A stretch of 64,000 bases of DNA from Gammaproteobacteria bacterium (GTDB taxonomy: Bacteria; Pseudomonadota; Gammaproteobacteria; S012-40): positions 124,001 through 188,000 of the forward strand of contig JAOUMY010000008.1 of assembly GCA_029881255.1 (NCBI GenBank), given 5' to 3'. A program made the translations under genes and the position numbers. The notes below the pieces were generated by a model that did not search any database, was not told where the DNA came from, and saw only the letters and a list, made by a program, of their open reading frames with translations. Positions 1 to 64,000 of this stretch are shown one piece after another; position 1 is the first letter of the stretch, and each line of letters starts with the position of its first letter.

Positions 1-2
1 AT

Positions 3-497
3 TATGCCGATATCCATCACAATCTTGCCCAACTCTATCTGGACGAGAAGAAGGATCCAACGGCTGCGGTAGCGGAGTTCGAAAAGGTTGTTGCGATTCC
101 TGAAGTGCGTGAACTGATATACAAACACTTCTCGATTGCGTATACCAATCTAGGACATGCCTATCACGCACAGGCTGACAAAGTATTGCACACAGATAGT
201 AAAGAGGCGGCACAACTTCTAGCCAAGTCTATCCAGACGCTGAACAAGGCGAAGGAAAACTCACGCTTCTTCCCTAACGATTTCTATGACGTGGCGGTAC
301 ACGATACCTATTACTACATAGCTTTGTCTTATCAAAAACTTTACCAACTGTCGAAGAAATCTTCGATCATGACCAAGGCCGAACTTGCATGGCGTGACTA
401 TCTCGACTTTTTCCCTGAGAAGCTGGCGAACAACCCGGACTACGTTGCCAGCCGCGAATCAGTAGATACCTTCATGGAACAATTAAAAGGTAACTAA
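3..497 (+). CDS. TPR-like protein, 5' end outside window
   Basis: The reading frame is open from the left edge, so the start lies outside the window; the GTG at 105 is internal. The visible 164 residues are helical, with alternating aromatic and alanine positions typical of tetratricopeptide repeats (for example HHNLAQLYLDEKKDPTAAVAEFEKV cannot be quoted whole, but the LAQLYLDEK...A..EFEKVV pattern is a TPR hairpin). It ends in a TAA 28 bases before the next gene, which has its own Shine-Dalgarno sequence. It probably belongs to one transcript with the TolB-like gene, the second TPR gene and the opp genes. A scaffold or periplasmic role is inferred from its neighbours; no enzyme motif is visible. 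Its full length and any signal peptide cannot be judged here. Confidence 0.75.
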   Translation, partial: YADIHHNLAQLYLDEKKDPTAAVAEFEKVVAIPEVRELIYKHFSIAYTNLGHAYHAQADKVLHTDSKEAAQLLAKSIQTLNKAKENSRFFPNDFYDVAVHDTYYYIALSYQKLYQLSKKSSIMTKAELAWRDYLDFFPEKLANNPDYVASRESVDTFMEQLKGN

Positions 498-525
498 AAC
501 AATACTGTTTTCGAAAGGTTAACCC

Positions 526-2013
526 ATGCGTTCTTTAAAGCTTACTGCTTTATCAGCCAGCCTGTCCCTGATACTGGGACAGGCCTGGGCTGAAAACCCA
601 GACGTTGAGGCAGCTGCTGCCAGCAAGACTGGCGTAATTGTTCGTGACGAAGTACCGACTGTTAAAGTGACCACGCCTCATACCAAATTACCGGTGGCTT
701 CACCACGAAGTAATTTCGTTGAAGAGTCTTTGGCGAAACAGTCGGCACAGACGCCGAAAACCGTTACTCAACAACATACGACGGTAAATGATGACGCAGA
801 AAACGGCGTTATGGAACAAACGGACGACACGCTATCGCCTGCAGTGGTACAGGAAGTAAAGCCGGAAAGTAAATCGCCGCCGGTAGTTGCGCAGACCGAT
901 GAGGATGATTCCCCGAGTCAAAAGGTGATCATTCCTGAATTCGTTCACAAAATCGAAACTGGCGAGAGTGGCTACAACCATTCGAATCCTACCTGGACAA
1001 ATGATGGTTCGATGTTGGGGTTTGAGCGTCACGATGAACGTAACAAAGAAATCCTCATCACAAAGGCAGATGGAGAAATCGTTCAAACCGTAAAGTATCA
1101 GTCAGACGAGGGTGACGATTTGGGCCTCGGAGCGTTACTACCCGACTTCGCTGAAAACGTCAGCTATAACGCTGGCCTGTCGTGGTCACCTGATAACCAA
1201 CAGTTCATCTTCATGAGTAATGGCTCGGAAGCCAATTATGATTTGTACATGGGCAGTATGGGACAAGAAAATCTGACGCGTCTGACGGACAACTCTGAAA
1301 AAGATGGTCACGCGAATTGGGCTCCATCTGGTGCTAGCGTTGCCTTCATTTCAGGACGCGGTGGAAATGCGGACATTTACCTGCTCGATACGATGACAAA
1401 ACAAGTCACGCAATTGGGCAAAAGCACGCAGCCGTTTCTCTACCCCACCTGGTCACCGAACGGTACGCAACTGGCGGTGATTCACGGAAGCAATGAAAAT
1501 CACAACATTTTCATTTATGACAACGTGCCCACCATCAACACCCAGCGCAAGTTGATTAGTTGGGACTACGATGACTTACGCCCGATGTGGTCGCCAGATG
1601 GGAAATACGTTGCCTTCTATACAAATTACAATGATCAAAACGATCCAAAACTATGGTCAATAGCGGTCGTCAACGCAAACGAGCACGAACTTAAAACGGT
1701 AGCTGAAATCGCACCTCTTGTTGTTGCGACCAACATCATACCCGACGTTGACAAAGGACCATCTTGGACACCGGATAGCCGTCATTTGGTATTCGTTGAA
1801 AACAATCGAAAAAAATATAATCCAATCATGATTGTAAATGTGGACACCAAGTCTTCCTATGAAGTGAAGACGGAAACACGAATTAATCACGATGTGAGTT
1901 GCTCTAAACAGGGAATTATCGCTTTTAGATCACAGGTAGATCAGTGGGATCATATCTTTGTGGCGAAAATTCCTGATTTGAACAATCTTGCACAAAATTC
2001 GATCGAAAACTAA
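526..2013 (+). CDS. Exported TolB-like beta-propeller (PD40/WD40-like) protein
   Basis: 495 residues. The N-terminus is a clear signal peptide (MRSLKLTALSASLSLILG, cleavage near QAWA-EN). Residues about 30-145 are a low-complexity Pro/Thr/Glu-rich linker. From about 150 onward there are repeated blades with the PD40 signature: PTWTNDGSMLGFE, LSWSPDNQQFIFMS, ANWAPSGASVAFIS, PTWSPNGTQLAVI, PMWSPDGKYVAFY and PSWTPDSRHLVFV. Such blades are found in TolB and in periplasmic protein-protein interaction modules. Translation is helped by an AAAGG eight bases before the ATG. It lies between two TPR genes and upstream of a peptide importer, suggesting a periplasmic scaffold acting with them. It is not TolB itself: no Pal/tol genes are nearby and the TolB N-terminal domain is not evident. 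Confidence 0.8.
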   Translation: MRSLKLTALSASLSLILGQAWAENPDVEAAAASKTGVIVRDEVPTVKVTTPHTKLPVASPRSNFVEESLAKQSAQTPKTVTQQHTTVNDDAENGVMEQTDDTLSPAVVQEVKPESKSPPVVAQTDEDDSPSQKVIIPEFVHKIETGESGYNHSNPTWTNDGSMLGFERHDERNKEILITKADGEIVQTVKYQSDEGDDLGLGALLPDFAENVSYNAGLSWSPDNQQFIFMSNGSEANYDLYMGSMGQENLTRLTDNSEKDGHANWAPSGASVAFISGRGGNADIYLLDTMTKQVTQLGKSTQPFLYPTWSPNGTQLAVIHGSNENHNIFIYDNVPTINTQRKLISWDYDDLRPMWSPDGKYVAFYTNYNDQNDPKLWSIAVVNANEHELKTVAEIAPLVVATNIIPDVDKGPSWTPDSRHLVFVENNRKKYNPIMIVNVDTKSSYEVKTETRINHDVSCSKQGIIAFRSQVDQWDHIFVAKIPDLNNLAQNSIEN

Positions 2014-2026
2014 CAGGTGTAACAAC

Positions 2027-3508
2027 ATGCGCAATATTTTAGCCATAGTAGTCACAGCGATCTTCTTGCTCAGCTCTGCGAATGCAGCTGATAAGAATGT
2101 CGCTAAGGCGATGAAGGCCTTTGAAGGTAAGGAATACAATCGTGCGATCTCAATATTGTCGCCTGCACTACCTAACCTGTCGGGTGAGGATAAGGATCTA
2201 GCTAATCTCAGTCTAGGTATTGTGATGTTGAAAAACGGCGAATTACATCGCGAATTTTTCCGTTCATCAATAGACGGTAACATCGAGTATCTTTCTGGAC
2301 TACATGCGGCAAAATCCAAACGCAAGAGTACGCTTGCGCCTCTCTATCTGGGTGAAGCCTATCTTCATAAAGGCGACTATCGCAATTCAATTAAATACTT
2401 TTCAAGTGGACTCAAGACGAAAAGTCTCACAAGTGAACAGCGTGATGTGGCAGAGAGCCTGCTAGGACTTGCGTTTTATAAGAGCGGCAACAAGGCCAAG
2501 GCGAATAGCACCTGGGAAAGCGTAAAAGGCAAATCATCTGTCGTAGATACCACGCTTCTGGCGGCAAAACACCGGGCCGGACTAAAAGTGACATATGATG
2601 TTAACAGTCTGCATCAACGGTTTGTTAAAGAGGATAGTGCCAGCACACCAGTATCCTCCAGACATATTTCCAATCTGGTGTACTTGTTTACCGAGGCTGG
2701 CGACTACGACAAGGCACTGAACGTCCTTGAATCGAGTCAGGTCGATAGTCCCTCCGACCGTGAGATATCGAAAGACGACAAACAGATATCTTTTTATGAC
2801 ATCGCAATACTCGACAACATTTCCAAGTTGATGAAGTCCGCCAGCGTTAAGCATTTAGAGCTTGCCAGTTCTTCTCCAAAACTGGGGTCAACAGCAAACT
2901 TCTATTTGATGGATTCCGGTGTGATTTTCGGAGACGCTCAGCGTATAACACAGGCATCGAATACTTTGGCCAGCATGCAACTACCTAAGTCATTGGCTAA
3001 ATACACCCCAGTAAAGGTAAAAGCTGGCGACTATATGGGCGGGCAAAAAACCAAAGCAACAGACGCCTGGAAACAAATTATCAGTCAAAACAGCTCCGAC
3101 CCCGCCATGTTGGCCGAGGTATTGAGTATGTGTGTTTACACAGAAGCCGACTGTAAATCTGCGTTGGACTCTGCCCGTTCGGTATCTGCCACAGGTCAGG
3201 GACGAAAATACACCGGTATTAACGCGGCGATAGGACGCTACCTGTTGAAACACAACAACGCAAAACAAGCGTTGGAATATCTGGAACTTGCACGAGACAA
3301 GAGTAACAAGAACAAGATTTCTGCGAATGATCCCATGCTATTGGTGGACCTCGCCGAAGCCTATCGTTCAGAGAAAACGTATTCTGAACATCTTGAAATT
3401 TATTTTGAAATGAATCACCACTTCCCTGTGGTTCGCCAAATACAGGAAGCGGTTCAAGGGACATACGCCACGCAACAAAAAAGCGCTGGCGATGTGAAAA
3501 TTTTCTAA
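2027..3508 (+). CDS. Exported TPR-repeat protein
   Basis: 493 residues from the ATG at 2027. That start gives a signal peptide (MRNILAIVVTAIFLLSSANA-AD); an upstream start at 1988 would overlap the previous gene and bury the signal. The mature protein is alpha-helical with paired-helix repeats, for example KAFEGKEYNRAISILSPAL, LGEAYLHKGDYRNSIKYFS and YLFTEAGDYDKALNVLES, spread over nearly the whole length. TPR solenoids bind peptides or partner proteins. The gene starts 13 bases after the TolB-like gene and ends 47 bases before the peptide-binding protein gene, so co-transcription is likely. No catalytic motif is visible. A role as an accessory periplasmic factor for the downstream transporter is inference. 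Confidence 0.8.
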   Translation: MRNILAIVVTAIFLLSSANAADKNVAKAMKAFEGKEYNRAISILSPALPNLSGEDKDLANLSLGIVMLKNGELHREFFRSSIDGNIEYLSGLHAAKSKRKSTLAPLYLGEAYLHKGDYRNSIKYFSSGLKTKSLTSEQRDVAESLLGLAFYKSGNKAKANSTWESVKGKSSVVDTTLLAAKHRAGLKVTYDVNSLHQRFVKEDSASTPVSSRHISNLVYLFTEAGDYDKALNVLESSQVDSPSDREISKDDKQISFYDIAILDNISKLMKSASVKHLELASSSPKLGSTANFYLMDSGVIFGDAQRITQASNTLASMQLPKSLAKYTPVKVKAGDYMGGQKTKATDAWKQIISQNSSDPAMLAEVLSMCVYTEADCKSALDSARSVSATGQGRKYTGINAAIGRYLLKHNNAKQALEYLELARDKSNKNKISANDPMLLVDLAEAYRSEKTYSEHLEIYFEMNHHFPVVRQIQEAVQGTYATQQKSAGDVKIF

Positions 3509-3555
3509 TTGAGTTGGCAAATCAAATTAGCTATCGGAGAAAAAGAGAGGCACAT

Positions 3556-5148
3556 ATGAAAAGGAGAGTAATCTACAGTGCGGTTGCCCTGTCAGTAATG
3601 ATGGGTCTTCAAACACTGACCCCTAATGTAGCATCGGCCGGGAGCGAGAATCTGAGTTATGGTGAGTACGGACGTCCGGCGGCTCTTGATCCGATCACTA
3701 CTAATGACATGATTTCTTTGCGTATCACCGAGCTGTTGTTCAACGGCCTTGTCGGTATCGACAAGAAACAACAAATTGTCCCTGAACTCGCTGAAAAATG
3801 GGAAAGTGATGCAGAAGGTAAAGAATATACCTTCAACTTGCGTAAAGACGTCAAATGGCATCCAAAAGAAGGAAATCCAGCACAAGGATTTTCTGCTGAC
3901 GACGTCGTATTTACGCATAAAATCATGATGCACCCCAAGACGGTTACTCCGTTAAAGGTACGCTATGAATTCATCGAGGAAGTTCAAAAGATCGATGACT
4001 ACACGGTCAAATTTATTTTAAAGCGCCCTATCCTGAATGCGCTTGGTAAATTTACCTTCAAGATCATCCCCAAGCATGGTCCTGCAAATCCGGTTTACCT
4101 GACGCGTGATGATGCTTTTGCTCAGAACCCAATCGGTACTGGTCCTTATATGCTGGAAAAAATTGGTAATGACCGTGAGGTCGTATTGACTGCCAATCCA
4201 GACTATTTTAAGGGCAAGCCCAAGTTAGAAAAATTTGTGGCCAAGCCTTTTGCAGACCAGAACATTATGAACCAGGCTTTGACCTTTAACGCCATCGATA
4301 TGGTTGTTTTGGTTAACCCTCGTCATATACCTGAACTTCAGGGTGACAAGCGCTTTATCCTACAACCGTATAACGCGCTTTCTTACTCGTTCTTTGGTTA
4401 CAACTCGCGCAATCCACTTCTCGAGGACAAGCGCGTACGTCAGGCGTTTTCACTCGCGATCAATCGCGACGAGATGCTGCGCTCGTTCTTTAATGGTCAG
4501 GGTACGCTTATTTCCGGTCCATTTGCACCCGGTAGCTGGGCATACAATCTGGATGTAAAACCTCTGCCATATAGCACAGAAAAAGCCAAAGCCTTGTTGG
4601 AAGAAGCAGGTTTCACGATGGGCGCTGATGGCATCATGCAGAAAGACGGTCAACCGTTGTCTCTCAGCCTGCGCGTACCTATCGCCAAAGAGAGTGAATC
4701 AGTCAAGCGTGTCGTACTGGCATTCAAAAATTACCTGAAGAAGGTCGGCGCGGACATCCGAGTTGAGTTCCTCGAGTGGCAAGCCTGGAAAGAATCAATA
4801 TTCCAGAACCATGATTTTGACATCATGTTTGCTTCCTGGGTATTCGATGACTCAGCGGATATTTCCTCGCTGTTCCATTCAGCAGAAGTTGGCGCATGGA
4901 AGAATAACTTTGGCGGATACAAAAACAGTAATGTGGATAGCTTAATTGTAGAAAGTAAGATGACACTCGATCACGAGAAGCGTCGTACGATCTATCGCAA
5001 GCTACACTCTATACTGGCCGACGAAGCACCTTACACCTATCTGTGGACGTTGACTAACTACGCGGCTTATCACAAAGACTTGCGTAAAGTTGAAATCCAT
5101 CCTTACAAGTTCTTCTCGTTCGCAGACGAGTGGTACCGCAAACAGTAA
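3556..5148 (+). CDS. oppA: Peptide ABC transporter substrate-binding protein (SBP family 5)
   Basis: 530 residues from the ATG at 3556, which follows an AGAGAGG Shine-Dalgarno and gives a proper signal peptide (MKRRVIYSAVALSVMMGLQ, cleavage near ASA-GS). Family 5 hallmarks are present: PELAEKWESDAEGKEYTFNL, LRKDVKWH, FSADDVVFTHKIM, NPIGTGPYML, VRQAFSLAINRDEML and a C-terminal FSFADEW. These proteins bind oligo- or dipeptides, or sometimes nickel and other ligands, in the periplasm and deliver them to an OppBCDF-type permease, encoded directly downstream. The exact ligand cannot be read from sequence. A strong terminator hairpin directly after the stop (5159-5194) should make this gene more highly expressed than the permease genes. 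Confidence 0.92.
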   Translation: MKRRVIYSAVALSVMMGLQTLTPNVASAGSENLSYGEYGRPAALDPITTNDMISLRITELLFNGLVGIDKKQQIVPELAEKWESDAEGKEYTFNLRKDVKWHPKEGNPAQGFSADDVVFTHKIMMHPKTVTPLKVRYEFIEEVQKIDDYTVKFILKRPILNALGKFTFKIIPKHGPANPVYLTRDDAFAQNPIGTGPYMLEKIGNDREVVLTANPDYFKGKPKLEKFVAKPFADQNIMNQALTFNAIDMVVLVNPRHIPELQGDKRFILQPYNALSYSFFGYNSRNPLLEDKRVRQAFSLAINRDEMLRSFFNGQGTLISGPFAPGSWAYNLDVKPLPYSTEKAKALLEEAGFTMGADGIMQKDGQPLSLSLRVPIAKESESVKRVVLAFKNYLKKVGADIRVEFLEWQAWKESIFQNHDFDIMFASWVFDDSADISSLFHSAEVGAWKNNFGGYKNSNVDSLIVESKMTLDHEKRRTIYRKLHSILADEAPYTYLWTLTNYAAYHKDLRKVEIHPYKFFSFADEWYRKQ

Positions 5149-5158
5149 GATGCAAACA

Positions 5159-5194
5159 GGGCTAATGATGGCAACATCATTAGCCCATTTTTTT
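5159..5194 (+). terminator. Intrinsic terminator between oppA and oppB
   Basis: A 12-bp perfect stem (5159-5170 pairing with 5175-5186) closed by a GCAA tetraloop is followed by a run of eight T residues. It lies 10 bases after the oppA stop and 22 bases before the oppB ATG. Partial termination here is a common way to make the binding protein in excess over the membrane components, so this is probably a leaky attenuator rather than an operon end. Confidence 0.88.
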
Positions 5195-5215
5195 GTGCCT
5201 TAAGAGGTCTCCCGT

Positions 5216-6250
5216 ATGAATTACAAGCAAATAACCGGCGACATGCAAAAACTCGGATTGCCGGTTTGGATAAATAACGCTCTGAATAAAATTCCGGCTC
5301 ACCGGCTTGGACCGATTATGGAAACAATTACCAGGGAATCATTGATGACGATAGCGCTTTTGTTTGGCGTCAGTATCGTCGCGTTCAGTATCCTGTTCAT
5401 GGCACCGGGCGATCCGTTCGCCGTATTGCTTGGCAATCAGGGTAGTGTTGCCGCTAGTGGCGAACTGAAAGAGTCTCTCGGAATTTCAAGTTCCTGGATA
5501 GGTCAGTATACGACCTGGCTAGGAAACATGCTCCAGGGAGATTTTGGTACATCAATCCGTTCGGGTGAACCTGTTCTTCCAACTGTGATAGAAGTGACCA
5601 TCAATACACTTAACCTCACCCTGGCAGCCATATTCGTTACACTTTTGATTTCTTATCCTATCGGGCTAATTTCTGCTTTGCGCAAAGACCCGATGGTGAC
5701 AACGCCGATCAGTATATTTGCCTATGTTATTTCATCACTGCCCATCTTCTGGATCGGCTATATGGCCGTATTTATTTCGGTAAATTACTTCGATTACTTC
5801 CCACTCGCCTCCTCTTTTGGCGATGGCGATGAGTTTCAGTGGATTAAATTCCTGTTTCCCGTTCTGGTGCTTGGCCTGGGTAGTGGTCTGATCAGTGAAG
5901 TCGTGCGTCACGTGCGCTTTGAAATTTCGCGGGTAATGGAAGAAGAATACATCCGCACCGCGCGCGCCAAAGGCGCGAAAGTGTGGAAGCATGCAATGAA
6001 AGAAGCATTCATTCTACCCATCACCGAGATCGTATCCAGCAAGATTCCTTTCTTTCTTGGCGGCGCGATTATTGTCGAACAGATTTTTAACTGGCACGGC
6101 ATGGGACGCATGGCCTGGCAAGCTGCGCAAGACCGCGACTTTCCCGTGATTCTCTGTATTACACTTGTCGCCGCCCTACTGGTGCGTGGTGGCAGTCTTT
6201 TACAGAAAGTGATTTATATCATTGTCAATCCACGTGCATCACACGAATAA
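5216..6250 (+). CDS. oppB: Peptide ABC transporter permease (OppB/DppB type)
   Basis: 344 residues with about six membrane spans after an unusually long N-terminal cytoplasmic stretch of roughly 40 residues. The first span (MTIALLFGVSIVAFSILFMA) is followed by APGDPF, typical of OppB/DppB. The cytoplasmic EAA loop that docks on the ATPases reads EEYIRTARAKGAKVWKHAMK, and the C-terminal half contains the family pattern GGAIIVEQIFNWHGMGRMAW. It forms one half of the inner-membrane pore for peptide import together with the next gene. It begins 22 bases after the attenuator hairpin and is separated from oppC by only 15 bases. Confidence 0.93.
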   Translation: MNYKQITGDMQKLGLPVWINNALNKIPAHRLGPIMETITRESLMTIALLFGVSIVAFSILFMAPGDPFAVLLGNQGSVAASGELKESLGISSSWIGQYTTWLGNMLQGDFGTSIRSGEPVLPTVIEVTINTLNLTLAAIFVTLLISYPIGLISALRKDPMVTTPISIFAYVISSLPIFWIGYMAVFISVNYFDYFPLASSFGDGDEFQWIKFLFPVLVLGLGSGLISEVVRHVRFEISRVMEEEYIRTARAKGAKVWKHAMKEAFILPITEIVSSKIPFFLGGAIIVEQIFNWHGMGRMAWQAAQDRDFPVILCITLVAALLVRGGSLLQKVIYIIVNPRASHE

Positions 6251-6265
6251 AAGGGGTTAACAACT

Positions 6266-7159
6266 ATGCGTACGACTTATGTACATTCACCTATCAGCCT
6301 GGAAGATGCACAGCAGCGTTCTGTCTGGCGCAGAGCTGATCGCGTTGATTTAATCTATATCGGCTATGGTTTGGTGGTATTGGCAACCGTACTGGTTTCC
6401 TACTTTCTCGGTGCCTTCGACCTGCTTCCTTATGATCACGAGGAAATGGATCTGGAACTGATGATGGCTGGACCGATGTCTGAGGGACATTTTCTCGGTA
6501 CAGACTTTATGGGTAGAGATATGTTTACCCGTCTGGTTCTGGGTACCCAGGCCTATTTTCTTCCTGGCCTGCTCGCAATCTTTATCTCGTTGACGCTGGG
6601 TTCACTCCTCGGTGTACTCGCAGGATACGAAGGCGGTAGAACTGACAAAGCTGTAACTTACCTCAACAATCTGATCGATTCATTTCCGCGTCTGGTTTTG
6701 ATACTTCTGGTAGTTGCGGCATTCAAGCCGAATATCTACTACATCATGATCGTGGTTGGTTTGACGAACGCGCCAATTGTCGCGGCGTTGATCAAGAACA
6801 AAATTCTTTTCCTCAAGCAAAAGAATTTCGTCGAGTCCGCGACTGCAATGGGTTTACCCAAGCACATTATCATTTTCAAACACATACTTTGGTATAACTG
6901 CCGTGCGTTACTGATTATTCAGGCAACGCTAGGCATGGCGGAAGCCATACTCATGGAAACGAGTCTGAGCTATCTCGGTTTCGGTGTACAGGAACCGGTG
7001 CCCTCCTGGGGAAACATGGTACAGGCAGGCTCTAACTATCTTCTACAGGGACACTTCTGGCCATCGACTGCGCCAGCACTCGCCATACTCCTGACCATAC
7101 TCGGATTTCACCTGCTGGGTGATGGTCTGAACAACGTTCTGGAAGGTAAGAAACGATGA
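6266..7159 (+). CDS. oppC: Peptide ABC transporter permease (OppC/DppC type)
   Basis: 297 residues. It has an N-terminal span (YIGYGLVVLATVLVSYFLGA), a periplasmic segment ending in GHFLGTDFMGRDMFTRLVLG, which is the classic OppC HxLGTDxxGRD signature, and five further spans. The ATPase-contacting loop is FVESATAMGLPKHIIIFKHI, followed by ETSLSYLGFGVQEPVPSWGN, a strongly conserved OppC/DppC segment. It pairs with OppB to form the translocation channel. The start has a GGGGTTAA Shine-Dalgarno. Its stop overlaps the start of oppD by four bases (ATGA), so the two are translationally coupled. Confidence 0.94.
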   Translation: MRTTYVHSPISLEDAQQRSVWRRADRVDLIYIGYGLVVLATVLVSYFLGAFDLLPYDHEEMDLELMMAGPMSEGHFLGTDFMGRDMFTRLVLGTQAYFLPGLLAIFISLTLGSLLGVLAGYEGGRTDKAVTYLNNLIDSFPRLVLILLVVAAFKPNIYYIMIVVGLTNAPIVAALIKNKILFLKQKNFVESATAMGLPKHIIIFKHILWYNCRALLIIQATLGMAEAILMETSLSYLGFGVQEPVPSWGNMVQAGSNYLLQGHFWPSTAPALAILLTILGFHLLGDGLNNVLEGKKR

Positions 7160-8256
7160 GCACACCACATCTGCAAATACAGGATTTACACACTTACTTC
7201 TTCTCGAAACAACGCAACGCCTTTATACACTCAGTAAATTGCGGCAACATGGACGTGATGAAGGGCGAGACCCTCGGCATTGTTGGTGAAAGCGGTAGTG
7301 GCAAGAGTATCACCATGATGTCGGTGATGGGATTGATCTCGGCCAATCCAGGCGTACTCAGCGGCAAGGTCACCTTACACGGTAAAAATGGCGCGCTTGA
7401 TCTACTACCCGACCTCGACAAATACGTCGAAGTTGAAAAAGAGAATGGCAAAATCGTCATTGCACGTAAAGACGTGCATGGCTGGAATAAGCAGGTCAAT
7501 CGCATCATGAAAAATATCTGGAGCAAGGAAGTCTCCATGATTTTTCAAAACCCCAAGGCCGCTTTCAATCCGTTTGAAACTATTGGTAGCCAGATAACGG
7601 AAGCGATTATGCTTCATACGGGCATCACTAACAAACTGGAAGCCAAGGAAAAGGCCTTGTATTGGCTCGACAAGGTAAAGATCGACTCCCCTCGCCTACG
7701 CTACGAAAACTATCCATACGGTTTATCGGGTGGTATGGCGCAACGTGCGATGGTGGCCATGGCATTGGCATCGGAGCCAACTTTGCTAATAGCAGATGAA
7801 CCGACTACCGGTCTTGATGCCACAATACAATCGAAGATCGTCGATCTACTGGAAGAATTGAAAGCATCACTAGGCATAACACTTATTCTGATTAGCCATG
7901 ACATCAGCGTCATCTCGCGCCTGTCTGACAAGATCGCTGTAATGTACGGTGGAAACGTCCTTGAACACGGTTTAGCCGATCAGATCCTTGACCCGCATTC
8001 GAAAGACAAACATCCGTATACGCGCGCATTGCTAAATTCCATTCCGAATGAACACAATGTTCTGGAAGGTGGTTATCTGATGAGTATCGAAGGTGAAGTT
8101 CCCGACACCATCGATGTCCCACAGGGCTGTCGCTTCTTCGAACGTTGTCAAAGCAAGACCGACGCGATACGCGTGAAGTGCGCCGAACTCAATCCAGGTT
8201 TGTTCCAGTTGGACGCGCATCATCAAAGCCGTTGCTGGCTCTATGACAAAAAATAG
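7156..8256 (+). CDS. oppD: Peptide ABC transporter ATPase (OppD/DppD type)
   Basis: 366 residues. Walker A is GESGSGKS, the Q-loop is MIFQNP, the signature is LSGGMAQRA, Walker B is LLIADEPTTGLD and the switch His is in ISHDIS. The C-terminal oligopeptide-transporter extension carries four cysteines (GCRFFERC, VKCAEL, SRCWLY), which in DppD relatives hold an iron-sulfur cluster. It energises import together with OppF. Oddity: about 80 residues separate Walker A from the Q-loop, roughly 30 more than in E. coli OppD as I recall it. The extra residues form a charged segment (KYVEVEKENGKIVIARKDVH) that inserts in the antiparallel beta region. Overlaps oppC by four bases. Confidence 0.93.
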   Translation: MSTPHLQIQDLHTYFFSKQRNAFIHSVNCGNMDVMKGETLGIVGESGSGKSITMMSVMGLISANPGVLSGKVTLHGKNGALDLLPDLDKYVEVEKENGKIVIARKDVHGWNKQVNRIMKNIWSKEVSMIFQNPKAAFNPFETIGSQITEAIMLHTGITNKLEAKEKALYWLDKVKIDSPRLRYENYPYGLSGGMAQRAMVAMALASEPTLLIADEPTTGLDATIQSKIVDLLEELKASLGITLILISHDISVISRLSDKIAVMYGGNVLEHGLADQILDPHSKDKHPYTRALLNSIPNEHNVLEGGYLMSIEGEVPDTIDVPQGCRFFERCQSKTDAIRVKCAELNPGLFQLDAHHQSRCWLYDKK

Positions 8257-8280
8257 AAGCCACTGCAGGAGGAACACAAG

Positions 8281-9291
8281 ATGAAAAAGCCGATTATTGA
8301 AGTTAAAAACCTGAAAAAGCATTTCGCGCAAAAAGGCGGTCTGTTTTCTGGTTCCGATAGCGATAGCACGATACCCGCTGTCGACGATATCAGTTTTCAT
8401 GTCTATCCCAATGAAACGCTGGGCCTGGTGGGCGAATCCGGTTGCGGAAAGACCACATCGGGCAAGGCCATACTCAAACTCAATTCCGTTACTGACGGAC
8501 AGATACTCTATAACGGAACCGATATCACCTCGTTGAAGGAAAAAGAATTTCGTCCGTATCGCAAAGACATACAGATGATATTCCAGGATCTTGACGCCGC
8601 CTTGAATCCGACGATGAAAATCTATGACGTACTCAAAGAGGCCGTCATGATACACAACAAGGAATTGAGCGAAGATCAGGTCAAGAGTCGCATCAAGGAA
8701 TTGATGGAAATGGTGAATCTGCAGTTAGGCAAATTGACCAACTTCCCGACCGAACTCTCAGGTGGTGAGAAGCGTCGCGTGGGTATTGCGCGCGCGCTTG
8801 CGGTACAACCGAAGTTTATCGTCGCTGACGAACCTACCAGTGCGCTTGACGTGTCCATACAGGCACAGGTAGTCAATCTGATGCTGGACTTGCAGAAAAA
8901 CCTCGGCCTGTCATATCTGTTTATCTCTCACGATTTACATCTGGTGGAAATACTCAGTCATCGCATCGCGGTTATGTATCTCGGACGTATCGTCGAAATG
9001 GGTCCGGCCAAGGCAATTGCCAAGACACCGAAGCATCCTTACACCCAAATACTCTGGTCATCTCTGGGTGATGGTTCGGCGAAAGAGGCCGACAGTCGTC
9101 CGCAGGAAGAAGGCACCAACTGGGGAGTTTACGACTTTGCCAGACCGACCGGCGGCTGTCGATTCGCGCCGCGCTGCCCTATTTATGCGGAGAAAGGTCA
9201 ACCGGCATTGTGTACCGATCCCAATAATGAACCACGCTTGCAGACAGACAGCGACGAACATATTGTTGCCTGTCACTTTCCATTGAAGTAA
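8281..9291 (+). CDS. oppF: Peptide ABC transporter ATPase (OppF/DppF type)
   Basis: 336 residues preceded by an AGGAGG Shine-Dalgarno. Walker A is GESGCGKT, the Q-loop IFQDLDAALNP, the signature LSGGEKRRVG, Walker B FIVADEPTSALD and the switch ISHDLH. A short insertion after the first strand (GGLFSGSDSDS) precedes the Walker A region. The C-terminal extension has the cysteine set of the family (GGCRFAPRCPIYAEKG, ALCTD, VACHFP). It forms the heterodimeric motor with OppD. It is the last gene of the operon; a 15-bp stem terminator begins 30 bases after the stop. Confidence 0.94.
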   Translation: MKKPIIEVKNLKKHFAQKGGLFSGSDSDSTIPAVDDISFHVYPNETLGLVGESGCGKTTSGKAILKLNSVTDGQILYNGTDITSLKEKEFRPYRKDIQMIFQDLDAALNPTMKIYDVLKEAVMIHNKELSEDQVKSRIKELMEMVNLQLGKLTNFPTELSGGEKRRVGIARALAVQPKFIVADEPTSALDVSIQAQVVNLMLDLQKNLGLSYLFISHDLHLVEILSHRIAVMYLGRIVEMGPAKAIAKTPKHPYTQILWSSLGDGSAKEADSRPQEEGTNWGVYDFARPTGGCRFAPRCPIYAEKGQPALCTDPNNEPRLQTDSDEHIVACHFPLK

Positions 9292-9320
9292 CTCTGTCTT
9301 CCAATTCTCTGAAGACTAAA

Positions 9321-9360
9321 CAGAGCGGCCAGTGATACCACGGTTTCACTGGCCGCTCTG
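9321..9360 (+). terminator. Terminator hairpin after oppF
   Basis: A perfect 15-bp stem (9321-9335 with 9346-9360) with a 10-base loop lies 30 bases after the oppF stop. The T-tract is weak (CCAATTTTCC), so it may stop transcription inefficiently or mainly stabilise the 3' end. It marks the end of the opp operon before an independently started acetyltransferase gene. Confidence 0.75.
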
Positions 9361-9449
9361 CCAATTTTCCGCATTCAAATTCGTATACTGGAACTCGCCT
9401 CATACACGCGATAAACTTGCACGTGTTACTTAACTAATATCAATTTATT

Positions 9450-9962
9450 ATGCCATCGGATCAAACACTGGAAACGCAGCGTCTGGCGCTACGTCAGTTT
9501 ACCCGCGAAGACTTTTCTGTCTATGCGCGATGGATGTCTGATAAACAAATCATGGCATATATCGGCGACGGACAGATTCGGAGTAAGGAAAAGGCATGGA
9601 ACAATTTCGCCTGGTTACTCGGCCATTGGCAACTTCGTGGATACGGCCTGTGGGCGGTCGAACTCAAAGAGTCGAAAGAATTGATCGGCCGCATCGGTTT
9701 ATTCAATCCTGCGGGTTGGCCGGGACTGGAAGTCGGTTGGCTACTGGATCCAGCACACTGGGGGCATGGCTATGCAGAGGAAGGTGCACGCGCGAGCATT
9801 GCATTCGCTTTTAATCAGCTGGAAGAAGACTCGGTGATTAGCCTGATACATCCTCACAACCAGCGCTCAATACAACTCGCCCAACGCCTCGGTATGAATG
9901 AAGAGAAAAAAATCCTGATGTCAGGCAACGAGACACTAATCTTTCGTCTAAACAGAACGTAG
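9450..9962 (+). CDS. GNAT-family N-acetyltransferase (RimJ/RimL-like)
   Basis: 170 residues. It opens with the RimJ/L-type pattern LETQRLALRQFTREDFSVYA. The central strand-turn GRIGLFNPAGWPGLEVGWLL leads into the acetyl-CoA site region HWGHGYAEEGARA, which matches the family's WGKGYATEAA motif, and NQRSIQLAQRLGMNEE matches the NxxSxrvleklGF block. It probably transfers an acetyl group from acetyl-CoA to a protein amino terminus or small-molecule amine; the substrate cannot be told. It stands alone between the opp terminator and the oppositely oriented ABC operon, and no clear Shine-Dalgarno precedes the ATG (AT-rich TTTATTATG). Confidence 0.87.
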   Translation: MPSDQTLETQRLALRQFTREDFSVYARWMSDKQIMAYIGDGQIRSKEKAWNNFAWLLGHWQLRGYGLWAVELKESKELIGRIGLFNPAGWPGLEVGWLLDPAHWGHGYAEEGARASIAFAFNQLEEDSVISLIHPHNQRSIQLAQRLGMNEEKKILMSGNETLIFRLNRT

Positions 9963-10081
9963 AAATCCGCTGAGAACTTTAGTCAAATCGATACTATTGA
10001 ACATTTTCAAATACGGCTAGACATTGAAAATCTGACGTCTGACTAGCCATCGCTAGTTCTATGTCAAACAGAAAACCAAAA

Positions 10082-10837
10082 CTAGGATGACAAAATTAAT
10101 TGCGTCAACTCTTCCACGGTTTCGATATATTCAGGATTACGACGCAACTCGCTCAACTGACGCGGACGGGAAAACGGAAGTTCGGTATCACGAATAATTC
10201 TGCCCGGGCGTTTGCTCATGACCAGCACACGATCAGCCAGAAAAACCGCCTCTTCGATGTCATGGGTGACAAAGACTATCGTTGCCTGTTTTTCACTCCA
10301 CATATCCAGCAATAACTGATGCAAGTGCAGGCGACTTTGATAATCCAGATACACAAACGGCTCATCCATCAGCAATAGATCCGCCTCGCAGGCAAAACTG
10401 CGCGCAATAGACACTCGCTGCTTCATCCCACCCGATACCTGGTGTGGCAGATAATCGCAGAACTCACCCAGATCGACCTGTTGCAGGGCCAACCTCGCCC
10501 TCGCTGTCACTTCGGTTTTGGGAATCCGCGGATTGTTTTCTAGCAGAAATTCGATATTGCGCTGCAAACTCATCCACGGAAAAAGATCGGGTTCCTGAAA
10601 CACCATATCGACGCGGTGATTCACGCCGTGCTGGAATGCCATCGTTCCCTCACTAACGGATTCCAGCCCCGCCAATGTGCGCAACAAGGTCGTCTTGCCA
10701 CAACCGCTGGGACCAACGATGGCGCAAAACTGACCTTGTGGCACAGTAAGATCGAGACGTTCGTATGCCTGAATAGTTTGCGCTTTATTGACAAAGCGCT
10801 TACTCAGACCGCTAAGCGTAAAATGTGCTGTTTGAAT
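10082..10837 (-). CDS. ABC transporter ATPase (SsuB/TauB/NrtD type), apparently non-canonical start
   Basis: About 251 residues if translated from an ATT at 10837. Motifs: Walker A GPSGCGKT, Q-loop VFQEPDLFPW, signature VSGGMKQRVS, Walker B LLLMDEPFVYLD, switch VTHDIE. The set DLFPW/EPFVYLD places it with nitrate, sulfonate, taurine and thiamine-precursor importers. The first ordinary start codon (GTG 10744) would remove the first beta strands, yet the upstream frame is open and clearly homologous (LSGLSKRFVN, QAYERLDLTV). No ATG, GTG or TTG occurs there, so an ATT or ATA start, coupled to the end of the binding-protein gene 14 bases upstream, is likely. The operon encodes no matching permease. 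Confidence 0.87.
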   Translation of the reverse strand: MQTAHFTLSGLSKRFVNKAQTIQAYERLDLTVPQGQFCAIVGPSGCGKTTLLRTLAGLESVSEGTMAFQHGVNHRVDMVFQEPDLFPWMSLQRNIEFLLENNPRIPKTEVTARARLALQQVDLGEFCDYLPHQVSGGMKQRVSIARSFACEADLLLMDEPFVYLDYQSRLHLHQLLLDMWSEKQATIVFVTHDIEEAVFLADRVLVMSKRPGRIIRDTELPFSRPRQLSELRRNPEYIETVEELTQLILSS

Positions 10838-10850
10838 AGCAGTCGACTCG

Positions 10851-11891
10851 CTATTTATAGGGGCCCAATACCTTGACCGCGTGTTGCGCGTAACTCAGGT
10901 CAACAATGCTATCAACATCCGCCGCCTCTTTCAGATAGCCTCGCTGGTGATACCATTGCGCATCCGCTTTTAAACTGGCGACGTTTACCAGACCATCGGG
11001 CGACAAACCGACTGGCACCACTTTGGTATACACCTTCTCGTCCTGGATACGTGTGTACTTCGTCAGAATACGGATGATTTCGTCCTTGTTGATACCTTTT
11101 TCAAAGGCATCGTTATAGTCTCGCAATGCTTTGACATAGGCCACCATAAAGCCCTTGGCCTGTTGCGGATGTTTTTGCATAAACACCGGTGAATAAAATA
11201 TCGCTGCGCTTTGCTGATCGGGATAGATCTCATCGTCACCCGCGACGCGTACCGCAATCGCATTTTCTGTTGCCGAGGCAACAAACGGCTCGATCTGAAC
11301 ACTGGCATCAATAGATTTGTTTGCCAGTGCAATATTGATATCCGCATAGGCCAGAGTGTTCATGGTAATGTCATCCAGACTGAGACCGGCCTTTTTCAAA
11401 TACATTTCGGTGACAATCTCCTGCGACACACCACGTGCTGTCACCGCCATACGCATTCCTTTCAGATCGGCAAAGGTTTTGTAACGCCCGCTGTCCACCA
11501 GATCTTTGCGCACAATCAAGGCCAGATAGCCATGTCCTGGGCTCACCGTTCCCTTATCTGAAACAATGCGAATAGGAATATCGTGAGAGATGGCGTTATA
11601 CATACCTGCATTGATATTGCCACCACCCACTAGTAGTTGTCCGGTTGCCAGAAACGGCACCATTTTGGCGCCTGAGGCCTTAAAGGGATTGATTACCGGC
11701 TTGATCCCCTGTTCTTCGAAATAGCCTTTTTCCGTCGCAATAAACATCGCGGCGGAACTCATCACCGGCGAAATGCCGATCGGTACTTCCAACAGTTCTT
11801 TGGCCTGTACTGCCAAAGTGCTGCACATTGCGACTAACGCAAGCACGCAAAAAACTAACATTTCCCTTGTTTGCTCGATTTTCTTTTTCAC
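10851..11891 (-). CDS. ABC transporter substrate-binding protein (NMT1/SsuA/TauA type)
   Basis: 346 residues with a signal peptide (MLVFCVLALVAMCSTLAVQA-KE after a short charged lead). The mature part starts with EVPIGISPVMSSAAMFIATE and continues EKGYFEEQGIKP, the usual opening of the NMT1/THI5-like and SsuA-like binding proteins. Further blocks are GQLLVGGGNINAGMYNA, LKGMRMAVTARGVSQE and IDASVQIEPFVASA. These bind alkanesulfonates, taurine, nitrate or pyrimidine precursors; the ligand is undetermined. Its start overlaps the end of the EamA gene by four bases and its stop lies 14 bases before the proposed ATPase start, so the three genes look like one translationally coupled operon. Confidence 0.9.
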   Translation of the reverse strand: MKKKIEQTREMLVFCVLALVAMCSTLAVQAKELLEVPIGISPVMSSAAMFIATEKGYFEEQGIKPVINPFKASGAKMVPFLATGQLLVGGGNINAGMYNAISHDIPIRIVSDKGTVSPGHGYLALIVRKDLVDSGRYKTFADLKGMRMAVTARGVSQEIVTEMYLKKAGLSLDDITMNTLAYADINIALANKSIDASVQIEPFVASATENAIAVRVAGDDEIYPDQQSAAIFYSPVFMQKHPQQAKGFMVAYVKALRDYNDAFEKGINKDEIIRILTKYTRIQDEKVYTKVVPVGLSPDGLVNVASLKADAQWYHQRGYLKEAADVDSIVDLSYAQHAVKVLGPYK

Positions 11892-12781
11892 AAAACGACT
11901 CCCTGATGTTCACTTAAAAAATACAACCCGATCCCCACGATCGCAATAATTGCACCGAAAACTGAGCGCAAGCTGACACGCTCTCTTAAAAACCACGCTG
12001 CTAACGGCAGAATAAACAAGGGACTGGTGGAATTCAACGTTACTGCTACCACCGCTGGCGCGAACTTCAATGCCACAACCGACAACCAACTCCCAAGAAA
12101 CGCCCCGAGTACCGAGGCCAGTATCAGCAACCAGCGCACCCGGGAATCATGCACGATTGGGCGCGTCCAGTTTGGCAGCGCGCTACTAGCCAGACCCCAG
12201 GCCAATAATGCGACTATTGCCGCGCTATGACGCACCAGGCTCGCCTGCATGGCCGATAAGTCCTGTACCCCGCCTTTGATCAATAACACACTACCCGCAT
12301 TGGCCAGCACAAACATCAAACCAAAGCCGATACCACTTTTCCACTGATCGGTACCATGTCCTGGTTCGCTCCTGTTCCACAGCACACTGCTCACCCCCGC
12401 CAGCGTTAAAGCCATACCTACCCAGGCCAGAACGCCAACGATTTCATCAAACAATACGATGGCAATCAATCCAGCGCTGATCGGAATCAGGGTGCCAAGC
12501 AATAGAGTTGCGCGTGGACCCAGCCTCACCAGTGTCAAAAAATACAGGGTGTCGCCGAGAAAAATTCCCAATAGGCCACTTAGTAGAAGCAACCACAGCG
12601 CATCCGTTAACGGCATACCCGATCCGCTGCCAAAGACGAACACGCCCATAATCAACACCGCGATCAATCCTTTGAACAGATTCATCGCCATTGCAGGTAA
12701 ATGTTCGCCCAACTGGCGGAATAGAATTGCTGACAAGGCCCAGCAAAAGGCCGACGCTAGCGCAGCCAGGGCGCCTGTCAT
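11888..12781 (-). CDS. EamA/DMT-family permease
   Basis: 297 residues from the ATG at 12781, chosen because a perfect AGGAGG lies six bases upstream; a longer frame to 13036 would add about 85 hydrophilic residues and cross the divergent promoter. The protein is nearly all membrane, about ten spans in two EamA repeats (first MTGALAALASAFCWALSAIL, second beginning near GFGLMFVLANAGSVLLIKGG). Drug/metabolite transporters export or import small metabolites by secondary transport. The unusual point is context: it heads an operon with a binding protein and an ATPase of an ABC importer that has no permease gene of its own. Confidence 0.9.
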   Translation of the reverse strand: MTGALAALASAFCWALSAILFRQLGEHLPAMAMNLFKGLIAVLIMGVFVFGSGSGMPLTDALWLLLLSGLLGIFLGDTLYFLTLVRLGPRATLLLGTLIPISAGLIAIVLFDEIVGVLAWVGMALTLAGVSSVLWNRSEPGHGTDQWKSGIGFGLMFVLANAGSVLLIKGGVQDLSAMQASLVRHSAAIVALLAWGLASSALPNWTRPIVHDSRVRWLLILASVLGAFLGSWLSVVALKFAPAVVAVTLNSTSPLFILPLAAWFLRERVSLRSVFGAIIAIVGIGLYFLSEHQGVVL

Positions 12782-12917
12782 AGACCTCCTCGCAGATTGG
12801 TAGTGAAATATACCCTCGGGTTTTGCAGGAAAAGTACCGATATAGAATTTTTCGACACATTGGCATTTAGGTTTGTCATTGTGCCAAAATGACACAAAAC
12901 AACCGACGTAATCAACC

Positions 12918-13676
12918 ATGCGCAGATTTGTAATGTTGTGGCTGCTAGTTTCAATGTCTGCAGCCGTAGCCGAAGACAGTAAAAATTTTCTCATACAGCA
13001 GAAAACCGTGTATCTGCCGATTGTGCATCCGGGCAAGTTTGATCTGATCTATATGGAATTTGTCGATCAACCCATACCATTGCTGCCTATGCGCAAGGTC
13101 AAGGCGCACTATAAATACTTTTATGTGTTTCCTTCGGTGACCGTTCCCAGTGTGCAGAGCATCTATTTTCTGGAGCACATCAACGTCAACCCAGGCGAAA
13201 CCGTACTGGACCTTGGCACAGGCTCTGGCATACAGGCCATATTCGCGGCGGAAAAAGCCAGCCGCGTGGTGGCCACGGATTTATACCAATACGCCGCCGA
13301 TAATGCCGCCTTCAATGCCAATGGACACGGCGTTAGCCACATCGTAGAAACACGTGCAGGTGATTTGTTTGCGCCGATCAAGAAGGGAGAAACCTTCGAC
13401 GTCATCATCAACAACATCGATTATCCCTGGGACGAGGGTTCCCAAGGTCTATGGAAAGTACATGAGCGTTTTTTTCGCGAAGTACAAACCTACCTCAACC
13501 CAATGGGACGTATCTACTATCAATCAGGCTGGATATACAACATACCCAAAATACAGAAAATGGCGGACGACAACGGTCTGAGAATCATCAAAATGGACAT
13601 GGTGAATGCTATCGATCACGATCGCGAACCAATAGTTTACCTGATCATGCGTAAATCAGAGACCGCAGCGAAATGA
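12918..13676 (+). CDS. Class I methyltransferase-fold protein with predicted signal peptide
   Basis: 252 residues. The N-terminus MRRFVMLWLLVSMSAAVA-ED looks like a cleavable signal peptide. The core is a Rossmann-like SAM-binding fold: motif I VLDLGTGSGIQAIFAA, acidic residue after strand 2 in VVATDLYQYAADNA, then AGDLFAPIKKGETFDVIINN. The position where RNA or protein methyltransferases have NPPY reads NNIDYPWDE, so the substrate class is unclear. Export would be strange because S-adenosylmethionine is cytosolic; it may be membrane-tethered facing the cytosol, or a repurposed fold. It is divergent from the EamA operon and its stop is 8 bases from the end of the DUF2797 gene. Confidence 0.75.
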   Translation: MRRFVMLWLLVSMSAAVAEDSKNFLIQQKTVYLPIVHPGKFDLIYMEFVDQPIPLLPMRKVKAHYKYFYVFPSVTVPSVQSIYFLEHINVNPGETVLDLGTGSGIQAIFAAEKASRVVATDLYQYAADNAAFNANGHGVSHIVETRAGDLFAPIKKGETFDVIINNIDYPWDEGSQGLWKVHERFFREVQTYLNPMGRIYYQSGWIYNIPKIQKMADDNGLRIIKMDMVNAIDHDREPIVYLIMRKSETAAK

Positions 13677-13684
13677 TACGCACG

Positions 13685-14503
13685 CTACCCGGCTTTAAAA
13701 CCTATCTCGTAGCCTGTGAACTTGCGCATATTGATAACACCGGTATCAAAAATTAAATACTGCCCTTTTATCCCCTGAAGAGTGCCTCCAACTTCCGGGG
13801 TTTTGTCAAAGTTAAGCGAACTGATTTTTGTCGGATACTCGGTTACTGGATATTGAATTGTCACCACTTCCTGGTTTTCCAAAATCTCAATCGCACCAGG
13901 AAACCTTGTCATCACGGCGTCTATGACCGCGCCACCTTGCTCCAGCAACTCATCTCGCGCCTGACAAAGATCCCTCTCCTCAGTATCGTTCTTCAACATT
14001 TTGCGCCAATCGGTTTTATCCGCGATAAACGCCTTTAAACCGTCCTCGATCAATCCTACCTGAAAGCGGGTCGCAGCCCTGATAATAGGCATGGCCTGTT
14101 GCGCCCCCTGGTCTATCCAGCGGGTAGGAATCTGTGACTGACGGGTGATGCCTACCTTTAGACCAGAGGCATTGGCGAGATAGACGACGTGTGCTTGCAT
14201 GCAATGTTTCTCTGCCCATTCGGGTTCACGACATGTCCCCTGGTCATAGTGACACTTTTCCGGGCGTACGATACAGATATCGCATTCCGCCAGTTTTTGA
14301 GTGCAGGGAAAACAGTAGCCTTGCCCAAAACTCTTTTTGGTTTTTCGTCCACAGGCCGTACAAAATATATTGCCCGTATGAATCAGCGAGATGTGTTTAC
14401 CAATATGGGGATTCAAAGAAACCAGCTCGTCACCGAGTCGAAGACTGTATTGCACAGGGTCCGAGAGAGTGACCGCCATTTTAGATAAATTCCCACTACA
14501 CAT
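13685..14503 (-). CDS. DUF2797 family protein
   Basis: 272 residues. Two cysteine clusters are visible: FCTACGRKTKKSFGQGYCFP with a further Cys, and a second group CDICIVRPEKCHYDQGTC ending in a Cys-rich loop, both suggestive of zinc binding. After these comes VVYLANASGLKVGITRQSQI followed by PTRWIDQGA, which resembles a GIY-YIG-like fold start. The N-terminal GNLSKM supports the start at 14503 over the inner ATG. The family is conserved in Gammaproteobacteria and its function is unknown to me. It is divergent from slyX, with only 17 bases between the first possible starts, so the promoters must overlap coding sequence or slyX starts further in. Confidence 0.85.
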   Translation of the reverse strand: MCSGNLSKMAVTLSDPVQYSLRLGDELVSLNPHIGKHISLIHTGNIFCTACGRKTKKSFGQGYCFPCTQKLAECDICIVRPEKCHYDQGTCREPEWAEKHCMQAHVVYLANASGLKVGITRQSQIPTRWIDQGAQQAMPIIRAATRFQVGLIEDGLKAFIADKTDWRKMLKNDTEERDLCQARDELLEQGGAVIDAVMTRFPGAIEILENQEVVTIQYPVTEYPTKISSLNFDKTPEVGGTLQGIKGQYLIFDTGVINMRKFTGYEIGFKAG

Positions 14504-14520
14504 ACCGCTAACCTGAGTTC

Positions 14521-14796
14521 ATGACGAAGAGCGCTGATTATACTATTATGGGCGCCACTATGACATCGATGGATTTACCCACTATGGATACGCAACATTC
14601 GGCTCGCCTCGACGAGCTTGAAAGCCGACTGATGATGCAGGAACACACGATAGAAGAGTTGAATGAGGTCATCACGCGTCAAAACCTGGAAATGGCCGCG
14701 CTGAAATCTTTGCTACAAAGAGTGCAAGGACAAGTGACGCAACTCATGCCACTTCTGCAAAACAAGCCGGGGGATGAAAAGCCACCGCATTATTGA
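14521..14796 (+). CDS. slyX: SlyX family protein
   Basis: Up to 91 residues, almost entirely a coiled coil: ARLDELESRLMMQEHTIEEL continuing into a second helix with NLEMAALKSLLQRVQ, and a basic/acidic tail ending PPHY, as in SlyX. SlyX homologues are usually 70-75 residues and start just before the LDELESRL block, so the true start is more likely one of the inner ATGs at 14548, 14560, 14569 or 14584; no strong Shine-Dalgarno decides between them. The function of SlyX is not established. It stands alone, divergent from DUF2797 and convergent with the methyltransferase-like gene. Confidence 0.85.
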   Translation: MTKSADYTIMGATMTSMDLPTMDTQHSARLDELESRLMMQEHTIEELNEVITRQNLEMAALKSLLQRVQGQVTQLMPLLQNKPGDEKPPHY

Positions 14797-14937
14797 GACA
14801 TTACTGGGGAGCCGTGTTACGGTATGGAATACTCGCCGTTGCTCCTGAATTGGGCGCCATATCGTCCATAAAAGCAATGGCGTCTCTATCAAAGAACGCC
14901 ATTATTTTGCGATAAGTTTCTATTGATCCAGGTGAAA

Positions 14938-15543
14938 CTATTCGTAAATATAGAGATATTCCTCCATACCATTGCTCATACGAAAAGCGCGCACCAGACG
15001 AAAACCCGGTAACAAACGTTGTATACCCGCCTGTCGGTGTTGACGACCTTGTGACACCGCCGATGTTGTGGTTTCGTATAGCAGGTGTTCGGCATCGATA
15101 ATTTTGAATATCGCTGGCTGTGAGGGAATCTTTTCCAGCGTGGAAGTCACAAAAAACATTAGCGTGCCGCGTTTACAAAACGGTGTGAGGTGCTGGATCA
15201 ACGCCTCCAGCTCTTTGTTGCTGAGATAATCAAACAAGTCCCAGAATAAAATCACATCAAATTGCAGCCCTTGCGGATATGGCTGTAATAAGTCCGTAAT
15301 GCTCTGCCCCGTTTTCTTAGACTCCATGCGTGTCTTCCAACGAAACAGATCTTCGACGAACAAATGGGCGCGAAAATTAGAAAAAAACTGAATGTTGGAA
15401 TTCCAGGCCATGCCCAGATCCAGCACTTTAATCGGTCGACCGCCAGGAAGGCGAGAAAACATTTCGCGCAAGGCTAAAAAGTTTGTGCCACCGTTGTGCT
15501 GATCTACATAGGAAATCGGTCCATCTTTTACCGCAAGTCTCAC
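14938..15543 (-). CDS. Methyltransferase-like protein with degenerate SAM motif
   Basis: 201 residues. The start is a GTG at 15543, fixed by an AGGAGG seven bases upstream. The fold looks like a class I methyltransferase: VLDLGMAWNSNIQFF in the motif I position, VEDLFRW at the end of strand 2, FDVILFWDLFDYLSNKELEA with a strand-4 aspartate, and GTLMFFVTS in strand 5. However, motif I lacks the GxGxG glycine pattern, so cofactor binding may be altered or lost. It begins 21 bases after the bactofilin gene and is probably in the same transcript; a link between the two is inference. I do not recognise a more specific family. Confidence 0.72.
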   Translation of the reverse strand: MRLAVKDGPISYVDQHNGGTNFLALREMFSRLPGGRPIKVLDLGMAWNSNIQFFSNFRAHLFVEDLFRWKTRMESKKTGQSITDLLQPYPQGLQFDVILFWDLFDYLSNKELEALIQHLTPFCKRGTLMFFVTSTLEKIPSQPAIFKIIDAEHLLYETTTSAVSQGRQHRQAGIQRLLPGFRLVRAFRMSNGMEEYLYIYE

Positions 15544-15564
15544 GTCATCCCTCCTGGGCCGGGT

Positions 15565-16095
15565 CTAGTTACCGTTATTCGTGCCTGTCTTGACGACGGA
15601 ACTGCTGATTCCCGCTTTAGTGTCAGGGGTACGGGTATTGGGCGGCATTTTGGATAGTGCCTCTTTGTGTGTGGCATTTCCACCGGCTTTAGCCGCTTCA
15701 CGCTTACTCATATCTATCGAACCTTTGAACATAGCGCCGTCCTGCATCACGACACGAGGGGATTCGATATTGCCGATGACTCGCCCGGAAGCGCGAATCT
15801 CAACGCGTTCCTCACCGTGAAGATTTCCTTCCAACTTACCTTCCACGCAGATTTCTCTGGCGTTGATATCGGCTTTGACACGACCATGTTGCCCAATGGT
15901 GACACTATAACCTTTGAAATCTATGGTTCCTTCAACGCGGCCCTGAATACAGACGTCTTCTTCACCGGCCAGCCCGCCAGTAATGACAATAGATGGACCA
16001 ACCAAGGCGCGCTCGCGTCCATCCGCCGAAAAATTTGGCTCTGGGCGTTGTTCCACCTCCGGCTCACTGCGTTCCGCAAATGGCTTTTTCCACAT
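15565..16095 (-). CDS. Bactofilin (polymer-forming cytoskeletal protein)
   Basis: 176 residues. The central domain, residues about 33-130, has the right-handed beta-helix rhythm of bactofilins: ITGGLAGEEDVCIQGRVEGT, VTIGQHGRVKADINAREICV, EGKLEGNLHGEERVEI and SGRVIGNIESPRVVMQDGA. Flanking tails are disordered: a charged N-terminus and a Lys/Thr/Asn-rich C-terminus. Bactofilins polymerise without nucleotide at the inner membrane and position cell-wall or polarity proteins. The ATG is preceded by GAGGAA at a good distance. It probably shares a transcript with the methyltransferase-like gene downstream and is divergent from the dehydrogenase at 16250. Confidence 0.93.
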   Translation of the reverse strand: MWKKPFAERSEPEVEQRPEPNFSADGRERALVGPSIVITGGLAGEEDVCIQGRVEGTIDFKGYSVTIGQHGRVKADINAREICVEGKLEGNLHGEERVEIRASGRVIGNIESPRVVMQDGAMFKGSIDMSKREAAKAGGNATHKEALSKMPPNTRTPDTKAGISSSVVKTGTNNGN

Positions 16096-16249
16096 GGTTT
16101 TATTCCTCGTTAAATAATAATTGCCAGAGGCGAATTAGTGCATAAATCCTGCCTGATTTGCTAAGCACTGAAACTCACAACGATTAATTCAGACGCACAA
16201 ATAAATATGGTATATTTTTGTCAAAATTTCGACCCGGCGGTGATAAAAG

Positions 16250-16942
16250 ATGACAAACATTTTGATAAGCGGCACATCTCGTGGCATCGGTTTGGAAATG
16301 GTACGTCAATCGGCGCAACGGGGATGGCGCGTCTTCGCATGTTGCAGAAACCCGACAGACGCAAACGAATTGCATGATCTTGCCGCCTCTTCCGCTGGTA
16401 AGGTTTCTGTACACCCTCTTGATATGAATAATTTTGAACAGATTCAGGCCTTGGCCAAAACAATTGAGGAACCAATAGACATACTCGTTAACAATGCAGG
16501 TCGTTATGGTTCGATGCAGCAGCGTTTTAACGATGTTGACGTAGACGACTGGATTAAAACCTTTCGCGTCAACACCATCGCACCATACCAAATGGTAGAA
16601 GCATTTATTGAACATTTGGAACGCGGCGAACGGAAACTGATTGCCACGCTCACGAGCAAGATGGGCAGTATCGATGACAATGGTTCGGGTAGTTGTTATA
16701 TCTATCGCAGCAGTAAAACTGCACTCAATGCGGTAGTGAAAAGCCTGAGTATCGACTTAAAATCGCGTGGTATTACCTGCACCCTGCATCACCCTGGTTG
16801 GGTTAAAACTGAAATGGGTGGTCCTAATGCGGAAATTAGTACCGCGGAAAGCGTTGCCAAAATGTTTGCTATCATGGATCGCGTAACAATAAAAAATAGC
16901 GGTCGTTTTTTCGATATCGATGGTAGTGTGATTCCCTGGTAA
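16250..16942 (+). CDS. Short-chain dehydrogenase/reductase
   Basis: 230 residues with classic SDR signatures: cofactor loop SGTSRGIGLEM near the N-terminus (NAD(P)-binding TGxxxGIG variant with Ser for Thr), NNAGRYG at the NNAG position, catalytic Ser region TSKMGSIDD and the catalytic YRSSK (YxxxK). The late block HPGWVKTEMGGPNA is typical of the sniffer/CsgA-like SDR branch. An arginine after the glycine loop (CCRNPTDA) suggests NADP preference. The substrate is unknown. It is divergent from bactofilin and convergent with the TpsB gene, with a short GGTATC/GATACC hairpin at 16961-16976 between them. Confidence 0.92.
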   Translation: MTNILISGTSRGIGLEMVRQSAQRGWRVFACCRNPTDANELHDLAASSAGKVSVHPLDMNNFEQIQALAKTIEEPIDILVNNAGRYGSMQQRFNDVDVDDWIKTFRVNTIAPYQMVEAFIEHLERGERKLIATLTSKMGSIDDNGSGSCYIYRSSKTALNAVVKSLSIDLKSRGITCTLHHPGWVKTEMGGPNAEISTAESVAKMFAIMDRVTIKNSGRFFDIDGSVIPW

Positions 16943-16975
16943 TGCAACAACTCAGAAAACGGTATCTTGGGATAC

Positions 16976-18661
16976 CTAAAAATAGCGGTAGCTGAAATTG
17001 AAGCTCACTCCAAAATCCTGCAAGTTTCTACCGCTATAATCATCTTTCTTACCCGGTGCCCATGCCCAAAACAACTCTGCCGCGTAAGACTCCCGACTTT
17101 GCCATCGCAGTCCTAGTCCCGTACTAATCAAAGTATTCAACGTACGTTGCGCCATCACATTTGCTTGCCCATAGTCGACGAATGGTATGAGCATCACACG
17201 TTGTTCCCCTATTAACCAGGCATCAATCAACAGTGGTAAATGATAGTCGAGACTCATACTCAGTACATTGTCGGCCAGCAAGGCATTTTCTCGAATGCCA
17301 CGCAGGGAGTAACGGCCTCCCAAAGGGTAGCGATCAATACTTGCCAATGCACCGGGCGCAAATTGCCCCGCGATTTTGAACAACAGGCTATCGGTGTCAA
17401 TGATTCCCACGGGTGAGGACAGTTGCACATGATATTGTAGTTGTCCTCTATAGCCGGATGGCTGTGCCGCGCCAAACAGATTCCATCGATAGGCAGTATC
17501 AAACTCAAGCATAAAACTGCGAACGACGGTGTCTCCCCGCCACCCAAAACGTAGCGCATATACATCTGGTTCGTCGAACAAATCACTTGTGTCGGCAATT
17601 TTCGTTTGCATTTTTTGCCATTGCAAGCCAGCGCGAAACAGCTGGCTCCCTTGCCATCTTGAAGATCGATACCCAAGCTCAAGGTGTATCACACGATTTT
17701 CGTTGCGTAATTCTGTATCGAAAGACTCGTTTGAATTGCCGGATTCGGGTAGTTCTTTGTTATTGATCTGACCACTTGAATAGCTTCCGCCAGCCAACAG
17801 CATAATATGCGATTGTCTGAGCGGCATGTCGTACGAGAAACCGAGTTGGGTGTGGTACCAGGATTTATAGAGTGATAGCTGGGCGCGTTCGGACCAGCCA
17901 AAATAATTATTGTAGCGCGTACTCACGTGAACGCCCTCCGCGCCTATCAGTGGTGACTGATAGTTGTTCACGCTAATAGCATACTCATAAGGCTTGTTTT
18001 CATTAACTCTGAGAAGTAGTGCGTATTGCGCGTCCTGATGGAGAGGATAGAGATAGGCCTGAACGCTATCAATCATCGGATGCGATCGCAGTTGCTGCAA
18101 GGAATGCGAAAGTGTTTTGGCATTCATGGGTTCTGTTGACACTGAACGAAAATGTTCTGCAACGACTTCTTTACTCAAGCGTCTGTTTCCGGCAATCTGT
18201 AAACGGCTAATATGACTTTCCTGTGCCACCATTCTCACAATGCCATTTGTGATAGCTGGGTCAGCGAGACTTACCTGCGCGGAAATATACCCCTGCTGTT
18301 TATAATAGGTATTGATGTGGGCCGCGACGTCATTAAGTTCGGTGTTACTCAAGGTTTTGCCCAGGTAATCTGCGAGTAGCGTATCGACAACAGTTTGGTC
18401 GATAACTACACTTCCCTGTAGTTCAAAGCCAGTCACCGTCGGCGTCCTTAGCTCATCGATCAGCTGTTTTTGTGCGCGACTAATCGCAAATACGGGCAAC
18501 ACCCTATCCGCCTGAGTGTTGCTATCCCTGATGAGTTCACTGTCCATTTCCACTTCTTGATTCCAGCGTTGCGTTAACCCGTCAATACCTGCAAAACCAA
18601 ATACAGGATAAGAAACTGTCAAAACCATGAGAAACAATAGTCGAACTCGCATTAGTAACAT
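16976..18661 (-). CDS. Two-partner secretion outer-membrane transporter (TpsB; ShlB/FhaC/HecB family)
   Basis: 561 residues with a signal peptide (LLFLMVLTVSYPVFGFAG). Residues about 60-200 hold POTRA-type domains (FELQGSVVIDQTVVDTLLAD; INTYYKQQGYISAQVSLAD); the rest is a beta-barrel ending in NFSYRYF with a C-terminal aromatic. The conserved L6-loop segment is LGGRYSLRGIREN. It should export the TpsA protein encoded just upstream. Its start overlaps the tpsA end: either ATG 18661 inside tpsA or ATG 18652, which overlaps the tpsA TAA as TAATG. The coupling supports a matched pair. Confidence 0.92.
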   Translation of the reverse strand: MLLMRVRLLFLMVLTVSYPVFGFAGIDGLTQRWNQEVEMDSELIRDSNTQADRVLPVFAISRAQKQLIDELRTPTVTGFELQGSVVIDQTVVDTLLADYLGKTLSNTELNDVAAHINTYYKQQGYISAQVSLADPAITNGIVRMVAQESHISRLQIAGNRRLSKEVVAEHFRSVSTEPMNAKTLSHSLQQLRSHPMIDSVQAYLYPLHQDAQYALLLRVNENKPYEYAISVNNYQSPLIGAEGVHVSTRYNNYFGWSERAQLSLYKSWYHTQLGFSYDMPLRQSHIMLLAGGSYSSGQINNKELPESGNSNESFDTELRNENRVIHLELGYRSSRWQGSQLFRAGLQWQKMQTKIADTSDLFDEPDVYALRFGWRGDTVVRSFMLEFDTAYRWNLFGAAQPSGYRGQLQYHVQLSSPVGIIDTDSLLFKIAGQFAPGALASIDRYPLGGRYSLRGIRENALLADNVLSMSLDYHLPLLIDAWLIGEQRVMLIPFVDYGQANVMAQRTLNTLISTGLGLRWQSRESYAAELFWAWAPGKKDDYSGRNLQDFGVSFNFSYRYF

Positions 18662-19899
18662 TCTCGTCCCATCTGAATATAGCTATCCGAATAGGGTTTA
18701 TAGTTTCCAGGCGCAGACCTCCATCTCACTCTCCCCTGTACCTGTAAAGCTTCGCTTGAGCATACGTCTGCCGCATCTCGCGCATTGACAGTTTTTTCTA
18801 TTTTGCCATTTAATAGGTTTTCGACGGATCCCGTCGACGATACGATAGACCAGTTTGCTTCAGACCCGGCGTTTCCGGATACTGTTGTTTCAAATCCAAC
18901 TGAATCGGTTACGGTACCCACCGCCCCCTGACCTATAAAAAAATCATCACTCTCTACAATATTTACTTCCTGAGAGGCCATTAGTTGGACATCTTGAGGA
19001 TTTTCCGAATTGATGTCGGAAAGAGAAACATATATCCGCTCACCTTCAATACGCATTTTAGCGCCCTCATTCAAGGTGACAGTATTGTGTTGAAAGGAAA
19101 CAAGGCCGGCACCAATATCAACTGACTTGTCCGCTGTTATATCGGTGTTGATGATATCGACCCTGCCATTTAGCGGCTCATTATTGCTTGACGTCAATTC
19201 AACGCTATCAATACGACCGCGATTTCCCGCAAAATATTTTCCAATATCAACTCTTGCGTTATTTACTATAACGTCGTTGCTGACCAAATAGAGACTCAAT
19301 CCTGGCGCATCCTCAATCACCGTACCCGAAACCAATATCGGTGCGCTATTCGCTGCATCAAGTCGGATTCTATTAGGGTTCAGTCTGCTCGTCGTGGTCG
19401 ATTCCGTTGACGATGAAAACAAACTCCCGTCACCAAATTCTATATCCGTCGCCGTGCTCGATATAAAGGCGCCATGAATGTCCAGTCTGAAATTCTTGCC
19501 AAAAATCACCCCTGAAGGATTAATTATCCAAAGATTAACACCATCGATATCGCTGGATACCAAACCGTCCAGATAACTGCTATTCCCACCGGTAACACGC
19601 GCAAATATGTGGTCAATACCGGCAGTACCGGAAAACCTTGCGTGCTCACCTTCACCGACATTGAAGCTCCGAAAACTATGGAACAGATTATTGCCTTGGC
19701 GCTGTCCATACGATTCTGTAATAGCATAGTCCGGCCCGAGCAGAAGAGCTCTCTCACCCAGTGTTCCGTCAAACTCAACTTCTGCATAGACGTACCCTGA
19801 CGTGGCAAGTAGTACCGATAGCAATACGCTACTGTATGAATACTTTTCTATTTTTCTTTTCATTCGACTGTCAACACTTCTTCTCATTCTTCTAAACAT
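18652..19899 (-). CDS. Small two-partner secretion exoprotein (TpsA; filamentous haemagglutinin N-terminal domain)
   Basis: Up to 415 residues; the start may be ATG 19899, 19887 or 19863, each leaving a long basic N-region before the hydrophobic SVLLSVLLATSGYVYA-EV signal. The TPS secretion domain is unmistakable: NLFHSFRSFNVGEGEHARFS, RVTGGNSSYLDGLVSSDI, LWIINPSGVIFGKNFRLDI and GAFISSTATDIEF. Most TpsA proteins are thousands of residues; this one has only a short beta-helix region after the TPS domain and no repeats, ending with a Cys-containing tail (DVCSSEALQ ... GREC). The product may be a compact surface protein held by a disulfide. It follows the CHAT protein gene by 24 bases. Confidence 0.92.
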   Translation of the reverse strand: MFRRMRRSVDSRMKRKIEKYSYSSVLLSVLLATSGYVYAEVEFDGTLGERALLLGPDYAITESYGQRQGNNLFHSFRSFNVGEGEHARFSGTAGIDHIFARVTGGNSSYLDGLVSSDIDGVNLWIINPSGVIFGKNFRLDIHGAFISSTATDIEFGDGSLFSSSTESTTTSRLNPNRIRLDAANSAPILVSGTVIEDAPGLSLYLVSNDVIVNNARVDIGKYFAGNRGRIDSVELTSSNNEPLNGRVDIINTDITADKSVDIGAGLVSFQHNTVTLNEGAKMRIEGERIYVSLSDINSENPQDVQLMASQEVNIVESDDFFIGQGAVGTVTDSVGFETTVSGNAGSEANWSIVSSTGSVENLLNGKIEKTVNARDAADVCSSEALQVQGRVRWRSAPGNYKPYSDSYIQMGRECY

Positions 19900-19923
19900 C
19901 GGTATTTTCTAATACGGAAAAAA

Positions 19924-22065
19924 TTAATGCGTAGTCACCATCAGACCCGCCCAATATTTTGCGGGTTGTTTCTCCTTAATCATCGCCACTTGTATATCAC
20001 GCACAGCATCTATAGGAGAAAACTTCTGAGGTACCGTAGATATTAGTTTTTGAAGAAATTCCTTTCCCTTTTCCTGTTGCCACATCGGCGTCAAACAAAA
20101 CGATACCGAGAATCGTATAGGCAGGAGGGTTAACACACTCTCATCCGGTGCATTCGCATATTCCCCCATGACCAAGACGTCATATCCACCAGTAGAAAGA
20201 AATTCTCGTAAGGAAACTTCCAATTCCTCGATAGAATAGGATTTGTCTATATCAGATACATTCGACGGACTATCAATTTCAAAATGCTGTGACGTGTACC
20301 ACAAACGGAACCCCGGTGCCAAAAGTCCCGCCAGTGGCAAATTTCCAAGTCCGGAAAAAGTCTTGCTTATGCCCTTACTAAAAAACTCCGCGCGCTCCGA
20401 GTCTGACATTGAAACGTCTTTCGTTCCCCAAGACATATTGCGTAGTCCTGTGGCATGAAAGTAGCTCAGGCTATATTTTTCCACCAGATATTTCTTGCCC
20501 GTATAAAGTGAGGCTACAGGAATTGCGCGGGTGAGCCCATCAAGACTGAATGCTAATGTATTGACTGTTTGTAGCGCTTTTTCAAAAGGCGCCAAAAATA
20601 ATTTGTATAGTTTTATTGAGGAGGGAGTAATGTCATATTCACGTTCAATTGCCGCACGCATATCGACTACATTCTGGTATATCTGATCGCGTTTAGCCCT
20701 AAGCTGATGAAATAAATATTCCTTACCTTTCTGTAAAACAACAAACGACTTATTCTTTCCAATGAAGTTATAGAAACGCGCGTCATTTGATGCCAGTTCA
20801 GGAAGGAGTGTGTGAGACGTAGTTTCGCTAACAAGAGGAAACCGCGACATCGCTTCACTCATCCTCAAGGTTTCCATCGCTTGCCACGCCCGTCTAGCAC
20901 TCTCCGGTGATTTGTCCTGAGCTAAAAATGACAAGTATTGTTCGATGAACGGACGCACAATCATGGCATAAGCGTCAGGTTCATTGTGCGCGACCTGTTC
21001 GAGAAGATTCCGCAGTTGATTGTGTGCTGCATGCATTAACTGACCGGCATTGTCATCCTTAGCAATGTCGGCGAGTATTGCCAGTTCAATATCCCAGCGA
21101 TACATACTATCTGGCGAGTCACTCTTATGCGCAAAAATACTAGCCTGTCTAAACATGTGCAGCGCCTCGGCAAAACGCCCCTCGTCGCGATAGAGTATCG
21201 CGGACATTCCCCAGGCATAGGATAGGCTGCGTAAATCTTTTGTGTTTTCAGCAAGGCTGAGCGCATTCTGATATTGTTGCAGGGCTCGTTTCCGCCACAC
21301 TCCTTTATTCTTTGAACGTTTCGAAAAATCTCGGTACAGACTTCCAAGATTAAGACAATGTTCAATGGTGAATGCATAATCATTTACGGTATCGAGTGTT
21401 GAAACAAGGTCGCCCAATAACGTCGACACACCATCAAGGCTTCCCATTTGCAGTTTTACCCTTGCCAGATTCAGGGCAGCAATAATTTCTATCTTAGAAT
21501 CATTCAGGCGCTGCGCTAAGTCCAGTGATTCGGAAAATGCCTGCTCAGCCAATTGCCAGTCCTTTACCTGGACATCGGTATAGCCAATATCCAGTAGTAT
21601 CTTGGCAAGCGCTAGGTTTTCACCTTGTGTGCGATAGTCTTGGACAAGAATGTGGAAAAAATCACGCGCCTGACTAAACTGGCGTCGAGACAGATAACTC
21701 TTGGCGAGGAAATCATAGGCAGTATTCGCCGCAACTCTGTTTTGCAGTGACGGTGCTAACTCCTGAATACGATGAAGCACCTCATTTTCGTTTTTACCGT
21801 CGTATAAACGTCTATAGGCCAGTGCAAGCAAGGTAAGTGCGCGTAATTCCCGTTCTGGATTCTGAACCTTACGAGCGTGTTCTATGTATGTCTTAAAATG
21901 ACGGATGGCCGCCAAATACTGACCGCTTTCAAGTGAACTACGGCCTTGTTCCAAGGATTGGTGATGCATTTCATTGTTGGGGAGTGTTGTCGACCAGCAA
22001 GGGACAGCAGCTATCCAACTGAATAACAAAAAGATTGTAACAATGGTGGTACGCCTGGGAGACAC
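19924..22065 (-). CDS. Exported TPR protein with degenerate CHAT domain
   Basis: 713 residues from a GTG start that gives a signal peptide (TTIVTIFLLFSWIAAVPCWS). Residues about 35-330 are TPR-like (SLESGQYLAAIRHFKTYIEH; LLDIGYTDVQVKDWQLAEQA). The C-terminal 280 residues follow the CHAT layout: LYKLFLAPFEKAL, ALSLDGLTR-like AFSLDGLTRAIPVASLYTGK, VEKYSLSYFHATGL and the terminal AKYWAGLMVTT. The active-site segments look broken: the ATHG position reads VLVMGEYANAPDE without His, and the LSACET position reads SVSFCLTP. A peptidase-dead, binding role is plausible. It heads a CHAT-TpsA-TpsB operon. Confidence 0.85.
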   Translation of the reverse strand: MSPRRTTIVTIFLLFSWIAAVPCWSTTLPNNEMHHQSLEQGRSSLESGQYLAAIRHFKTYIEHARKVQNPERELRALTLLALAYRRLYDGKNENEVLHRIQELAPSLQNRVAANTAYDFLAKSYLSRRQFSQARDFFHILVQDYRTQGENLALAKILLDIGYTDVQVKDWQLAEQAFSESLDLAQRLNDSKIEIIAALNLARVKLQMGSLDGVSTLLGDLVSTLDTVNDYAFTIEHCLNLGSLYRDFSKRSKNKGVWRKRALQQYQNALSLAENTKDLRSLSYAWGMSAILYRDEGRFAEALHMFRQASIFAHKSDSPDSMYRWDIELAILADIAKDDNAGQLMHAAHNQLRNLLEQVAHNEPDAYAMIVRPFIEQYLSFLAQDKSPESARRAWQAMETLRMSEAMSRFPLVSETTSHTLLPELASNDARFYNFIGKNKSFVVLQKGKEYLFHQLRAKRDQIYQNVVDMRAAIEREYDITPSSIKLYKLFLAPFEKALQTVNTLAFSLDGLTRAIPVASLYTGKKYLVEKYSLSYFHATGLRNMSWGTKDVSMSDSERAEFFSKGISKTFSGLGNLPLAGLLAPGFRLWYTSQHFEIDSPSNVSDIDKSYSIEELEVSLREFLSTGGYDVLVMGEYANAPDESVLTLLPIRFSVSFCLTPMWQQEKGKEFLQKLISTVPQKFSPIDAVRDIQVAMIKEKQPAKYWAGLMVTTH

Positions 22066-22245
22066 TGATATTTCGTCTTATAATTTTTTTCAAACATTAT
22101 ATACGAAAGATCCGATCTGTATTTCAAAAAAAGGAAAATTACATGCTTCGAAGGGCGCACCATATCATTGAGTGGTAATTATTTGGAAATGATCTAACTA
22201 TTTACACGAGTACGATGCCCGTTTCGAAAATAACACATCGTCGTA

Positions 22246-22548
22246 TTAATCATCATCTACGTGTTGGTAATCCATAAATTCTCGATATTCATTGTCGTTA
22301 TCCCAGGCATCGCTATCCAGCCCAGGTTCGTCAAGATCAAAGGTCTCGCGAAATGAGTCCATATCCTCAGGCTCCGCAACTTGGGCAATATGCGCTCCTG
22401 TCCAATCTTCCAGACTAATCTGTTCGACCTCCCCGTCCTGATATTCAATTTCGACAGAATCATCCAACAGATCCGTCACTCTAAACGAGTGTAAGCGGCC
22501 AGACTCCCTATACCACTGACCAATAATCGGCGCTACCTTCCTGGTCAT
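22246..22548 (-). CDS. Small acidic conserved protein (possibly DUF6763)
   Basis: 100 residues preceded by a GGGAG Shine-Dalgarno. The first half (PIIGQWYRESGRLHSFRVTD, then EIEYQDGEVEQISLEDW) looks like a small Tudor- or SH3-like beta barrel that reads ordered charge; the second half is very acidic (DLDEPGLDSDAWDNDNEYRE). It resembles a small protein conserved in several Gammaproteobacteria that I recall as DUF6763, without certainty. It lies between the CHAT gene and the P-type ATPase on the same strand, but spacings of 103-180 bases make a shared transcript doubtful. No function can be assigned. Confidence 0.78.
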   Translation of the reverse strand: MTRKVAPIIGQWYRESGRLHSFRVTDLLDDSVEIEYQDGEVEQISLEDWTGAHIAQVAEPEDMDSFRETFDLDEPGLDSDAWDNDNEYREFMDYQHVDDD

Positions 22549-22651
22549 GACATACTCCCTTTACATTGTGTCTTTCCCCAACGACAAATACGGTGGGTTA
22601 TTGTTATGGTTTGTTAAATTTGATTTATTCTTAGACAGTCGACAAATTTTT

Positions 22652-25321
22652 TCAAGCGCTTTTACCTGTCTCTACCTGAATTTGATAAATCCATTTTTTT
22701 CGTACTAAATATTTTTCAAGTTCCACGGCTAGAAAAACGATGAACGATAGTCCGCAACAGATCAGTAACTCTGAAATACTCAAGGCCTGGGTTTTAAAAA
22801 TATCATTGAAAAAAGGCAAATAGATAATCAGTAGTTGTAACCCTATGGTAAGCGATACAGCAAACAATAACTTTTTATTCGAACCGATTCCAAACTGCAA
22901 TAAAGATTGTGTTTCAGAACGTATCGCCATCACGTGTGCAAGTTGAGAAAATGTCAACACGGTAAAAACCATGGTTTGCCAGTGTTCGATTCCTTGCGCA
23001 ATCGCCCACACCTGTACCCCCAGTGAAAGCAGCCCGATTAACAAACCAATGACGAGTATGTGTTGCCACATACCATTGGCGAACACCGATTCACGCGGAG
23101 GACGAGGCGGACGTTGCATCAGGTTGGGTTCTTCCTTTTCCAGTGACAGCGCCAACCCAGGCAACCCATCGGTCACTAAATTTATCCACAGAATATGTAT
23201 CGGTAGCAGCGGCACCGGCATGCCAACCAAAGGTGCCAACAATAACGTCCACACCTCGCCTGCGTTTGAGGTCATGGTATAGCGTATGAATTTACGAATA
23301 TTGTCATAAATGCGCCGACCGGCGCGCACGGCATGAACAATAGTGGCGAAGTTATCATCAAGCAGAATGACGTCCGAAGCTTCACGCGCCACGTCAGTCC
23401 CTTTGCGTCCCATGGCGATACCGACGTGGGCAAAACGTAGCGCGGGGGCATCGTTTACCCCATCACCCGTCATGGCTACGAACTGTTGTTGTTTTTGTAA
23501 CGCTTCAACGATACGGATTTTCTGTTCCGGGGAAACACGCGCATAAACGCGTTTTTCAAGAATGACTTGGTTGAGTTGTTCATCGTTCAAATGGAAAAGC
23601 TCTTCGCCACTGAGTACCTCGTCTTCGTGGCGGCTAATACCCAATTCCTGCGCGATTGCCGACGCCGTCAGTACATGATCACCCGTTATCATGACGGGTA
23701 CGATGCCAGCAGACTGACACAAACGCACCGCCTCTTTGGCTTCAGGTCTGGGCGGATCAATGAGAGCGATAAATCCGAGGAATTGCAGACCCGATTCAAT
23801 GCTATCGACGTCTTTAACAGAAGGCTGTCTATCCCAGATGCGTTGCGCAAACCCCAGCACCCGCTGCCCTCTTGCAGCCATTGCCCTTGCCTGCTGCAAG
23901 AGTTCGGCGCGTCCTTGATCTGACAGTAAACGAGTACTGGCGTCATGTGTACACAAACTCAAGATGCGTTCCGGAGAGCCCTTGCTATACGCAACGATGA
24001 CAGCGTCTTCCCGGTGCATAGTGGTCATAGACTTTCGAACAGAGTCAAAAGGTACTTCGGCAACGCGAGGATAGTTTTCCAGTAACCGCGAAAAATCCTT
24101 GTTCTGATGTTGGTCTTGCGCGAAAGCCAGGATTGCTGTCTCGGTCGGATCGCCGATCAACGTATCTGCCGATACCTGCGCGTCATTACACAGGGCCATG
24201 GCTTTCAACAATGATGCGTTTAGCGATTCAACTTTGTCTGATGCTTGCCATGTATTGGCGTCGAAAACATGTGAGGCATGCATCTTGTTGAGTGTCAATG
24301 TGCCGGTCTTATCGGTACAGATATAGGTAACAGACCCTAGCGACTCTACAGCGGGGAGACGTCGGATCAAGGCGTTCTTTTCCGACATCTGGCGTGCACC
24401 TACGGCCAGCGCAATATTCACCACCGCCGGCAAGGCTTCAGGAATAGCCGCCACGGCCAGACTGACTGCGGTCAGAAACATCAAAAGTGCAGGCTCGCCG
24501 CGTAACAGACCAACCGCAAACAGCACAACACAGACAAACAACACCACAAAAGCAAGCTGCTTACCCAAAATAGCCAGTCGTTCCTGCAATGGGGTTTTTG
24601 GCTGTGCCTCTTTTTCGAGTAACCGAGCAATACTACCCAGCTCCGTGTTTAATCCGGTCGCGGCGACGACGGCCACTACCCGGCCGTGGGTAAGCAAGCT
24701 TCCCTTGAATACCATGTTGACACGGTCGCCAACCAACGCATGTGGCTTGGCTATGGGCTCAATATGCTTGTCTACGGGCTCGGACTCACCAGTTAAGGTG
24801 GATTCATCGGTACGCGCATTTGCCGACTCTATCAGGCGTGCGTCTGCGGGTACCGTGTCACCGGCATCGAGCAATATGATGTCACCCGGAACCAATTCAT
24901 CCGCATCAATCGTCTTTACCTGAGCATCTCGTCGAACCTTTGCCGATGGCGCGGCGAGTTTACGCAAGGCATTCATCGCCTGTTCCGCGCGAATTTCCTG
25001 GATAAATCCAATGACGGCGTTAAGAACCAGAATAACAATAATCGTGATGGTGTCGGCCAGTTCGCCAACCAGACCGGAGACAACCGCCGCCGCAATCAGT
25101 ATCAACACCATCAGGTCTGAAAACTGGGAGATAAAAATGAGGAGTGCCGAACGAGAGCTCGCTTCGGGTAGACGATTTGCGCCATATTGCTGCAAACGCG
25201 TCTGGGATTCCGATGTAGAAAGGCCTTGCGCGACTTCCACATCGAGTTTCTGACAAACCTGTTGCGCGGTTTGCGTATGCCACAGCGTGGCTTCTCGCTC
25301 GGCCGCGACTTCCGTCGTCAT
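22652..25321 (-). CDS. P-type Ca2+-transporting ATPase (P2A, SERCA/PMR1-like)
   Basis: 889 residues from the ATG at 25321, which has AAGGGAAAG upstream; a TTG 18 bases earlier is a poorer start. It contains an N-terminal cation-ATPase domain (LDVEVAQGLSTSESQTRLQQ), the TGES motif in LTGESEPVDK, phosphorylation site CTDKTGTLTLNKM, and hinge TGDGVNDAPAL. Membrane residues fit a calcium pump: VAAIPEALPAVV in span 4, NAGEVWTLL in span 5 and ILWINLVTDGLPGLAL in span 6 (Asn, Thr/Asp). It would expel Ca2+ (or Mn2+) from the cytosol. A Ca2+/H+ antiporter gene precedes it by 58 bases, making a calcium export pair. Confidence 0.92.
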   Translation of the reverse strand: MTTEVAAEREATLWHTQTAQQVCQKLDVEVAQGLSTSESQTRLQQYGANRLPEASSRSALLIFISQFSDLMVLILIAAAVVSGLVGELADTITIIVILVLNAVIGFIQEIRAEQAMNALRKLAAPSAKVRRDAQVKTIDADELVPGDIILLDAGDTVPADARLIESANARTDESTLTGESEPVDKHIEPIAKPHALVGDRVNMVFKGSLLTHGRVVAVVAATGLNTELGSIARLLEKEAQPKTPLQERLAILGKQLAFVVLFVCVVLFAVGLLRGEPALLMFLTAVSLAVAAIPEALPAVVNIALAVGARQMSEKNALIRRLPAVESLGSVTYICTDKTGTLTLNKMHASHVFDANTWQASDKVESLNASLLKAMALCNDAQVSADTLIGDPTETAILAFAQDQHQNKDFSRLLENYPRVAEVPFDSVRKSMTTMHREDAVIVAYSKGSPERILSLCTHDASTRLLSDQGRAELLQQARAMAARGQRVLGFAQRIWDRQPSVKDVDSIESGLQFLGFIALIDPPRPEAKEAVRLCQSAGIVPVMITGDHVLTASAIAQELGISRHEDEVLSGEELFHLNDEQLNQVILEKRVYARVSPEQKIRIVEALQKQQQFVAMTGDGVNDAPALRFAHVGIAMGRKGTDVAREASDVILLDDNFATIVHAVRAGRRIYDNIRKFIRYTMTSNAGEVWTLLLAPLVGMPVPLLPIHILWINLVTDGLPGLALSLEKEEPNLMQRPPRPPRESVFANGMWQHILVIGLLIGLLSLGVQVWAIAQGIEHWQTMVFTVLTFSQLAHVMAIRSETQSLLQFGIGSNKKLLFAVSLTIGLQLLIIYLPFFNDIFKTQALSISELLICCGLSFIVFLAVELEKYLVRKKWIYQIQVETGKSA

Positions 25322-25379
25322 ATCACGCTTTCCCTTCAACCAAATATCGAATAGTCAAACCATTCGGCGAAATAGCTTT

Positions 25380-26450
25380 TTAGCCTGCGATGAATGTCAA
25401 TGCGATAAACGTCGCGAATAAGGCAAAATGCACCGCGCCTTCGAGCATATTGCTTTCACCATCGTGTAGATTAATCATCGCCACCAATACAGTAAGCAGT
25501 ATCATTGCCGACTGCAAAGGAGTCAATCCCATTTCCAGTGGTATGCCTTGCATCAGGGCGATAAACTCGATCACCGGGACCGTCAACAATACCGTCGCCA
25601 GAGATGCACCCAAGCCGATATTGATTACTGTCTGCATCTGATCCTTCATTGCCGCGCGTACCGCGGTCAAGATCTCGGGACTCGCCGATATCAATGCCAC
25701 CAGAACTGCTGGTATCGCCATAGGCAAACCGCTTGCTTCCATGCCATGATCAAGAAATACCGCCAGAATTTCGGCCAATACTCCAATCACGACTATGGTG
25801 AAAACCAACAGCAATACATGCCAGCTATTGGATTTTTGATGCGTACTTTGCGTTTCTTCGTGTCCGCCTGCGCCTCCGTATTGAAAGAAGTAGCGATGCT
25901 CGACGGTTTGTACACGCAGAAAAATAACATAGAGTATCAAGGTGACAAGTATGGAAAATATGAAATACGATTTCATATTGTCTGCCGATATGAACTCAGG
26001 AATAAACATGCTGATTCCTACCGCGACCAGCAACATAGAGATATAGGAATTTGAGCCATCCATATTATATTTTTGTTCGCCGTGGTGGATACCGCCAATG
26101 ATAGCCGCAACCCCCAGGATACCGTTCATATCTATCATAATGGCGGAATAAATGGTGTCTCGGGCGAGAGTCGGATTTTCAGTACCGGTCATGATGATAA
26201 CCAGCATCACGACTTCCACGGTTACCGCAGCGATTGTCAACAACATGGTGCCATACGGTTCACCAAAACGTTGCGCCAATACCTCTGCGTGGTACGCAAC
26301 CCTGAATGCTGCACCGATAATGACCGAGAAGACCAGCGTAAAAGCGACCGCCAACATCACGCCACCCTGCTCAATAACGCTGTGCTCGACATAAAATCCG
26401 ATTATTGCGGTGATGACAGCAACAATGAGTGTGGCTTCTTGTTTAAGCAT
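25380..26450 (-). CDS. chaA: Ca2+/H+ (cation/proton) antiporter, ChaA-like
   Basis: 356 residues, about ten or eleven spans. The two CaCA repeats are visible: the first has AQRFGEPYGTMLLTIAAVTV with the acidic residue in TVEVVMLV, and the second has AIPAVLVALISASPEILTAV with the matching acidic residue. The segment INIGLGASLATVLLTVPVIE is also typical of ChaA/CAX. It exchanges cytosolic Ca2+ (or Na+/K+ in ChaA) for protons across the inner membrane. It is directly upstream of the P-type ATPase on the same strand. A His-rich acidic cytosolic loop in the middle (YGGAGGHEETQSTHQKSN) may have a regulatory role. Confidence 0.9.
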   Translation of the reverse strand: MLKQEATLIVAVITAIIGFYVEHSVIEQGGVMLAVAFTLVFSVIIGAAFRVAYHAEVLAQRFGEPYGTMLLTIAAVTVEVVMLVIIMTGTENPTLARDTIYSAIMIDMNGILGVAAIIGGIHHGEQKYNMDGSNSYISMLLVAVGISMFIPEFISADNMKSYFIFSILVTLILYVIFLRVQTVEHRYFFQYGGAGGHEETQSTHQKSNSWHVLLLVFTIVVIGVLAEILAVFLDHGMEASGLPMAIPAVLVALISASPEILTAVRAAMKDQMQTVINIGLGASLATVLLTVPVIEFIALMQGIPLEMGLTPLQSAMILLTVLVAMINLHDGESNMLEGAVHFALFATFIALTFIAG

Positions 26451-26566
26451 TTTCTCTCACATCAACGAACAGGATAACGCTGGATTATAACCCGGTTTGT
26501 CAGGCGCAAGGCGAGTTTTTTGGTCCACCTGAATACACTAATAAAAAATAGATCTATTAGGAAAAT

Positions 26567-27364
26567 TTAGCGAAAGAGCTTGCCCAGCCCGGCATAGCTA
26601 ATGCCAAACGTCGCCGCCATGATGTTTTCAGATGCGCCGGCAACATCAAACAGGCTGGGTGTAATTGGCAGCGTTTGCAGCTTTAGTTGGTATTCCCAAT
26701 TTGGGAGCGATTGATAATAAAGACCAGCGGAAAATGTCATTCCGATATTTTTATCGGTGTCCTCGGAGGTACCCAGACTGGAATCATTAATTCGATAGGT
26801 CACGTTCCAGGACGACATTCCCAACGAGGCTGCGAACAACAATCTTCCATTTGTTGGAAAATAGGATTGGACAAAAGATAGTTTGAAACGGGTACTGATC
26901 TCAAATGCCAGCGCCGTTACGCTTGCGGATTCCTGGATGTCGTCGCCATAGGTATCAACATATTGTGTAGTAGGCTGCCCCATATTCAACCAACTGAATT
27001 GAATACCTATGCGTTCATCAAAGGGATACGCAAGACTGAAACTATAGGCTTGTGTATCCGCCTCCATGCGTAGAAAGCGTGACTGGCCGATATTAGCTGA
27101 AAAAGCGATATTGCTTAGATTATCCTTCCAGGTGATATTCTTGGCCCAGTATTGAGTTCGACCCCACATACCCTTTGGTGCGTCTGCGGCAATCTTGTTG
27201 GTTTCAACAGGCGGCGAGCTACCGTTTTCATCGCTGACGATAAGCTCAGTGTTTGTTTCAGGAGCGACGGGGCCGGGGGTTTCCTCGGCATAGAGTTGCG
27301 TTGTCCACGTCAGCAGTACGTAGACCAGTAGCAGCGTTTTCGGCCGAATGGCAGTTATATTCAT
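26567..27364 (-). CDS. Predicted outer-membrane beta-barrel protein
   Basis: 265 residues with signal peptide (KTLLLVYVLLTWTTQLYA-EE), a Pro/Glu-rich linker to about residue 60, and then alternating hydrophobic beta strands: NIAFSANIGQSRFLRMEADT, YSFSLAYPFDERIGIQFSWL, VTALAFEISTRFKLSF, RLLFAASLGMSSWNVTYRI and MTFSAGLYYQSLPNWEYQLK. The 8-10 strand size and ending KLFR fit a small OmpA/OmpW-like barrel. No specific family is recognised. It is divergent from the giant adhesin gene and 116 bases downstream of the antiporter start, so it is probably its own transcript. Confidence 0.75.
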   Translation of the reverse strand: MNITAIRPKTLLLVYVLLTWTTQLYAEETPGPVAPETNTELIVSDENGSSPPVETNKIAADAPKGMWGRTQYWAKNITWKDNLSNIAFSANIGQSRFLRMEADTQAYSFSLAYPFDERIGIQFSWLNMGQPTTQYVDTYGDDIQESASVTALAFEISTRFKLSFVQSYFPTNGRLLFAASLGMSSWNVTYRINDSSLGTSEDTDKNIGMTFSAGLYYQSLPNWEYQLKLQTLPITPSLFDVAGASENIMAATFGISYAGLGKLFR

Positions 27365-27752
27365 TAGATTCTCTTACGTGCATAAACGGGGTTTCTCAAC
27401 ACCTGTGCTTTATTTATCGTTCAAATTCAATAGCTCCTTTAGAATTAAGAAGCTATCAAATTGCCGCTGCCGTAAGAGCTAGTTTTGAATACTCTGTTTT
27501 TGAATGAGAACAGAATATCACGCTATTAGCGACGGGTTTATAGTCAGTCTTTAGTGCGTACTTCGCAGTTTCATTACTGAATTCCCGATTTTTTGCGTGA
27601 CCCTCTTCACATTTTTCATGTGACGCAAGCCCACGACAGATTGTAAACCTGTGCGAAACAATTCGTTTGTCCGAAACATAAGCCATACAAATAACCAGGG
27701 ACCGGGATTGATATTCAGTCTTGGAATGAATACAAAAAGAGAGATTTGGTTT
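27365..27752. other. Divergent intergenic region between barrel gene and giant surface protein
   Basis: 388 bases without a supportable gene. It must carry promoters for both flanking genes. It is AT-rich and holds a nested inverted repeat at 27593-27628 and an AGAGAG Shine-Dalgarno before the ATG at 27753. Reading frames that start at 27651 or 27726 continue into the adhesin but lack a ribosome site and would put 34 or 9 extra polar residues before its signal sequence. Confidence 0.6.
27593..27628. promoter_or_regulatory. Nested inverted repeat upstream of giant surface protein
   Basis: Outer arms TTGCGT (27593-27598) and ACGCAA (27623-27628) enclose inner arms CACAT and ATGTG around a five-base centre. 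The structure lies about 125 bases before the adhesin start, where a promoter, operator or leader hairpin would be expected. The inner TCACAT...ATGTGA is a reversed arrangement of a CRP site, so CRP is not supported. No known family of operators is recognised. Confidence 0.4.
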
Positions 27753-30700
27753 ATGCGTAGCGTCAACACGATTGAAAAATTATTTCACATGCCTGCCATC
27801 TATATGGGCATGTTGCTGCTGGGAATAACAGGTGGCGTCGCCACACTGTTGACGGTGAACAGTCAATTCACTCTAAACTCATCGATTACCAATTCGGATT
27901 GGTTTGCGGATGCAACACAAGACATTCGTCAACGCGAATATTTTGCCAGTTACGCGACACAAACCGTTTTTCCCGAACATGACAAGCTGCTACAGGCACC
28001 AAACCGTGCGCAACACTTTCGCAGCTATTTTCTGCCAGACCGCATCGCGCTAGTTCCACGTACCTATGACATTAGCGATACGAAGTCTAACTGGCAGTGG
28101 AGTCTACGTCTTTCCGACGTCAATGCGGACGGAACACAAATACCACTGCAAAGCGCCGTCATTGCCAATAACAAGAATCGCGTTGAGTACCAGCGCGGCA
28201 ATCTCGTCGAATGGTATATCAACAACAACAAAGGCCTTGAGCAAGGCTTCACCTTAAACGAATCACCACTGGAAAAAGACATTAATACCTTGCGTCTGAG
28301 CATGGAAGTAGAGGGGTCTCTCTACCCTCGCCTGTCCGCAAAGCGTGATGCGCTGACTTTCATCAATGAACGTGGCGTACAAATCATCAATTTCGGTCAC
28401 CTCGTTACCTACGACGCCGATAATAAGGTGCTGCCTTCCCATTTCGAATTGCGCAACCACACGCTTAGCATCGTGGTCGATACGCGCAACGCGGTATACC
28501 CGATTACCATCGACCCACTCGCTACTTCTGCCGATTGGATAGAAGACAGCCCGCAGGCCGATGCGGAATTTGCCTACGCGGTTGCATCGGCTGGTGACGT
28601 CAACGGCGATGGTTATAGCGATGTCATTATTGGTTCACGCCTCTACGACAACGGAAGCATCGATGAAGGGATGGCCTTTGTCTATCACGGTTCAGCAACC
28701 GGACTGCCAGCGACTGCAAACTGGACTGTAGATATCAATATCGCAGGTGCCGAATTCGGTACCGTGGTCGCCGGAATCGGCGACGTCAATGGTGACGGCT
28801 ATACCGATGTCGCGGTCGGCGGCAGAAATTACTCCAATGGACAGGCAACTGAAGGCGCGGTGTTTGTTTATCACGGATCAGCTAGCGGCCTACCTGTCAC
28901 TGATGACTGGTTTATCGAAGGCAATGTCGCCAGTATCGAACTCGGCTACTCCATCGGTAGCGCAGGTGACGTCAACGGTGACGGCTATTCTGACTTGGCA
29001 ATCAGCGCCCGACTATACTCCAACGGTCAAGCCAGTGAAGGTATTGCCTACGTCTTTCACGGTTCTGCTAGTGGTTTGCCCGATGGCAATTCTGACGGAC
29101 AAGGCCTGACCAGTGAAGCGAGCTGGTCGTACGAACCAAACGTGGCAAATGCACGCTTTGGCGATTCATCTATCGGCACAGCAGGCGACGTCAACGGCGA
29201 CGGATACAGTGACTTACTTGTAGGCGCGAGACGCTGGAGTAATGATGGCGGAACTACCACCGAAGGTCGCGCCTACCTATTCTACGGTTCCGCATCCGGC
29301 CTGTCCGCAAGTGAAGACTGGAAAGTGGAAAGCGATATGGACGGCTCCTGGTTTGGCCGTAGTGTTGCCACCGCTGGCGACGTCAATGGCGACGGTTATA
29401 GCGACATCGTTATCGGCGCAGGTCGATACATGAATGGACAGACTGACGAAGGTGCGGTGTTTGTCTTTCACGGCTCTGCCAGCGGCCTGCCCGACGCGGG
29501 CGCCGACGGACTTGCACACCTGTCCGACGCAAGTTGGTCAGCTGAAGGCAATGCCATCGATACCGAACTTGGCTACTGGGTTGCCAGCGCCGGTGATGTC
29601 AATGGCGACGGCTATGCCGACATCATCGTTGGCGCACGCCTATACGACAACGGCCAGACCGACGAAGGTGGCGCGTTTGTCTATTTAGGTTCGAGTAGCG
29701 GTCTATCTACAGTCGCAGACTGGTCTGCTGAAAGTGACTACGCCGGTGCCCAAATGGGGCGCACTGTCGCCTCGGCTGGCGACGTCAACGGCGACGGATT
29801 CTCCGACATCATCGTCGGTGCGCCTTTCTATAATCAGGTCGTGACCAATGACGGTCGCGCCTATGTTTATTATGGTTCTGCCGATGGTCCCGCAAGCGCC
29901 TCAAGCTGGACAGTCGACAGCAATCAGGGAACGGCTAACTTAGGTATTTCGGTCGCCTCTGCCGGCGACGTCAACGGTGACGGCTACGAAGATATCGCCA
30001 TCGGTGCGAGTACTTTCGATAATGGTCAAACCGACGAAGGTCGTGTGTTCGTCTATCACGGTGCCGCCGGTGGTCCATCGACTACTGCCGACTGGACCGC
30101 TGAAAGCGATCAGGCTAGCGCCAATTTCGGTGTTTCACTAGCATCGGCTGGCGACGTCAATGGCGATGGCTATGCCGACCTGGTCGTCGGCGCAAATCTC
30201 TACGACAACGGCGAAAGCGATGAGGGACGCGCCTTTGTCTATTACGGTAGTGGCACGGGGCTCTCGGCAACGGCCGACTGGACCATGGAAAGCAATCAGG
30301 CCAGCGCCAATTACGGTATCAGTGTTAATTCCGCAGGTGATGTAAACGGTGACGGCTACGCCGATGTCATCGTCGGTGCAAACCTGTATGACAATGGTCA
30401 GGCCTCGGAAGGTGCCGCGTTTATCTACTATGGCGCAACTACGGGTCTATCAACGTTTACAGACTGGCAAGTAGAATCCAATTCCATTAGCGCTGAATTT
30501 GGTATCAGCGTAGCCTCGGCCGGTGACGTCAATGGCGATGGTTTTGACGATGTCGTCATCGGTGCCAATAAATTTACCAATGGACAAACTGCCGAAGGTG
30601 GCGCGTTCGTCTATCACGGTTCGGTTAGCGGAGTTGCTACCAGTGCCAACTGGAGTTTCGAAAGTAATCAGGCCAATGCCGAACTCGGTGTGAGCGTTGC

Positions 30701-33700
30701 CAGTGCCGGCGACGTCAATGGCGACGGCTATGCCGATCTCGCCGTCGGTGCCAATTTATATGACAGCGGCCAGACCGACGAAGGTGTGGTGTTAGTCTTC
30801 CACGGTTCGGGAACAGGTCTAAACACCTCGGCCAACTGGACAGGTCAAATCAATCAGGCCAATGCCAATTACGGTATCAGCGTCGCCTCGGCGGGTGATA
30901 TCAATGGCGATAAATATTCGGATTTAATCGTTGGTGCCAACCTGTATGACAACGGCCAGAACGATGAAGGTGGCGCGTTTGTTTACTATGGTTCTTCCAC
31001 CGGCTTGTCCGCCTCTGCTGACGCGAGTTTAGAAATCAATCAAGCCAGCGCCCAATTCGGTATCGCGGTAGCCAGTGCCGGTGATACCAATGGTGATGGT
31101 CTTGCCGATGTTATCGTCGGCGCGAATCTTTACGACAACGGCACCACCGACGAAGGTGGCGCGTTTATGTTTATCAGCAATGGCGAAGGCAAAACACTCA
31201 CGCCACGCATGAAGAATTCCGGCGACACCGGACCGGTTGCCTTTAAAGGCGCATCCGATAGTCGAACACAATTCCGTATCGCCGTTAACGCACGTCATCC
31301 TTATGGGCGCGGTGATCACAAACTGGAATGGGAAGTAAAACCGGCCGGAACCCCGTTTGATGGAACCGGCACCTCACTCAGTTCCACCTGGACCAATAGT
31401 GGTGTTAGCGGTGGCAGCATTAGCGAAGCAGTGACCGGTTTGACCGCGGGTGCCGCCTATCACTGGCGCGCACGTCTGGTCTATGACCTGGCAACCGCAC
31501 CTGAACAACAATACAGCCGTTGGTTTAGTCCGGTACGCAACGCACATTCGGAAATCGACGTGCGCGCCGGTACTCAAATCGATATGTCGGTGACGGTAAG
31601 CGACACGGTTGACCCGGTGCCATTGGGCAATAATTTCGATTACGTTATTCAAGCCAGCAATGCCGGTCCCGATACCGCCACCGGTATCATCGTGACCGCG
31701 GTATTGCCGACGAAAGCTAGTTACAGCACGTATTCGGGTGCAGGTTGGAGTTGTGCTAACGCCAGCGGCACGGTGACCTGTCGCCTGGCATCGATAGCCT
31801 CTGGCGCGAATAGCACAGTTAATCTGACCATGACCGCAACGACGAGCGGAAGTGATAGCGTTAGCGTAACCGTTAGCGCGCGTCAGCCAGACACCAATGG
31901 TACGAACAATAGCGATAGCGAAACCACCATCATGAATACGCCTCCGGTAGGTGTGAATGACAGTGCTTCGACTAACGAAGACACTGCGGTGCTTACTGGA
32001 AACGTTCTGACCAATGACACCGACGCCGACTCGGATACGCTAAGTGTCAGCGCTGCTGATGCAACGTCGGCTAACAGCGGTAGCGTTACCAACCACGGCA
32101 ACGGTACCTTTACCTATACGCCACCGGCCAATTACAACGGTTCTGACACGTTTAACTACACCGTCAGTGATGGCAACGGTGGTACTGACACCGCAACCGT
32201 TACGATTACGGTCAATCCAGTGAATGACGCACCGGTCGCAACAGATGATACGGCGACGACGAATGAAGACACGGGCGTTCTCACTGGCAACGTGTTGGCC
32301 AATGACACCGATATCGATGGCGACGGCCTGTCTGTGAGCGCGGCCGATGCCAGCTCGGCTAATGGCGGTAGCGTTACCAATCACGGAAACGGTACGTTTA
32401 CCTTTACACCAGCCGCCAACTACAACGGCAGCGATACATTTAACTATACTGTCAGCGATGGTAACGGCGGCACCGATACCGGAACGGTAACGGTAACCGT
32501 TAATCCAATCAATGACGCGCCAGTTGGGGTTAACGATACGGCCTCGACTAATGAGGACACTGCGGTTCTTACCGGCAACGTCTTGACTAATGACACCGAC
32601 CCGGAAGGCGACACACTATCTATTGCAACTGCGGATACCACTTCAGTCAGCGGTGGTAGCGTAACCAATCATGGCAACGGTACGTTTACCTATACGCCTG
32701 CGGCCAATTTCAATGGCAGCGACAGCTTTACTTACACCTTGAGCGACGGCAACGGTGGAACCGACACCGCGACTGTCAATCTGACCGTCAATCCTGTCAA
32801 TGACGCGCCAGTTGGGGTTAACGACAGCGCGAGCACCAATGAAGACACGGCAGTACTCACCGGCAATGTGTTGAGCAATGACACAGACATCGAAGGTGAT
32901 ACCTTGTCGGTTAGCGCGGCCGATGCAACTTCCGCCAATAGCGGTAGTGTGACCAATCACGGTAACGGCACGTTTACCTACACACCACCTGCCAACTTCA
33001 ACGGAACAGATACGTTTAACTATACTGTTAGCGATGGCAACGGCGGCACTGACACCGCGACCGTAACCATTACAGTAAATGCGGTGAACGATGCGCCGGT
33101 CGGCGTGAACGATACAGCTTCAACAAATGAAGACAGTGGCGTTACCACCGGTAATGTATTGACCAACGACACCGACACCGAAGGCGATACCCTGAGTGTT
33201 GCAGCGGCAGACGCCAGTTCGGCGCAAGGTGGTTCTGTAGTCAATCACGGCAACGGTACTTTCACTTACACACCACCGGCAAACTTTAACGGCAGCGATA
33301 GTTTTAACTACACCGTTAGCGATGGCAATGGTGGAACCGATACCGCCACGGTCAATCTGACCGTGAATCCGGTAAACGATGCGCCAGTGGCCAATGACGA
33401 TACGGCCAGCACCGCGGAAGATACGCCGGTACTGACCAGCACCGTACTGATTAACGATAGTGATATCGATGGCGACACGCTGAGTATTTCTGCGGCAGAC
33501 GCCACTTCAGTACAAGGTGGTACGGTGGTCAATCACGGCAACGGTACGTTTACCTATACACCACCAGCCAACTTCAGCGGCGGCGACAGCTTCACCTATA
33601 CCATTAGCGATGGTAATGGTGGTACTGACACCGCGACAGTGAATATTTCCCTGACCGGCGTTAACGATGCACCGGTTGCGACAGCAGATAGTTTTAGCGT

Positions 33701-36494
33701 GAACGAAGATATTGCCTTGTTAACCGGCAACGTACTCGCTAATGATAGCGACGTCGATGGCGACACACTAAGCGTGGCCAGCGCAGATACAAGCTCGGCC
33801 AATAGTGGAAGCGTCGTCAACAATGCCAATGGCACGTTTACCTATACGCCAGCGGCAAACTTCAACGGTACAGACACGTTCAACTACACCGTGAGCGATG
33901 GCAATGGCGGTAGCGACACGGCGACAGTGACGATTACGGTCAATCCGATTAACGATGCGCCAGTCGGTACCGACGACACCTACTCCTCACCGGAAGATAC
34001 GATCTTTAACGTACCGAATGTGTTGACGAATGACGTCGATGTGGACGGTGACACGATTAGTGTTACGAGCGCGGATGGTACATCTGCGCAAGGCGGAACC
34101 GTGGTCAACAATAGCGACGGCACCTTTATCTACACGCCTGTGTTGAACTTCGTCGGTAGCGATAGTTTCAACTACACTATCAGCGATGGTAATGGTGGCA
34201 GTGGTTCTGCAACAGTGAACCTGACAATCACCGCGTCGAACGATGCGCCGGTTGCGGTAAACGACAGTGAAACCACAGCGGAAGACACACCGTTTACGAC
34301 GGCCAATGTCATGACTAATGACACCGATTCCGATGGCGACACTTTATCTATTACAGGTTTTACCACGACCTCGGCCTTCGGTGGCGTCGTCAGTCATAAT
34401 GGCGATGGCACGTTTAACTATACGCCGACGGCCAACTTCAACGGCACCGATAACTTCGATTACACCGTAAGCGATGGCAATGGTGGCAGTGACAGCGGTC
34501 GTGTGTATATCACGGTCACAGCAGTCAACGATATGCCTGTTGCCAATAACGACACGCTAATCACCAATGAAGACGTGATGATGGTCAGCGGCAACGTGTT
34601 GAGCAATGACAGCGATATCGATGGTGATACATTGACCGTCATAGGCGCAGACACTGCCTCGGTGAACGGTGGTTTTGTGGTCAACCACGGCAATGGCTCC
34701 TTCACATATACACCGGCCTCGAACTTCAGTGGTAGCGACTCGTTTAATTACACGATATCCGATGGTAATGGTGGAACTGATGTGGGTACGGTTGTTGTCA
34801 CGGTGAATGGTACTAACGATATACCGGTAGCCGGCAATGACAGCGCCGCAACATCGGAAGACACGACTGTCACTATCAACAATGTTCTGCTTAACGACAC
34901 CGACGCCGATGGTGACGTTCTCAGCGTTTACTTCGCTGATAGTCTATCAGTCGAAGGTGGTAAGGTCGTTAATCTGAACAACGGACAGTTTACCTACACG
35001 CCTCCACCAAACTTTACCGGTGTGGACAGTTTTATGTATCTGGCCGCCGACACCAGTCTCGGAACCGATGTGGCCACAGTAACAATTACCGTTACACCGG
35101 TCGCCGACGCGCCGATTACGGTTGAGGACAAAGTCATAACAGACGAAGATACACCGATAACGATTATCGATATCATCGCCAATGACTACGATCCGGATGG
35201 TGACGCCATTACGCTTACTAGCGTAGACACGGTGTCGGTCAATGGCGGGCAAATTGTCGACCTCGGTGAAAACGCCTACCGTTATCTTCCACGCGAAAAC
35301 TTCTTCGGTCCGGATAGCTTCGGCTACACCATAGAAGACTCGACTGGATTGACAGCAACAGGTACTGTTTCAGTTACCGTGAATTCTATCGGTGACGCAC
35401 CAGTGCTCACGATGAAAGACATCAACGGTATTGTCGTCATGCAAGGCCAGTCGACATCCTTCAATGTCATGGTTACTGATCCGGATCAACAAGGTTCGTA
35501 TACCTTGAGTGCCTCGGCCAGTGCCTTGGGTATCTTTGAATTCAAAGGCGACAAGGTCAAGTTCACCGGTACTGTTGCCGGTTCCGAAACTGTGGATATC
35601 ATTGCCACTGACGAAGGCGGTCTCAGTAGTAGCAAGACACTGTCTGTAGTGGTAAATGCTGCGAATCTCCTCGACAGCAACGACGATGGCGTGACAGACG
35701 CACAGGCTATGGCCATCGGTATAGATCCCAAGGCTTCGCAGGCAGACACCGACGGTGATGGCATTCCGGACAAATATGAAATCGGTGATCCAAACAATCC
35801 GACAGACAGTGATGGCGATGGCATTATCGACGCGCTGGAATATGGTGATGCGGCCAATGATGCAACGCGCGCCAATATCGCTATAAGCGATCACGTATCC
35901 AATCTGGGTTCACTCGGTGATTTGTCAGAACAAATCGTTGAACTTGGGCTGAGTGCGAATAGCCAATTCGTGGCCAATAATCACGAAACCTTGGGGGCTA
36001 TGAACAAGCCTTTCGAGAATATTCCGCTGATTACCGAGGCCTCGACAGGTGTAGAAGACACCGCGTATGGCTATCCGCTTGGTATATATGACGCGAGCAT
36101 TTCCACATCGGAAGGCACGACAACATTGACACTCAAATTCCCAGAAGGCGTGGATATTCCTGAGAACGCAGTCATCCGTTACCTGGATCAAAACAATCAG
36201 TGGCAAACGGCGACCGATGCGGTCATCGATCGCAGCACAGGCGAAGTGCACATACCGTTGACTGATGCGGGTTCTATGGACCGTGACCTCAAACCTGAAC
36301 TGATCAACAGCATTGTTGGTGTTGGTGTTCCCGGTTGGGAGGGTAAAGGTGAAACCATTAAGAGTTATAAATGGTCACTGGGCGGCGGTGGATGTTCCAT
36401 CGGCAAGAGCGACAAGGTTGATCCGTTCTTCCCTGCAATACTTATGATGTCGCTGTTACACTTGGGAATGCGTCGACGTCGAAGAGCGCAGTAA
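27753..36494 (+). CDS. Giant secreted repeat protein: FG-GAP propeller plus tandem cadherin-like domains with C-terminal sorting tail
   Basis: About 2,913 residues from the ATG at 27753 (AGAGAG upstream). Order: hydrophobic signal (AIYMGMLLLGITGGVATLL), a unique domain, 14 FG-GAP repeats of about 62 residues (SAGDVNGDGYSDVIIG type; DVNGDGYxD calcium loops as in integrin propellers), a fibronectin-like and a DUF11-like domain, 12 tandem cadherin-like repeats of 96 residues (NEDTAVLTGNVLTNDTD ... GSDTFNYTVSDGNGGTDTAT), an Ig-like domain, TSP3-like calcium loops (DTDGDGIPD, DSDGDGIID), a choice-of-anchor-like domain and a tail GGGGCSIG, DPFFP, hydrophobic span, RRRRR. The tail resembles JDVT-CTERM sorting signals. 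Likely a calcium-stiffened surface adhesin. Confidence 0.92.
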   Translation: MRSVNTIEKLFHMPAIYMGMLLLGITGGVATLLTVNSQFTLNSSITNSDWFADATQDIRQREYFASYATQTVFPEHDKLLQAPNRAQHFRSYFLPDRIALVPRTYDISDTKSNWQWSLRLSDVNADGTQIPLQSAVIANNKNRVEYQRGNLVEWYINNNKGLEQGFTLNESPLEKDINTLRLSMEVEGSLYPRLSAKRDALTFINERGVQIINFGHLVTYDADNKVLPSHFELRNHTLSIVVDTRNAVYPITIDPLATSADWIEDSPQADAEFAYAVASAGDVNGDGYSDVIIGSRLYDNGSIDEGMAFVYHGSATGLPATANWTVDINIAGAEFGTVVAGIGDVNGDGYTDVAVGGRNYSNGQATEGAVFVYHGSASGLPVTDDWFIEGNVASIELGYSIGSAGDVNGDGYSDLAISARLYSNGQASEGIAYVFHGSASGLPDGNSDGQGLTSEASWSYEPNVANARFGDSSIGTAGDVNGDGYSDLLVGARRWSNDGGTTTEGRAYLFYGSASGLSASEDWKVESDMDGSWFGRSVATAGDVNGDGYSDIVIGAGRYMNGQTDEGAVFVFHGSASGLPDAGADGLAHLSDASWSAEGNAIDTELGYWVASAGDVNGDGYADIIVGARLYDNGQTDEGGAFVYLGSSSGLSTVADWSAESDYAGAQMGRTVASAGDVNGDGFSDIIVGAPFYNQVVTNDGRAYVYYGSADGPASASSWTVDSNQGTANLGISVASAGDVNGDGYEDIAIGASTFDNGQTDEGRVFVYHGAAGGPSTTADWTAESDQASANFGVSLASAGDVNGDGYADLVVGANLYDNGESDEGRAFVYYGSGTGLSATADWTMESNQASANYGISVNSAGDVNGDGYADVIVGANLYDNGQASEGAAFIYYGATTGLSTFTDWQVESNSISAEFGISVASAGDVNGDGFDDVVIGANKFTNGQTAEGGAFVYHGSVSGVATSANWSFESNQANAELGVSVASAGDVNGDGYADLAVGANLYDSGQTDEGVVLVFHGSGTGLNTSANWTGQINQANANYGISVASAGDINGDKYSDLIVGANLYDNGQNDEGGAFVYYGSSTGLSASADASLEINQASAQFGIAVASAGDTNGDGLADVIVGANLYDNGTTDEGGAFMFISNGEGKTLTPRMKNSGDTGPVAFKGASDSRTQFRIAVNARHPYGRGDHKLEWEVKPAGTPFDGTGTSLSSTWTNSGVSGGSISEAVTGLTAGAAYHWRARLVYDLATAPEQQYSRWFSPVRNAHSEIDVRAGTQIDMSVTVSDTVDPVPLGNNFDYVIQASNAGPDTATGIIVTAVLPTKASYSTYSGAGWSCANASGTVTCRLASIASGANSTVNLTMTATTSGSDSVSVTVSARQPDTNGTNNSDSETTIMNTPPVGVNDSASTNEDTAVLTGNVLTNDTDADSDTLSVSAADATSANSGSVTNHGNGTFTYTPPANYNGSDTFNYTVSDGNGGTDTATVTITVNPVNDAPVATDDTATTNEDTGVLTGNVLANDTDIDGDGLSVSAADASSANGGSVTNHGNGTFTFTPAANYNGSDTFNYTVSDGNGGTDTGTVTVTVNPINDAPVGVNDTASTNEDTAVLTGNVLTNDTDPEGDTLSIATADTTSVSGGSVTNHGNGTFTYTPAANFNGSDSFTYTLSDGNGGTDTATVNLTVNPVNDAPVGVNDSASTNEDTAVLTGNVLSNDTDIEGDTLSVSAADATSANSGSVTNHGNGTFTYTPPANFNGTDTFNYTVSDGNGGTDTATVTITVNAVNDAPVGVNDTASTNEDSGVTTGNVLTNDTDTEGDTLSVAAADASSAQGGSVVNHGNGTFTYTPPANFNGSDSFNYTVSDGNGGTDTATVNLTVNPVNDAPVANDDTASTAEDTPVLTSTVLINDSDIDGDTLSISAADATSVQGGTVVNHGNGTFTYTPPANFSGGDSFTYTISDGNGGTDTATVNISLTGVNDAPVATADSFSVNEDIALLTGNVLANDSDVDGDTLSVASADTSSANSGSVVNNANGTFTYTPAANFNGTDTFNYTVSDGNGGSDTATVTITVNPINDAPVGTDDTYSSPEDTIFNVPNVLTNDVDVDGDTISVTSADGTSAQGGTVVNNSDGTFIYTPVLNFVGSDSFNYTISDGNGGSGSATVNLTITASNDAPVAVNDSETTAEDTPFTTANVMTNDTDSDGDTLSITGFTTTSAFGGVVSHNGDGTFNYTPTANFNGTDNFDYTVSDGNGGSDSGRVYITVTAVNDMPVANNDTLITNEDVMMVSGNVLSNDSDIDGDTLTVIGADTASVNGGFVVNHGNGSFTYTPASNFSGSDSFNYTISDGNGGTDVGTVVVTVNGTNDIPVAGNDSAATSEDTTVTINNVLLNDTDADGDVLSVYFADSLSVEGGKVVNLNNGQFTYTPPPNFTGVDSFMYLAADTSLGTDVATVTITVTPVADAPITVEDKVITDEDTPITIIDIIANDYDPDGDAITLTSVDTVSVNGGQIVDLGENAYRYLPRENFFGPDSFGYTIEDSTGLTATGTVSVTVNSIGDAPVLTMKDINGIVVMQGQSTSFNVMVTDPDQQGSYTLSASASALGIFEFKGDKVKFTGTVAGSETVDIIATDEGGLSSSKTLSVVVNAANLLDSNDDGVTDAQAMAIGIDPKASQADTDGDGIPDKYEIGDPNNPTDSDGDGIIDALEYGDAANDATRANIAISDHVSNLGSLGDLSEQIVELGLSANSQFVANNHETLGAMNKPFENIPLITEASTGVEDTAYGYPLGIYDASISTSEGTTTLTLKFPEGVDIPENAVIRYLDQNNQWQTATDAVIDRSTGEVHIPLTDAGSMDRDLKPELINSIVGVGVPGWEGKGETIKSYKWSLGGGGCSIGKSDKVDPFFPAILMMSLLHLGMRRRRRAQ
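28545..31190 (+). repeat. 14 tandem FG-GAP-coding repeats, period about 186 bp
   Basis: Each unit encodes one FG-GAP blade with a central calcium loop of the form GDVNGDGYxD and a YDNGQTDEG turn. Most units are 62 codons (186 bp); units 3, 4 and 5 carry insertions of a few to about ten codons. DNA identity is highest among units 8-14, where blocks such as GGCGACGTCAATGGCGACGG recur, so recent unit duplication or gene conversion is likely there. Confidence 0.9.
31944..35399 (+). repeat. 12 tandem cadherin-like repeats of exactly 288 bp
   Basis: Units run PV...ND(A/I/M) and each codes 96 residues; 12 x 288 = 3,456 bp matches the interval exactly, so no unit has gained or lost a codon. Units 1-7 are the most alike and units 8-12 progressively diverge; 11 and 12 lose the SDGNGG turn. 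A degenerate Ig-like unit follows from 35400. Confidence 0.92.
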
Positions 36495-36520
36495 TCGTAC
36501 TGCTTTCCAATAACGCACAT

Positions 36521-36560
36521 AAATCCGGGAAATGAATATTCATTTCCCGGATTTTCTATT
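36521..36560 (+). terminator. Terminator after giant surface protein gene
   Basis: A perfect 34-bp palindrome (36521-36537 with 36538-36554) forms a long hairpin followed by TTTTCTATTTCG, 26 bases after the stop. The symmetric A- and T-flanks would also allow termination from the other strand. Confidence 0.88.
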
Positions 36561-36921
36561 TCGTATTTCATCCTTTTTGTTTCTTTTTAGTTCCGGTTTG
36601 CAGGCCACATTAAGTAGCTTGTGATAGGGTTTACCTGTATGCTTGCTTACTGCGTTTGTTCCATAGCACATCAGAGTTTGTATCGTGCAGCCGTGGTTAG
36701 TCATCGACATCTCATAGGGACTTACTTTTGCCTCAACCAGAAGGAAGCTGAAATGAACAAACCTGGGATAAACAGTCAAAGCCACTTTCCACGAGGTTCT
36801 CTTTCCCGTCCTTCCATCTCTCTGGGAAAATATCGCTTCAGCCTGATGAGTTCACAATCTTTTGACAATCGACGTAATACTTCGGGAAAATGTCACCATC
36901 TCGATAGTCAAACTCAGGAAT
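36561..36921. other. Intergenic region, no supportable gene
   Basis: Between the adhesin terminator and the DUF1801-like gene. Short open frames exist, including a 62-codon one from 36753 with an acceptable GAAGGAAG upstream, but its composition (Ser/Arg/Gln-rich, no pattern) does not look coding. A promoter for the next gene is expected near 36850-36910; I cannot fix it. Confidence 0.5.
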
Positions 36922-37539
36922 ATGAACCCAAACGTTGACAAATTTCTCGCCGAAGGATGTGGCCGTTGCTCTTTGTGGAAAACACCTGAATGCAAGGTAA
37001 ACACCTGGCAAGCAGAGCTTGTTGTCCTGAGAAATATTTTGCTGGATTCAGGCTTGAACGAAGAAGTGAAATGGAGCCAACCCTGTTACACCCTGGACAA
37101 GAAAAATATTATTTTGTTAAGTGCCTTTAAGGATTATTGTGCACTCAACTTTTTCAAGGGTTCATTACTGAAAGACACACACAAACTACTCGTCAAACCC
37201 GGTGAAAATTCGCAGGCCGCACGTCAATTGAGATTCACAAATAAGAAAGACATTACCAAGTCCAAAGCAATTATAAAAGATTATATCCAGCAAGCCATCT
37301 CGATAGAAAAAGCCGGCAAACGGGTTGAGTTCAAAAAAGAAGCGGAACCGATACCAACCGAGTTGAAACAGACTTTCAAGCAACACCCCGACTTCAAGCA
37401 CGCCTTCGAGTCCCTGACGCCAGGTCGACAGCGCGGTTATATCCTGTATTTTTCCGCCGCGAAACAATCCCAAACACGCACCAATAGAATTGAAAAACTC
37501 ATACCCAAGATTATGCAAGGAAAAGGTTTGAACGAATGA
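36922..37539 (+). CDS. YdeI/OmdA-like protein with DUF1801 domain
   Basis: 205 residues from the ATG at 36922, five bases after an AGGA; a start 60 bases earlier lacks a ribosome site. The N-terminal 120 residues are DUF1801-like (LNEEVKWSQPCYTLDKKNII, then ALNFFKGSLLKD), a SCP2/TATA-like fold. The C-terminal part has the YdeI signature block: PTELKQTFKQHPDFKHAFES and LTPGRQRGYILYFSAAKQSQ with TRTNRIEKLIPKI. YdeI-like proteins have been linked to resistance to antimicrobial peptides in enterics, but a biochemical role is not established. It stands alone. Confidence 0.87.
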   Translation: MNPNVDKFLAEGCGRCSLWKTPECKVNTWQAELVVLRNILLDSGLNEEVKWSQPCYTLDKKNIILLSAFKDYCALNFFKGSLLKDTHKLLVKPGENSQAARQLRFTNKKDITKSKAIIKDYIQQAISIEKAGKRVEFKKEAEPIPTELKQTFKQHPDFKHAFESLTPGRQRGYILYFSAAKQSQTRTNRIEKLIPKIMQGKGLNE

Positions 37540-37822
37540 TCAAGCTATTAACCCAACTGAATGGGTGTGTTTTCTATCGTATCAATTAACTAGCCAAACG
37601 CAGCAGCGCAACGCTATCCGACAGGTAAACTATCCTACTCCTCCGGCAAGCTCATGATTTGACAATAGATCAGGGAGAGAAAGAACGCCCATATCAAAGC
37701 AAATACCTCTCTGAATTCTCATCCATGCAAATAGCCTTCATGGATTATTCAAAAAACGCCTATCCGAGTCGAAATATAATAGTCTGCTGGTCTGCGACGC
37801 CTATTGATAAAGGGATACACCC

Positions 37823-39232
37823 ATGCCGATTCGTACCATGCTATTCCGCCTCTCACTGCTATCTGTCACCGTGTTGATGCTTTCAGCGTGTGGCAGCAAC
37901 ACGCCCACGGAGTGCACGGGGAACTTGGTTGAACTGAGTGACGACCTGCGCTATCTCAAGGCGAAGACGGCACTGCCCCTGGGCAATGGTAGCGAAGGCC
38001 ATATCAATATTTATGTGCAACGCGTGCAAAAGAATGACGCCAATGAATGGACAGCAACACCAGTTCAAGCCTTTGACGATGGCAGAACCCCTTGTCAGGT
38101 CGTGAATGAGATACAGACAATGTGGAAAGACTATTATCAGGACATGATCGACGCGGGAATTCATACGAGCGTGATCGCCAAGTATCTTTCTTCGATCAGC
38201 GCCTATGGCGAGGATCCTGCGCGCGCAAAAGCAGGTGTGTATGCTGAAGCCAGTATGGGTGCCTGCGGCTATGCGGGCGCACCGGGTACCATACATTGCG
38301 GTATCGGGGTGAGTGAAGATTTCAAAATTTATTTTCTTTCCCATGAAAATACCCACGGCTTCCAATGGGACCACTTGAATAGCGGTGAAGAACACGTGTT
38401 GCTCTATCGTATTTTTGCCGCCTATGCCAACACGCTTTACCATCAATCGGTCAACAATGCATCCCAGTTCATCGACACCCAGGGAAGATGGCATATCGAT
38501 ATGATGGACTACGCCTTACAAAATGAATCTGAGTGGCTAGCCGACGTATTCAAAGATTATCTCTACAATAACTCCGCCCATTGGGCCTATATGAAACAAC
38601 ACCACCCTGCCCTGGTGAGTTTTTTCGATTGCATCTGGAAACAGGGCGATAGTTTTACGCAGTGTCATGAATCGTCCGGCGTTGATACCGTAAGTTTTGC
38701 CAACAGTCTCCCCGTCGTCGACGTGCCTGCGGTATCCGGCTATAACGCAACAGAGTCTACGGCCATCTGGAATGTTTGTTTCAATAGTAACAACAAGAGC
38801 GAACACACTACCGTATTCGATCAAGTAATCGAGTATCTCACGCCAGGCTTGTACGCCAATTCTGCCGATAGCTACAAACTTGGTTATGGTGATTGCGATC
38901 ACAATGGTGTGATTGACTGGATATGCAGCTACAAAGGAAGTGCACCCGATGGCAGCGCCTATCTATGGAACAGCAACAACACAGTCGGTGCGTATACGTT
39001 TATCGTTACCGGTGACTACGGAAACGGCTATGTAGATTATCGTCAAGACCCGTTTCTAACCCTACCCACTATAAACGGATCACTGGCGCAACCGATGTAT
39101 CGCGAATGGCAAAGCAACTACGGTAGTTGCAATGGCGCCCGTTATTTCAACCAGGTTCCGACATGGTTTACTTATTTTGCCTCTGGCGTAAGCAATCTTC
39201 CGACGGAGTATATTGATAAACAGAATTGGTAG
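37823..39232 (+). CDS. Lipoprotein with HEXXH zincin-type motif
   Basis: 469 residues. The signal peptide ends in a lipobox (LLSVTVLMLSAC), with Ser at +3 pointing to the outer membrane. The catalytic-looking motif HENTH is at residues 174-178 (SHENTHGFQWDH) and glutamate 237 in ESEWLADVF could be the third zinc ligand in a gluzincin arrangement. The C-terminal 200 residues are Tyr/Asn/Gly-rich with a DHNGVIDW calcium-like loop and several cysteines, perhaps a substrate- or carbohydrate-binding part. I do not recognise the family; peptidase function is inferred from the motif only. It is a single gene, about 280 bases from its neighbours. Confidence 0.8.
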   Translation: MPIRTMLFRLSLLSVTVLMLSACGSNTPTECTGNLVELSDDLRYLKAKTALPLGNGSEGHINIYVQRVQKNDANEWTATPVQAFDDGRTPCQVVNEIQTMWKDYYQDMIDAGIHTSVIAKYLSSISAYGEDPARAKAGVYAEASMGACGYAGAPGTIHCGIGVSEDFKIYFLSHENTHGFQWDHLNSGEEHVLLYRIFAAYANTLYHQSVNNASQFIDTQGRWHIDMMDYALQNESEWLADVFKDYLYNNSAHWAYMKQHHPALVSFFDCIWKQGDSFTQCHESSGVDTVSFANSLPVVDVPAVSGYNATESTAIWNVCFNSNNKSEHTTVFDQVIEYLTPGLYANSADSYKLGYGDCDHNGVIDWICSYKGSAPDGSAYLWNSNNTVGAYTFIVTGDYGNGYVDYRQDPFLTLPTINGSLAQPMYREWQSNYGSCNGARYFNQVPTWFTYFASGVSNLPTEYIDKQNW

Positions 39233-39457
39233 TGTACCGAGCTGACTTTACTCATGCGACAGTAAATCAGTCAAATGGTGTGTACCGATCCCTAGTCCGG
39301 AGTATGTTCAAATCCAGGAGGTTGACGTTTATCAAAATCACAGCCCCCCGACTTGTACCCACACACCTTCGTGACTCAATAACGACGCCCTACTTCCAGC
39401 ACAAACAAATTGTCCTGACGAAAAACTCGTGTGAATGTTTTCTCGTCACAAACATTT

Positions 39458-40300
39458 TTAAAACCGAAGCGCCAACTCTCGTAAACCATTCAACGCCTGC
39501 TCAAGAACGGGATTGTCACTTTCCCGTGGATATACCACATATGCCGGCTGCGTGTATTCTGGCGCGTCGGCGACAAGATGTAGGCGTCCCGCAGCGACGT
39601 AAGGCATTGCCAACCTAGCGGGCAGATAACAACTACCACCATTGGCCAATATAAGTTGAATTCCTAACCAACCAATATTGGCGACTTGAGCAGGTCGTTC
39701 CTTATCGGGATAACTCTGTGCATGTTGCGCATAGAAATGTGGCCCCCACTCAATGTAAACATAGTCGTCACCGGGTCCGGTTTCATTAGCACGCGTACTG
39801 ACGAAAACCAACGTCTCCTCTAGAATATGCTCTACAACAAGTCCGGGGCTATGCGTTGGGGTATACATAAGACCGATGTCCAATGTTCCCTCTATCAATC
39901 GATGCATCAGATCTTCTTCAAAACCGATTTCGCTTCGGATGACGACATCCCCCGCAGTACGCCTCATCCAGCCTACCCATTTTGGCAATAAATCGTCCCA
40001 AAGCGCGATGCGGCCGCCTATGCGTATGCTCGCACGAAAGCCTTCGGAAATTCCAACTTCGTCCAGGGCCTGTTGCTCGGTCAAGACAAGTCGCTTGGCA
40101 AAATTGAGAAACCGACGACCTGCGGACGTTAACGTGGCTCCTGTTCGATTACGCACAAACAGACTCACGCCAAGCTCGTCCTCTAGCTTTTTGATCCTTG
40201 CACTCACCGTAGATTGCGTTATGAACAATTTCTCTGCTGCCTCCAGAAAACTTCCGTGAGCAGTTATCGCCAGAAAGGTTCGTGCCTGATCTATGTCCAT
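39458..40300 (-). CDS. LysR-family transcriptional regulator
   Basis: 280 residues. Winged helix at residues 1-60: MDIDQARTFLAITAHGSFLE and AAEKLFITQSTVSARIKKLE followed by LGVSLFVRN, the standard LysR recognition helix and turn. The effector domain starts near residue 90 (SIRIGGRIALWDDLLPKW). It is divergent from the multicopper oxidase-NirK operon, the usual place for a LysR that controls its neighbour, and a 17-base inverted repeat lies just upstream of its start. Whether it controls nirK genes is inference; the known regulator of such clusters is NsrR. The effector is unknown. Confidence 0.92.
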   Translation of the reverse strand: MDIDQARTFLAITAHGSFLEAAEKLFITQSTVSARIKKLEDELGVSLFVRNRTGATLTSAGRRFLNFAKRLVLTEQQALDEVGISEGFRASIRIGGRIALWDDLLPKWVGWMRRTAGDVVIRSEIGFEEDLMHRLIEGTLDIGLMYTPTHSPGLVVEHILEETLVFVSTRANETGPGDDYVYIEWGPHFYAQHAQSYPDKERPAQVANIGWLGIQLILANGGSCYLPARLAMPYVAAGRLHLVADAPEYTQPAYVVYPRESDNPVLEQALNGLRELALRF

Positions 40301-40313
40301 TTTGGTGAGACCG

Positions 40314-40330
40314 TATCGATATTTTCGATA
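40314..40330. promoter_or_regulatory. Inverted repeat upstream of LysR gene
   Basis: TATCGA (40314-40319) and TCGATA (40325-40330) flank a five-base TATTT centre, 14 bases before the LysR start codon. It contains a T-N-A dyad of the LysR kind and may be an autoregulatory site, but its closeness to the start suggests repression at the -10 or the ribosome site rather than activation. Confidence 0.4.
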
Positions 40331-40443
40331 TTATCTACAATTTATATTCGTTTGACCACACTTATTCGTGAATTTATAGTTTTTCAACACAAATTCCACA
40401 GAGGATATAGATGTATTAACACGCATCTTTTTTTTGGCCCTAA

Positions 40444-40466
40444 AAGTTGTATTTTTACTGCATCTT
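40444..40466 (+). promoter_or_regulatory. NsrR-like operator upstream of the nirK cluster
   Basis: The 23-base dyad AAGTTGTATTTTTACTGCAT + CTT matches the enterobacterial NsrR consensus (AAGATGyATTTtaaATrCATCTT) at about 19 positions, with the exact half-site spacing. A second, poorer copy with one base less spacing lies at 40409-40428. NsrR is the NO-sensing repressor known to control nirK clusters in ammonia oxidisers, so the cluster is probably derepressed by nitric oxide or nitrite. The nsrR gene is not in this window. Confidence 0.62.
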
Positions 40467-40520
40467 TTAAGGGGTTTTAAAAATATGCTGCTCTGAGTTC
40501 AATCAAACAGGAGATCACGA

Positions 40521-41600
40521 ATGAGAGGTATGGAAGTCGCTGTAGGTAATTCTTCACGCTGGAAATCCTGTGAAATCGTCGTACTGTCTTTTCTATTATC
40601 CTGGCTATCAAGTTCGTCTCTCTTTGCCAAAGACCGTGAATTTGACATGACGATCGACGAAGTCACCATCAAAGTTGCACCCAATCTTGACTACAAAGTA
40701 TTTGGATTTAACAGTCAGGTACCAGGCCCGCTTATTCACGTTCAAGAAGGTGACGACGTAACAGTTAACGTTACCAACAACACGACGCTACCGCACACCA
40801 TACACTGGCATGGTATACGACAGAAAGGCAGCTGGCGCAGCGACGGTGTACCCGGCGTTACCCAAAAACATATCGAAAGCGGCGAGACCTATACCTATCG
40901 CTTCAAAGCCGACCGCATCGGTACTCTGTGGTATCACTGTCATGTAAACGTGAACGAACATGTTGGTATCCGTGGTATGTGGGGGCCGCTAATTGTCGAT
41001 CCCAAAAAACCGTTACCGATTGAAAAGCGCGTAACAAAAGACGTGATCATGATGCTGAGCACCTGGGAATCAGCGGCAGCAGACAAATTCGGAGAAGGTG
41101 GCACACCTGAAAATGTGGCTGATTACTTTTCCGTAAACGGAAAATCATTCCCCTTAACGCAACCAATACGAGTCAAGAAAGGCGATGTCGTTCGCGTGCG
41201 CTTTTTTGGCGCGGGAGGCGCTATCCACGCCATGCACAGCCATGGGCACGATATGCTGGTCACGCATAAAGATGGTCTGCCACTTGACCAACCCTACTCT
41301 GCAGATACCGTTTTGCTCGGTCCTGGCGAACGCTACGACGTCATCATAGAGGCGGATAATCCTGGCCGCTTTATCTTTCACGATCATGTAGACACTCACG
41401 TCACCGCAGGCGGTAAATTTCCTGGAGGCCCCATCACCGTAATGGAATATGACGGAATTGAAATGGACGACTGGTATGTATGGAAAGACATACAATATGA
41501 CGCAAATTTTTTCTACAGCGAATCTCTGAATAAAGGCTTTGGCATGTTCGATCATGCTGGATTTAAGGGAAAAGCCGAAACGCTTCGTCGTAGGAGGTAA
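40521..41600 (+). CDS. ncgA: Two-domain multicopper oxidase (NcgA-like blue copper oxidase)
   Basis: 359 residues; AGGAG seven bases before the ATG. After a signal region (IVVLSFLLSWLSSSSLFA-KD) come two cupredoxin domains. Domain 1 has HTIHWHG and WYHCHVNVNEHVGIRGMW, supplying type 1 copper ligands (Cys, His, Met) and half of the trinuclear site. Domain 2 has HAMHSHGHD and FHDHVDTH but no Cys, so the type 1 site is in domain 1 only (type C two-domain oxidase). In Nitrosomonas europaea the first gene of ncgABC-nirK encodes such a protein, and the gene order here is the same. Likely periplasmic, oxidising a small substrate or copper ion with O2; the true substrate is unsettled. Confidence 0.88.
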   Translation: MRGMEVAVGNSSRWKSCEIVVLSFLLSWLSSSSLFAKDREFDMTIDEVTIKVAPNLDYKVFGFNSQVPGPLIHVQEGDDVTVNVTNNTTLPHTIHWHGIRQKGSWRSDGVPGVTQKHIESGETYTYRFKADRIGTLWYHCHVNVNEHVGIRGMWGPLIVDPKKPLPIEKRVTKDVIMMLSTWESAAADKFGEGGTPENVADYFSVNGKSFPLTQPIRVKKGDVVRVRFFGAGGAIHAMHSHGHDMLVTHKDGLPLDQPYSADTVLLGPGERYDVIIEADNPGRFIFHDHVDTHVTAGGKFPGGPITVMEYDGIEMDDWYVWKDIQYDANFFYSESLNKGFGMFDHAGFKGKAETLRRRR

Positions 41601-41605
41601 TTTTA

Positions 41606-42313
41606 ATGTCTAAACATACAAGCCGGAAACTACCTACTTCGATTTTCGTAACAACATTGATTTCTGTTTCAGCGACATTCAATTTGCAAGCCGCAGACGG
41701 CGAAACCATTCTAAATGAGAAATGTGTCCAATGTCATGAAATCAAAAAACCGGGGCCTGATAGTTTGCAGGAGTTGTGGCAGCAAAAAGGACCAAACCTT
41801 TCCTATGCCGGTAACAAATACAAACAAGCATGGCTTGAACACTGGCTGATAAAACCCTCTCGCATTCGACCTGCTGGAATGTTTTACGGAAATCATATCA
41901 AGCCAGGTGAAGAACGAGACGTCGTTGATGCGTCGTCGTTGTCTGATCATACAAAGCTAGTGCCTGATCAAGCAAAGGCCGTGGCAAGCACCTTAATGAA
42001 GTTTAAAAATAAAAGCGAACTTATCAAACAAGGCGCCTATATCCCGGGAAATATCTCTCTAAGCATGGGTGATCTGTTATTCGTCAAGATACGTGGCTGT
42101 TCCAGCTGTCACCAAATAGAGGCGGACTATGGTGGACTGAGCGGCCCGGAGGTCTACACTGCTGCTTCCCGTCTTCAAGAAGATTACATAGTCAGCTTTC
42201 TTAAGAACCCACAGGCATGGTCTCCGAAGACATTTATGCCAAATTACGAATTGAATGAAAAAGATATCCAAAAATTTGTTCACTACTTTCGCGCCCTCGC
42301 AGGGGAGAAATAG
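41606..42313 (+). CDS. ncgB: Diheme cytochrome c (NcgB-like)
   Basis: 235 residues with signal peptide (SIFVTTLISVSATFNLQA-AD). Two CxxCH haem sites: CVQCH near residue 46 in NEKCVQCHEIKKPG, and CSSCH near residue 166 in IRGCSSCHQIEADYGGLSGP. Distal Met candidates are in RPAGMFYGN and in TFMPNYELN. It should carry electrons in the periplasm between the respiratory chain, the oxidase and NirK. It starts 5 bases after the oxidase gene, behind GTAGGAGG, and ends 2 bases before the next cytochrome gene, so the genes are co-transcribed. Matches the second gene of the ncgABC-nirK order. Confidence 0.88.
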   Translation: MSKHTSRKLPTSIFVTTLISVSATFNLQAADGETILNEKCVQCHEIKKPGPDSLQELWQQKGPNLSYAGNKYKQAWLEHWLIKPSRIRPAGMFYGNHIKPGEERDVVDASSLSDHTKLVPDQAKAVASTLMKFKNKSELIKQGAYIPGNISLSMGDLLFVKIRGCSSCHQIEADYGGLSGPEVYTAASRLQEDYIVSFLKNPQAWSPKTFMPNYELNEKDIQKFVHYFRALAGEK

Positions 42314-42315
42314 AG

Positions 42316-42681
42316 ATGATGAACACACGTCTACTTTTGAAGTCGGGTTATCGCACACTTCTTTTCGCACTCTACATTACGTCCGGAATTGTCCTTGCTG
42401 AGGAATCTCCTAAAGACGTTTACAAAACCTATTGCTGGCAATGTCATGGAATGCAAGCAGATGGTATGGGTTTAAACATCCGTGACATGTCTGTTCAACC
42501 TCGTGACCACACGGACAGCAAAGAAATGTCTGCGCGCTCCAATGAAGAAATGTTCAAAGCAATCAAAGAAGGTGGAAGCGCAATCGGAAAATCCGCATTA
42601 ATGCCTGCGTGGAAGAACGTACTGACTGATGACGAGATACATGGTTTAGTCAGATATCTCAGGGAACTGTGTAACTGTTAG
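42316..42681 (+). CDS. ncgC: Monoheme cytochrome c (NcgC-like)
   Basis: 121 residues, signal peptide (LLFALYITSGIVLA-EE), one CWQCH haem site in YKTYCWQCHGMQADGMG, and a distal Met in KSALMPAWKNVLTDDEI. The C-terminal helix DEIHGLVRYLREL is typical of class I cytochromes. The final NC-terminal residues CNC add two unusual cysteines. It is a periplasmic electron carrier and the likely direct donor to NirK, which follows after 92 bases that contain a possible separate promoter. Third gene of the ncgABC-nirK arrangement. Confidence 0.88.
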   Translation: MMNTRLLLKSGYRTLLFALYITSGIVLAEESPKDVYKTYCWQCHGMQADGMGLNIRDMSVQPRDHTDSKEMSARSNEEMFKAIKEGGSAIGKSALMPAWKNVLTDDEIHGLVRYLRELCNC

Positions 42682-42730
42682 CAGAAGAGATATTGAGTTT
42701 TTGGTTGTGCATGCAAGGAAAGAAAAACGT

Positions 42731-42743
42731 TCCCAATTTGGGA
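42731..42743. promoter_or_regulatory. Palindrome at possible nirK promoter
   Basis: TCCCAA-T-TTGGGA directly precedes a TATAAT-like GATAATCTA, 31 bases before nirK. This 92-base gap is much wider than the 2-5 bases between the other genes of the cluster, which suggests an extra promoter giving more NirK than oxidase. The operator identity is unknown. Confidence 0.35.
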
Positions 42744-42773
42744 TAATCTAGTGTCATTAATGGAGGAAAGTCT

Positions 42774-43736
42774 ATGAGTAAATCTCTGGCATATAAATTC
42801 AAGGCCGGTAGTACGCTAGTAGTGGTTGCCGCTTTTTTGGTAGGTTCCCAGTCTGTACTGGCAAAAACCGTCAAGGTAAAAATGGTGGCGCAGGAAACAA
42901 CCGTCGAAATAGACAACAAAGGTACGAAATATCCGGCCTGGACTTTCGACGGCGCTATACCAGGGAAGTTAGTCCGTGTCACAGAGGGTGATACCGTTGA
43001 ATTTGAATTGGAAAACCCAAAAGCAAATAAAAACTCTCACTCAATGGATTTCCATGCTGCTGAAGTCGATGTATTGGATGAGTTTGGGGCTGTTAAACCA
43101 GGTCAAACCAAAACATTTACGTTTAAAGCAAATCGTGCAGGTATTTGGATGTACCACTGTGGAGCCAGCGTAATGGCTCAACACATTGCACGCGGCATGT
43201 ATGGTGTCATTATTGTTGACCCTAAAAAGGGATATAACAAGAATTTCCCAAAGCCTGATCGAGAATACGTCCTGGTACAAGGGCAATATTTTCCAGATGC
43301 AGATGACTACAACGCGATGATTGCCAACGAAGGCTGGGCAGGATCTCTTATCAACGGAAAAATGTTTCACTATGACCCTGTGCATGATCCGAATGCGTCA
43401 AAAGTACTTCAATCCAAGCCGGGGGAACGAGTTCGAATTTACTTCGTAAACGCGAATATAAACGAACCGGTTGCATTTCATCCTATAGCCGGTATCTGGG
43501 ATAAAGTTTACATTAATGGCAATCCGAATAATGTTCTGGAAGATATGGCAACGTATAATGTCGCAGTATCTGAAGCAAGTATATTTGACATTGTCTCTCC
43601 GAAGGACAAACCTACAAACAATGCCATCGTGGACCACGCGATGAAAGCAGCTTTGCGCGGCGCTATTACCGTCTTAATGAATAAACCTGATGCAGAAGCA
43701 AGCGCAGGAAAAGGTGACAACATCTTAATTCGTTAA
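42774..43736 (+). CDS. nirK: Copper-containing nitrite reductase
   Basis: 320 residues, GGAGG seven bases before the ATG, signal peptide (VVVAAFLVGSQSVLA-KT). Two cupredoxin domains with a complete ligand set: HSMDFH gives His89 (type 1), catalytic Asp92 and His94 (type 2); MYHCGASVMAQHIARGM gives His128 (type 2), Cys129, His137 and Met142 (type 1); catalytic His236 lies in VAFHPIAG and type 2 His288 in VDHAMKAALRG. The Cys-to-His spacing of eight is that of the Nitrosomonas-type enzyme rather than the classical Alcaligenes type. It reduces nitrite to nitric oxide in the periplasm, fed by the cytochromes upstream. A terminator follows 26 bases after the stop. Confidence 0.93.
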   Translation: MSKSLAYKFKAGSTLVVVAAFLVGSQSVLAKTVKVKMVAQETTVEIDNKGTKYPAWTFDGAIPGKLVRVTEGDTVEFELENPKANKNSHSMDFHAAEVDVLDEFGAVKPGQTKTFTFKANRAGIWMYHCGASVMAQHIARGMYGVIIVDPKKGYNKNFPKPDREYVLVQGQYFPDADDYNAMIANEGWAGSLINGKMFHYDPVHDPNASKVLQSKPGERVRIYFVNANINEPVAFHPIAGIWDKVYINGNPNNVLEDMATYNVAVSEASIFDIVSPKDKPTNNAIVDHAMKAALRGAITVLMNKPDAEASAGKGDNILIR

Positions 43737-43762
43737 ACGAAGCCGCATTTAGTTCCCTCTCA

Positions 43763-43800
43763 GGGTATGGGGTAGAACAAGCTACCCCATCCCTTTTTTT
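43763..43800 (+). terminator. Terminator after nirK
   Basis: A stem of nine bp (43767-43775 with 43782-43790), extended by GGG/CCC across a single bulged T, has a six-base loop and a following run of seven T. It ends the ncgABC-nirK transcript and leaves the HPP gene to its own promoter. Confidence 0.9.
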
Positions 43801-43988
43801 AGTACGGGCAGAGATATATCGTTTTTTTCAATATCAAGTAAGAAAAAATATCGTTTTCACTTTCGCGGTAACACACACTAAAATAGTCACCCCAGAGAAA
43901 TTTTACGAAAAATAATAGACAGAATCTAACCATTCGCGGCGAGAATTAGAAACAAAACTCTGAAGCGTGAAATGACTCCGTAACCGAT

Positions 43989-44573
43989 ATGAAATATAAA
44001 TTCTACAACTTCGTAAACGCCCTCGGGTATAACAAAACCCATTCTTCCCACAATGAGAAAATTGTTTCCGGTATCGGAGGATTCCTGGGAATATTTCTAA
44101 TCCTATACATCACAGGAAATTTCATACATCTGGAAAATGCGGTATTAATCGTTGCTTCTATGGGCGCATCAGCAGTGCTCGTCTTTGCAGCACCTCATAG
44201 CCCATTCTCACAACCATGGTCTGTAGGCTTCGGACACTTGTTTTCAGCTACAGTTGGTGTGCTTTGTTATCAGTATACGCCTGATATACAACTAGCAGCT
44301 GCGCTCTCTGTTGGCCTGTCCATTGTTGTCATGCTCTATCTACACTGCATACACCCGCCGGGCGGTGCAACAGCGTTAAGTGCGGTAATTGGAGGACCAG
44401 CTGTTCATGATCTTGGCTACCAGTTCATCATCACGCCTGTTCTGGTGAACGTCCTCGCTATACTGATAACCGCTACAGCTTTCAACAACCTTTTTCGGCG
44501 TCGACCATACCCCTTTGCACTTTCACATAGCCGTAAAGGAAAACGGCTTAATCAAAGAAGAGGCTCAGACTGA
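43989..44573 (+). CDS. HPP-family membrane protein, possible nitrite transporter
   Basis: 194 residues with four or five hydrophobic segments: IVSGIGGFLGIFLILYITG, NAVLIVASMGASAVLVFAAP, AALSVGLSIVVMLYLHCIHP and VLVNVLAILITATAFN. The name-giving motif is intact in HCIHPPGGATALSAVIGG, and the first part SMGASAVLVFAAPHSPFSQP is also typical of the HPP domain. HPP proteins of cyanobacteria and plant plastids have been shown to carry nitrite. Its place directly after nirK makes nitrite (or nitrate) movement a reasonable guess here. It is separated from nirK by a terminator and about 190 bases, so it is probably transcribed alone. Confidence 0.85.
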   Translation: MKYKFYNFVNALGYNKTHSSHNEKIVSGIGGFLGIFLILYITGNFIHLENAVLIVASMGASAVLVFAAPHSPFSQPWSVGFGHLFSATVGVLCYQYTPDIQLAAALSVGLSIVVMLYLHCIHPPGGATALSAVIGGPAVHDLGYQFIITPVLVNVLAILITATAFNNLFRRRPYPFALSHSRKGKRLNQRRGSD

Positions 44574-44778
44574 CGAATTCTGGCTTCAAACTCAAAATGT
44601 GAATTCTTCAAATAGGTTTTTTTGGAAAAGTGGTCTTTTGCAAAAAATACAGCCCCTATACATCGTTGCTTGAACAGCGGGTGCAGCAAATAATTTGCAC
44701 ACATGGAAAGTTGTAGCACTTCCAACCCCGCCTGGTTAGCTGTAACGGAAAACTATTGGGAATGACACATGGGAAACG

Positions 44779-44806
44779 AAAAAGGGCCAGCAGATTGCTG
44801 GCCCTT
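44779..44806 (-). terminator. Terminator of the tRNA operon
   Basis: Read on the minus strand, an 11-bp perfect stem (44796-44806 with 44782-44792) with a three-base loop runs into TTTTTCG. It begins nine bases after the CCA of tRNA-His. Confidence 0.88.
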
Positions 44807-44814
44807 GAGAATAA

Positions 44815-44891
44815 TGGGGTGGCCGACGGGGCTCGAACCCGCGACAACAGGAATCACAATCCTGGACTCTACCAACTGAGCTACGGCCACC
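44815..44891 (-). tRNA. tRNA-His (anticodon GTG)
   Basis: Cloverleaf on the minus strand with anticodon GTG in ATTGTGATT, T-loop GTTCGAGCC, acceptor GTGGCCG/CGGCCAC, an extra 5' G pairing with the discriminator C (the histidine-specific G-1:C73 identity pair) and an encoded CCA at 44815-44817. Confidence 0.96.
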
Positions 44892-44905
44892 ACTGAAAAG
44901 CGATA

Positions 44906-44982
44906 TGGCGCGCCCGGCAGGATTCGAACCTGCTACCCTCGGCTTAGAAGGCCGATGCTCTATCCGAATGAGCTACGGGCGC
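44906..44982 (-). tRNA. tRNA-Arg (anticodon TCT)
   Basis: Minus-strand cloverleaf, acceptor GCGCCCG/CGGGCGC, anticodon TCT in CTTCTAA, T-loop GTTCGAATC, discriminator G and encoded CCA at 44906-44908. It reads AGA/AGG codons. It lies 14 bases from tRNA-His and 41 from tRNA-Pro. Confidence 0.96.
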
Positions 44983-45023
44983 AATTCTTTGGAATCTGCT
45001 TGGGCACTGCCCGTGAAAAAAAA

Positions 45024-45100
<77 letters not shown>

Positions 45101-45102
45101 AG

Positions 45103-45129
45103 CTCATTGAATAAGCCCTACTCAATGAG
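45103..45129 (-). other. Leader hairpin before tRNA-Pro
   Basis: Perfect eight-bp arms (45122-45129 and 45103-45110) enclose an 11-base loop in the 5' leader, two bases before the mature tRNA-Pro end. It may guide processing by RNase P or an endonuclease. Confidence 0.5.
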
Positions 45130-45136
45130 GGGGGCA

Positions 45137-45165
45137 ATGATACTGGCAGACTTTTAAATCGTCAA
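45137..45165 (-). promoter_or_regulatory. Sigma-70 promoter of the tRNA operon
   Basis: On the minus strand -35 TTGACG (45160-45165), a 17-base spacer and -10 TATCAT (45137-45142) are followed by a discriminator TGCCCCCC. A GC-rich discriminator is the hallmark of stringently controlled stable-RNA promoters. Confidence 0.85.
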
Positions 45166-45265
45166 TCCTTTCTTAGAAGGAAGAAATTGGCTTACCAATA
45201 CGTTCTGTGCGATTATAACGCCCTGTTTTACCAGCCGCTTTTTAAAGACCCGGATTTCCTGTTAT

Positions 45266-46117
45266 ATGGCAAACATCATCGATGGCAAACGCATCGCTCA
45301 AAATGTAAAAGATGAGCTTAAACAACGTATTGAAAAAATAAGACAGGCTGGCGGCCGCGAACCCGGTCTAGCCGTCGTGTTGGTCGGAGACGACCCTGCT
45401 TCCCACGTTTATGTGAATAACAAACGCATAGCCTGCAACGAAATAGGCATACTGTCGATTGCGCATGATCTGCCTTCGGACACCTCTGAAGCCGACCTGC
45501 TAGAACTTATTCAACAGCTAAATCAAGACCCCACTGTGGACGGAATTCTGGTGCAATCGCCACTGCCGGAACATATTAGTGAAGACGCCGTGGTCGAATG
45601 TATCCGGCCTGAAAAAGATGTCGATGGCTTCCACCCATACAACATCGGTTGTCTTGCGGTACGTAAACCCACTCTACGTTCCTGTACCCCATACGGAGTC
45701 ATGAAACTCCTGGAATCTACCGGCGCTGAAATCAAAGGCCAACACGCTGTTGTGGTGGGCGCGTCCAATCATGTGGGTCGTCCTATGGCGCTCGAGCTCC
45801 TTCTGGCCGGATGCACGGTCACTGTCTGCCACCGTTTCACCCAGGATCTGGCAGAACAGGTCTCGCGTGCCGACATACTCGTGGTTGGGGTGGGTAAACC
45901 TGGCCTAGTCAAAGGTGAATGGGTAAAGTCCGGGGCCATAGTGGTCGATATCGGCATCAACCGGCGCGAGGACGGACGTCTGGTGGGCGATATCGAGTTT
46001 GACGCTGCACAGGAACGCGCCAGCTGGATCACCCCGGTACCCGGAGGTGTAGGCCCAATGACCGTCGCCATGCTCATGGCGAACACCGTTCAAGCCATGG
46101 AAAACTTTTCGAAATAG
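45266..46117 (+). CDS. folD: Bifunctional methylenetetrahydrofolate dehydrogenase/cyclohydrolase
   Basis: 283 residues, the standard FolD length. It catalyses 5,10-methylene-THF to methenyl-THF (NADP-linked) and then 10-formyl-THF in the cytosol. Motifs: [20 protein letters not shown] with the catalytic Lys of the YxxxK-like site, the substrate block [25 protein letters not shown], the dinucleotide loop [14 protein letters not shown] and the C-terminal [19 protein letters not shown]. The third position of the loop has Asn-His where E. coli has Arg-Ser, which still fits the family. It is immediately downstream of the divergently read tRNA promoter and upstream of the retropepsin gene. Confidence 0.97.
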
Positions 46118-46157
46118 CCTATAGTTATACTAGGTTTCTAATTCAGGGACGTAAATC

Positions 46158-47324
46158 GTGATTGCGAGACTCGGCACACTTGCAGTAGGTATCTTAATTG
46201 GCTATAGCCTCGCGTATTTCCATGTCAACGTCGCCCCAGAGGACTTTGTAAAAGGCAATGAGGATCGACTCCTCGTTCAGCGCCCCAAAATTGAAGAACT
46301 GGCGCCTTTGCCTGAGCTACCTCCTGCAACAATCTCCCTGGAAGATGAACTCAAAAAATTTGCGCTGTCCCATGAATGGGACCGCGTTATCTCTCTGGGT
46401 AGTGCCGGCATCGCCGAACGACCCGAGATTCGCGAAGCCGTGGCGCCAATTATGGATAAGGCATACGCTCACCACAGTAGGAAAGCCTATGAAAAAGCGC
46501 AATACGAATCCACGATTAAGTTGCTGAACGCGTCACAACAGTTTGTTGCATTAGATGGCGAAGAAAACCTGATGCTGGCGCATAGCCTGTTAGAGTTGAA
46601 GCAATATGATGCAGCGTATAAGGCTATTAAAGAGGCGGAAAAGCTATCAGCCAATAGCGAGGCCGTAAGAAAAATCCAGCGCAAAATCGTTTCACAATTG
46701 CTCAACCAACACATCGCGCGCAAACAAATCAGCGAATCCATCCAGCTCCTGGAGCAAGAACTGTTAAGTGACGCCGGGCACAGCCCCTATTACCTCCGCC
46801 TGGCAGAATTGCAGTATCAAAACGGTGACATCAATAAGAGTATTGTTAGCTTTGAAAGCGCCACCAATCTAGGCGAACAACTCAATGCCCGCCAAAGTAA
46901 AATGTACAAGAAATCCAAGCGTCGCCTGACGTCGCCAAACGTGATTGAGATTCCCATGAAAACTCAGGGCAACAACCTTTTTGTCGACGCTATCTTGAAC
47001 CACAGCTCGCCACCTATGCATTTTCTAGTTGATACCGGCGCATCGCTGACAACCATTTCGCCACAGGTTGCCAACGCCCTGGGAGTTTTTCACGGGGATG
47101 ACACCTCGGTGGTGAGTGTCAGTACTGCCAATGGCACAGTCAGTGCGCCCAAGATCACCTTGGAGAATGTCGCAGTGGCAGATGCGCAGGTCGATGATGT
47201 GGAAACAGTCGTACTCGCCAATATGGGAGAAGGCATTGATGGCCTGCTGGGTCTAAGTTTTCTACAGCACTTTGATGTCGAGATTTCAAACGAAGAAAAT
47301 CTCCTCATTCTAAGACCACGTTAA
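46158..47324 (+). CDS. Membrane-anchored retropepsin-like aspartic protease with TPR-like region
   Basis: 388 residues. One N-terminal membrane anchor (LGTLAVGILIGYSLAYFHV), a helical repeat region at about 60-260 (LLELKQYDAAYKAIKEAEKL; LAELQYQNGDINKSIVSF), then a clan AA aspartic protease domain: MHFLVDTGASLTTISPQVAN with catalytic Asp292, the flap-like SVSTANGTVSAPK and the late IDGLLGLSFLQHFDVEI. Bacterial members have one such domain and must dimerise. The domain should face the periplasm. The substrate is unknown; the TPR part may bring it. It begins 40 bases after folD, so co-transcription is possible. Confidence 0.88.
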   Translation: MIARLGTLAVGILIGYSLAYFHVNVAPEDFVKGNEDRLLVQRPKIEELAPLPELPPATISLEDELKKFALSHEWDRVISLGSAGIAERPEIREAVAPIMDKAYAHHSRKAYEKAQYESTIKLLNASQQFVALDGEENLMLAHSLLELKQYDAAYKAIKEAEKLSANSEAVRKIQRKIVSQLLNQHIARKQISESIQLLEQELLSDAGHSPYYLRLAELQYQNGDINKSIVSFESATNLGEQLNARQSKMYKKSKRRLTSPNVIEIPMKTQGNNLFVDAILNHSSPPMHFLVDTGASLTTISPQVANALGVFHGDDTSVVSVSTANGTVSAPKITLENVAVADAQVDDVETVVLANMGEGIDGLLGLSFLQHFDVEISNEENLLILRPR

Positions 47325-47423
47325 AAATCCCTGCCAGGCGATTGAACCTACTAAAGACATCCCAACCTATTCCCGATATCAAACTATCAGGCGCAAAATA
47401 CTGTATTTGAGGATGCGTGCACT

Positions 47424-48071
47424 ATGGCGTTTACCGTATACGGCCCGGGAATTCGCGACGAAGTTCTGCTCGACAAGATGTTTGACAGCAGTCCGCTGGA
47501 ACAGGCGGACGCGGTAAAAGGCGCCCCAAGAAAAGAAGAAGACGAGCCCGCCGAACAACAGGAGGCCCGTGACAATATCCAGCGATCGCAGGCAAAAAAG
47601 GCCTACAAGAAAGTAACGACGCTACCTCCCGAACGCGAACCTGCCATCGCCGCGCACCAGATCATGACCACGCCAGTAGTGTCCTTACCGGTCAATGCCA
47701 GTATCGTCGAAGCGTGGAAGCTGTTTCGTGAAAGACGCTTTCGTTACGTACCGGTTTTATCCGTCACCGGCAAACTGATCGGTATTTTGTCTGACCGGGC
47801 CTTATTGCGATACGCCGCCACTACGGGCAATGTACCGCCCTATCCTTCCAATTCACCGCAGGCCACCACTTCGATTGAGCAACTTGTCAAAATGCAGGTG
47901 ATCACCGCGACGCCAGACACTCGTATACGTGAGATCGCGCGCCTGATGATGGAAAAACATGTGGGCGCCATGCCCATCATGGATCGTTATGAAAATCTGA
48001 TCGGCATCATCACGCGAAGTGATATATTACGAACCGTTGTTAATCACGCCCCACTCGAGCTGTGGGTATAG
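47424..48071 (+). CDS. CBS-domain pair protein
   Basis: 215 residues. The first 75 are charged and probably disordered (DEPAEQQEARDNIQRSQAKK). From about 78 onward two CBS motifs form a Bateman module: AHQIMTTPVVSLPVNASIVE with FRERRFRYVPVLSVTGKLIG, and VKMQVITATPDTRIREIARL with EKHVGAMPIMDRYENLIGII followed by TRSDILR. Such modules bind adenosine nucleotides or SAM and regulate partner proteins. There is no attached effector domain, so it probably acts by binding another protein. It is a stand-alone gene. Confidence 0.9.
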   Translation: MAFTVYGPGIRDEVLLDKMFDSSPLEQADAVKGAPRKEEDEPAEQQEARDNIQRSQAKKAYKKVTTLPPEREPAIAAHQIMTTPVVSLPVNASIVEAWKLFRERRFRYVPVLSVTGKLIGILSDRALLRYAATTGNVPPYPSNSPQATTSIEQLVKMQVITATPDTRIREIARLMMEKHVGAMPIMDRYENLIGIITRSDILRTVVNHAPLELWV

Positions 48072-48202
48072 TACTTCAAACGAAATAGCTTCTTTTTTTT
48101 CCTCACTCCTTCAAAACTGCGCCATTTCACACACTTTTCCATGCACTCCTGCGGCATAAGACACAATCTGAAAAATGTTATAAAAACGTGATTTTTCAGG
48201 CT

Positions 48203-48231
48203 TTGACAAGATAGTCAAGCAATAATAGAGT
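48203..48231 (+). promoter_or_regulatory. Candidate sigma-70 promoter with overlapping inverted repeat
   Basis: A perfect TTGACA at 48203-48208, 17-base spacer and TAGAGT at 48226-48231. The -35 lies inside an inverted repeat TTGAC-N6-GTCAA (48203-48218), an arrangement that would let a repressor block RNA polymerase. Confidence 0.45.
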
Positions 48232-48251
48232 CAGGTGTAAAGCACAACAAA

Positions 48252-48265
48252 TTGATTCAAATCAC
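48252..48265 (+). promoter_or_regulatory. FNR/Anr-like box
   Basis: TTGAT-TCAA-ATCAC matches the FNR consensus TTGATnnnnATCAA at nine of ten defined positions. It lies 21 bases after the candidate -10 and 21 bases before the start codon, a position that fits repression under low oxygen more than activation. Confidence 0.45.
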
Positions 48266-48286
48266 AACGCATTTCAAAAGTGGGGA

Positions 48287-49261
48287 ATGAAAACAATGAC
48301 GGTATTAACAAAAAAACTGGCGGTTGCCAGCGCGTTTTTATGCGCGCTTACGACGCAGGTTCAGGCGGCAGAACCCAGCCATCTTGAACATCCGCATAGC
48401 GCGGGTACGATTATGTTCGAATATAAATACATGCGCATGGCTATGGACGGATTACGTAGTGGTACGAAAGAAGTTACTACTGCCGAGGGTCTCGCACAGG
48501 GCTATGACATGGTTCCCACCAGCATGACCATGGACATGCATATGATAATGCCGATGTATAATTTCACGCCGGCACTTAGTGCCATGTTGATGCTTAATTT
48601 TCTCGACAACAACATGGCCATGATAAATGCCACCGGTGGCGAACATCCAATGCAGTCGACTGGCCTCGGCGACACCCATCTAAGCTTAAGCTATAAATTC
48701 CTGGATAATATGCTGGCGTTTAGTGTTGATCTCAGCTTACCAACAGGCAGCACGAGCGAGATGATGACGATGGACCATGGTACCGGCCCAATGCCCATGA
48801 GCGCACCATACGCCATGCAGCTTGGTTCTGGCACCTATGACGTCACACCGAGTATTTATTATCTCGGTGCCTACTACGATTTACGCTATGGCGCGATGGC
48901 AAGCTATACCTATCGTGTTGGCGACAATGACGAGGGATACTCGCTTGCGGACAAAGCTGACGCCATGATCTGGGTACGCAAGCCGGTGTCAGGCGTGAGT
49001 CTGGACGCCGAAGTGAAGCTCATGAGTTGGGGCGGCATAGACGGTAGACATAGCGGTATCTACTCCAGCATGGAAACAACCCCTGCACTCAAAACCGCTA
49101 ATTACGGCGGAACCGCCGTCGAGATGACGGTTGGCGCGGCGATACCTGTTGGACCAACCACCATCGGTTTTGATGTCGGCCTCCCTGTCTATCAAAACTT
49201 GAGGGGACTGCAAATGGAGCGCACATTCAATATGTCCGCCTCTCTCAGCGCCATGTTTTAG
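48287..49261 (+). CDS. Methionine-rich predicted outer-membrane barrel protein
   Basis: 324 residues; start either ATG 48287 or 48296, the second having GGGGA at the better distance. Signal peptide LAVASAFLCALTTQVQA-AE. The barrel-like strands are short and girdled by aromatic residues (LSLSYKFLDNMLAFSVDLSL; YDLRYGAMASYTYRV; GPTTIGFDVGLPVYQNL) and it ends SASLSAMF with a C-terminal Phe as in outer-membrane proteins. It is very rich in Met and His: MTMDMHMIMPMYN, EMMTMDHGTGPMPM, which suggests copper or silver handling. I do not recognise a family with confidence; it may relate to transporter-annotated barrels. Confidence 0.78.
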   Translation: MKTMTVLTKKLAVASAFLCALTTQVQAAEPSHLEHPHSAGTIMFEYKYMRMAMDGLRSGTKEVTTAEGLAQGYDMVPTSMTMDMHMIMPMYNFTPALSAMLMLNFLDNNMAMINATGGEHPMQSTGLGDTHLSLSYKFLDNMLAFSVDLSLPTGSTSEMMTMDHGTGPMPMSAPYAMQLGSGTYDVTPSIYYLGAYYDLRYGAMASYTYRVGDNDEGYSLADKADAMIWVRKPVSGVSLDAEVKLMSWGGIDGRHSGIYSSMETTPALKTANYGGTAVEMTVGAAIPVGPTTIGFDVGLPVYQNLRGLQMERTFNMSASLSAMF

Positions 49262-49272
49262 ACCGTGTTTAT

Positions 49273-49306
49273 ACCGGACGCTCCGCTTTATTGCAGAGTG
49301 TCCGGT
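49273..49306 (+). terminator. Weak terminator hairpin before pgaA
   Basis: Eleven-bp arms with one G-T pair (49273-49283 with 49296-49306) and a 12-base loop, but no T-run follows. It lies 11 bases after the Met-rich barrel stop. Confidence 0.55.
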
Positions 49307-49431
49307 CAATAATCTTCATAGCATCCTAACCTTATTCCCTTTACAATAGTGCCCGGAATCCGTCACCAAAACATAATAATGCGGATCTTAAAAAACATCA
49401 TAATTAACAAAGTATTAGCCGTAGTTTTCAA

Positions 49432-51876
49432 ATGAGTAGCGTGGGGCTGGGAAACTGGCCGAAATTCTTTTTACTGTGGGTAGTCCTGTGTTTTCTGTTT
49501 TCAGTGCAAAACCTTGCCCTGGCAGAGCAGAATTCTCGTTCGATTGCAGTTTATCAAAACGCCCTTCAACAGGCCCGTGACGGACACCTGGATCAGGCTT
49601 TACCGGTTCTCGAACGCCTAAGCCTTGATTATCCCGAACAAGCTCAATACCTCTATGACTATATTACCGTCCTCGGCTGGGGCGAATATGATATTGATGT
49701 AATCCGTCTGGCGCGAGGCCTGGACTTCGCAAGCCTGCCGGTGTTCTTGCTTGAGACCATCGGTAAATCCGCCCGTAACCAACAGGATTACCGTCTTGCC
49801 TACGATGCCTATCGCACCGCATATGCGCAACAACCACAACGTAAGGAAACGCGCCAGGGAATGATTATGGCGCTGGCAGATGTTGGAAAATACGAAGAGG
49901 CACAGGCGTTATTGCACAACACCAACACCGATAGTAAAGAACAACTCGAATGGTGGCAGGTTGAACTGTACGTATTGAGATTGAGGCCTGATAGCTTTTT
50001 CGAACAACTATTGTTACTCGATAAAATTCTCACAAAACAACCAGACAATCAGGAGGCGTTAAAGGAACGCGTACGTATCGCCAACTGGCTCGGCGCACCA
50101 TTGCGGGCGCTGCAACTCGCACAGCGAGACAAGGTTGCATTACCTTCAGAAGAAACGGCAAATATGCAGGATGACGCCGACGCCTTCATGATACGTTGGG
50201 CCATGCTTGCAGATAAAACGGCGCACGAACGCCAGCAAGTTTTGGAAAACATCATCTCGCGCATCGAACAAAAGTTACAACTACTGGAACAACAACTACG
50301 AGACGCGCGCCGCATTGAAAGACTGAAGCGTGATTTACTACTCGCAACGCATCACGCCGGTCGACACCTAGCGAGTTTGCGCTACTATCGAGAATTAAGC
50401 GGACAACATATCGAATTCAATGCTACCGAATTAGCCGCTATTGGCGATTCCCTGTTAGTCACACAGCAACCTGACAAAGCCATCCCACTTTTTCGTCTGG
50501 CCTTACAAAAGGATGGCACTTCGTTTGACGCATTGTTGGGTTTGATCTTTGCCTATCTGGAAAACGAAGAACATGACAAGGCGCAACAGATCGCTGATGC
50601 CGCGGCCAACGCAATCGCTACCGGACCCATTTCGAGTATTAAATTAAAACCTGATGATCGTCCAACGCTTGAAACGACTCGCGCGGTGATACAAGCGAGT
50701 GCGGGTAAGTTTGAATTGGCGGAACGAATCCTTGCCCAGGCGTATTCTCAGACGCCTTTTAATATGAACATCATCGCCGAACAGGCCGCGCTTTCTCTGT
50801 GGCAAGGTCAAACGCGTGAGGCAATCGAAAAACTCAAATATGTTTTGTTTGTTGAACCAACACATAACGATGCCAGTTTAACCATGCAGGAAGCCTATCT
50901 TGCACTCTATGATCCCGGCACTGCGATTACCTTTCGTCATGAGATGTCCATGGACAGCCTGAGTGAGCGACAGGTGCGACGTTTGAATCGTATGTGGCAA
51001 GCCTACGATGGCTATGAATATCTGCTCGGTTTTAATCGTATGAGTAGTGATGGCACCCAGAGCAATATTGCGGATTTGTCGCTGGAGAGTTGGCTGTATA
51101 CGCCACCTCTTTTTGAACGCTTTCGCGTTTTTGGACACGGCTTATATACCAGCGCCATGTTTCCACAGGGTTTGTCCCGATACCACCGCGCAGGTCTTGG
51201 CCTGGAGTATCGACATACAGGTTTACGTCTGAGTGCAGAGATCAATAATAGCATCAACACTAATTTAACACCGGGTATGACACTGAGCAGTCAATGGCAG
51301 GCCAACGACGCTTGGCAGTTTGGCGCCAATTTTGCGAGCAATGCTCCAGGTCTGCCACTGCGTGCACGAGTGAATGGTACTCGCGCATGGTCTACAGATG
51401 CGTATCTGCAACACCATCTTGGACGAAATGAATCAGGGCTTAGCGTTTCGCTGCTTTCATCAAGCGACGCAAATCATCGCGGTATCTTTTCCGGCTTTTA
51501 TAAAAGAACACTGTGGCGCAGCAGCCGCCTGAAAAACTGGGCACGTATTGATATAAGCACCTCACGCAATACCCGGATTGAAACCGAATATTTTAATCCA
51601 AGCTGGGACGCCAGCATGTATCTTACTTTGGATAATGAACATCTGATCTGGCGTGATTACGAAAAATCTTTCAGCCATATGCTAAGTCCGTTTATCGGCA
51701 TATATAAACAGGACAATTTTTCATATCGACCCACAGGCGGCATACGCTATCAACAGACGCTTGAACTTGGTCGATACCTCAATATTAATTACGGCGCGAC
51801 GTATTCCTTTCCAGTATTCGATGGTGTAGCCGAACATGCCCTGGAAGTATTTGCCAGCATCTGGGGGCGTATATGA
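49432..51876 (+). CDS. pgaA: Poly-beta-1,6-N-acetylglucosamine outer-membrane exporter
   Basis: 814 residues, as in E. coli PgaA. Signal region (FFLLWVVLCFLFSVQNLALA-EQ), then TPR repeats to about residue 500 (VYQNALQQARDGHLDQALPV; AYDAYRTAYAQQPQRKETRQ; IPLFRLALQKDGTSFDALLG) and a C-terminal 16-strand-type barrel (LGLEYRHTGLRLSAEINNSI; WQFGANFASNAPGLPLRARV; LEVFASIWGRI). The TPR part binds the deacetylated polymer and PgaB, and the barrel exports it. The stop overlaps pgaB by four bases (ATGA). No obvious Shine-Dalgarno precedes the ATG, which may limit expression. Confidence 0.92.
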   Translation: MSSVGLGNWPKFFLLWVVLCFLFSVQNLALAEQNSRSIAVYQNALQQARDGHLDQALPVLERLSLDYPEQAQYLYDYITVLGWGEYDIDVIRLARGLDFASLPVFLLETIGKSARNQQDYRLAYDAYRTAYAQQPQRKETRQGMIMALADVGKYEEAQALLHNTNTDSKEQLEWWQVELYVLRLRPDSFFEQLLLLDKILTKQPDNQEALKERVRIANWLGAPLRALQLAQRDKVALPSEETANMQDDADAFMIRWAMLADKTAHERQQVLENIISRIEQKLQLLEQQLRDARRIERLKRDLLLATHHAGRHLASLRYYRELSGQHIEFNATELAAIGDSLLVTQQPDKAIPLFRLALQKDGTSFDALLGLIFAYLENEEHDKAQQIADAAANAIATGPISSIKLKPDDRPTLETTRAVIQASAGKFELAERILAQAYSQTPFNMNIIAEQAALSLWQGQTREAIEKLKYVLFVEPTHNDASLTMQEAYLALYDPGTAITFRHEMSMDSLSERQVRRLNRMWQAYDGYEYLLGFNRMSSDGTQSNIADLSLESWLYTPPLFERFRVFGHGLYTSAMFPQGLSRYHRAGLGLEYRHTGLRLSAEINNSINTNLTPGMTLSSQWQANDAWQFGANFASNAPGLPLRARVNGTRAWSTDAYLQHHLGRNESGLSVSLLSSSDANHRGIFSGFYKRTLWRSSRLKNWARIDISTSRNTRIETEYFNPSWDASMYLTLDNEHLIWRDYEKSFSHMLSPFIGIYKQDNFSYRPTGGIRYQQTLELGRYLNINYGATYSFPVFDGVAEHALEVFASIWGRI

Positions 51877-53783
51877 AGCTGCTCCAAACAGTGCTTATCG
51901 TTTTGATGCTGACTATGACTAACGTCTCTGCCGCAGATAAGAATTCTTTCCTGGTGCTTTGTTATCACGATGTACGCGATGATGTCAGCAGCGTTGATGA
52001 CCAGGCCACAGTCGCCACAAGAACTGAGGATTTGATCGCACAGTTTTCCTGGCTGAAGGGAAACGGTTATACAGTAATCAGCCTTGATGATGTCCTCGCG
52101 GCAAAACACGGTGTTCGTCAACTGCCGGAAAAATCGGTCATGCTCACCTTTGATGATGGCTATCGCGGTATTTATGAACGTGTTTTTCCACTGTTAAAAC
52201 TTTTTAACTACCCGGCGGTGGTTGGACTGGTTGGCAAATGGCTCGAACCTGTCGACTATGTGGAATACGATAACAAGCGTTTTCCACGCGACAATTTCGT
52301 CCAGTGGAAGCAGGTAAAGGAAATGTCGGATTCCGGTCTGGTGGAAATCGCTTCGCATAGCTATAACCTGCACAATGGCGTTGTTGCTAATCCCCAATTG
52401 AATTCCATGCCCGCTATGGTGTCACGCATTTATGATCCAAAGTCGCAGTCTTACGAAGACGACGACAGTTACGCTAAGCGCGTAATGGATGATTTACATC
52501 GTAATAGCCTTCTTATTGAAAAACACACTGGCAAGATTCCACGCACGGTTATCTGGCCATACGGCGAATTTAATGCCGTGGCACACAAAACCGCCAATCG
52601 CCTCGGCTTAAAACTGGGATTCACGCTCGGTGACTCGCTTGCCACAGCAAGAAAAACTACGGCAATGAATCGCATACTGGTCGGTCACAATATGGAATTA
52701 AACGATTTCGCCTGGTTAGTAAGACACCATGTCAGAAAACAGCCTGTGCGTGTCGCCCACGTGGATCTGGATTATGTTATCGATGCCAATCCGGCACAAC
52801 AGGAACGCAATCTCAGCCAATTACTCGATCGCATCAAGGCACTGCAAATCAATACCGTATTTCTTCAGGCCTATGCCGATGCCGACGGTGACGGCGTTGC
52901 GGATGCACTCTATTTTCCCAATCGACATTTACCGGTACGCGCCGACCTCTTCAGTCGTGTTGCCTGGCAACTGCGTACTCGCAGCGGTGTAAATGTCTAT
53001 GCCTGGATGCCGATGCTGGCGTTTAAGATTGATCACCTGCCTCGTGTAAAAGCCCTCGGGCAAAGTGCTGAAGGTGGCTATTATCGTCTTTCACCTTTCG
53101 ATACCGAAGTCCGTAAGACGATTGAAGAAATATATGAAGACTTGGGTAAACACGCCTATTTCTCAGGTCTGCTATTTCATGACGATGGTTTTCTAACCGA
53201 CTTCGAGGATGCCAGTGAGGCCGCTTTACAACGTTATAGACAATGGGGATTCCCGCCTTCCATCGAAGCGATACGCACCAACAGTGAACTTTCCAGAGAA
53301 TGGATGAAACATAAGACCGCCACGCTCATCGAATGGACCAAACAATTGGAAGATACCGTCCGACATTTTCGCCCGCACCTACGCACGGCGCGCAATATCT
53401 ATAGCCGCGTGATACTGGAGCCGGAAGCAGAGGCATGGTATGCACAGTCACTCACCGAATTCTCAAAGGCATACGATTACACCGCAGTAATGGCCATGCC
53501 GCGTTTGGAACAAGCGGAAGACCCACAACAGTGGTTACAACAACTGGCTAGAACAACAAAACTGATCAATGGTGGGCTAGACAACATTGTCTTTGAGTTA
53601 CAAAGCCGCGATTGGTGGAAACAGGAAGCCATATCCGATGAAGAAATCGCCGCACAAATCAGGCTGCTACAGAGTGAAGGAATTATCAATTACGGTTACT
53701 ACCCGGATAATTTCATCGAACAGCAACCCGGCATCGAGCGTATACGCCCACTGATGTCGATTAAACGTATTCCGGAGTTCTAA
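51873..53783 (+). CDS. pgaB: Poly-beta-1,6-N-acetylglucosamine N-deacetylase
   Basis: 636 residues. The polysaccharide deacetylase (CE4) domain has VLCYHDVRDD, the metal motif TFDDGY (Asp94-Asp95), SHSYNLHNG supplying the metal histidines and WPYGEFN. The C-terminal GH153-type hydrolase domain has AHVDLDYVIDANPAQQERNL and the catalytic-type FHDDGFLTD (Asp437/438). PgaB removes part of the N-acetyl groups so the polymer can leave through PgaA. Oddity: the signal peptide (LIVLMLTMTNVSA-AD) has no lipobox cysteine, unlike E. coli PgaB, so the protein is probably soluble in the periplasm. It ends 2 bases before pgaC. Confidence 0.94.
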   Translation: MKLLQTVLIVLMLTMTNVSAADKNSFLVLCYHDVRDDVSSVDDQATVATRTEDLIAQFSWLKGNGYTVISLDDVLAAKHGVRQLPEKSVMLTFDDGYRGIYERVFPLLKLFNYPAVVGLVGKWLEPVDYVEYDNKRFPRDNFVQWKQVKEMSDSGLVEIASHSYNLHNGVVANPQLNSMPAMVSRIYDPKSQSYEDDDSYAKRVMDDLHRNSLLIEKHTGKIPRTVIWPYGEFNAVAHKTANRLGLKLGFTLGDSLATARKTTAMNRILVGHNMELNDFAWLVRHHVRKQPVRVAHVDLDYVIDANPAQQERNLSQLLDRIKALQINTVFLQAYADADGDGVADALYFPNRHLPVRADLFSRVAWQLRTRSGVNVYAWMPMLAFKIDHLPRVKALGQSAEGGYYRLSPFDTEVRKTIEEIYEDLGKHAYFSGLLFHDDGFLTDFEDASEAALQRYRQWGFPPSIEAIRTNSELSREWMKHKTATLIEWTKQLEDTVRHFRPHLRTARNIYSRVILEPEAEAWYAQSLTEFSKAYDYTAVMAMPRLEQAEDPQQWLQQLARTTKLINGGLDNIVFELQSRDWWKQEAISDEEIAAQIRLLQSEGIINYGYYPDNFIEQQPGIERIRPLMSIKRIPEF

Positions 53784-53785
53784 GC

Positions 53786-55054
53786 ATGGAAAACGGCATA
53801 CTCTATTTTATTATTGTCGGCCTACTCTTCTATGCATTTTATTATCCGCTGCTGATGTCTTATGTGTGGATGATCGGTGCCCTCTACTATTTTTTCCGCT
53901 GGGAATGGCATAAGGACAATCTGCGCATACCCAAACCGCTACTGGCGAACTTTCCTTCGGTATCGTTTGTCGTACCTTGTTATAACGAAGAAGAAGACGT
54001 CGAACAGACAATTACCTCAATTGCAAAACAAGATTATCCCAATTTCGAAATCGTTGCCGTCAACGATGGTAGCAGCGACAAAACCGGAGAGATACTCGAT
54101 GATTTGACTGCGGTCTATCCGCAGCTACGCGTAGTGCATTTTGACGCCAACCAAGGTAAAGCGGTGGCCTTACGCTCCGGTTCGCTAATGGCGCAATACG
54201 AATATATCGTGTGTCTCGACGGTGATTCCTTACTCGATCCAGACGCAACACGCTGGATTATGCGTCACTTTATTTATGACGGCCGAGTTGGTGCGGTCAC
54301 GGGTAATCCACGCATACGCACACGTTCGAGCCTGCTTGGCAAGATTCAGGTCGGTGAATTCTCTGCCATCATCGGAATGATTAAACGCGCGCAGCGCATC
54401 TACGGGCGCATGTTTACTGTGTCGGGTGTCATCGCTGCATTCCGTCGTGCGGCGCTGCAAGATGTCGGCTACTGGAGTTTGGACACTGTCACCGAAGACA
54501 TCGATGTGAGCTGGAAGCTACAACTCAATCACTGGGACGTACGTTTTGAACCCAATGCCTTGTGCTGGGTATTGATGCCGGAAACACTAAGTGGTTTGTG
54601 GAAACAGCGACTGCGTTGGGCACAAGGCGGAATGGAAGCCTTGCTAAAATACTACCCAGTGTTAAAACACTGGAAGAAACGCCGCATGTGGCCTATCTAT
54701 GGCGAGTTCTTCGCCAGTGTGTTGTGGGCCTATGTGATGTTCGCGATGGTGTTGTTGTCGATTCTCAATCAATTCATCGAGCTGCCACCACCGTTTGATT
54801 ACACCATGCCCTTTATTGGTTGGGCCGGGATTATGTTGTGTATCACCAATATGCTGCAATTCGCGGTGAGCTTAATGATCGACTCACGTCACGAACGCGG
54901 CAATGGTAGATACTATTACTGGATGATCTGGTACCCCATGGCCTACTGGATTTTGTATGTATTAACCACGGTTGTTGCGGTACCAAAAGCACTGATGCGT
55001 ACACGCGGATTGCGTGCGCGCTGGGAAAGTCCTGACAGGGGGTTACGTCCATGA
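53786..55054 (+). CDS. pgaC: Poly-beta-1,6-N-acetylglucosamine synthase (GT2)
   Basis: 422 residues. Two N-terminal spans, then a family 2 glycosyltransferase domain: VSFVVPCYNEEEDVEQTITS, AVNDGSSDKTGEIL, CLDGDSLLDPDATR (DxD), TVTEDIDVSWKLQ (TED) and QRLRWAQGG (QxxRW), followed by two or three C-terminal spans. It uses UDP-GlcNAc to make and translocate the polymer across the inner membrane, with PgaD. In E. coli the PgaCD complex is activated by c-di-GMP. Overlaps pgaD by four bases. Confidence 0.96.
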   Translation: MENGILYFIIVGLLFYAFYYPLLMSYVWMIGALYYFFRWEWHKDNLRIPKPLLANFPSVSFVVPCYNEEEDVEQTITSIAKQDYPNFEIVAVNDGSSDKTGEILDDLTAVYPQLRVVHFDANQGKAVALRSGSLMAQYEYIVCLDGDSLLDPDATRWIMRHFIYDGRVGAVTGNPRIRTRSSLLGKIQVGEFSAIIGMIKRAQRIYGRMFTVSGVIAAFRRAALQDVGYWSLDTVTEDIDVSWKLQLNHWDVRFEPNALCWVLMPETLSGLWKQRLRWAQGGMEALLKYYPVLKHWKKRRMWPIYGEFFASVLWAYVMFAMVLLSILNQFIELPPPFDYTMPFIGWAGIMLCITNMLQFAVSLMIDSRHERGNGRYYYWMIWYPMAYWILYVLTTVVAVPKALMRTRGLRARWESPDRGLRP

Positions 55055-55602
55055 ACGCCTGGGTTATTGAAAGACCTGAACTTCAGACCATCACTCAACA
55101 GTTGTTATACGCGGTGTTAACGTCGCTATTGTGGGCTTTTTGGTTTTATCTTTGGCTACCACTGCTCTCACCTTGGGAAGAAGCGCTCGGGCTGACCACG
55201 CTAATCGATACCCATATGTATACGCGTGAACAATACCGTTTATTACTCGATCTATTTGTCATATGCGGCATCGCGTCGATCGTGATTGCACTGGTGATGT
55301 TCGCCTGGGCATATCACAATTTCATCCCGACCACGCGCAATAAGCGACGTCGTCCCTTGCCGATCACCAAAGTACAAATCGCAGACCACTTTAAAGTCGA
55401 TGCCTATGCCATACGCGAATGGCATAAGGCGCGTCGCGTGAGTGTTTCACACAATGAAGAAGGTTGGGTTACCGACGTCAAGGTATTGGACGATACGATC
55501 CCTCCGCTCTCGCCTGTGGGTGACCTGAAGAAGGAATTAGACATTTACGGTTATGTAGATCCCCGTTATCCGTTTATGCGCACCGATGAAGAACCTGCTT
55601 AA
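55051..55602 (+). CDS. pgaD: PgaD-like inner-membrane subunit
   Basis: 183 residues, two membrane spans (LYAVLTSLLWAFWFYLWLPL and LFVICGIASIVIALVMFAWA) and a cytosolic tail. It starts with VIERPELQT like other PgaD proteins and continues with RRRPLPITKVQIADHF. PgaD is required for PgaC activity and, in E. coli, forms part of the c-di-GMP binding interface; the two arginine-rich stretches near the second span would fit. Last gene of the operon, ended by a strong hairpin at 55618-55647. Confidence 0.93.
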   Translation: MNAWVIERPELQTITQQLLYAVLTSLLWAFWFYLWLPLLSPWEEALGLTTLIDTHMYTREQYRLLLDLFVICGIASIVIALVMFAWAYHNFIPTTRNKRRRPLPITKVQIADHFKVDAYAIREWHKARRVSVSHNEEGWVTDVKVLDDTIPPLSPVGDLKKELDIYGYVDPRYPFMRTDEEPA

Positions 55603-55617
55603 TAAAATAATTGATAA

Positions 55618-55647
55618 AAAAAGGCCGGCATGATTGCCGGCCTTTTT
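55618..55647. terminator. Bidirectional terminator between pgaD and lipoprotein gene
   Basis: A 13-bp stem (55618-55630 with 55635-55647) around a TGAT loop has A-runs on the left and T-runs on the right, so it can end pgaABCD on the plus strand and the convergent lipoprotein gene on the minus strand. Confidence 0.92.
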
Positions 55648-55661
55648 CATTTGTATCTGAA

Positions 55662-56516
55662 TTACAGATAGTTTGAGCAGTTCTGAGTTTCTTGAACAAG
55701 CTCGGAACCATCACCGTTCACGTCAGCAGTAAGATCACACTGACCAGAATTGTTCACAACGATGTCGATAGTCGCTGTTCCGGCTGCGATTCTCAGTGTA
55801 CCTGCGGTATAACCACCGAACAGTGTACCAACAAATTCAACTGGTGTTGAAACTGTTACACAACCTTCAATCTCGCTTGAACAAAGGTTGCCTGCAGTAG
55901 ATACAAATACGAATGAATCTAGAACAATCTCGTAGTTTTCCAGCTTAACCGAGTCGCCTGATGCCCCATCGTTCGCCGTCAAGTTCAGTATCAGCGTCAT
56001 CTTACCAGTGTTGTCCATCAACATACTCATGGTACCCGCTGATTTACTTGTATTGGTGCCGTCAGATACCTGCAAGTCCATCGTATAACTAAATGAGCTA
56101 CTACTTCCGTCTGAAGCGACGGAACCTGACATAACTATGCTACCGTTGGTGACATATTCAACCGTTCCTTCAGGTTCACAATAGTTTGAGAATGTAACTG
56201 ATCCACTGGTTTCCGTTGCACTAAATGTCATCGTTCCGCCACAATCACCATTTTCAGTATAACTACCTATGTCGCCTGTCATCTCACGCGCATGAATCAC
56301 ACTTTTGCGCATAGCCTTTAAATTGGAGCCACCAAACATCCCATCGAAGGCATCAGACATGCTACCACCATCTTCGACCGCAGCTACAATCGTATCCACG
56401 TTATCAACTGTAACAGGCGCCGCTGTAGTAGCACCTGTATAGTAATTCGGCATCTCTTCCTCACCACAAGCAGACAAAGCCGCCACTATAGACAAAGCAA
56501 TTAGTTGTTTTTTCAT
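55662..56516 (-). CDS. Lipoprotein of unknown function
   Basis: 284 residues with a short lipobox signal peptide (KKQLIALSIVAALSAC) and Gly-Glu after the Cys. The mature protein is Ser/Thr/Gly-rich and beta-rich with paired cysteines (NGDCGGTMTF ... FSNYCEPEG; LCSSEIEGC; QCDLTADVNGDG ... NCSNYL), and DVNGDGSE near the end looks like a calcium loop. I do not recognise a family. It is convergent with pgaD and shares its terminator. Its own promoter must lie in the AT-rich 327 bases upstream. Confidence 0.8.
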   Translation of the reverse strand: MKKQLIALSIVAALSACGEEEMPNYYTGATTAAPVTVDNVDTIVAAVEDGGSMSDAFDGMFGGSNLKAMRKSVIHAREMTGDIGSYTENGDCGGTMTFSATETSGSVTFSNYCEPEGTVEYVTNGSIVMSGSVASDGSSSSFSYTMDLQVSDGTNTSKSAGTMSMLMDNTGKMTLILNLTANDGASGDSVKLENYEIVLDSFVFVSTAGNLCSSEIEGCVTVSTPVEFVGTLFGGYTAGTLRIAAGTATIDIVVNNSGQCDLTADVNGDGSELVQETQNCSNYL

Positions 56517-56843
56517 GTGTATATTCCTAGTTTGGATCTAAAGACGACAGGCGGCAGTTACTGACGCCCATATTTCAATTCAACTAGGATGTTTATTCGG
56601 TAAATAGGCTAGAAAATTTAATAAGAAGCGCAAAAAACCTGAGTGTATTTCGATCTTTTGTGACAGATGCACACAAAAAACGAATCCCAGGGAAAAATCA
56701 AAAGAAATTCTTGAATATGACTAAGAATCTATCAATGAAAAAAAGGATATGCATGCAAGAACTTACAGCTGGTCGCATAGAACTTCGCTTTAAAAATTGG
56801 TGAAATTTTTAAACGCATTCTGATAGTCAAACAAGTTTTTCGT
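56517..56843. other. AT-rich intergenic region with an A/T-only inverted repeat
   Basis: 327 bases without a gene between the lipoprotein start and the cysS stop, both on the minus strand. The 3' end of cysS and the promoter of the lipoprotein gene must lie here. An inverted repeat of TTTAAAAATT and AATTTTTAAA (56789-56798 and 56804-56813) sits 30 bases after the cysS stop and may be a weak terminator or a transcript end. Nothing else is recognisable. Confidence 0.6.
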
Positions 56844-58241
56844 TTATATTCGACGCCAGGTCGTCTGCCCCGCCGCATCTTCTAAAACGATTCCCGCTTC
56901 TTTCAACTCATCACGAATGCGATCGGCTTCGGCCCAGTTCTTTTCACTGCGAGCCGTCAGGCGTTGTTGTATCAGCGCTTCCACATCTTCATCACTCAGA
57001 CCACCTTCCTGGACTGGTGTGGTTTGTTTGAAGAAGACTTCCGGATTGGTTTGCAACAGACCGAGAAAGCCTGCCAACTGACGCAATACGCCGGCGAAGA
57101 AAGCAATCTGGGATTGATCTCCATCGCCTTTGGCGCGATTAAGTTCACGTACCACGTCGAACAATACAGACAAGGCTTCCGGCGTATTGAAATCGTCTTG
57201 TAGAGCACGATGAAAACGATTGCCATATTCACCCGCATCAACGCTCGCGCTTTCTTCGGTACCGCGTAGAGCGCCATAAAAACGCTCAAGTGCCGCGCGC
57301 GCATTATCGAGATTGGTCTGTGAATAGTTCAGCGGACTACGATAGTGACTGGTCAGAATAAAATAACGAATCACCTCTGCAGGATAGTGTTTCAACACCT
57401 CGCGCACGGTGAAGAAATTGTCCAGCGACTTGGACATTTTTTCGTTGTCCACCATCACGTGACCATTGTGCATCCACAGATTGGCGAAGTGTTCGCCGGT
57501 GGCCGCTTCGGATTGGGCGATTTCGTTTTCGTGATGAGGAAACTTGAGATCCATGCCGCCGCCGTGAATATCAAAATTATTACCCAGGCAATGGGTAGAC
57601 ATCGCTGAACACTCGATATGCCAACCGGGACGCCCCTGCCCCCAGGGAGACTCCCAGTTGGGCTCACCGGGCTTGGCCGCCTTCCACAACACAAAGTCCA
57701 TAGCGTCGTCTTTGGCCTCGTCGACTTCGACGCGCGCGCCGGCGCGATCTTCTTCCAGATTGCGCCCGGACAGCTTGCCATAGTTTTCAAACTTACTGAC
57801 GTCGTAATATACATCACCATTTTTCGCTGCGTAGGCATGACCGTTACTGATCAAGGCCTCGATCATCTCGAGAATCTGCGGCATATGCCCGGTGGCCTGC
57901 GGCTCCTGGTCGGGACGCAACACACCCAGACCATCGGCATCGCGATTCATCTCCTCGATAAAACGCTCAGTCAGTGCTGAAAACGGCTCACCATTCTGAT
58001 TCGCACGCTGAATTATCTTGTCGTCGATATCGGTGATGTTGCGGATATAAGTCACGTGCTGATCGCCGAATACATGCTTCAAATAGCGGTAGACGACATC
58101 GAATACCACCAATACCCGCGCATGCCCGATGTGACAGAAATCATAAACCGTCATGCCACACACATACATGCGCACATTGGCAGGATCTATCGGTTTGAAT
58201 TCCTCTTTTTCGCGGGTAAGGCTGTTATAAATCTGAAGCAT
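56844..58241 (-). CDS. cysS: Cysteinyl-tRNA synthetase
   Basis: 465 residues, normal length. Class I signatures: [20 protein letters not shown] with the HIGH motif and the zinc Cys, [12 protein letters not shown] and [20 protein letters not shown] supplying other zinc ligands, and KMSKSLDN (KMSKS). It charges tRNA-Cys in the cytosol. It is a monocistronic-looking gene; the region upstream (58242-58439) is AT-rich and may hold its promoter. Confidence 0.98.
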
Positions 58242-58439
58242 GAATAGTGTCTCTTAGTGTGATTTTTTCAATTAGCCAATATACAATTTCGTCGTCATGT
58301 TGTTCCAGGTTATGTAGAACCCGTCACCCTCTCATCACGTTAGCTTGCCAGCAAGAACAAGACAACACAAATGCGCATTTCGAATTTGCATTTAACACCG
58401 TTTTCGCTAAGTAAACGACTTAAATAATGGATATCTGGA

Positions 58440-60293
58440 TCACTGGCCTCGTAAAAACAACTTGTCTAACTGATCCATAGACATCTGCACCCAGGTCGGT
58501 CGCCCATGATTGCACTGACCACTGCGCTCGGTCTCTTCCATCTGGCGCAACAGGCTGTTCATCTCGGCGCCACTCAGTTGTCGATTGGCGCGCACGCTTC
58601 CGTGACAGGCCATGGTCGCCAGCAATTCATTCGCGGTTTCCCGCAGACGCTGACTGACGCCGTGTTCCATTAAATCGGATAACACATCGCGTACCAGTGT
58701 ATCCACATTGGCGTCTTTTAACAGACTCGGCACCTGGCGTACTACCAATGACTCCGGACCAATGCGATCGATCTCAAAACCGAAACGCACAAACTCTGTC
58801 TGGTGCTCCTCGGCCATTGCCGCCTCACGGCTGCTCACTGCCAAAGTAATCGGCACCAGCAGACGCATGGCGCGTATGCCATCGCTGTCCAGGTCGAGCT
58901 TCATGCGCTCATAGGTGATGCGCTCATGCGCGGCATGCATGTCGACGACGACCAGGCCTTGTTGATTTTGCGCGAGAATATACACACCGTGCAACTGCGC
59001 AATCGCATAGCCGAGTGGATGCGCATGTCCTTGCTCTTCCTCCGATACACTATTTACCGCGACGGGCTGATTAAAATCGATGACTGGACTTTGCGGATGC
59101 AGCGCGCGATAAAACGCGATCTGATCCTGCACCGCCGGACCTTTATACTGGCTTTGAAAAGCCGCCGTGCCATGCGATGTATGGTGTTGCGAACCCGACT
59201 CGCGTGTTCCACCAAACGTAGGGCCCGCAAAACCGGACTCCGGCACGCGCCCCGCGTCCCCCTCACCCGGCCGAAGCTCGGCAAGAGCGCTATGTATGCT
59301 GCGGAACAAAAAGTCATGCACCAGTCGTGATTCACGAAACCGCACCTCGTGCTTGGCTGGATGGGCATTGACATCGACCTTAGCGGGATCAATTTCAAGG
59401 TACAAGACATAGGCCGGCTGCCGTCCATGAAAGAGTACATCCTGATAGGCCTGCCGAATGGCATGGGTAACCAGCTTATCGCGCACCACGCGTCGGTTGA
59501 CGTAAAAACTCTGCATATCCCCCTGACTACGGGAAAACGTGGGCAAACCAATCCAGCCCCATAGCTTTAGCCCGGCGCCTTCCATCTCCATGAACACGGC
59601 ATTATCGATAAAGGCTTCGCCGTATAACGCGCCAACCCGCTTTTCCATCTGCAACTGCCCCTGGGCGCGTGGCAGATTGTGTATCACCCGTTGATTGTGT
59701 TTGAGCTGAAAGGCAATCTGGAAGTGCCCCAGGGCAATACGTTTGATCACATCTTCCAGGTGACCAAATTCGGTTTTTTCGGTGCGCAGAAACTTGCGCC
59801 GCGCCGGGGTGTTATAGAAAAGATCTCGGACTTCGATTGTTGTGCCCACCGGATGGGGAACAGGTTTGGCGTCGAGGGCCAGTTCCCGACCGTCACCCGT
59901 GACATGCCAGCCATTATCATCGCCGTCCACTCTTGAACGTAATTCCAGGCGTGAAACCGAACTGATACTGGGCAAGGCCTCGCCTCGGAAACCCATGCTT
60001 GCAACGGCTTCCAGATCGTCAAGCGTGTGTATCTTACTGGTCGCATGTCGGCTCAGCGCCAGTGGCAAATCGTCTTTTTCAATCCCACATCCGTCGTCAC
60101 GCACGCGGATAAGCCTTACGCCGCCCTCCTCGACCTCGATTTCAATTCGCGTCGCACCGGCATCAATACTGTTCTCGACCAGTTCCTTCACCACCGATGA
60201 CGGGCGCTCCACCACCTCGCCCGCAGCGATTTGATTGGCCAATTGCGGTGAAAGCAAGTGTATCCGGTGTCGTTCTACGACGGCGTCAGTCAT
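58440..60293 (-). CDS. mutL: DNA mismatch repair protein with endonuclease motif
   Basis: 617 residues. GHKL ATPase motifs at the N-terminus: [27 protein letters not shown] and [14 protein letters not shown]. The C-terminal domain carries [15 protein letters not shown], which fits the metal endonuclease motif DQHA(X)2E(X)4E with Met for Gln, plus [10 protein letters not shown] and a QCNHGRP, the other metal-site blocks. So this MutL is probably itself a nicking enzyme, as in Pseudomonas and most bacteria without MutH. The usual gene next to mutL in Gammaproteobacteria, an amidase, is about 3.4 kb away here with two genes between. Confidence 0.97.
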
Positions 60294-60353
60294 GGCTACC
60301 TGAGTCTGTTGAGATTTGGGTCGGGCATTATATCAGTTTCCGAGCGGCCACAA

Positions 60354-60379
60354 AAAAGGGTGGCCTTGGCCACCCTTTT
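60354..60379 (-). terminator. Terminator after the coiled-coil membrane protein gene
   Basis: Twelve-base arms (60368-60379 and 60354-60365) form a GC-rich hairpin that, on the minus strand, is followed by TTTTTTG. It begins 23 bases after the stop at 60403 and separates this gene from mutL. Confidence 0.85.
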
Positions 60380-60402
60380 GAAATATCGCGATAGCACTTG
60401 GG

Positions 60403-60867
60403 TTAAATACCGCCGCCCATCGCCCGACGCGCTTTCTGAAAGACGTTTTTTACGCTATCGCTGATTTGATTTTCTTTCTCGACCTCTGGGCCGATCAGCT
60501 TATCCACCATGGTCACGATGATCTTGCCCAGGGAATTACCAAAGTATTCACGACTCATGGCGCGTGAACGAAGATTGCGCATATTGGTCTCGAAGCGATT
60601 CATAATGTCGTGGAGTTTATCTAACTCTGCCGTGGCTTCGTTGAGTTTTTGACGGTAGCTATTCGCCTCAGCGCTGAGCTGAGTAAGCTCTTCAACCTTG
60701 CCCTGTTCGATTTGATACAGGTTATGGAGTTCTTCGACCTGTCGCTCCAGGCGGGCCTGACGTTCATTGAGCAGGCGATTACGGGTCCTGAGCGTACGGA
60801 TATTGTATTCGGACAATAACCAGCCCGATCCAAGAACAGTTCCAATAATCAATAATACTATGGTCAT
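60403..60867 (-). CDS. Membrane-anchored coiled-coil protein of unknown function
   Basis: 154 residues. An N-terminal span (TIVLLIIGTVLGSGWLLSEY) is followed by a long coiled coil at about 25-95 (LERQVEELHNLYQIEQGKVE; KLNEATAELDKLHDIMNRFE) and a C-terminal part (YFGNSLGKIIVTMVDKL) ending RRAMGGGI. No family is recognised. It could be a small scaffold facing the cytosol. It sits between mutL and the kinase-like gene on the same strand with 147 bases to the latter's stop; its own terminator follows. Confidence 0.72.
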   Translation of the reverse strand: MTIVLLIIGTVLGSGWLLSEYNIRTLRTRNRLLNERQARLERQVEELHNLYQIEQGKVEELTQLSAEANSYRQKLNEATAELDKLHDIMNRFETNMRNLRSRAMSREYFGNSLGKIIVTMVDKLIGPEVEKENQISDSVKNVFQKARRAMGGGI

Positions 60868-61013
60868 GTAGTTACATACCGGGGAAGACAGACACTGCCC
60901 ATGTTAACGGAAATGTAACACAATTGTTTCAATACAAATTACGCCAATTTCTCCGCAGTTTTGCCATTTCACCTCTTGCCCAAATGTGTAGCTTATTGTT
61001 TTTATTGGTCATG

Positions 61014-63599
61014 CTAACTATGGTTAATCCCCGCCTCTATTATTCCCCATTTAGCCAGCAGCTCTTCCATGGACTTCATATTGACTGGTTTCTTTAAGAA
61101 ACCGTCCATACCGACCCGTAGACACTCTTCCCGTTCATCGTCCTGAAAGCTGGTAGACATGGCAATCACGGGCGTTCGTATGGCGCGTTCCAGACTCTGA
61201 TCGTCTCCCAGGGCCAGGCTATATTCATATTCACGGATCAACTTGGTGGTCTGTAGCGCCTTCTTATCCGTCGTCTGCATATCCATAATCACCAGCTCAT
61301 AGGGGCGTTTCTTCAACGCATCCAGCGCCGCTTCGCTATTGGTGGCAATATCACCATACACCCCCATGCGCGAGAGAAAACCGGCCAGAATCTTTTGATT
61401 GGTAAAATTGCTCTCGACGATTAACACGGTATGACCTGCCGGCTTGGCTTCACGCAGGCTGTGTTTGGTGACCATAGTCGCCTGATCTAATGCCTCCATG
61501 CCGCCGGCGATCTGCATCAAGCTATCTTGTAGCTGGGAACGGCTAATAGGTTTACTCAAATAGGCTTTGACGCCAAGTTCACGGGCAGTTTGCCCGTCGC
61601 CAGGTGAGCCTTTCGCTGTCAGCACTATGATGTTAACCGACGCTGTGTCTTCGTTGGCAGTGAGGGCGCGGACCAGATCAAATGCCTTGTTTGCAGAAGA
61701 GCTGAGAGAGATATCGATAATGCAAAAACCTACCGGGCCTTTTGCGCTAATCATCTGACTCAACAATGTGGACGCTTTGGCAAAATCACCTGTTGAGTCG
61801 CAAACCATTCCCCACTTTTCCAGCACGCTACTGATCGTCTTGCGATTTCCTTCCACTTCGCCAACAAGAAAAACCTGATGTCCATCAAGTGAGGAGCTGG
61901 GAATTTGTGCCGCGTGTGTATGCGCAAGCACATAAGGAATTTCAAACCAGAACGTCATACCCCCATTGCCATTTTCATCTGCGCCGATCTTTCCTTGCAT
62001 AAGCGAGACAATTTTCTTCGACAGATTCATGCCCAGACTGGTGGTGTTGTACTTTTCATCCGCGACAACAAAACTGCTATCCGGCTCCTCAACAAAAGCC
62101 TTTTGCAGTTCAGTGTCCAAACCGCGGCCGGAATCATTGATCTCAAACCGAAGCTGTATCTGTTCTTTCTCTGCCCTGGCAAGCGAGGCGCTCAACACAA
62201 TATCGCCATGATCGGTAAATTTGATCGCCTGACTGGTCAGATTGATTAACACCTGTCGCAGACGTGTCGGATCGCCAGTGACGCGCTCGGGAACTTGAGA
62301 ACTGATAAGACTGGTAAGCTCCAGACCTTTCTTATAGGCCTCGATGGACAACATCTCTACAACGTCTTTTATCGTACCGCGCAAATCAAAATCGATATTG
62401 TCCAACTTTAATTCATTGGCTTTGAAACGCGAATAATCCACCAGCTCGTTGAGTAATTCCAGGCCCCATTCACCAGAGCGATAGGCCAGTTCAATGTATT
62501 CGATTTGGCGACTGCTCACCTTGGATTCGCGCAGCAGTGACAACATGCCTAATATGCTGTTAACCGGAATGCGTATCTCGTTGCTAATCGTCGCCAGCTC
62601 ACGGGCATTAATCGTGTTTGAGCTGGTTTTTTTGGGCGTGATCTTCGGTAAAGACAAGCCCTTTTCCGGCTCGGGTGTGGCGGCAACATCATGGCTTTCG
62701 CGTCGACGCCCCTTTAGCAACATGGCAAGCAAGAATGCCGTCAGCCCAACCAGCACACCTTTAAAAAGGAATTGTTGTTGAATGAGAGCATTGACCCGAC
62801 CCACCTCAAAAGCGACCAATACCTGTACATTGAGCGAATTGTCTTTGAACGTTCCCCACAGACTGCCGCTATTATTGACGACGGTGTTTTCCATATCCTG
62901 ATCGTCGAAGATTTCCAGAACCCGGATTAACTCCGGTTGCTCGACATTTGCGCCCGCGCCACCGAGTTGCTTTTCAATCACAACTTCGCGTTTGTCGTTG
63001 ACGAAATAAATACTGTGAAAATTGTCGTTCAACTGTCTACCCAGATAAGTCAGCAAATCCTGGGTATTGATTTCCATAATCAGCACGCCAATGACGATGC
63101 CACTCGATGCGATATTGATGTTGAGGGTTAAACGTTTTGCCTCGTCAAACTGGCTGACGCCGGGCAATATCTGAAATGGCCGATAGGCCATGATGCGTCG
63201 AAACTCGGGATCGCTGGACAAATCGATGAAATCGTCCTGGACCTGCATCTCACGCACCACAACGAGCTCTTTGCCGAAACGGTCAATCAGACGCAGCGAG
63301 TAAATCTGATTTTCCTGGTTATTGAGAAATTCGGTGAAGGTTTGCTCCAGGGCACGTCGGGAAGCCAGCGTACTCTGGTTGTCATCGATTGCGGTGACCA
63401 GACGCCTGATCGCGTCCACCCGCGACAAGCCCATCAGTCCGTTCTTCCAGTCATTAGTTCGGCGGGAAAGACTTTCTTTTTCAAGAACGATACTTTTTGC
63501 TACGTCGCTGCGAACCTGCTCGTAAATAGCCTGGCGCTCCAGCAGGAATAAAACTCCCAAGCTGACGGCCAACAACAGCAAAATACCAAGAAAGCGCAT
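61014..63599 (-). CDS. Hybrid histidine-kinase-like protein lacking the phospho-accepting His
   Basis: 861 residues. Spans at 1-18 and about 276-298 flank a periplasmic Cache-like sensor. A HisKA/HATPase core follows, but the H-box reads ATISNEIRIPVNSILGM: Asn340 replaces His. In the N-box, NLTSQAIKFTD has Gln457 for the Mg-binding Asn; the G1 box DSGRGLD is near normal. Two receiver domains follow: first with FLVGEVEGN (acid pair altered) but Asp in CIIDISLS and Lys in YLSKP; second with LIVESNFTNQ, Asp in LVIMDMQ and Lys in FLKKP. There is no HPt domain. It probably regulates by protein contacts or receives phosphate from another kinase. Confidence 0.9.
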   Translation of the reverse strand: MRFLGILLLLAVSLGVLFLLERQAIYEQVRSDVAKSIVLEKESLSRRTNDWKNGLMGLSRVDAIRRLVTAIDDNQSTLASRRALEQTFTEFLNNQENQIYSLRLIDRFGKELVVVREMQVQDDFIDLSSDPEFRRIMAYRPFQILPGVSQFDEAKRLTLNINIASSGIVIGVLIMEINTQDLLTYLGRQLNDNFHSIYFVNDKREVVIEKQLGGAGANVEQPELIRVLEIFDDQDMENTVVNNSGSLWGTFKDNSLNVQVLVAFEVGRVNALIQQQFLFKGVLVGLTAFLLAMLLKGRRRESHDVAATPEPEKGLSLPKITPKKTSSNTINARELATISNEIRIPVNSILGMLSLLRESKVSSRQIEYIELAYRSGEWGLELLNELVDYSRFKANELKLDNIDFDLRGTIKDVVEMLSIEAYKKGLELTSLISSQVPERVTGDPTRLRQVLINLTSQAIKFTDHGDIVLSASLARAEKEQIQLRFEINDSGRGLDTELQKAFVEEPDSSFVVADEKYNTTSLGMNLSKKIVSLMQGKIGADENGNGGMTFWFEIPYVLAHTHAAQIPSSSLDGHQVFLVGEVEGNRKTISSVLEKWGMVCDSTGDFAKASTLLSQMISAKGPVGFCIIDISLSSSANKAFDLVRALTANEDTASVNIIVLTAKGSPGDGQTARELGVKAYLSKPISRSQLQDSLMQIAGGMEALDQATMVTKHSLREAKPAGHTVLIVESNFTNQKILAGFLSRMGVYGDIATNSEAALDALKKRPYELVIMDMQTTDKKALQTTKLIREYEYSLALGDDQSLERAIRTPVIAMSTSFQDDEREECLRVGMDGFLKKPVNMKSMEELLAKWGIIEAGINHS

Positions 63600-63667
63600 A
63601 GATATGATTCACTTCGACGATAGAGAACAACTAACCCTGAGGTAATTTGCAAGATATTGACCAGGCG

Positions 63668-64000
63668 CTATGGAATGCGTAGCGTCTGACCCGGTTGAAT
63701 TTGACTATTAGACAATTGATTGTGATTCATGAGCTGTGACACGGCGACGGAATAACGACCGGCTATGCCGGACAGTGTTTCTCCCCGACGAATCAAGTGC
63801 TCCCGGTCTGCCTGAGCAAACGAGGTGTTTGGCAAAGGATTTTGACGAAAAAAGTTCTCCACGCCCTTCAATATCCCGCTCGCCATCTCGCTTTGAAAGT
63901 CTTCAGAACGTAAACGGTGTTCTTCCTTCGGGTTAGAAATAAACGCTGTTTCGATCAATACCGAGGGAATATCCGGCGACTTCAAGACCACGAAACGTGC
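63668..64000 (-). CDS. N-acetylmuramoyl-L-alanine amidase, C-terminal part with LysM (AmiB/AmiC type), cut by window edge
   Basis: The frame is open to the right edge, so only the last 110 residues are visible. SVLIETAFISNPKEEHRL is the end of an Amidase_3 domain and contains its catalytic/zinc-adjacent Glu. Then a short linker leads to one LysM domain (HLIRRGETLSGIAGRYSVAV, QLMNHNQLSNSQIQPGQTLR). It cleaves the amide between MurNAc and the stem peptide in the periplasm, usually at division sites. In enterobacteria such a gene is directly before mutL; here two genes separate them. Confidence 0.93.
   Translation of the reverse strand, partial: ARFVVLKSPDIPSVLIETAFISNPKEEHRLRSEDFQSEMASGILKGVENFFRQNPLPNTSFAQADREHLIRRGETLSGIAGRYSVAVSQLMNHNQLSNSQIQPGQTLRIP

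Follow-up and report, generated by a model that had tools for sequence, protein, structure and literature searches.

Three adjacent minus-strand genes in the 64-kb stretch of DNA analyzed here (the window) encode a TPR-CHAT homologue, a TpsA protein and a TpsB transporter, and the locus raises the question of why a CHAT protein should be encoded with a two-partner secretion (TPS) pair. A preliminary description had proposed that the genes form a tight unit and that the CHAT protein might process TpsA. The first proposal was confirmed, while processing by this particular CHAT protein is unsupported; chaperoning or holding of TpsA, suggested alongside, is conceivable. The trio is a miniature copy of a widespread, apparently undescribed TPS-CHAT cluster, which joins surface-protein export to a caspase-like protease.

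The three-gene unit and its secretion pair

All three ORFs were recovered at the same positions as in the preliminary description (Table 1) and have an operon-like arrangement. CHAT and TpsA are separated by 24 bases, and TpsB starts either at the ATG at 18661, overlapping TpsA by 10 bases, or within a TAATG (ATG at 18652). Each ORF opens with a hydrophobic, signal-peptide-like segment. TpsA with its N-terminal TPS domain and TpsB with POTRA domains and a ShlB barrel are the two components of two-partner secretion. Sequence matches of TpsB in the PDB are CdiB, TpsB4 and a cyanobacterial Omp85-type chain. Of the seven best non-self matches to the window TpsB, five are CHAT linked (G023, G228, the genome's own C16, G350, and G197).

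Table 1. Features of the CHAT-TpsA-TpsB unit (positions in the window)
Feature	Position	Strand	Evidence
Terminator-like hairpin directly 3' of TpsB	16961..16976	-	Consensus match only; no enrichment over shuffles
TpsB transporter, 561 aa: signal peptide, POTRA domains, ShlB barrel	16976..18661	-	Pfam: POTRA_2 (PF08479), 4e-14; ShlB (PF03865), 3e-15
TpsA, 415 aa, 45.0 kDa, exactly two cysteines	18652..19899	-	Pfam: TPS domain (PF05860), E 4e-32
TpsA C-terminal tail, residues 323-415, predicted disordered	18655..18933	-	pLDDT < 50
Cys414 in TpsA tail	18658-18660	-	
Cys380 in TpsA tail	18760-18762	-	
TPS secretion domain and a few beta-helix coils, residues 41-315	18955..19779	-	Model mostly pLDDT > 80
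TPR-CHAT homologue, 713 aa, GTG start, catalytically degenerate	19924..22065	-	Full-length homologue of intact TPR-CHATs
CHAT domain catalytic half, residues 546-713, degraded	19927..20430	-	Conserved-position comparison, 68 relatives
Lost catalytic Cys site: Gly634 (MAFFT) or ~Tyr636 (gap-free alignment)	20158..20166	-	Cys in 68/68 relatives
His594 at catalytic His column, retained	20284..20286	-	His in 68/68 aligned relatives
CHAT domain N-terminal half, residues 428-543, retained	20437..20784	-	Pfam CHAT positions 5-62
TPR superhelix, residues 31-415	20821..21975	-	TPR_12 E 1e-13; mostly pLDDT > 90
Signal-peptide-like N-terminus of CHAT protein, MSPRRTTIVTIFLLFSWIAAVPCWS	21991..22065	-	Sequence

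The TpsA model most closely resembles the HxuA secretion domain (4i84) in Foldseek searches, followed by EtpA and FHA, with HMW1 lower. Outside the TPS domain, the modeled protein consists of a short coil region and the disordered tail. As proposed previously, it lacks a toxin domain: only the TPS domain passes Pfam and NCBIfam cut-offs, and a toxin, a CDI system or a TPS hemolysin was rejected on these grounds. TpsA proteins are stated to range from 100 to 650 kDa (PMC5422565), and the window TpsA is unusually small. Its size had been taken to set it apart, but it groups with larger CHAT-linked TpsAs and keeps their C-terminal cysteines, Cys380 and Cys414 being the only two in the protein. 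In a set of 58 CHAT-linked TpsAs that are complete, the window protein among them, 57 have at least one cysteine in the last 130 residues; 42 have at least two, and 16 are without the tail pair. Cysteines in these tails number 99, versus 26 expected.

In the TPS-domain tree, a branch with 100% SH-aLRT support separates all 60 CHAT-linked rows, including the window, from 22 classical rows that are unlinked; placement of the window TpsA within the CHAT-linked side has weak branch support. The window TpsA belongs to the CHAT-linked family in shrunken form, cut down to the TPS domain and a two-cysteine tail. One genome (G044) has several TPS genes of the CHAT-linked clade with no local CHAT.

Two side observations concern these proteins. 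A GRGG.P-like motif with a basic residue, a possible cut site, is found in 41/57 tails versus 9.7 in shuffles, but the pattern was picked after the tails were viewed, did not turn up in the window or in a same-family relative (G009), and is given no evidential use. In the window's family, loci that lack an active CHAT neighbor have TpsAs of 415, ~340 and 541 aa, and those that have one encode TpsAs of 704 and 1,668 aa; these loci are too few to connect loss of CHAT with a reduced TpsA.

A TPR-CHAT homologue that has lost its catalytic cysteine

Pfam recognizes TPR_12 and CHAT (PF12770, E 4e-9, above cut-off) in the third protein, the latter covering only profile positions 5 to 62 of 289. The protein nevertheless aligns over its full length with 68 CHATs, and the label “CHAT” given in the preliminary description stands as a statement of homology but not of catalysis. 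Both members of the His-Cys dyad are kept in all 68 relatives, whereas the window protein keeps the histidine alone; its only cysteines are residues 23, 237 and 657. Decay is concentrated in the catalytic half, which retains 13/36 near-invariant residues, compared with 6/8 in the N-terminal half. Conserved positions matched in the catalytic half amount to 22%, versus a mean of 80% (minimum, 54%) among the 68 relatives. The AlphaFold model has a mean pLDDT of 81, with residues 542 to 611 and 622 to 641 below 50. Because the catalytic cysteine is absent and the catalytic half is degraded, the window CHAT is judged very unlikely to be a protease and was not classed as a peptidase.

Export of CHAT proteins is deduced from hydrophobicity only: a hydrophobic N-terminal segment is present in 89/98 related CHATs, compared with 30/490 internal stretches. 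The window protein has no close orthologue among 369 genomes of the class. A defense system was rejected, as PADLOC gave a weak TPR match for the CHAT protein and nothing for TpsA or TpsB, as was a phage origin, the only PHROGs match being weak, in the TPR region and of unknown function.

Linkage of CHAT and TPS genes across phyla

The preliminary description had proposed a search for CHAT/TPS co-occurrence in other phyla, with random pairing as the refuting outcome. Co-occurrence was far above chance and extends to at least six phyla. TPS or TpsB genes were found near CHAT in 56/80 related CHAT loci from six phyla, and in 24/30 of those flanked by 5 kb or more on each side; the other 24/80 loci had neither in the available flank. 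CHAT and the closest TPS/TpsB ORF lie a median of 87 bases apart. In four genomes, the sole TPS gene lies within ~10 kb of the CHAT gene, for which the chance probability is ~1e-9, assuming single copies and random placement. Clusters occur in Nitrospirota, Pseudomonadota, Verrucomicrobiota, Cyanobacteriota and other phyla, and comprise TpsA, TpsB and TPR-CHAT, often with a CHASE2 receptor (a CHASE2-cyclase in both clusters checked) and a DUF928 protein. Open-access text yielded no paper associating the CHAT domain with two-partner secretion or filamentous hemagglutinin, or DUF928 with CHAT.

The same genome carries a second, full cluster on contig 16, with CHASE2, TpsB, TpsA, CHAT and DUF928. 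Its TpsA, TpsB and CHAT belong to the same families as those of the window, but only the contig 16 locus has an intact dyad, a 1,668-aa TpsA, CHASE2, DUF928 and a PEP-CTERM protein; its CHAT gene is divergent from TpsA. No CHASE2 or DUF928 profile match was found within the 64-kb window, which thus holds less than the full cluster. Of three same-family relatives, G009 has CHAT-TpsA-TpsB in the same gene order as the window, also without CHASE2 or DUF928 alongside, and G006 and G008 have a TpsA-TpsB pair with no adjacent CHAT. CHAT therefore need not accompany TpsA-TpsB.

In three cyanobacterial ORFs (L142, L242 and L247), Pfam recognizes both the TPS and the CHAT domain within a single chain, with CHAT after the TpsA tail. 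Most of the long open frames around several cyanobacterial CHATs were rejected as fusions, since tpsA and chat share a frame with a stop codon between them; only L242 and L247 are true fusions among these frames. On an Acaryochloris marina MBIC10699 plasmid (NZ_AP026078.1), the TPS domain, cysteine tail, TPR and CHAT form a 1,756-aa chain: one gene rather than the window's two, and with His and Cys intact. On a Pseudanabaena sp. ABRG5-3 plasmid (NZ_AP017566.1), the same families are adjacent as ShlB-CHASE2-FHA_N-CHAT-DUF928; unlike the window, this cluster includes CHASE2 and DUF928, and its TpsA has 1,270 aa. Fusion is association and no proof of cleavage, and gene clustering could stem from co-regulation instead of an enzyme and its substrate.

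Possible roles of CHAT and comparison with known systems

By analogy with HMW1 and HxuA, TpsB would export TpsA as far as its tail, which a C-terminal disulfide would hold back in the periplasm so that the protein stays tethered at the surface. The positions of Cys380 and Cys414 resemble such an anchor, in a tail modeled with low confidence. In intact clusters, an exported CHAT cysteine protease may then act on the tail, as LapG does on CdrA, releasing or maturing TpsA; the CHASE2 receptor possibly gives the signal, although control of a periplasmic protease by a cyclase pathway is conjectural. In the window unit, lacking CHASE2 and DUF928, TpsA would be expected to stay tethered because its CHAT is unable to cut. 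The TPR region of this dead CHAT could still serve as a periplasmic scaffold that binds TpsA or TpsB, or may be heading for loss. This mechanism, of a cysteine-anchored TpsA cut by CHAT in intact clusters with cleavage lost in the window, is put forward tentatively, jointly with classification of the trio as a type Vb secretion unit related to the widespread cluster, and falls just short of being probable. It is rather doubtful that TPR-CHATs in general are dedicated, cluster-encoded or fused periplasmic release or maturation proteases of a large TpsA subfamily spanning at least six phyla, with the window holding a derived version made up of a pseudoprotease scaffold and a minimal tethered TpsA.

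CHAT, dead or alive, might instead act in the periplasm as a TPR chaperone or targeting factor, holding TpsA in an unfolded state and passing it to the TpsB POTRA domains, with proteolysis secondary. The well-modeled TPR domain, less decayed than the catalytic half, the position of CHAT ahead of TpsA in the window and G009, and the hydrophobic N-terminus of most members are consistent with this role, but the invariant dyad indicates that catalysis is normally under selection, two related pairs have no adjacent CHAT, and an early chaperone would be expected elsewhere than behind the TpsA tail, where the fusions place it. We consider this role unlikely. It is equally unlikely that the window CHAT is a functionless, decaying remnant and that TpsA and TpsB alone do the work. 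Erosion of the catalytic half, the same CHAT-free pairs and the lack of a close orthologue in the class would fit a remnant, but the 713-codon frame is intact, the protein retains its signal peptide and a TPR domain that folds well, and its gene remains part of a compact unit with TpsA.

More improbable is that CHAT, CHASE2 and DUF928 form an envelope-stress signaling unit that shares neighborhood and regulation with a TPS adhesin and does not act on it. Some loci do have CHAT-CHASE2-DUF928 without TPS in the available flank, and a cyanobacterial CHASE2-DUF928 cluster has been reported, as has a DUF928 protein that responds to acid stress (PMC5587647). The natural TpsA-CHAT fusions, the trios of the window and G009 and the short CHAT-TPS/TpsB gaps argue against such a unit. 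Adjacency by chance is refuted by the surveys of CHAT loci and genomes, the TPS tree, gene placement and the fusions, and with no point found in its favor its probability is negligible.

The proposed tethering and cleavage have counterparts in known systems. HMW1 and HxuA are held by a C-terminal disulfide anchor, and CdrA is cleaved by LapG (PMC5422565, PMC3297439). The window pair shares with HMW1/HMW1B and HxuA/HxuB the TPS domain, a POTRA-barrel transporter and the C-terminal cysteine pair but differs in its small TpsA, its CHAT partner gene and the absence of a recognized adhesin or heme-binding moiety. Its tiny TpsA and dead CHAT make it a natural minimal construct for the parts needed in secretion and anchoring. 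CdrA of Pseudomonas aeruginosa is an anchored TpsA whose tail is cut by the periplasmic protease LapG (PMC5422565), a working analogy for intact clusters only. The putative protease is a CHAT rather than a LapG family protein and is encoded in the TPS cluster, its cleavage is only proposed, and the window copy is catalytically dead. According to a TPS review, TpsA maturation proteases are apparently encoded outside TPS operons, and several are unidentified (PMC5422565). If the conserved role is true, a cluster-encoded or fused CHAT would be a direct candidate for the missing protease.

The TPR and CHAT architecture is shared with the Craspase TPR-CHAT (Csx29) and separase, which were matched by the window CHAT model in Foldseek searches (7y8t, 7y83, and 9hma). 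Craspase TPR-CHAT and separase are intracellular and active, whereas the window CHAT carries a signal peptide but neither the catalytic cysteine nor a CRISPR partner. If the proposal is true, exported CHAT proteins would gain a role outside CRISPR.

Gene arrangement and linkage of CHAT and TPS genes

The preliminary description placed three adjoining open reading frames on the minus strand, and their coordinates, the 24-base gap and the TAATG or 10-base overlap were borne out (see table). Pfam matches are TPR and CHAT in the first product, the TPS secretion domain in TpsA, and POTRA_2 and ShlB in TpsB, and each of the three products has a signal-peptide-like N-terminal segment.

Features of the three-gene unit, its surroundings and related loci
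Feature	Position	Strand	Remarks
TPR-CHAT homologue, 713 aa	19924-22065	minus	first gene of unit, 5' to 3'
TpsA, 415 aa	18652-19899	minus	second gene, 24-base gap after CHAT homologue
TpsB, 561 aa	16976-18661	minus	third gene; 10-base overlap with TpsA, or start at TAATG
Bactofilin gene	15565-16095	minus	just downstream of unit, beside weak methyltransferase-like gene
DUF2797-like gene, window	13685-14503	minus	69% identity over 132 residues to next row
DUF2797-like gene, G006	L199:6668-7078
Surface giant, 2947 aa	27651-36494	plus	FG-GAP-like and tandem-95 repeats; JDVT-CTERM sorting tail at end
PEP-CTERM protein, second cluster of own genome	L005:8702-9700	minus	between TpsA and CHAT
C14 caspase-family gene, genome G044	L026:4181-5065	plus	flanked by TPS gene and CHAT gene

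The pairing of CHAT and TPS genes is real. The window's own genome contains only two matches to each family, forming two neighbouring pairs; the second, on contig 16, is the full form, comprising a CHASE2 protein, TpsB, a 1668-aa TpsA, a PEP-CTERM protein, an intact CHAT and DUF928. A CHAT alignment, used to scan genome contigs, yielded 80 named CHAT loci. In 56 of them, local profiles detected TPS or TpsB genes within the flanking sequence retrieved. This proportion is not the rate for CHATs in general, as the loci were picked for their resemblance to five CHATs, of which three are TPS-linked. Flanks often end at contig ends, which makes gene absence from a locus weak evidence; with at least 5 kb of flank on each side, 24 of 30 loci were linked by the same profiles. 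The median gap from CHAT to the nearest TPS or TpsB open reading frame is 87 bases, and linked loci occur in Pseudomonadota, Nitrospirota, Thermodesulfobacteriota, Verrucomicrobiota, Methylomirabilota and Cyanobacteriota. CHAT loci that the window CHAT retrieved from sampled genomes of the class follow this pattern as well. Four genomes contain just one TPS gene, and in each of them it lies within ~10 kb of the CHAT gene, a proximity with a probability of ~1e-9 if single copies were randomly placed. Co-occurrence thus exceeds chance, so that random co-occurrence, named in the preliminary description as its refuting condition, does not hold. The anatomy of the unit together with the linkage can be regarded as a joint claim of high confidence.

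Linkage is plainest in cyanobacteria, where TPS or TpsB was found in 18 of 20 CHAT regions read (8 of 10 after setting aside the ten picked for long open frames). On a Pseudanabaena plasmid, annotators named successive genes ShlB, CHASE2, FHA N-terminal, CHAT and DUF928. TPS and CHAT domains share a single chain at three loci: a 1756-aa Acaryochloris marina plasmid protein (L142; TPS, 1e-51; CHAT, 2e-59) and frames of 1660 aa (L242) and 959 aa (L247). In the Acaryochloris protein, TPR and CHAT directly follow the TpsA cysteine tail, and the catalytic His and Cys are intact. Such natural fusions are strong evidence that TpsA and CHAT act together, and are silent on the manner. At five further loci (L235, L237, L238, L239 and L240), tpsA and chat are in frame with one or two stop codons between them, which hints at the origin of fusions. 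One Coleofasciculus genome (G378) has 37 TPS-domain matches.

A degenerate CHAT in the window

The window CHAT was aligned with 68 relatives. It retains the catalytic histidine (His594); the catalytic cysteine, present in 68/68 relatives, is replaced by Gly in the MAFFT alignment, or by approximately Tyr636 if aligned without the gap. Its only cysteines are at 23, 237 and 657, and relocation of the nucleophile to one of these appears unlikely, because Cys657 aligns with Ala. Most of the decay falls in the catalytic half: 22% of its conserved positions are matched, versus a mean of 80% (minimum, 54%) in relatives. For the TPR part the value is 42%, inside the relatives' range. AlphaFold modelled the TPR part and first CHAT half well, with pLDDT of <50 across most of 542-641. 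Foldseek matched the protein to Craspase TPR-CHAT and separase, and its architecture is therefore a known one. That this CHAT still works as a protease is very unlikely.

Within the same family of genomes, G009 has an intact CHAT and a TpsA of 704 aa. In G006, TpsA (541 aa) and TpsB have no CHAT beside them; further downstream, as in the window, lies an orthologous gene, DUF2797-like by our own reading. In G008, TpsB follows a short TpsA that is apparently divided across two contig ends; upstream, a giant repeat protein is encoded and CHAT is absent. These four loci, the window's included, could represent stages of CHAT loss, and are too few to be a trend.

A minimal TpsA with a cysteine tail

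The window TpsA is a member of the CHAT-linked set. A tree built from 94 TPS domains contains a branch with 100% SH-aLRT that separates all 60 CHAT-linked rows, the window's among them, and 12 unlinked rows from 22 classical, unlinked domains. Groupings within the CHAT side are weakly supported; the closest row is the G009 locus, with the same order of CHAT, TpsA and TpsB. Among the seven best non-self matches of the window TpsB, searched within the class, five are CHAT-linked.

At 45.0 kDa, the window TpsA is minimal, and unusually small, since TpsA proteins are given as about 100-650 kDa (PMC5422565). Its model comprises a TPS-type beta-helix (41-315), with the HxuA secretion domain as top structural match, and a disordered tail from 323 bearing its only two cysteines, 380 and 414. 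Among 58 CHAT-linked TpsAs with a complete C terminus, the last 130 residues contain at least one Cys in 57 and at least two in 42 (99 cysteines observed versus 26 expected), and the final Cys lies within 15 residues of the end in 37.

TpsB would export TpsA, and a disulfide in the tail may tether it; HMW1 and HxuA are locked in their transporters by a C-terminal disulfide, according to reviews (PMC5422565, PMC3297439). Where clusters are intact, a CHAT protease in the periplasm would act on TpsA. In the window, the mini-TpsA is predicted to be tethered and uncut, with the CHAT protein as scaffold or remnant. As a whole, this mechanism is tentative, with slightly less than an even chance of being correct. 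The analogy for CHAT acting on TpsA in intact clusters is with CdrA: LapG cuts the periplasmic tail of this TpsA (PMC5422565).
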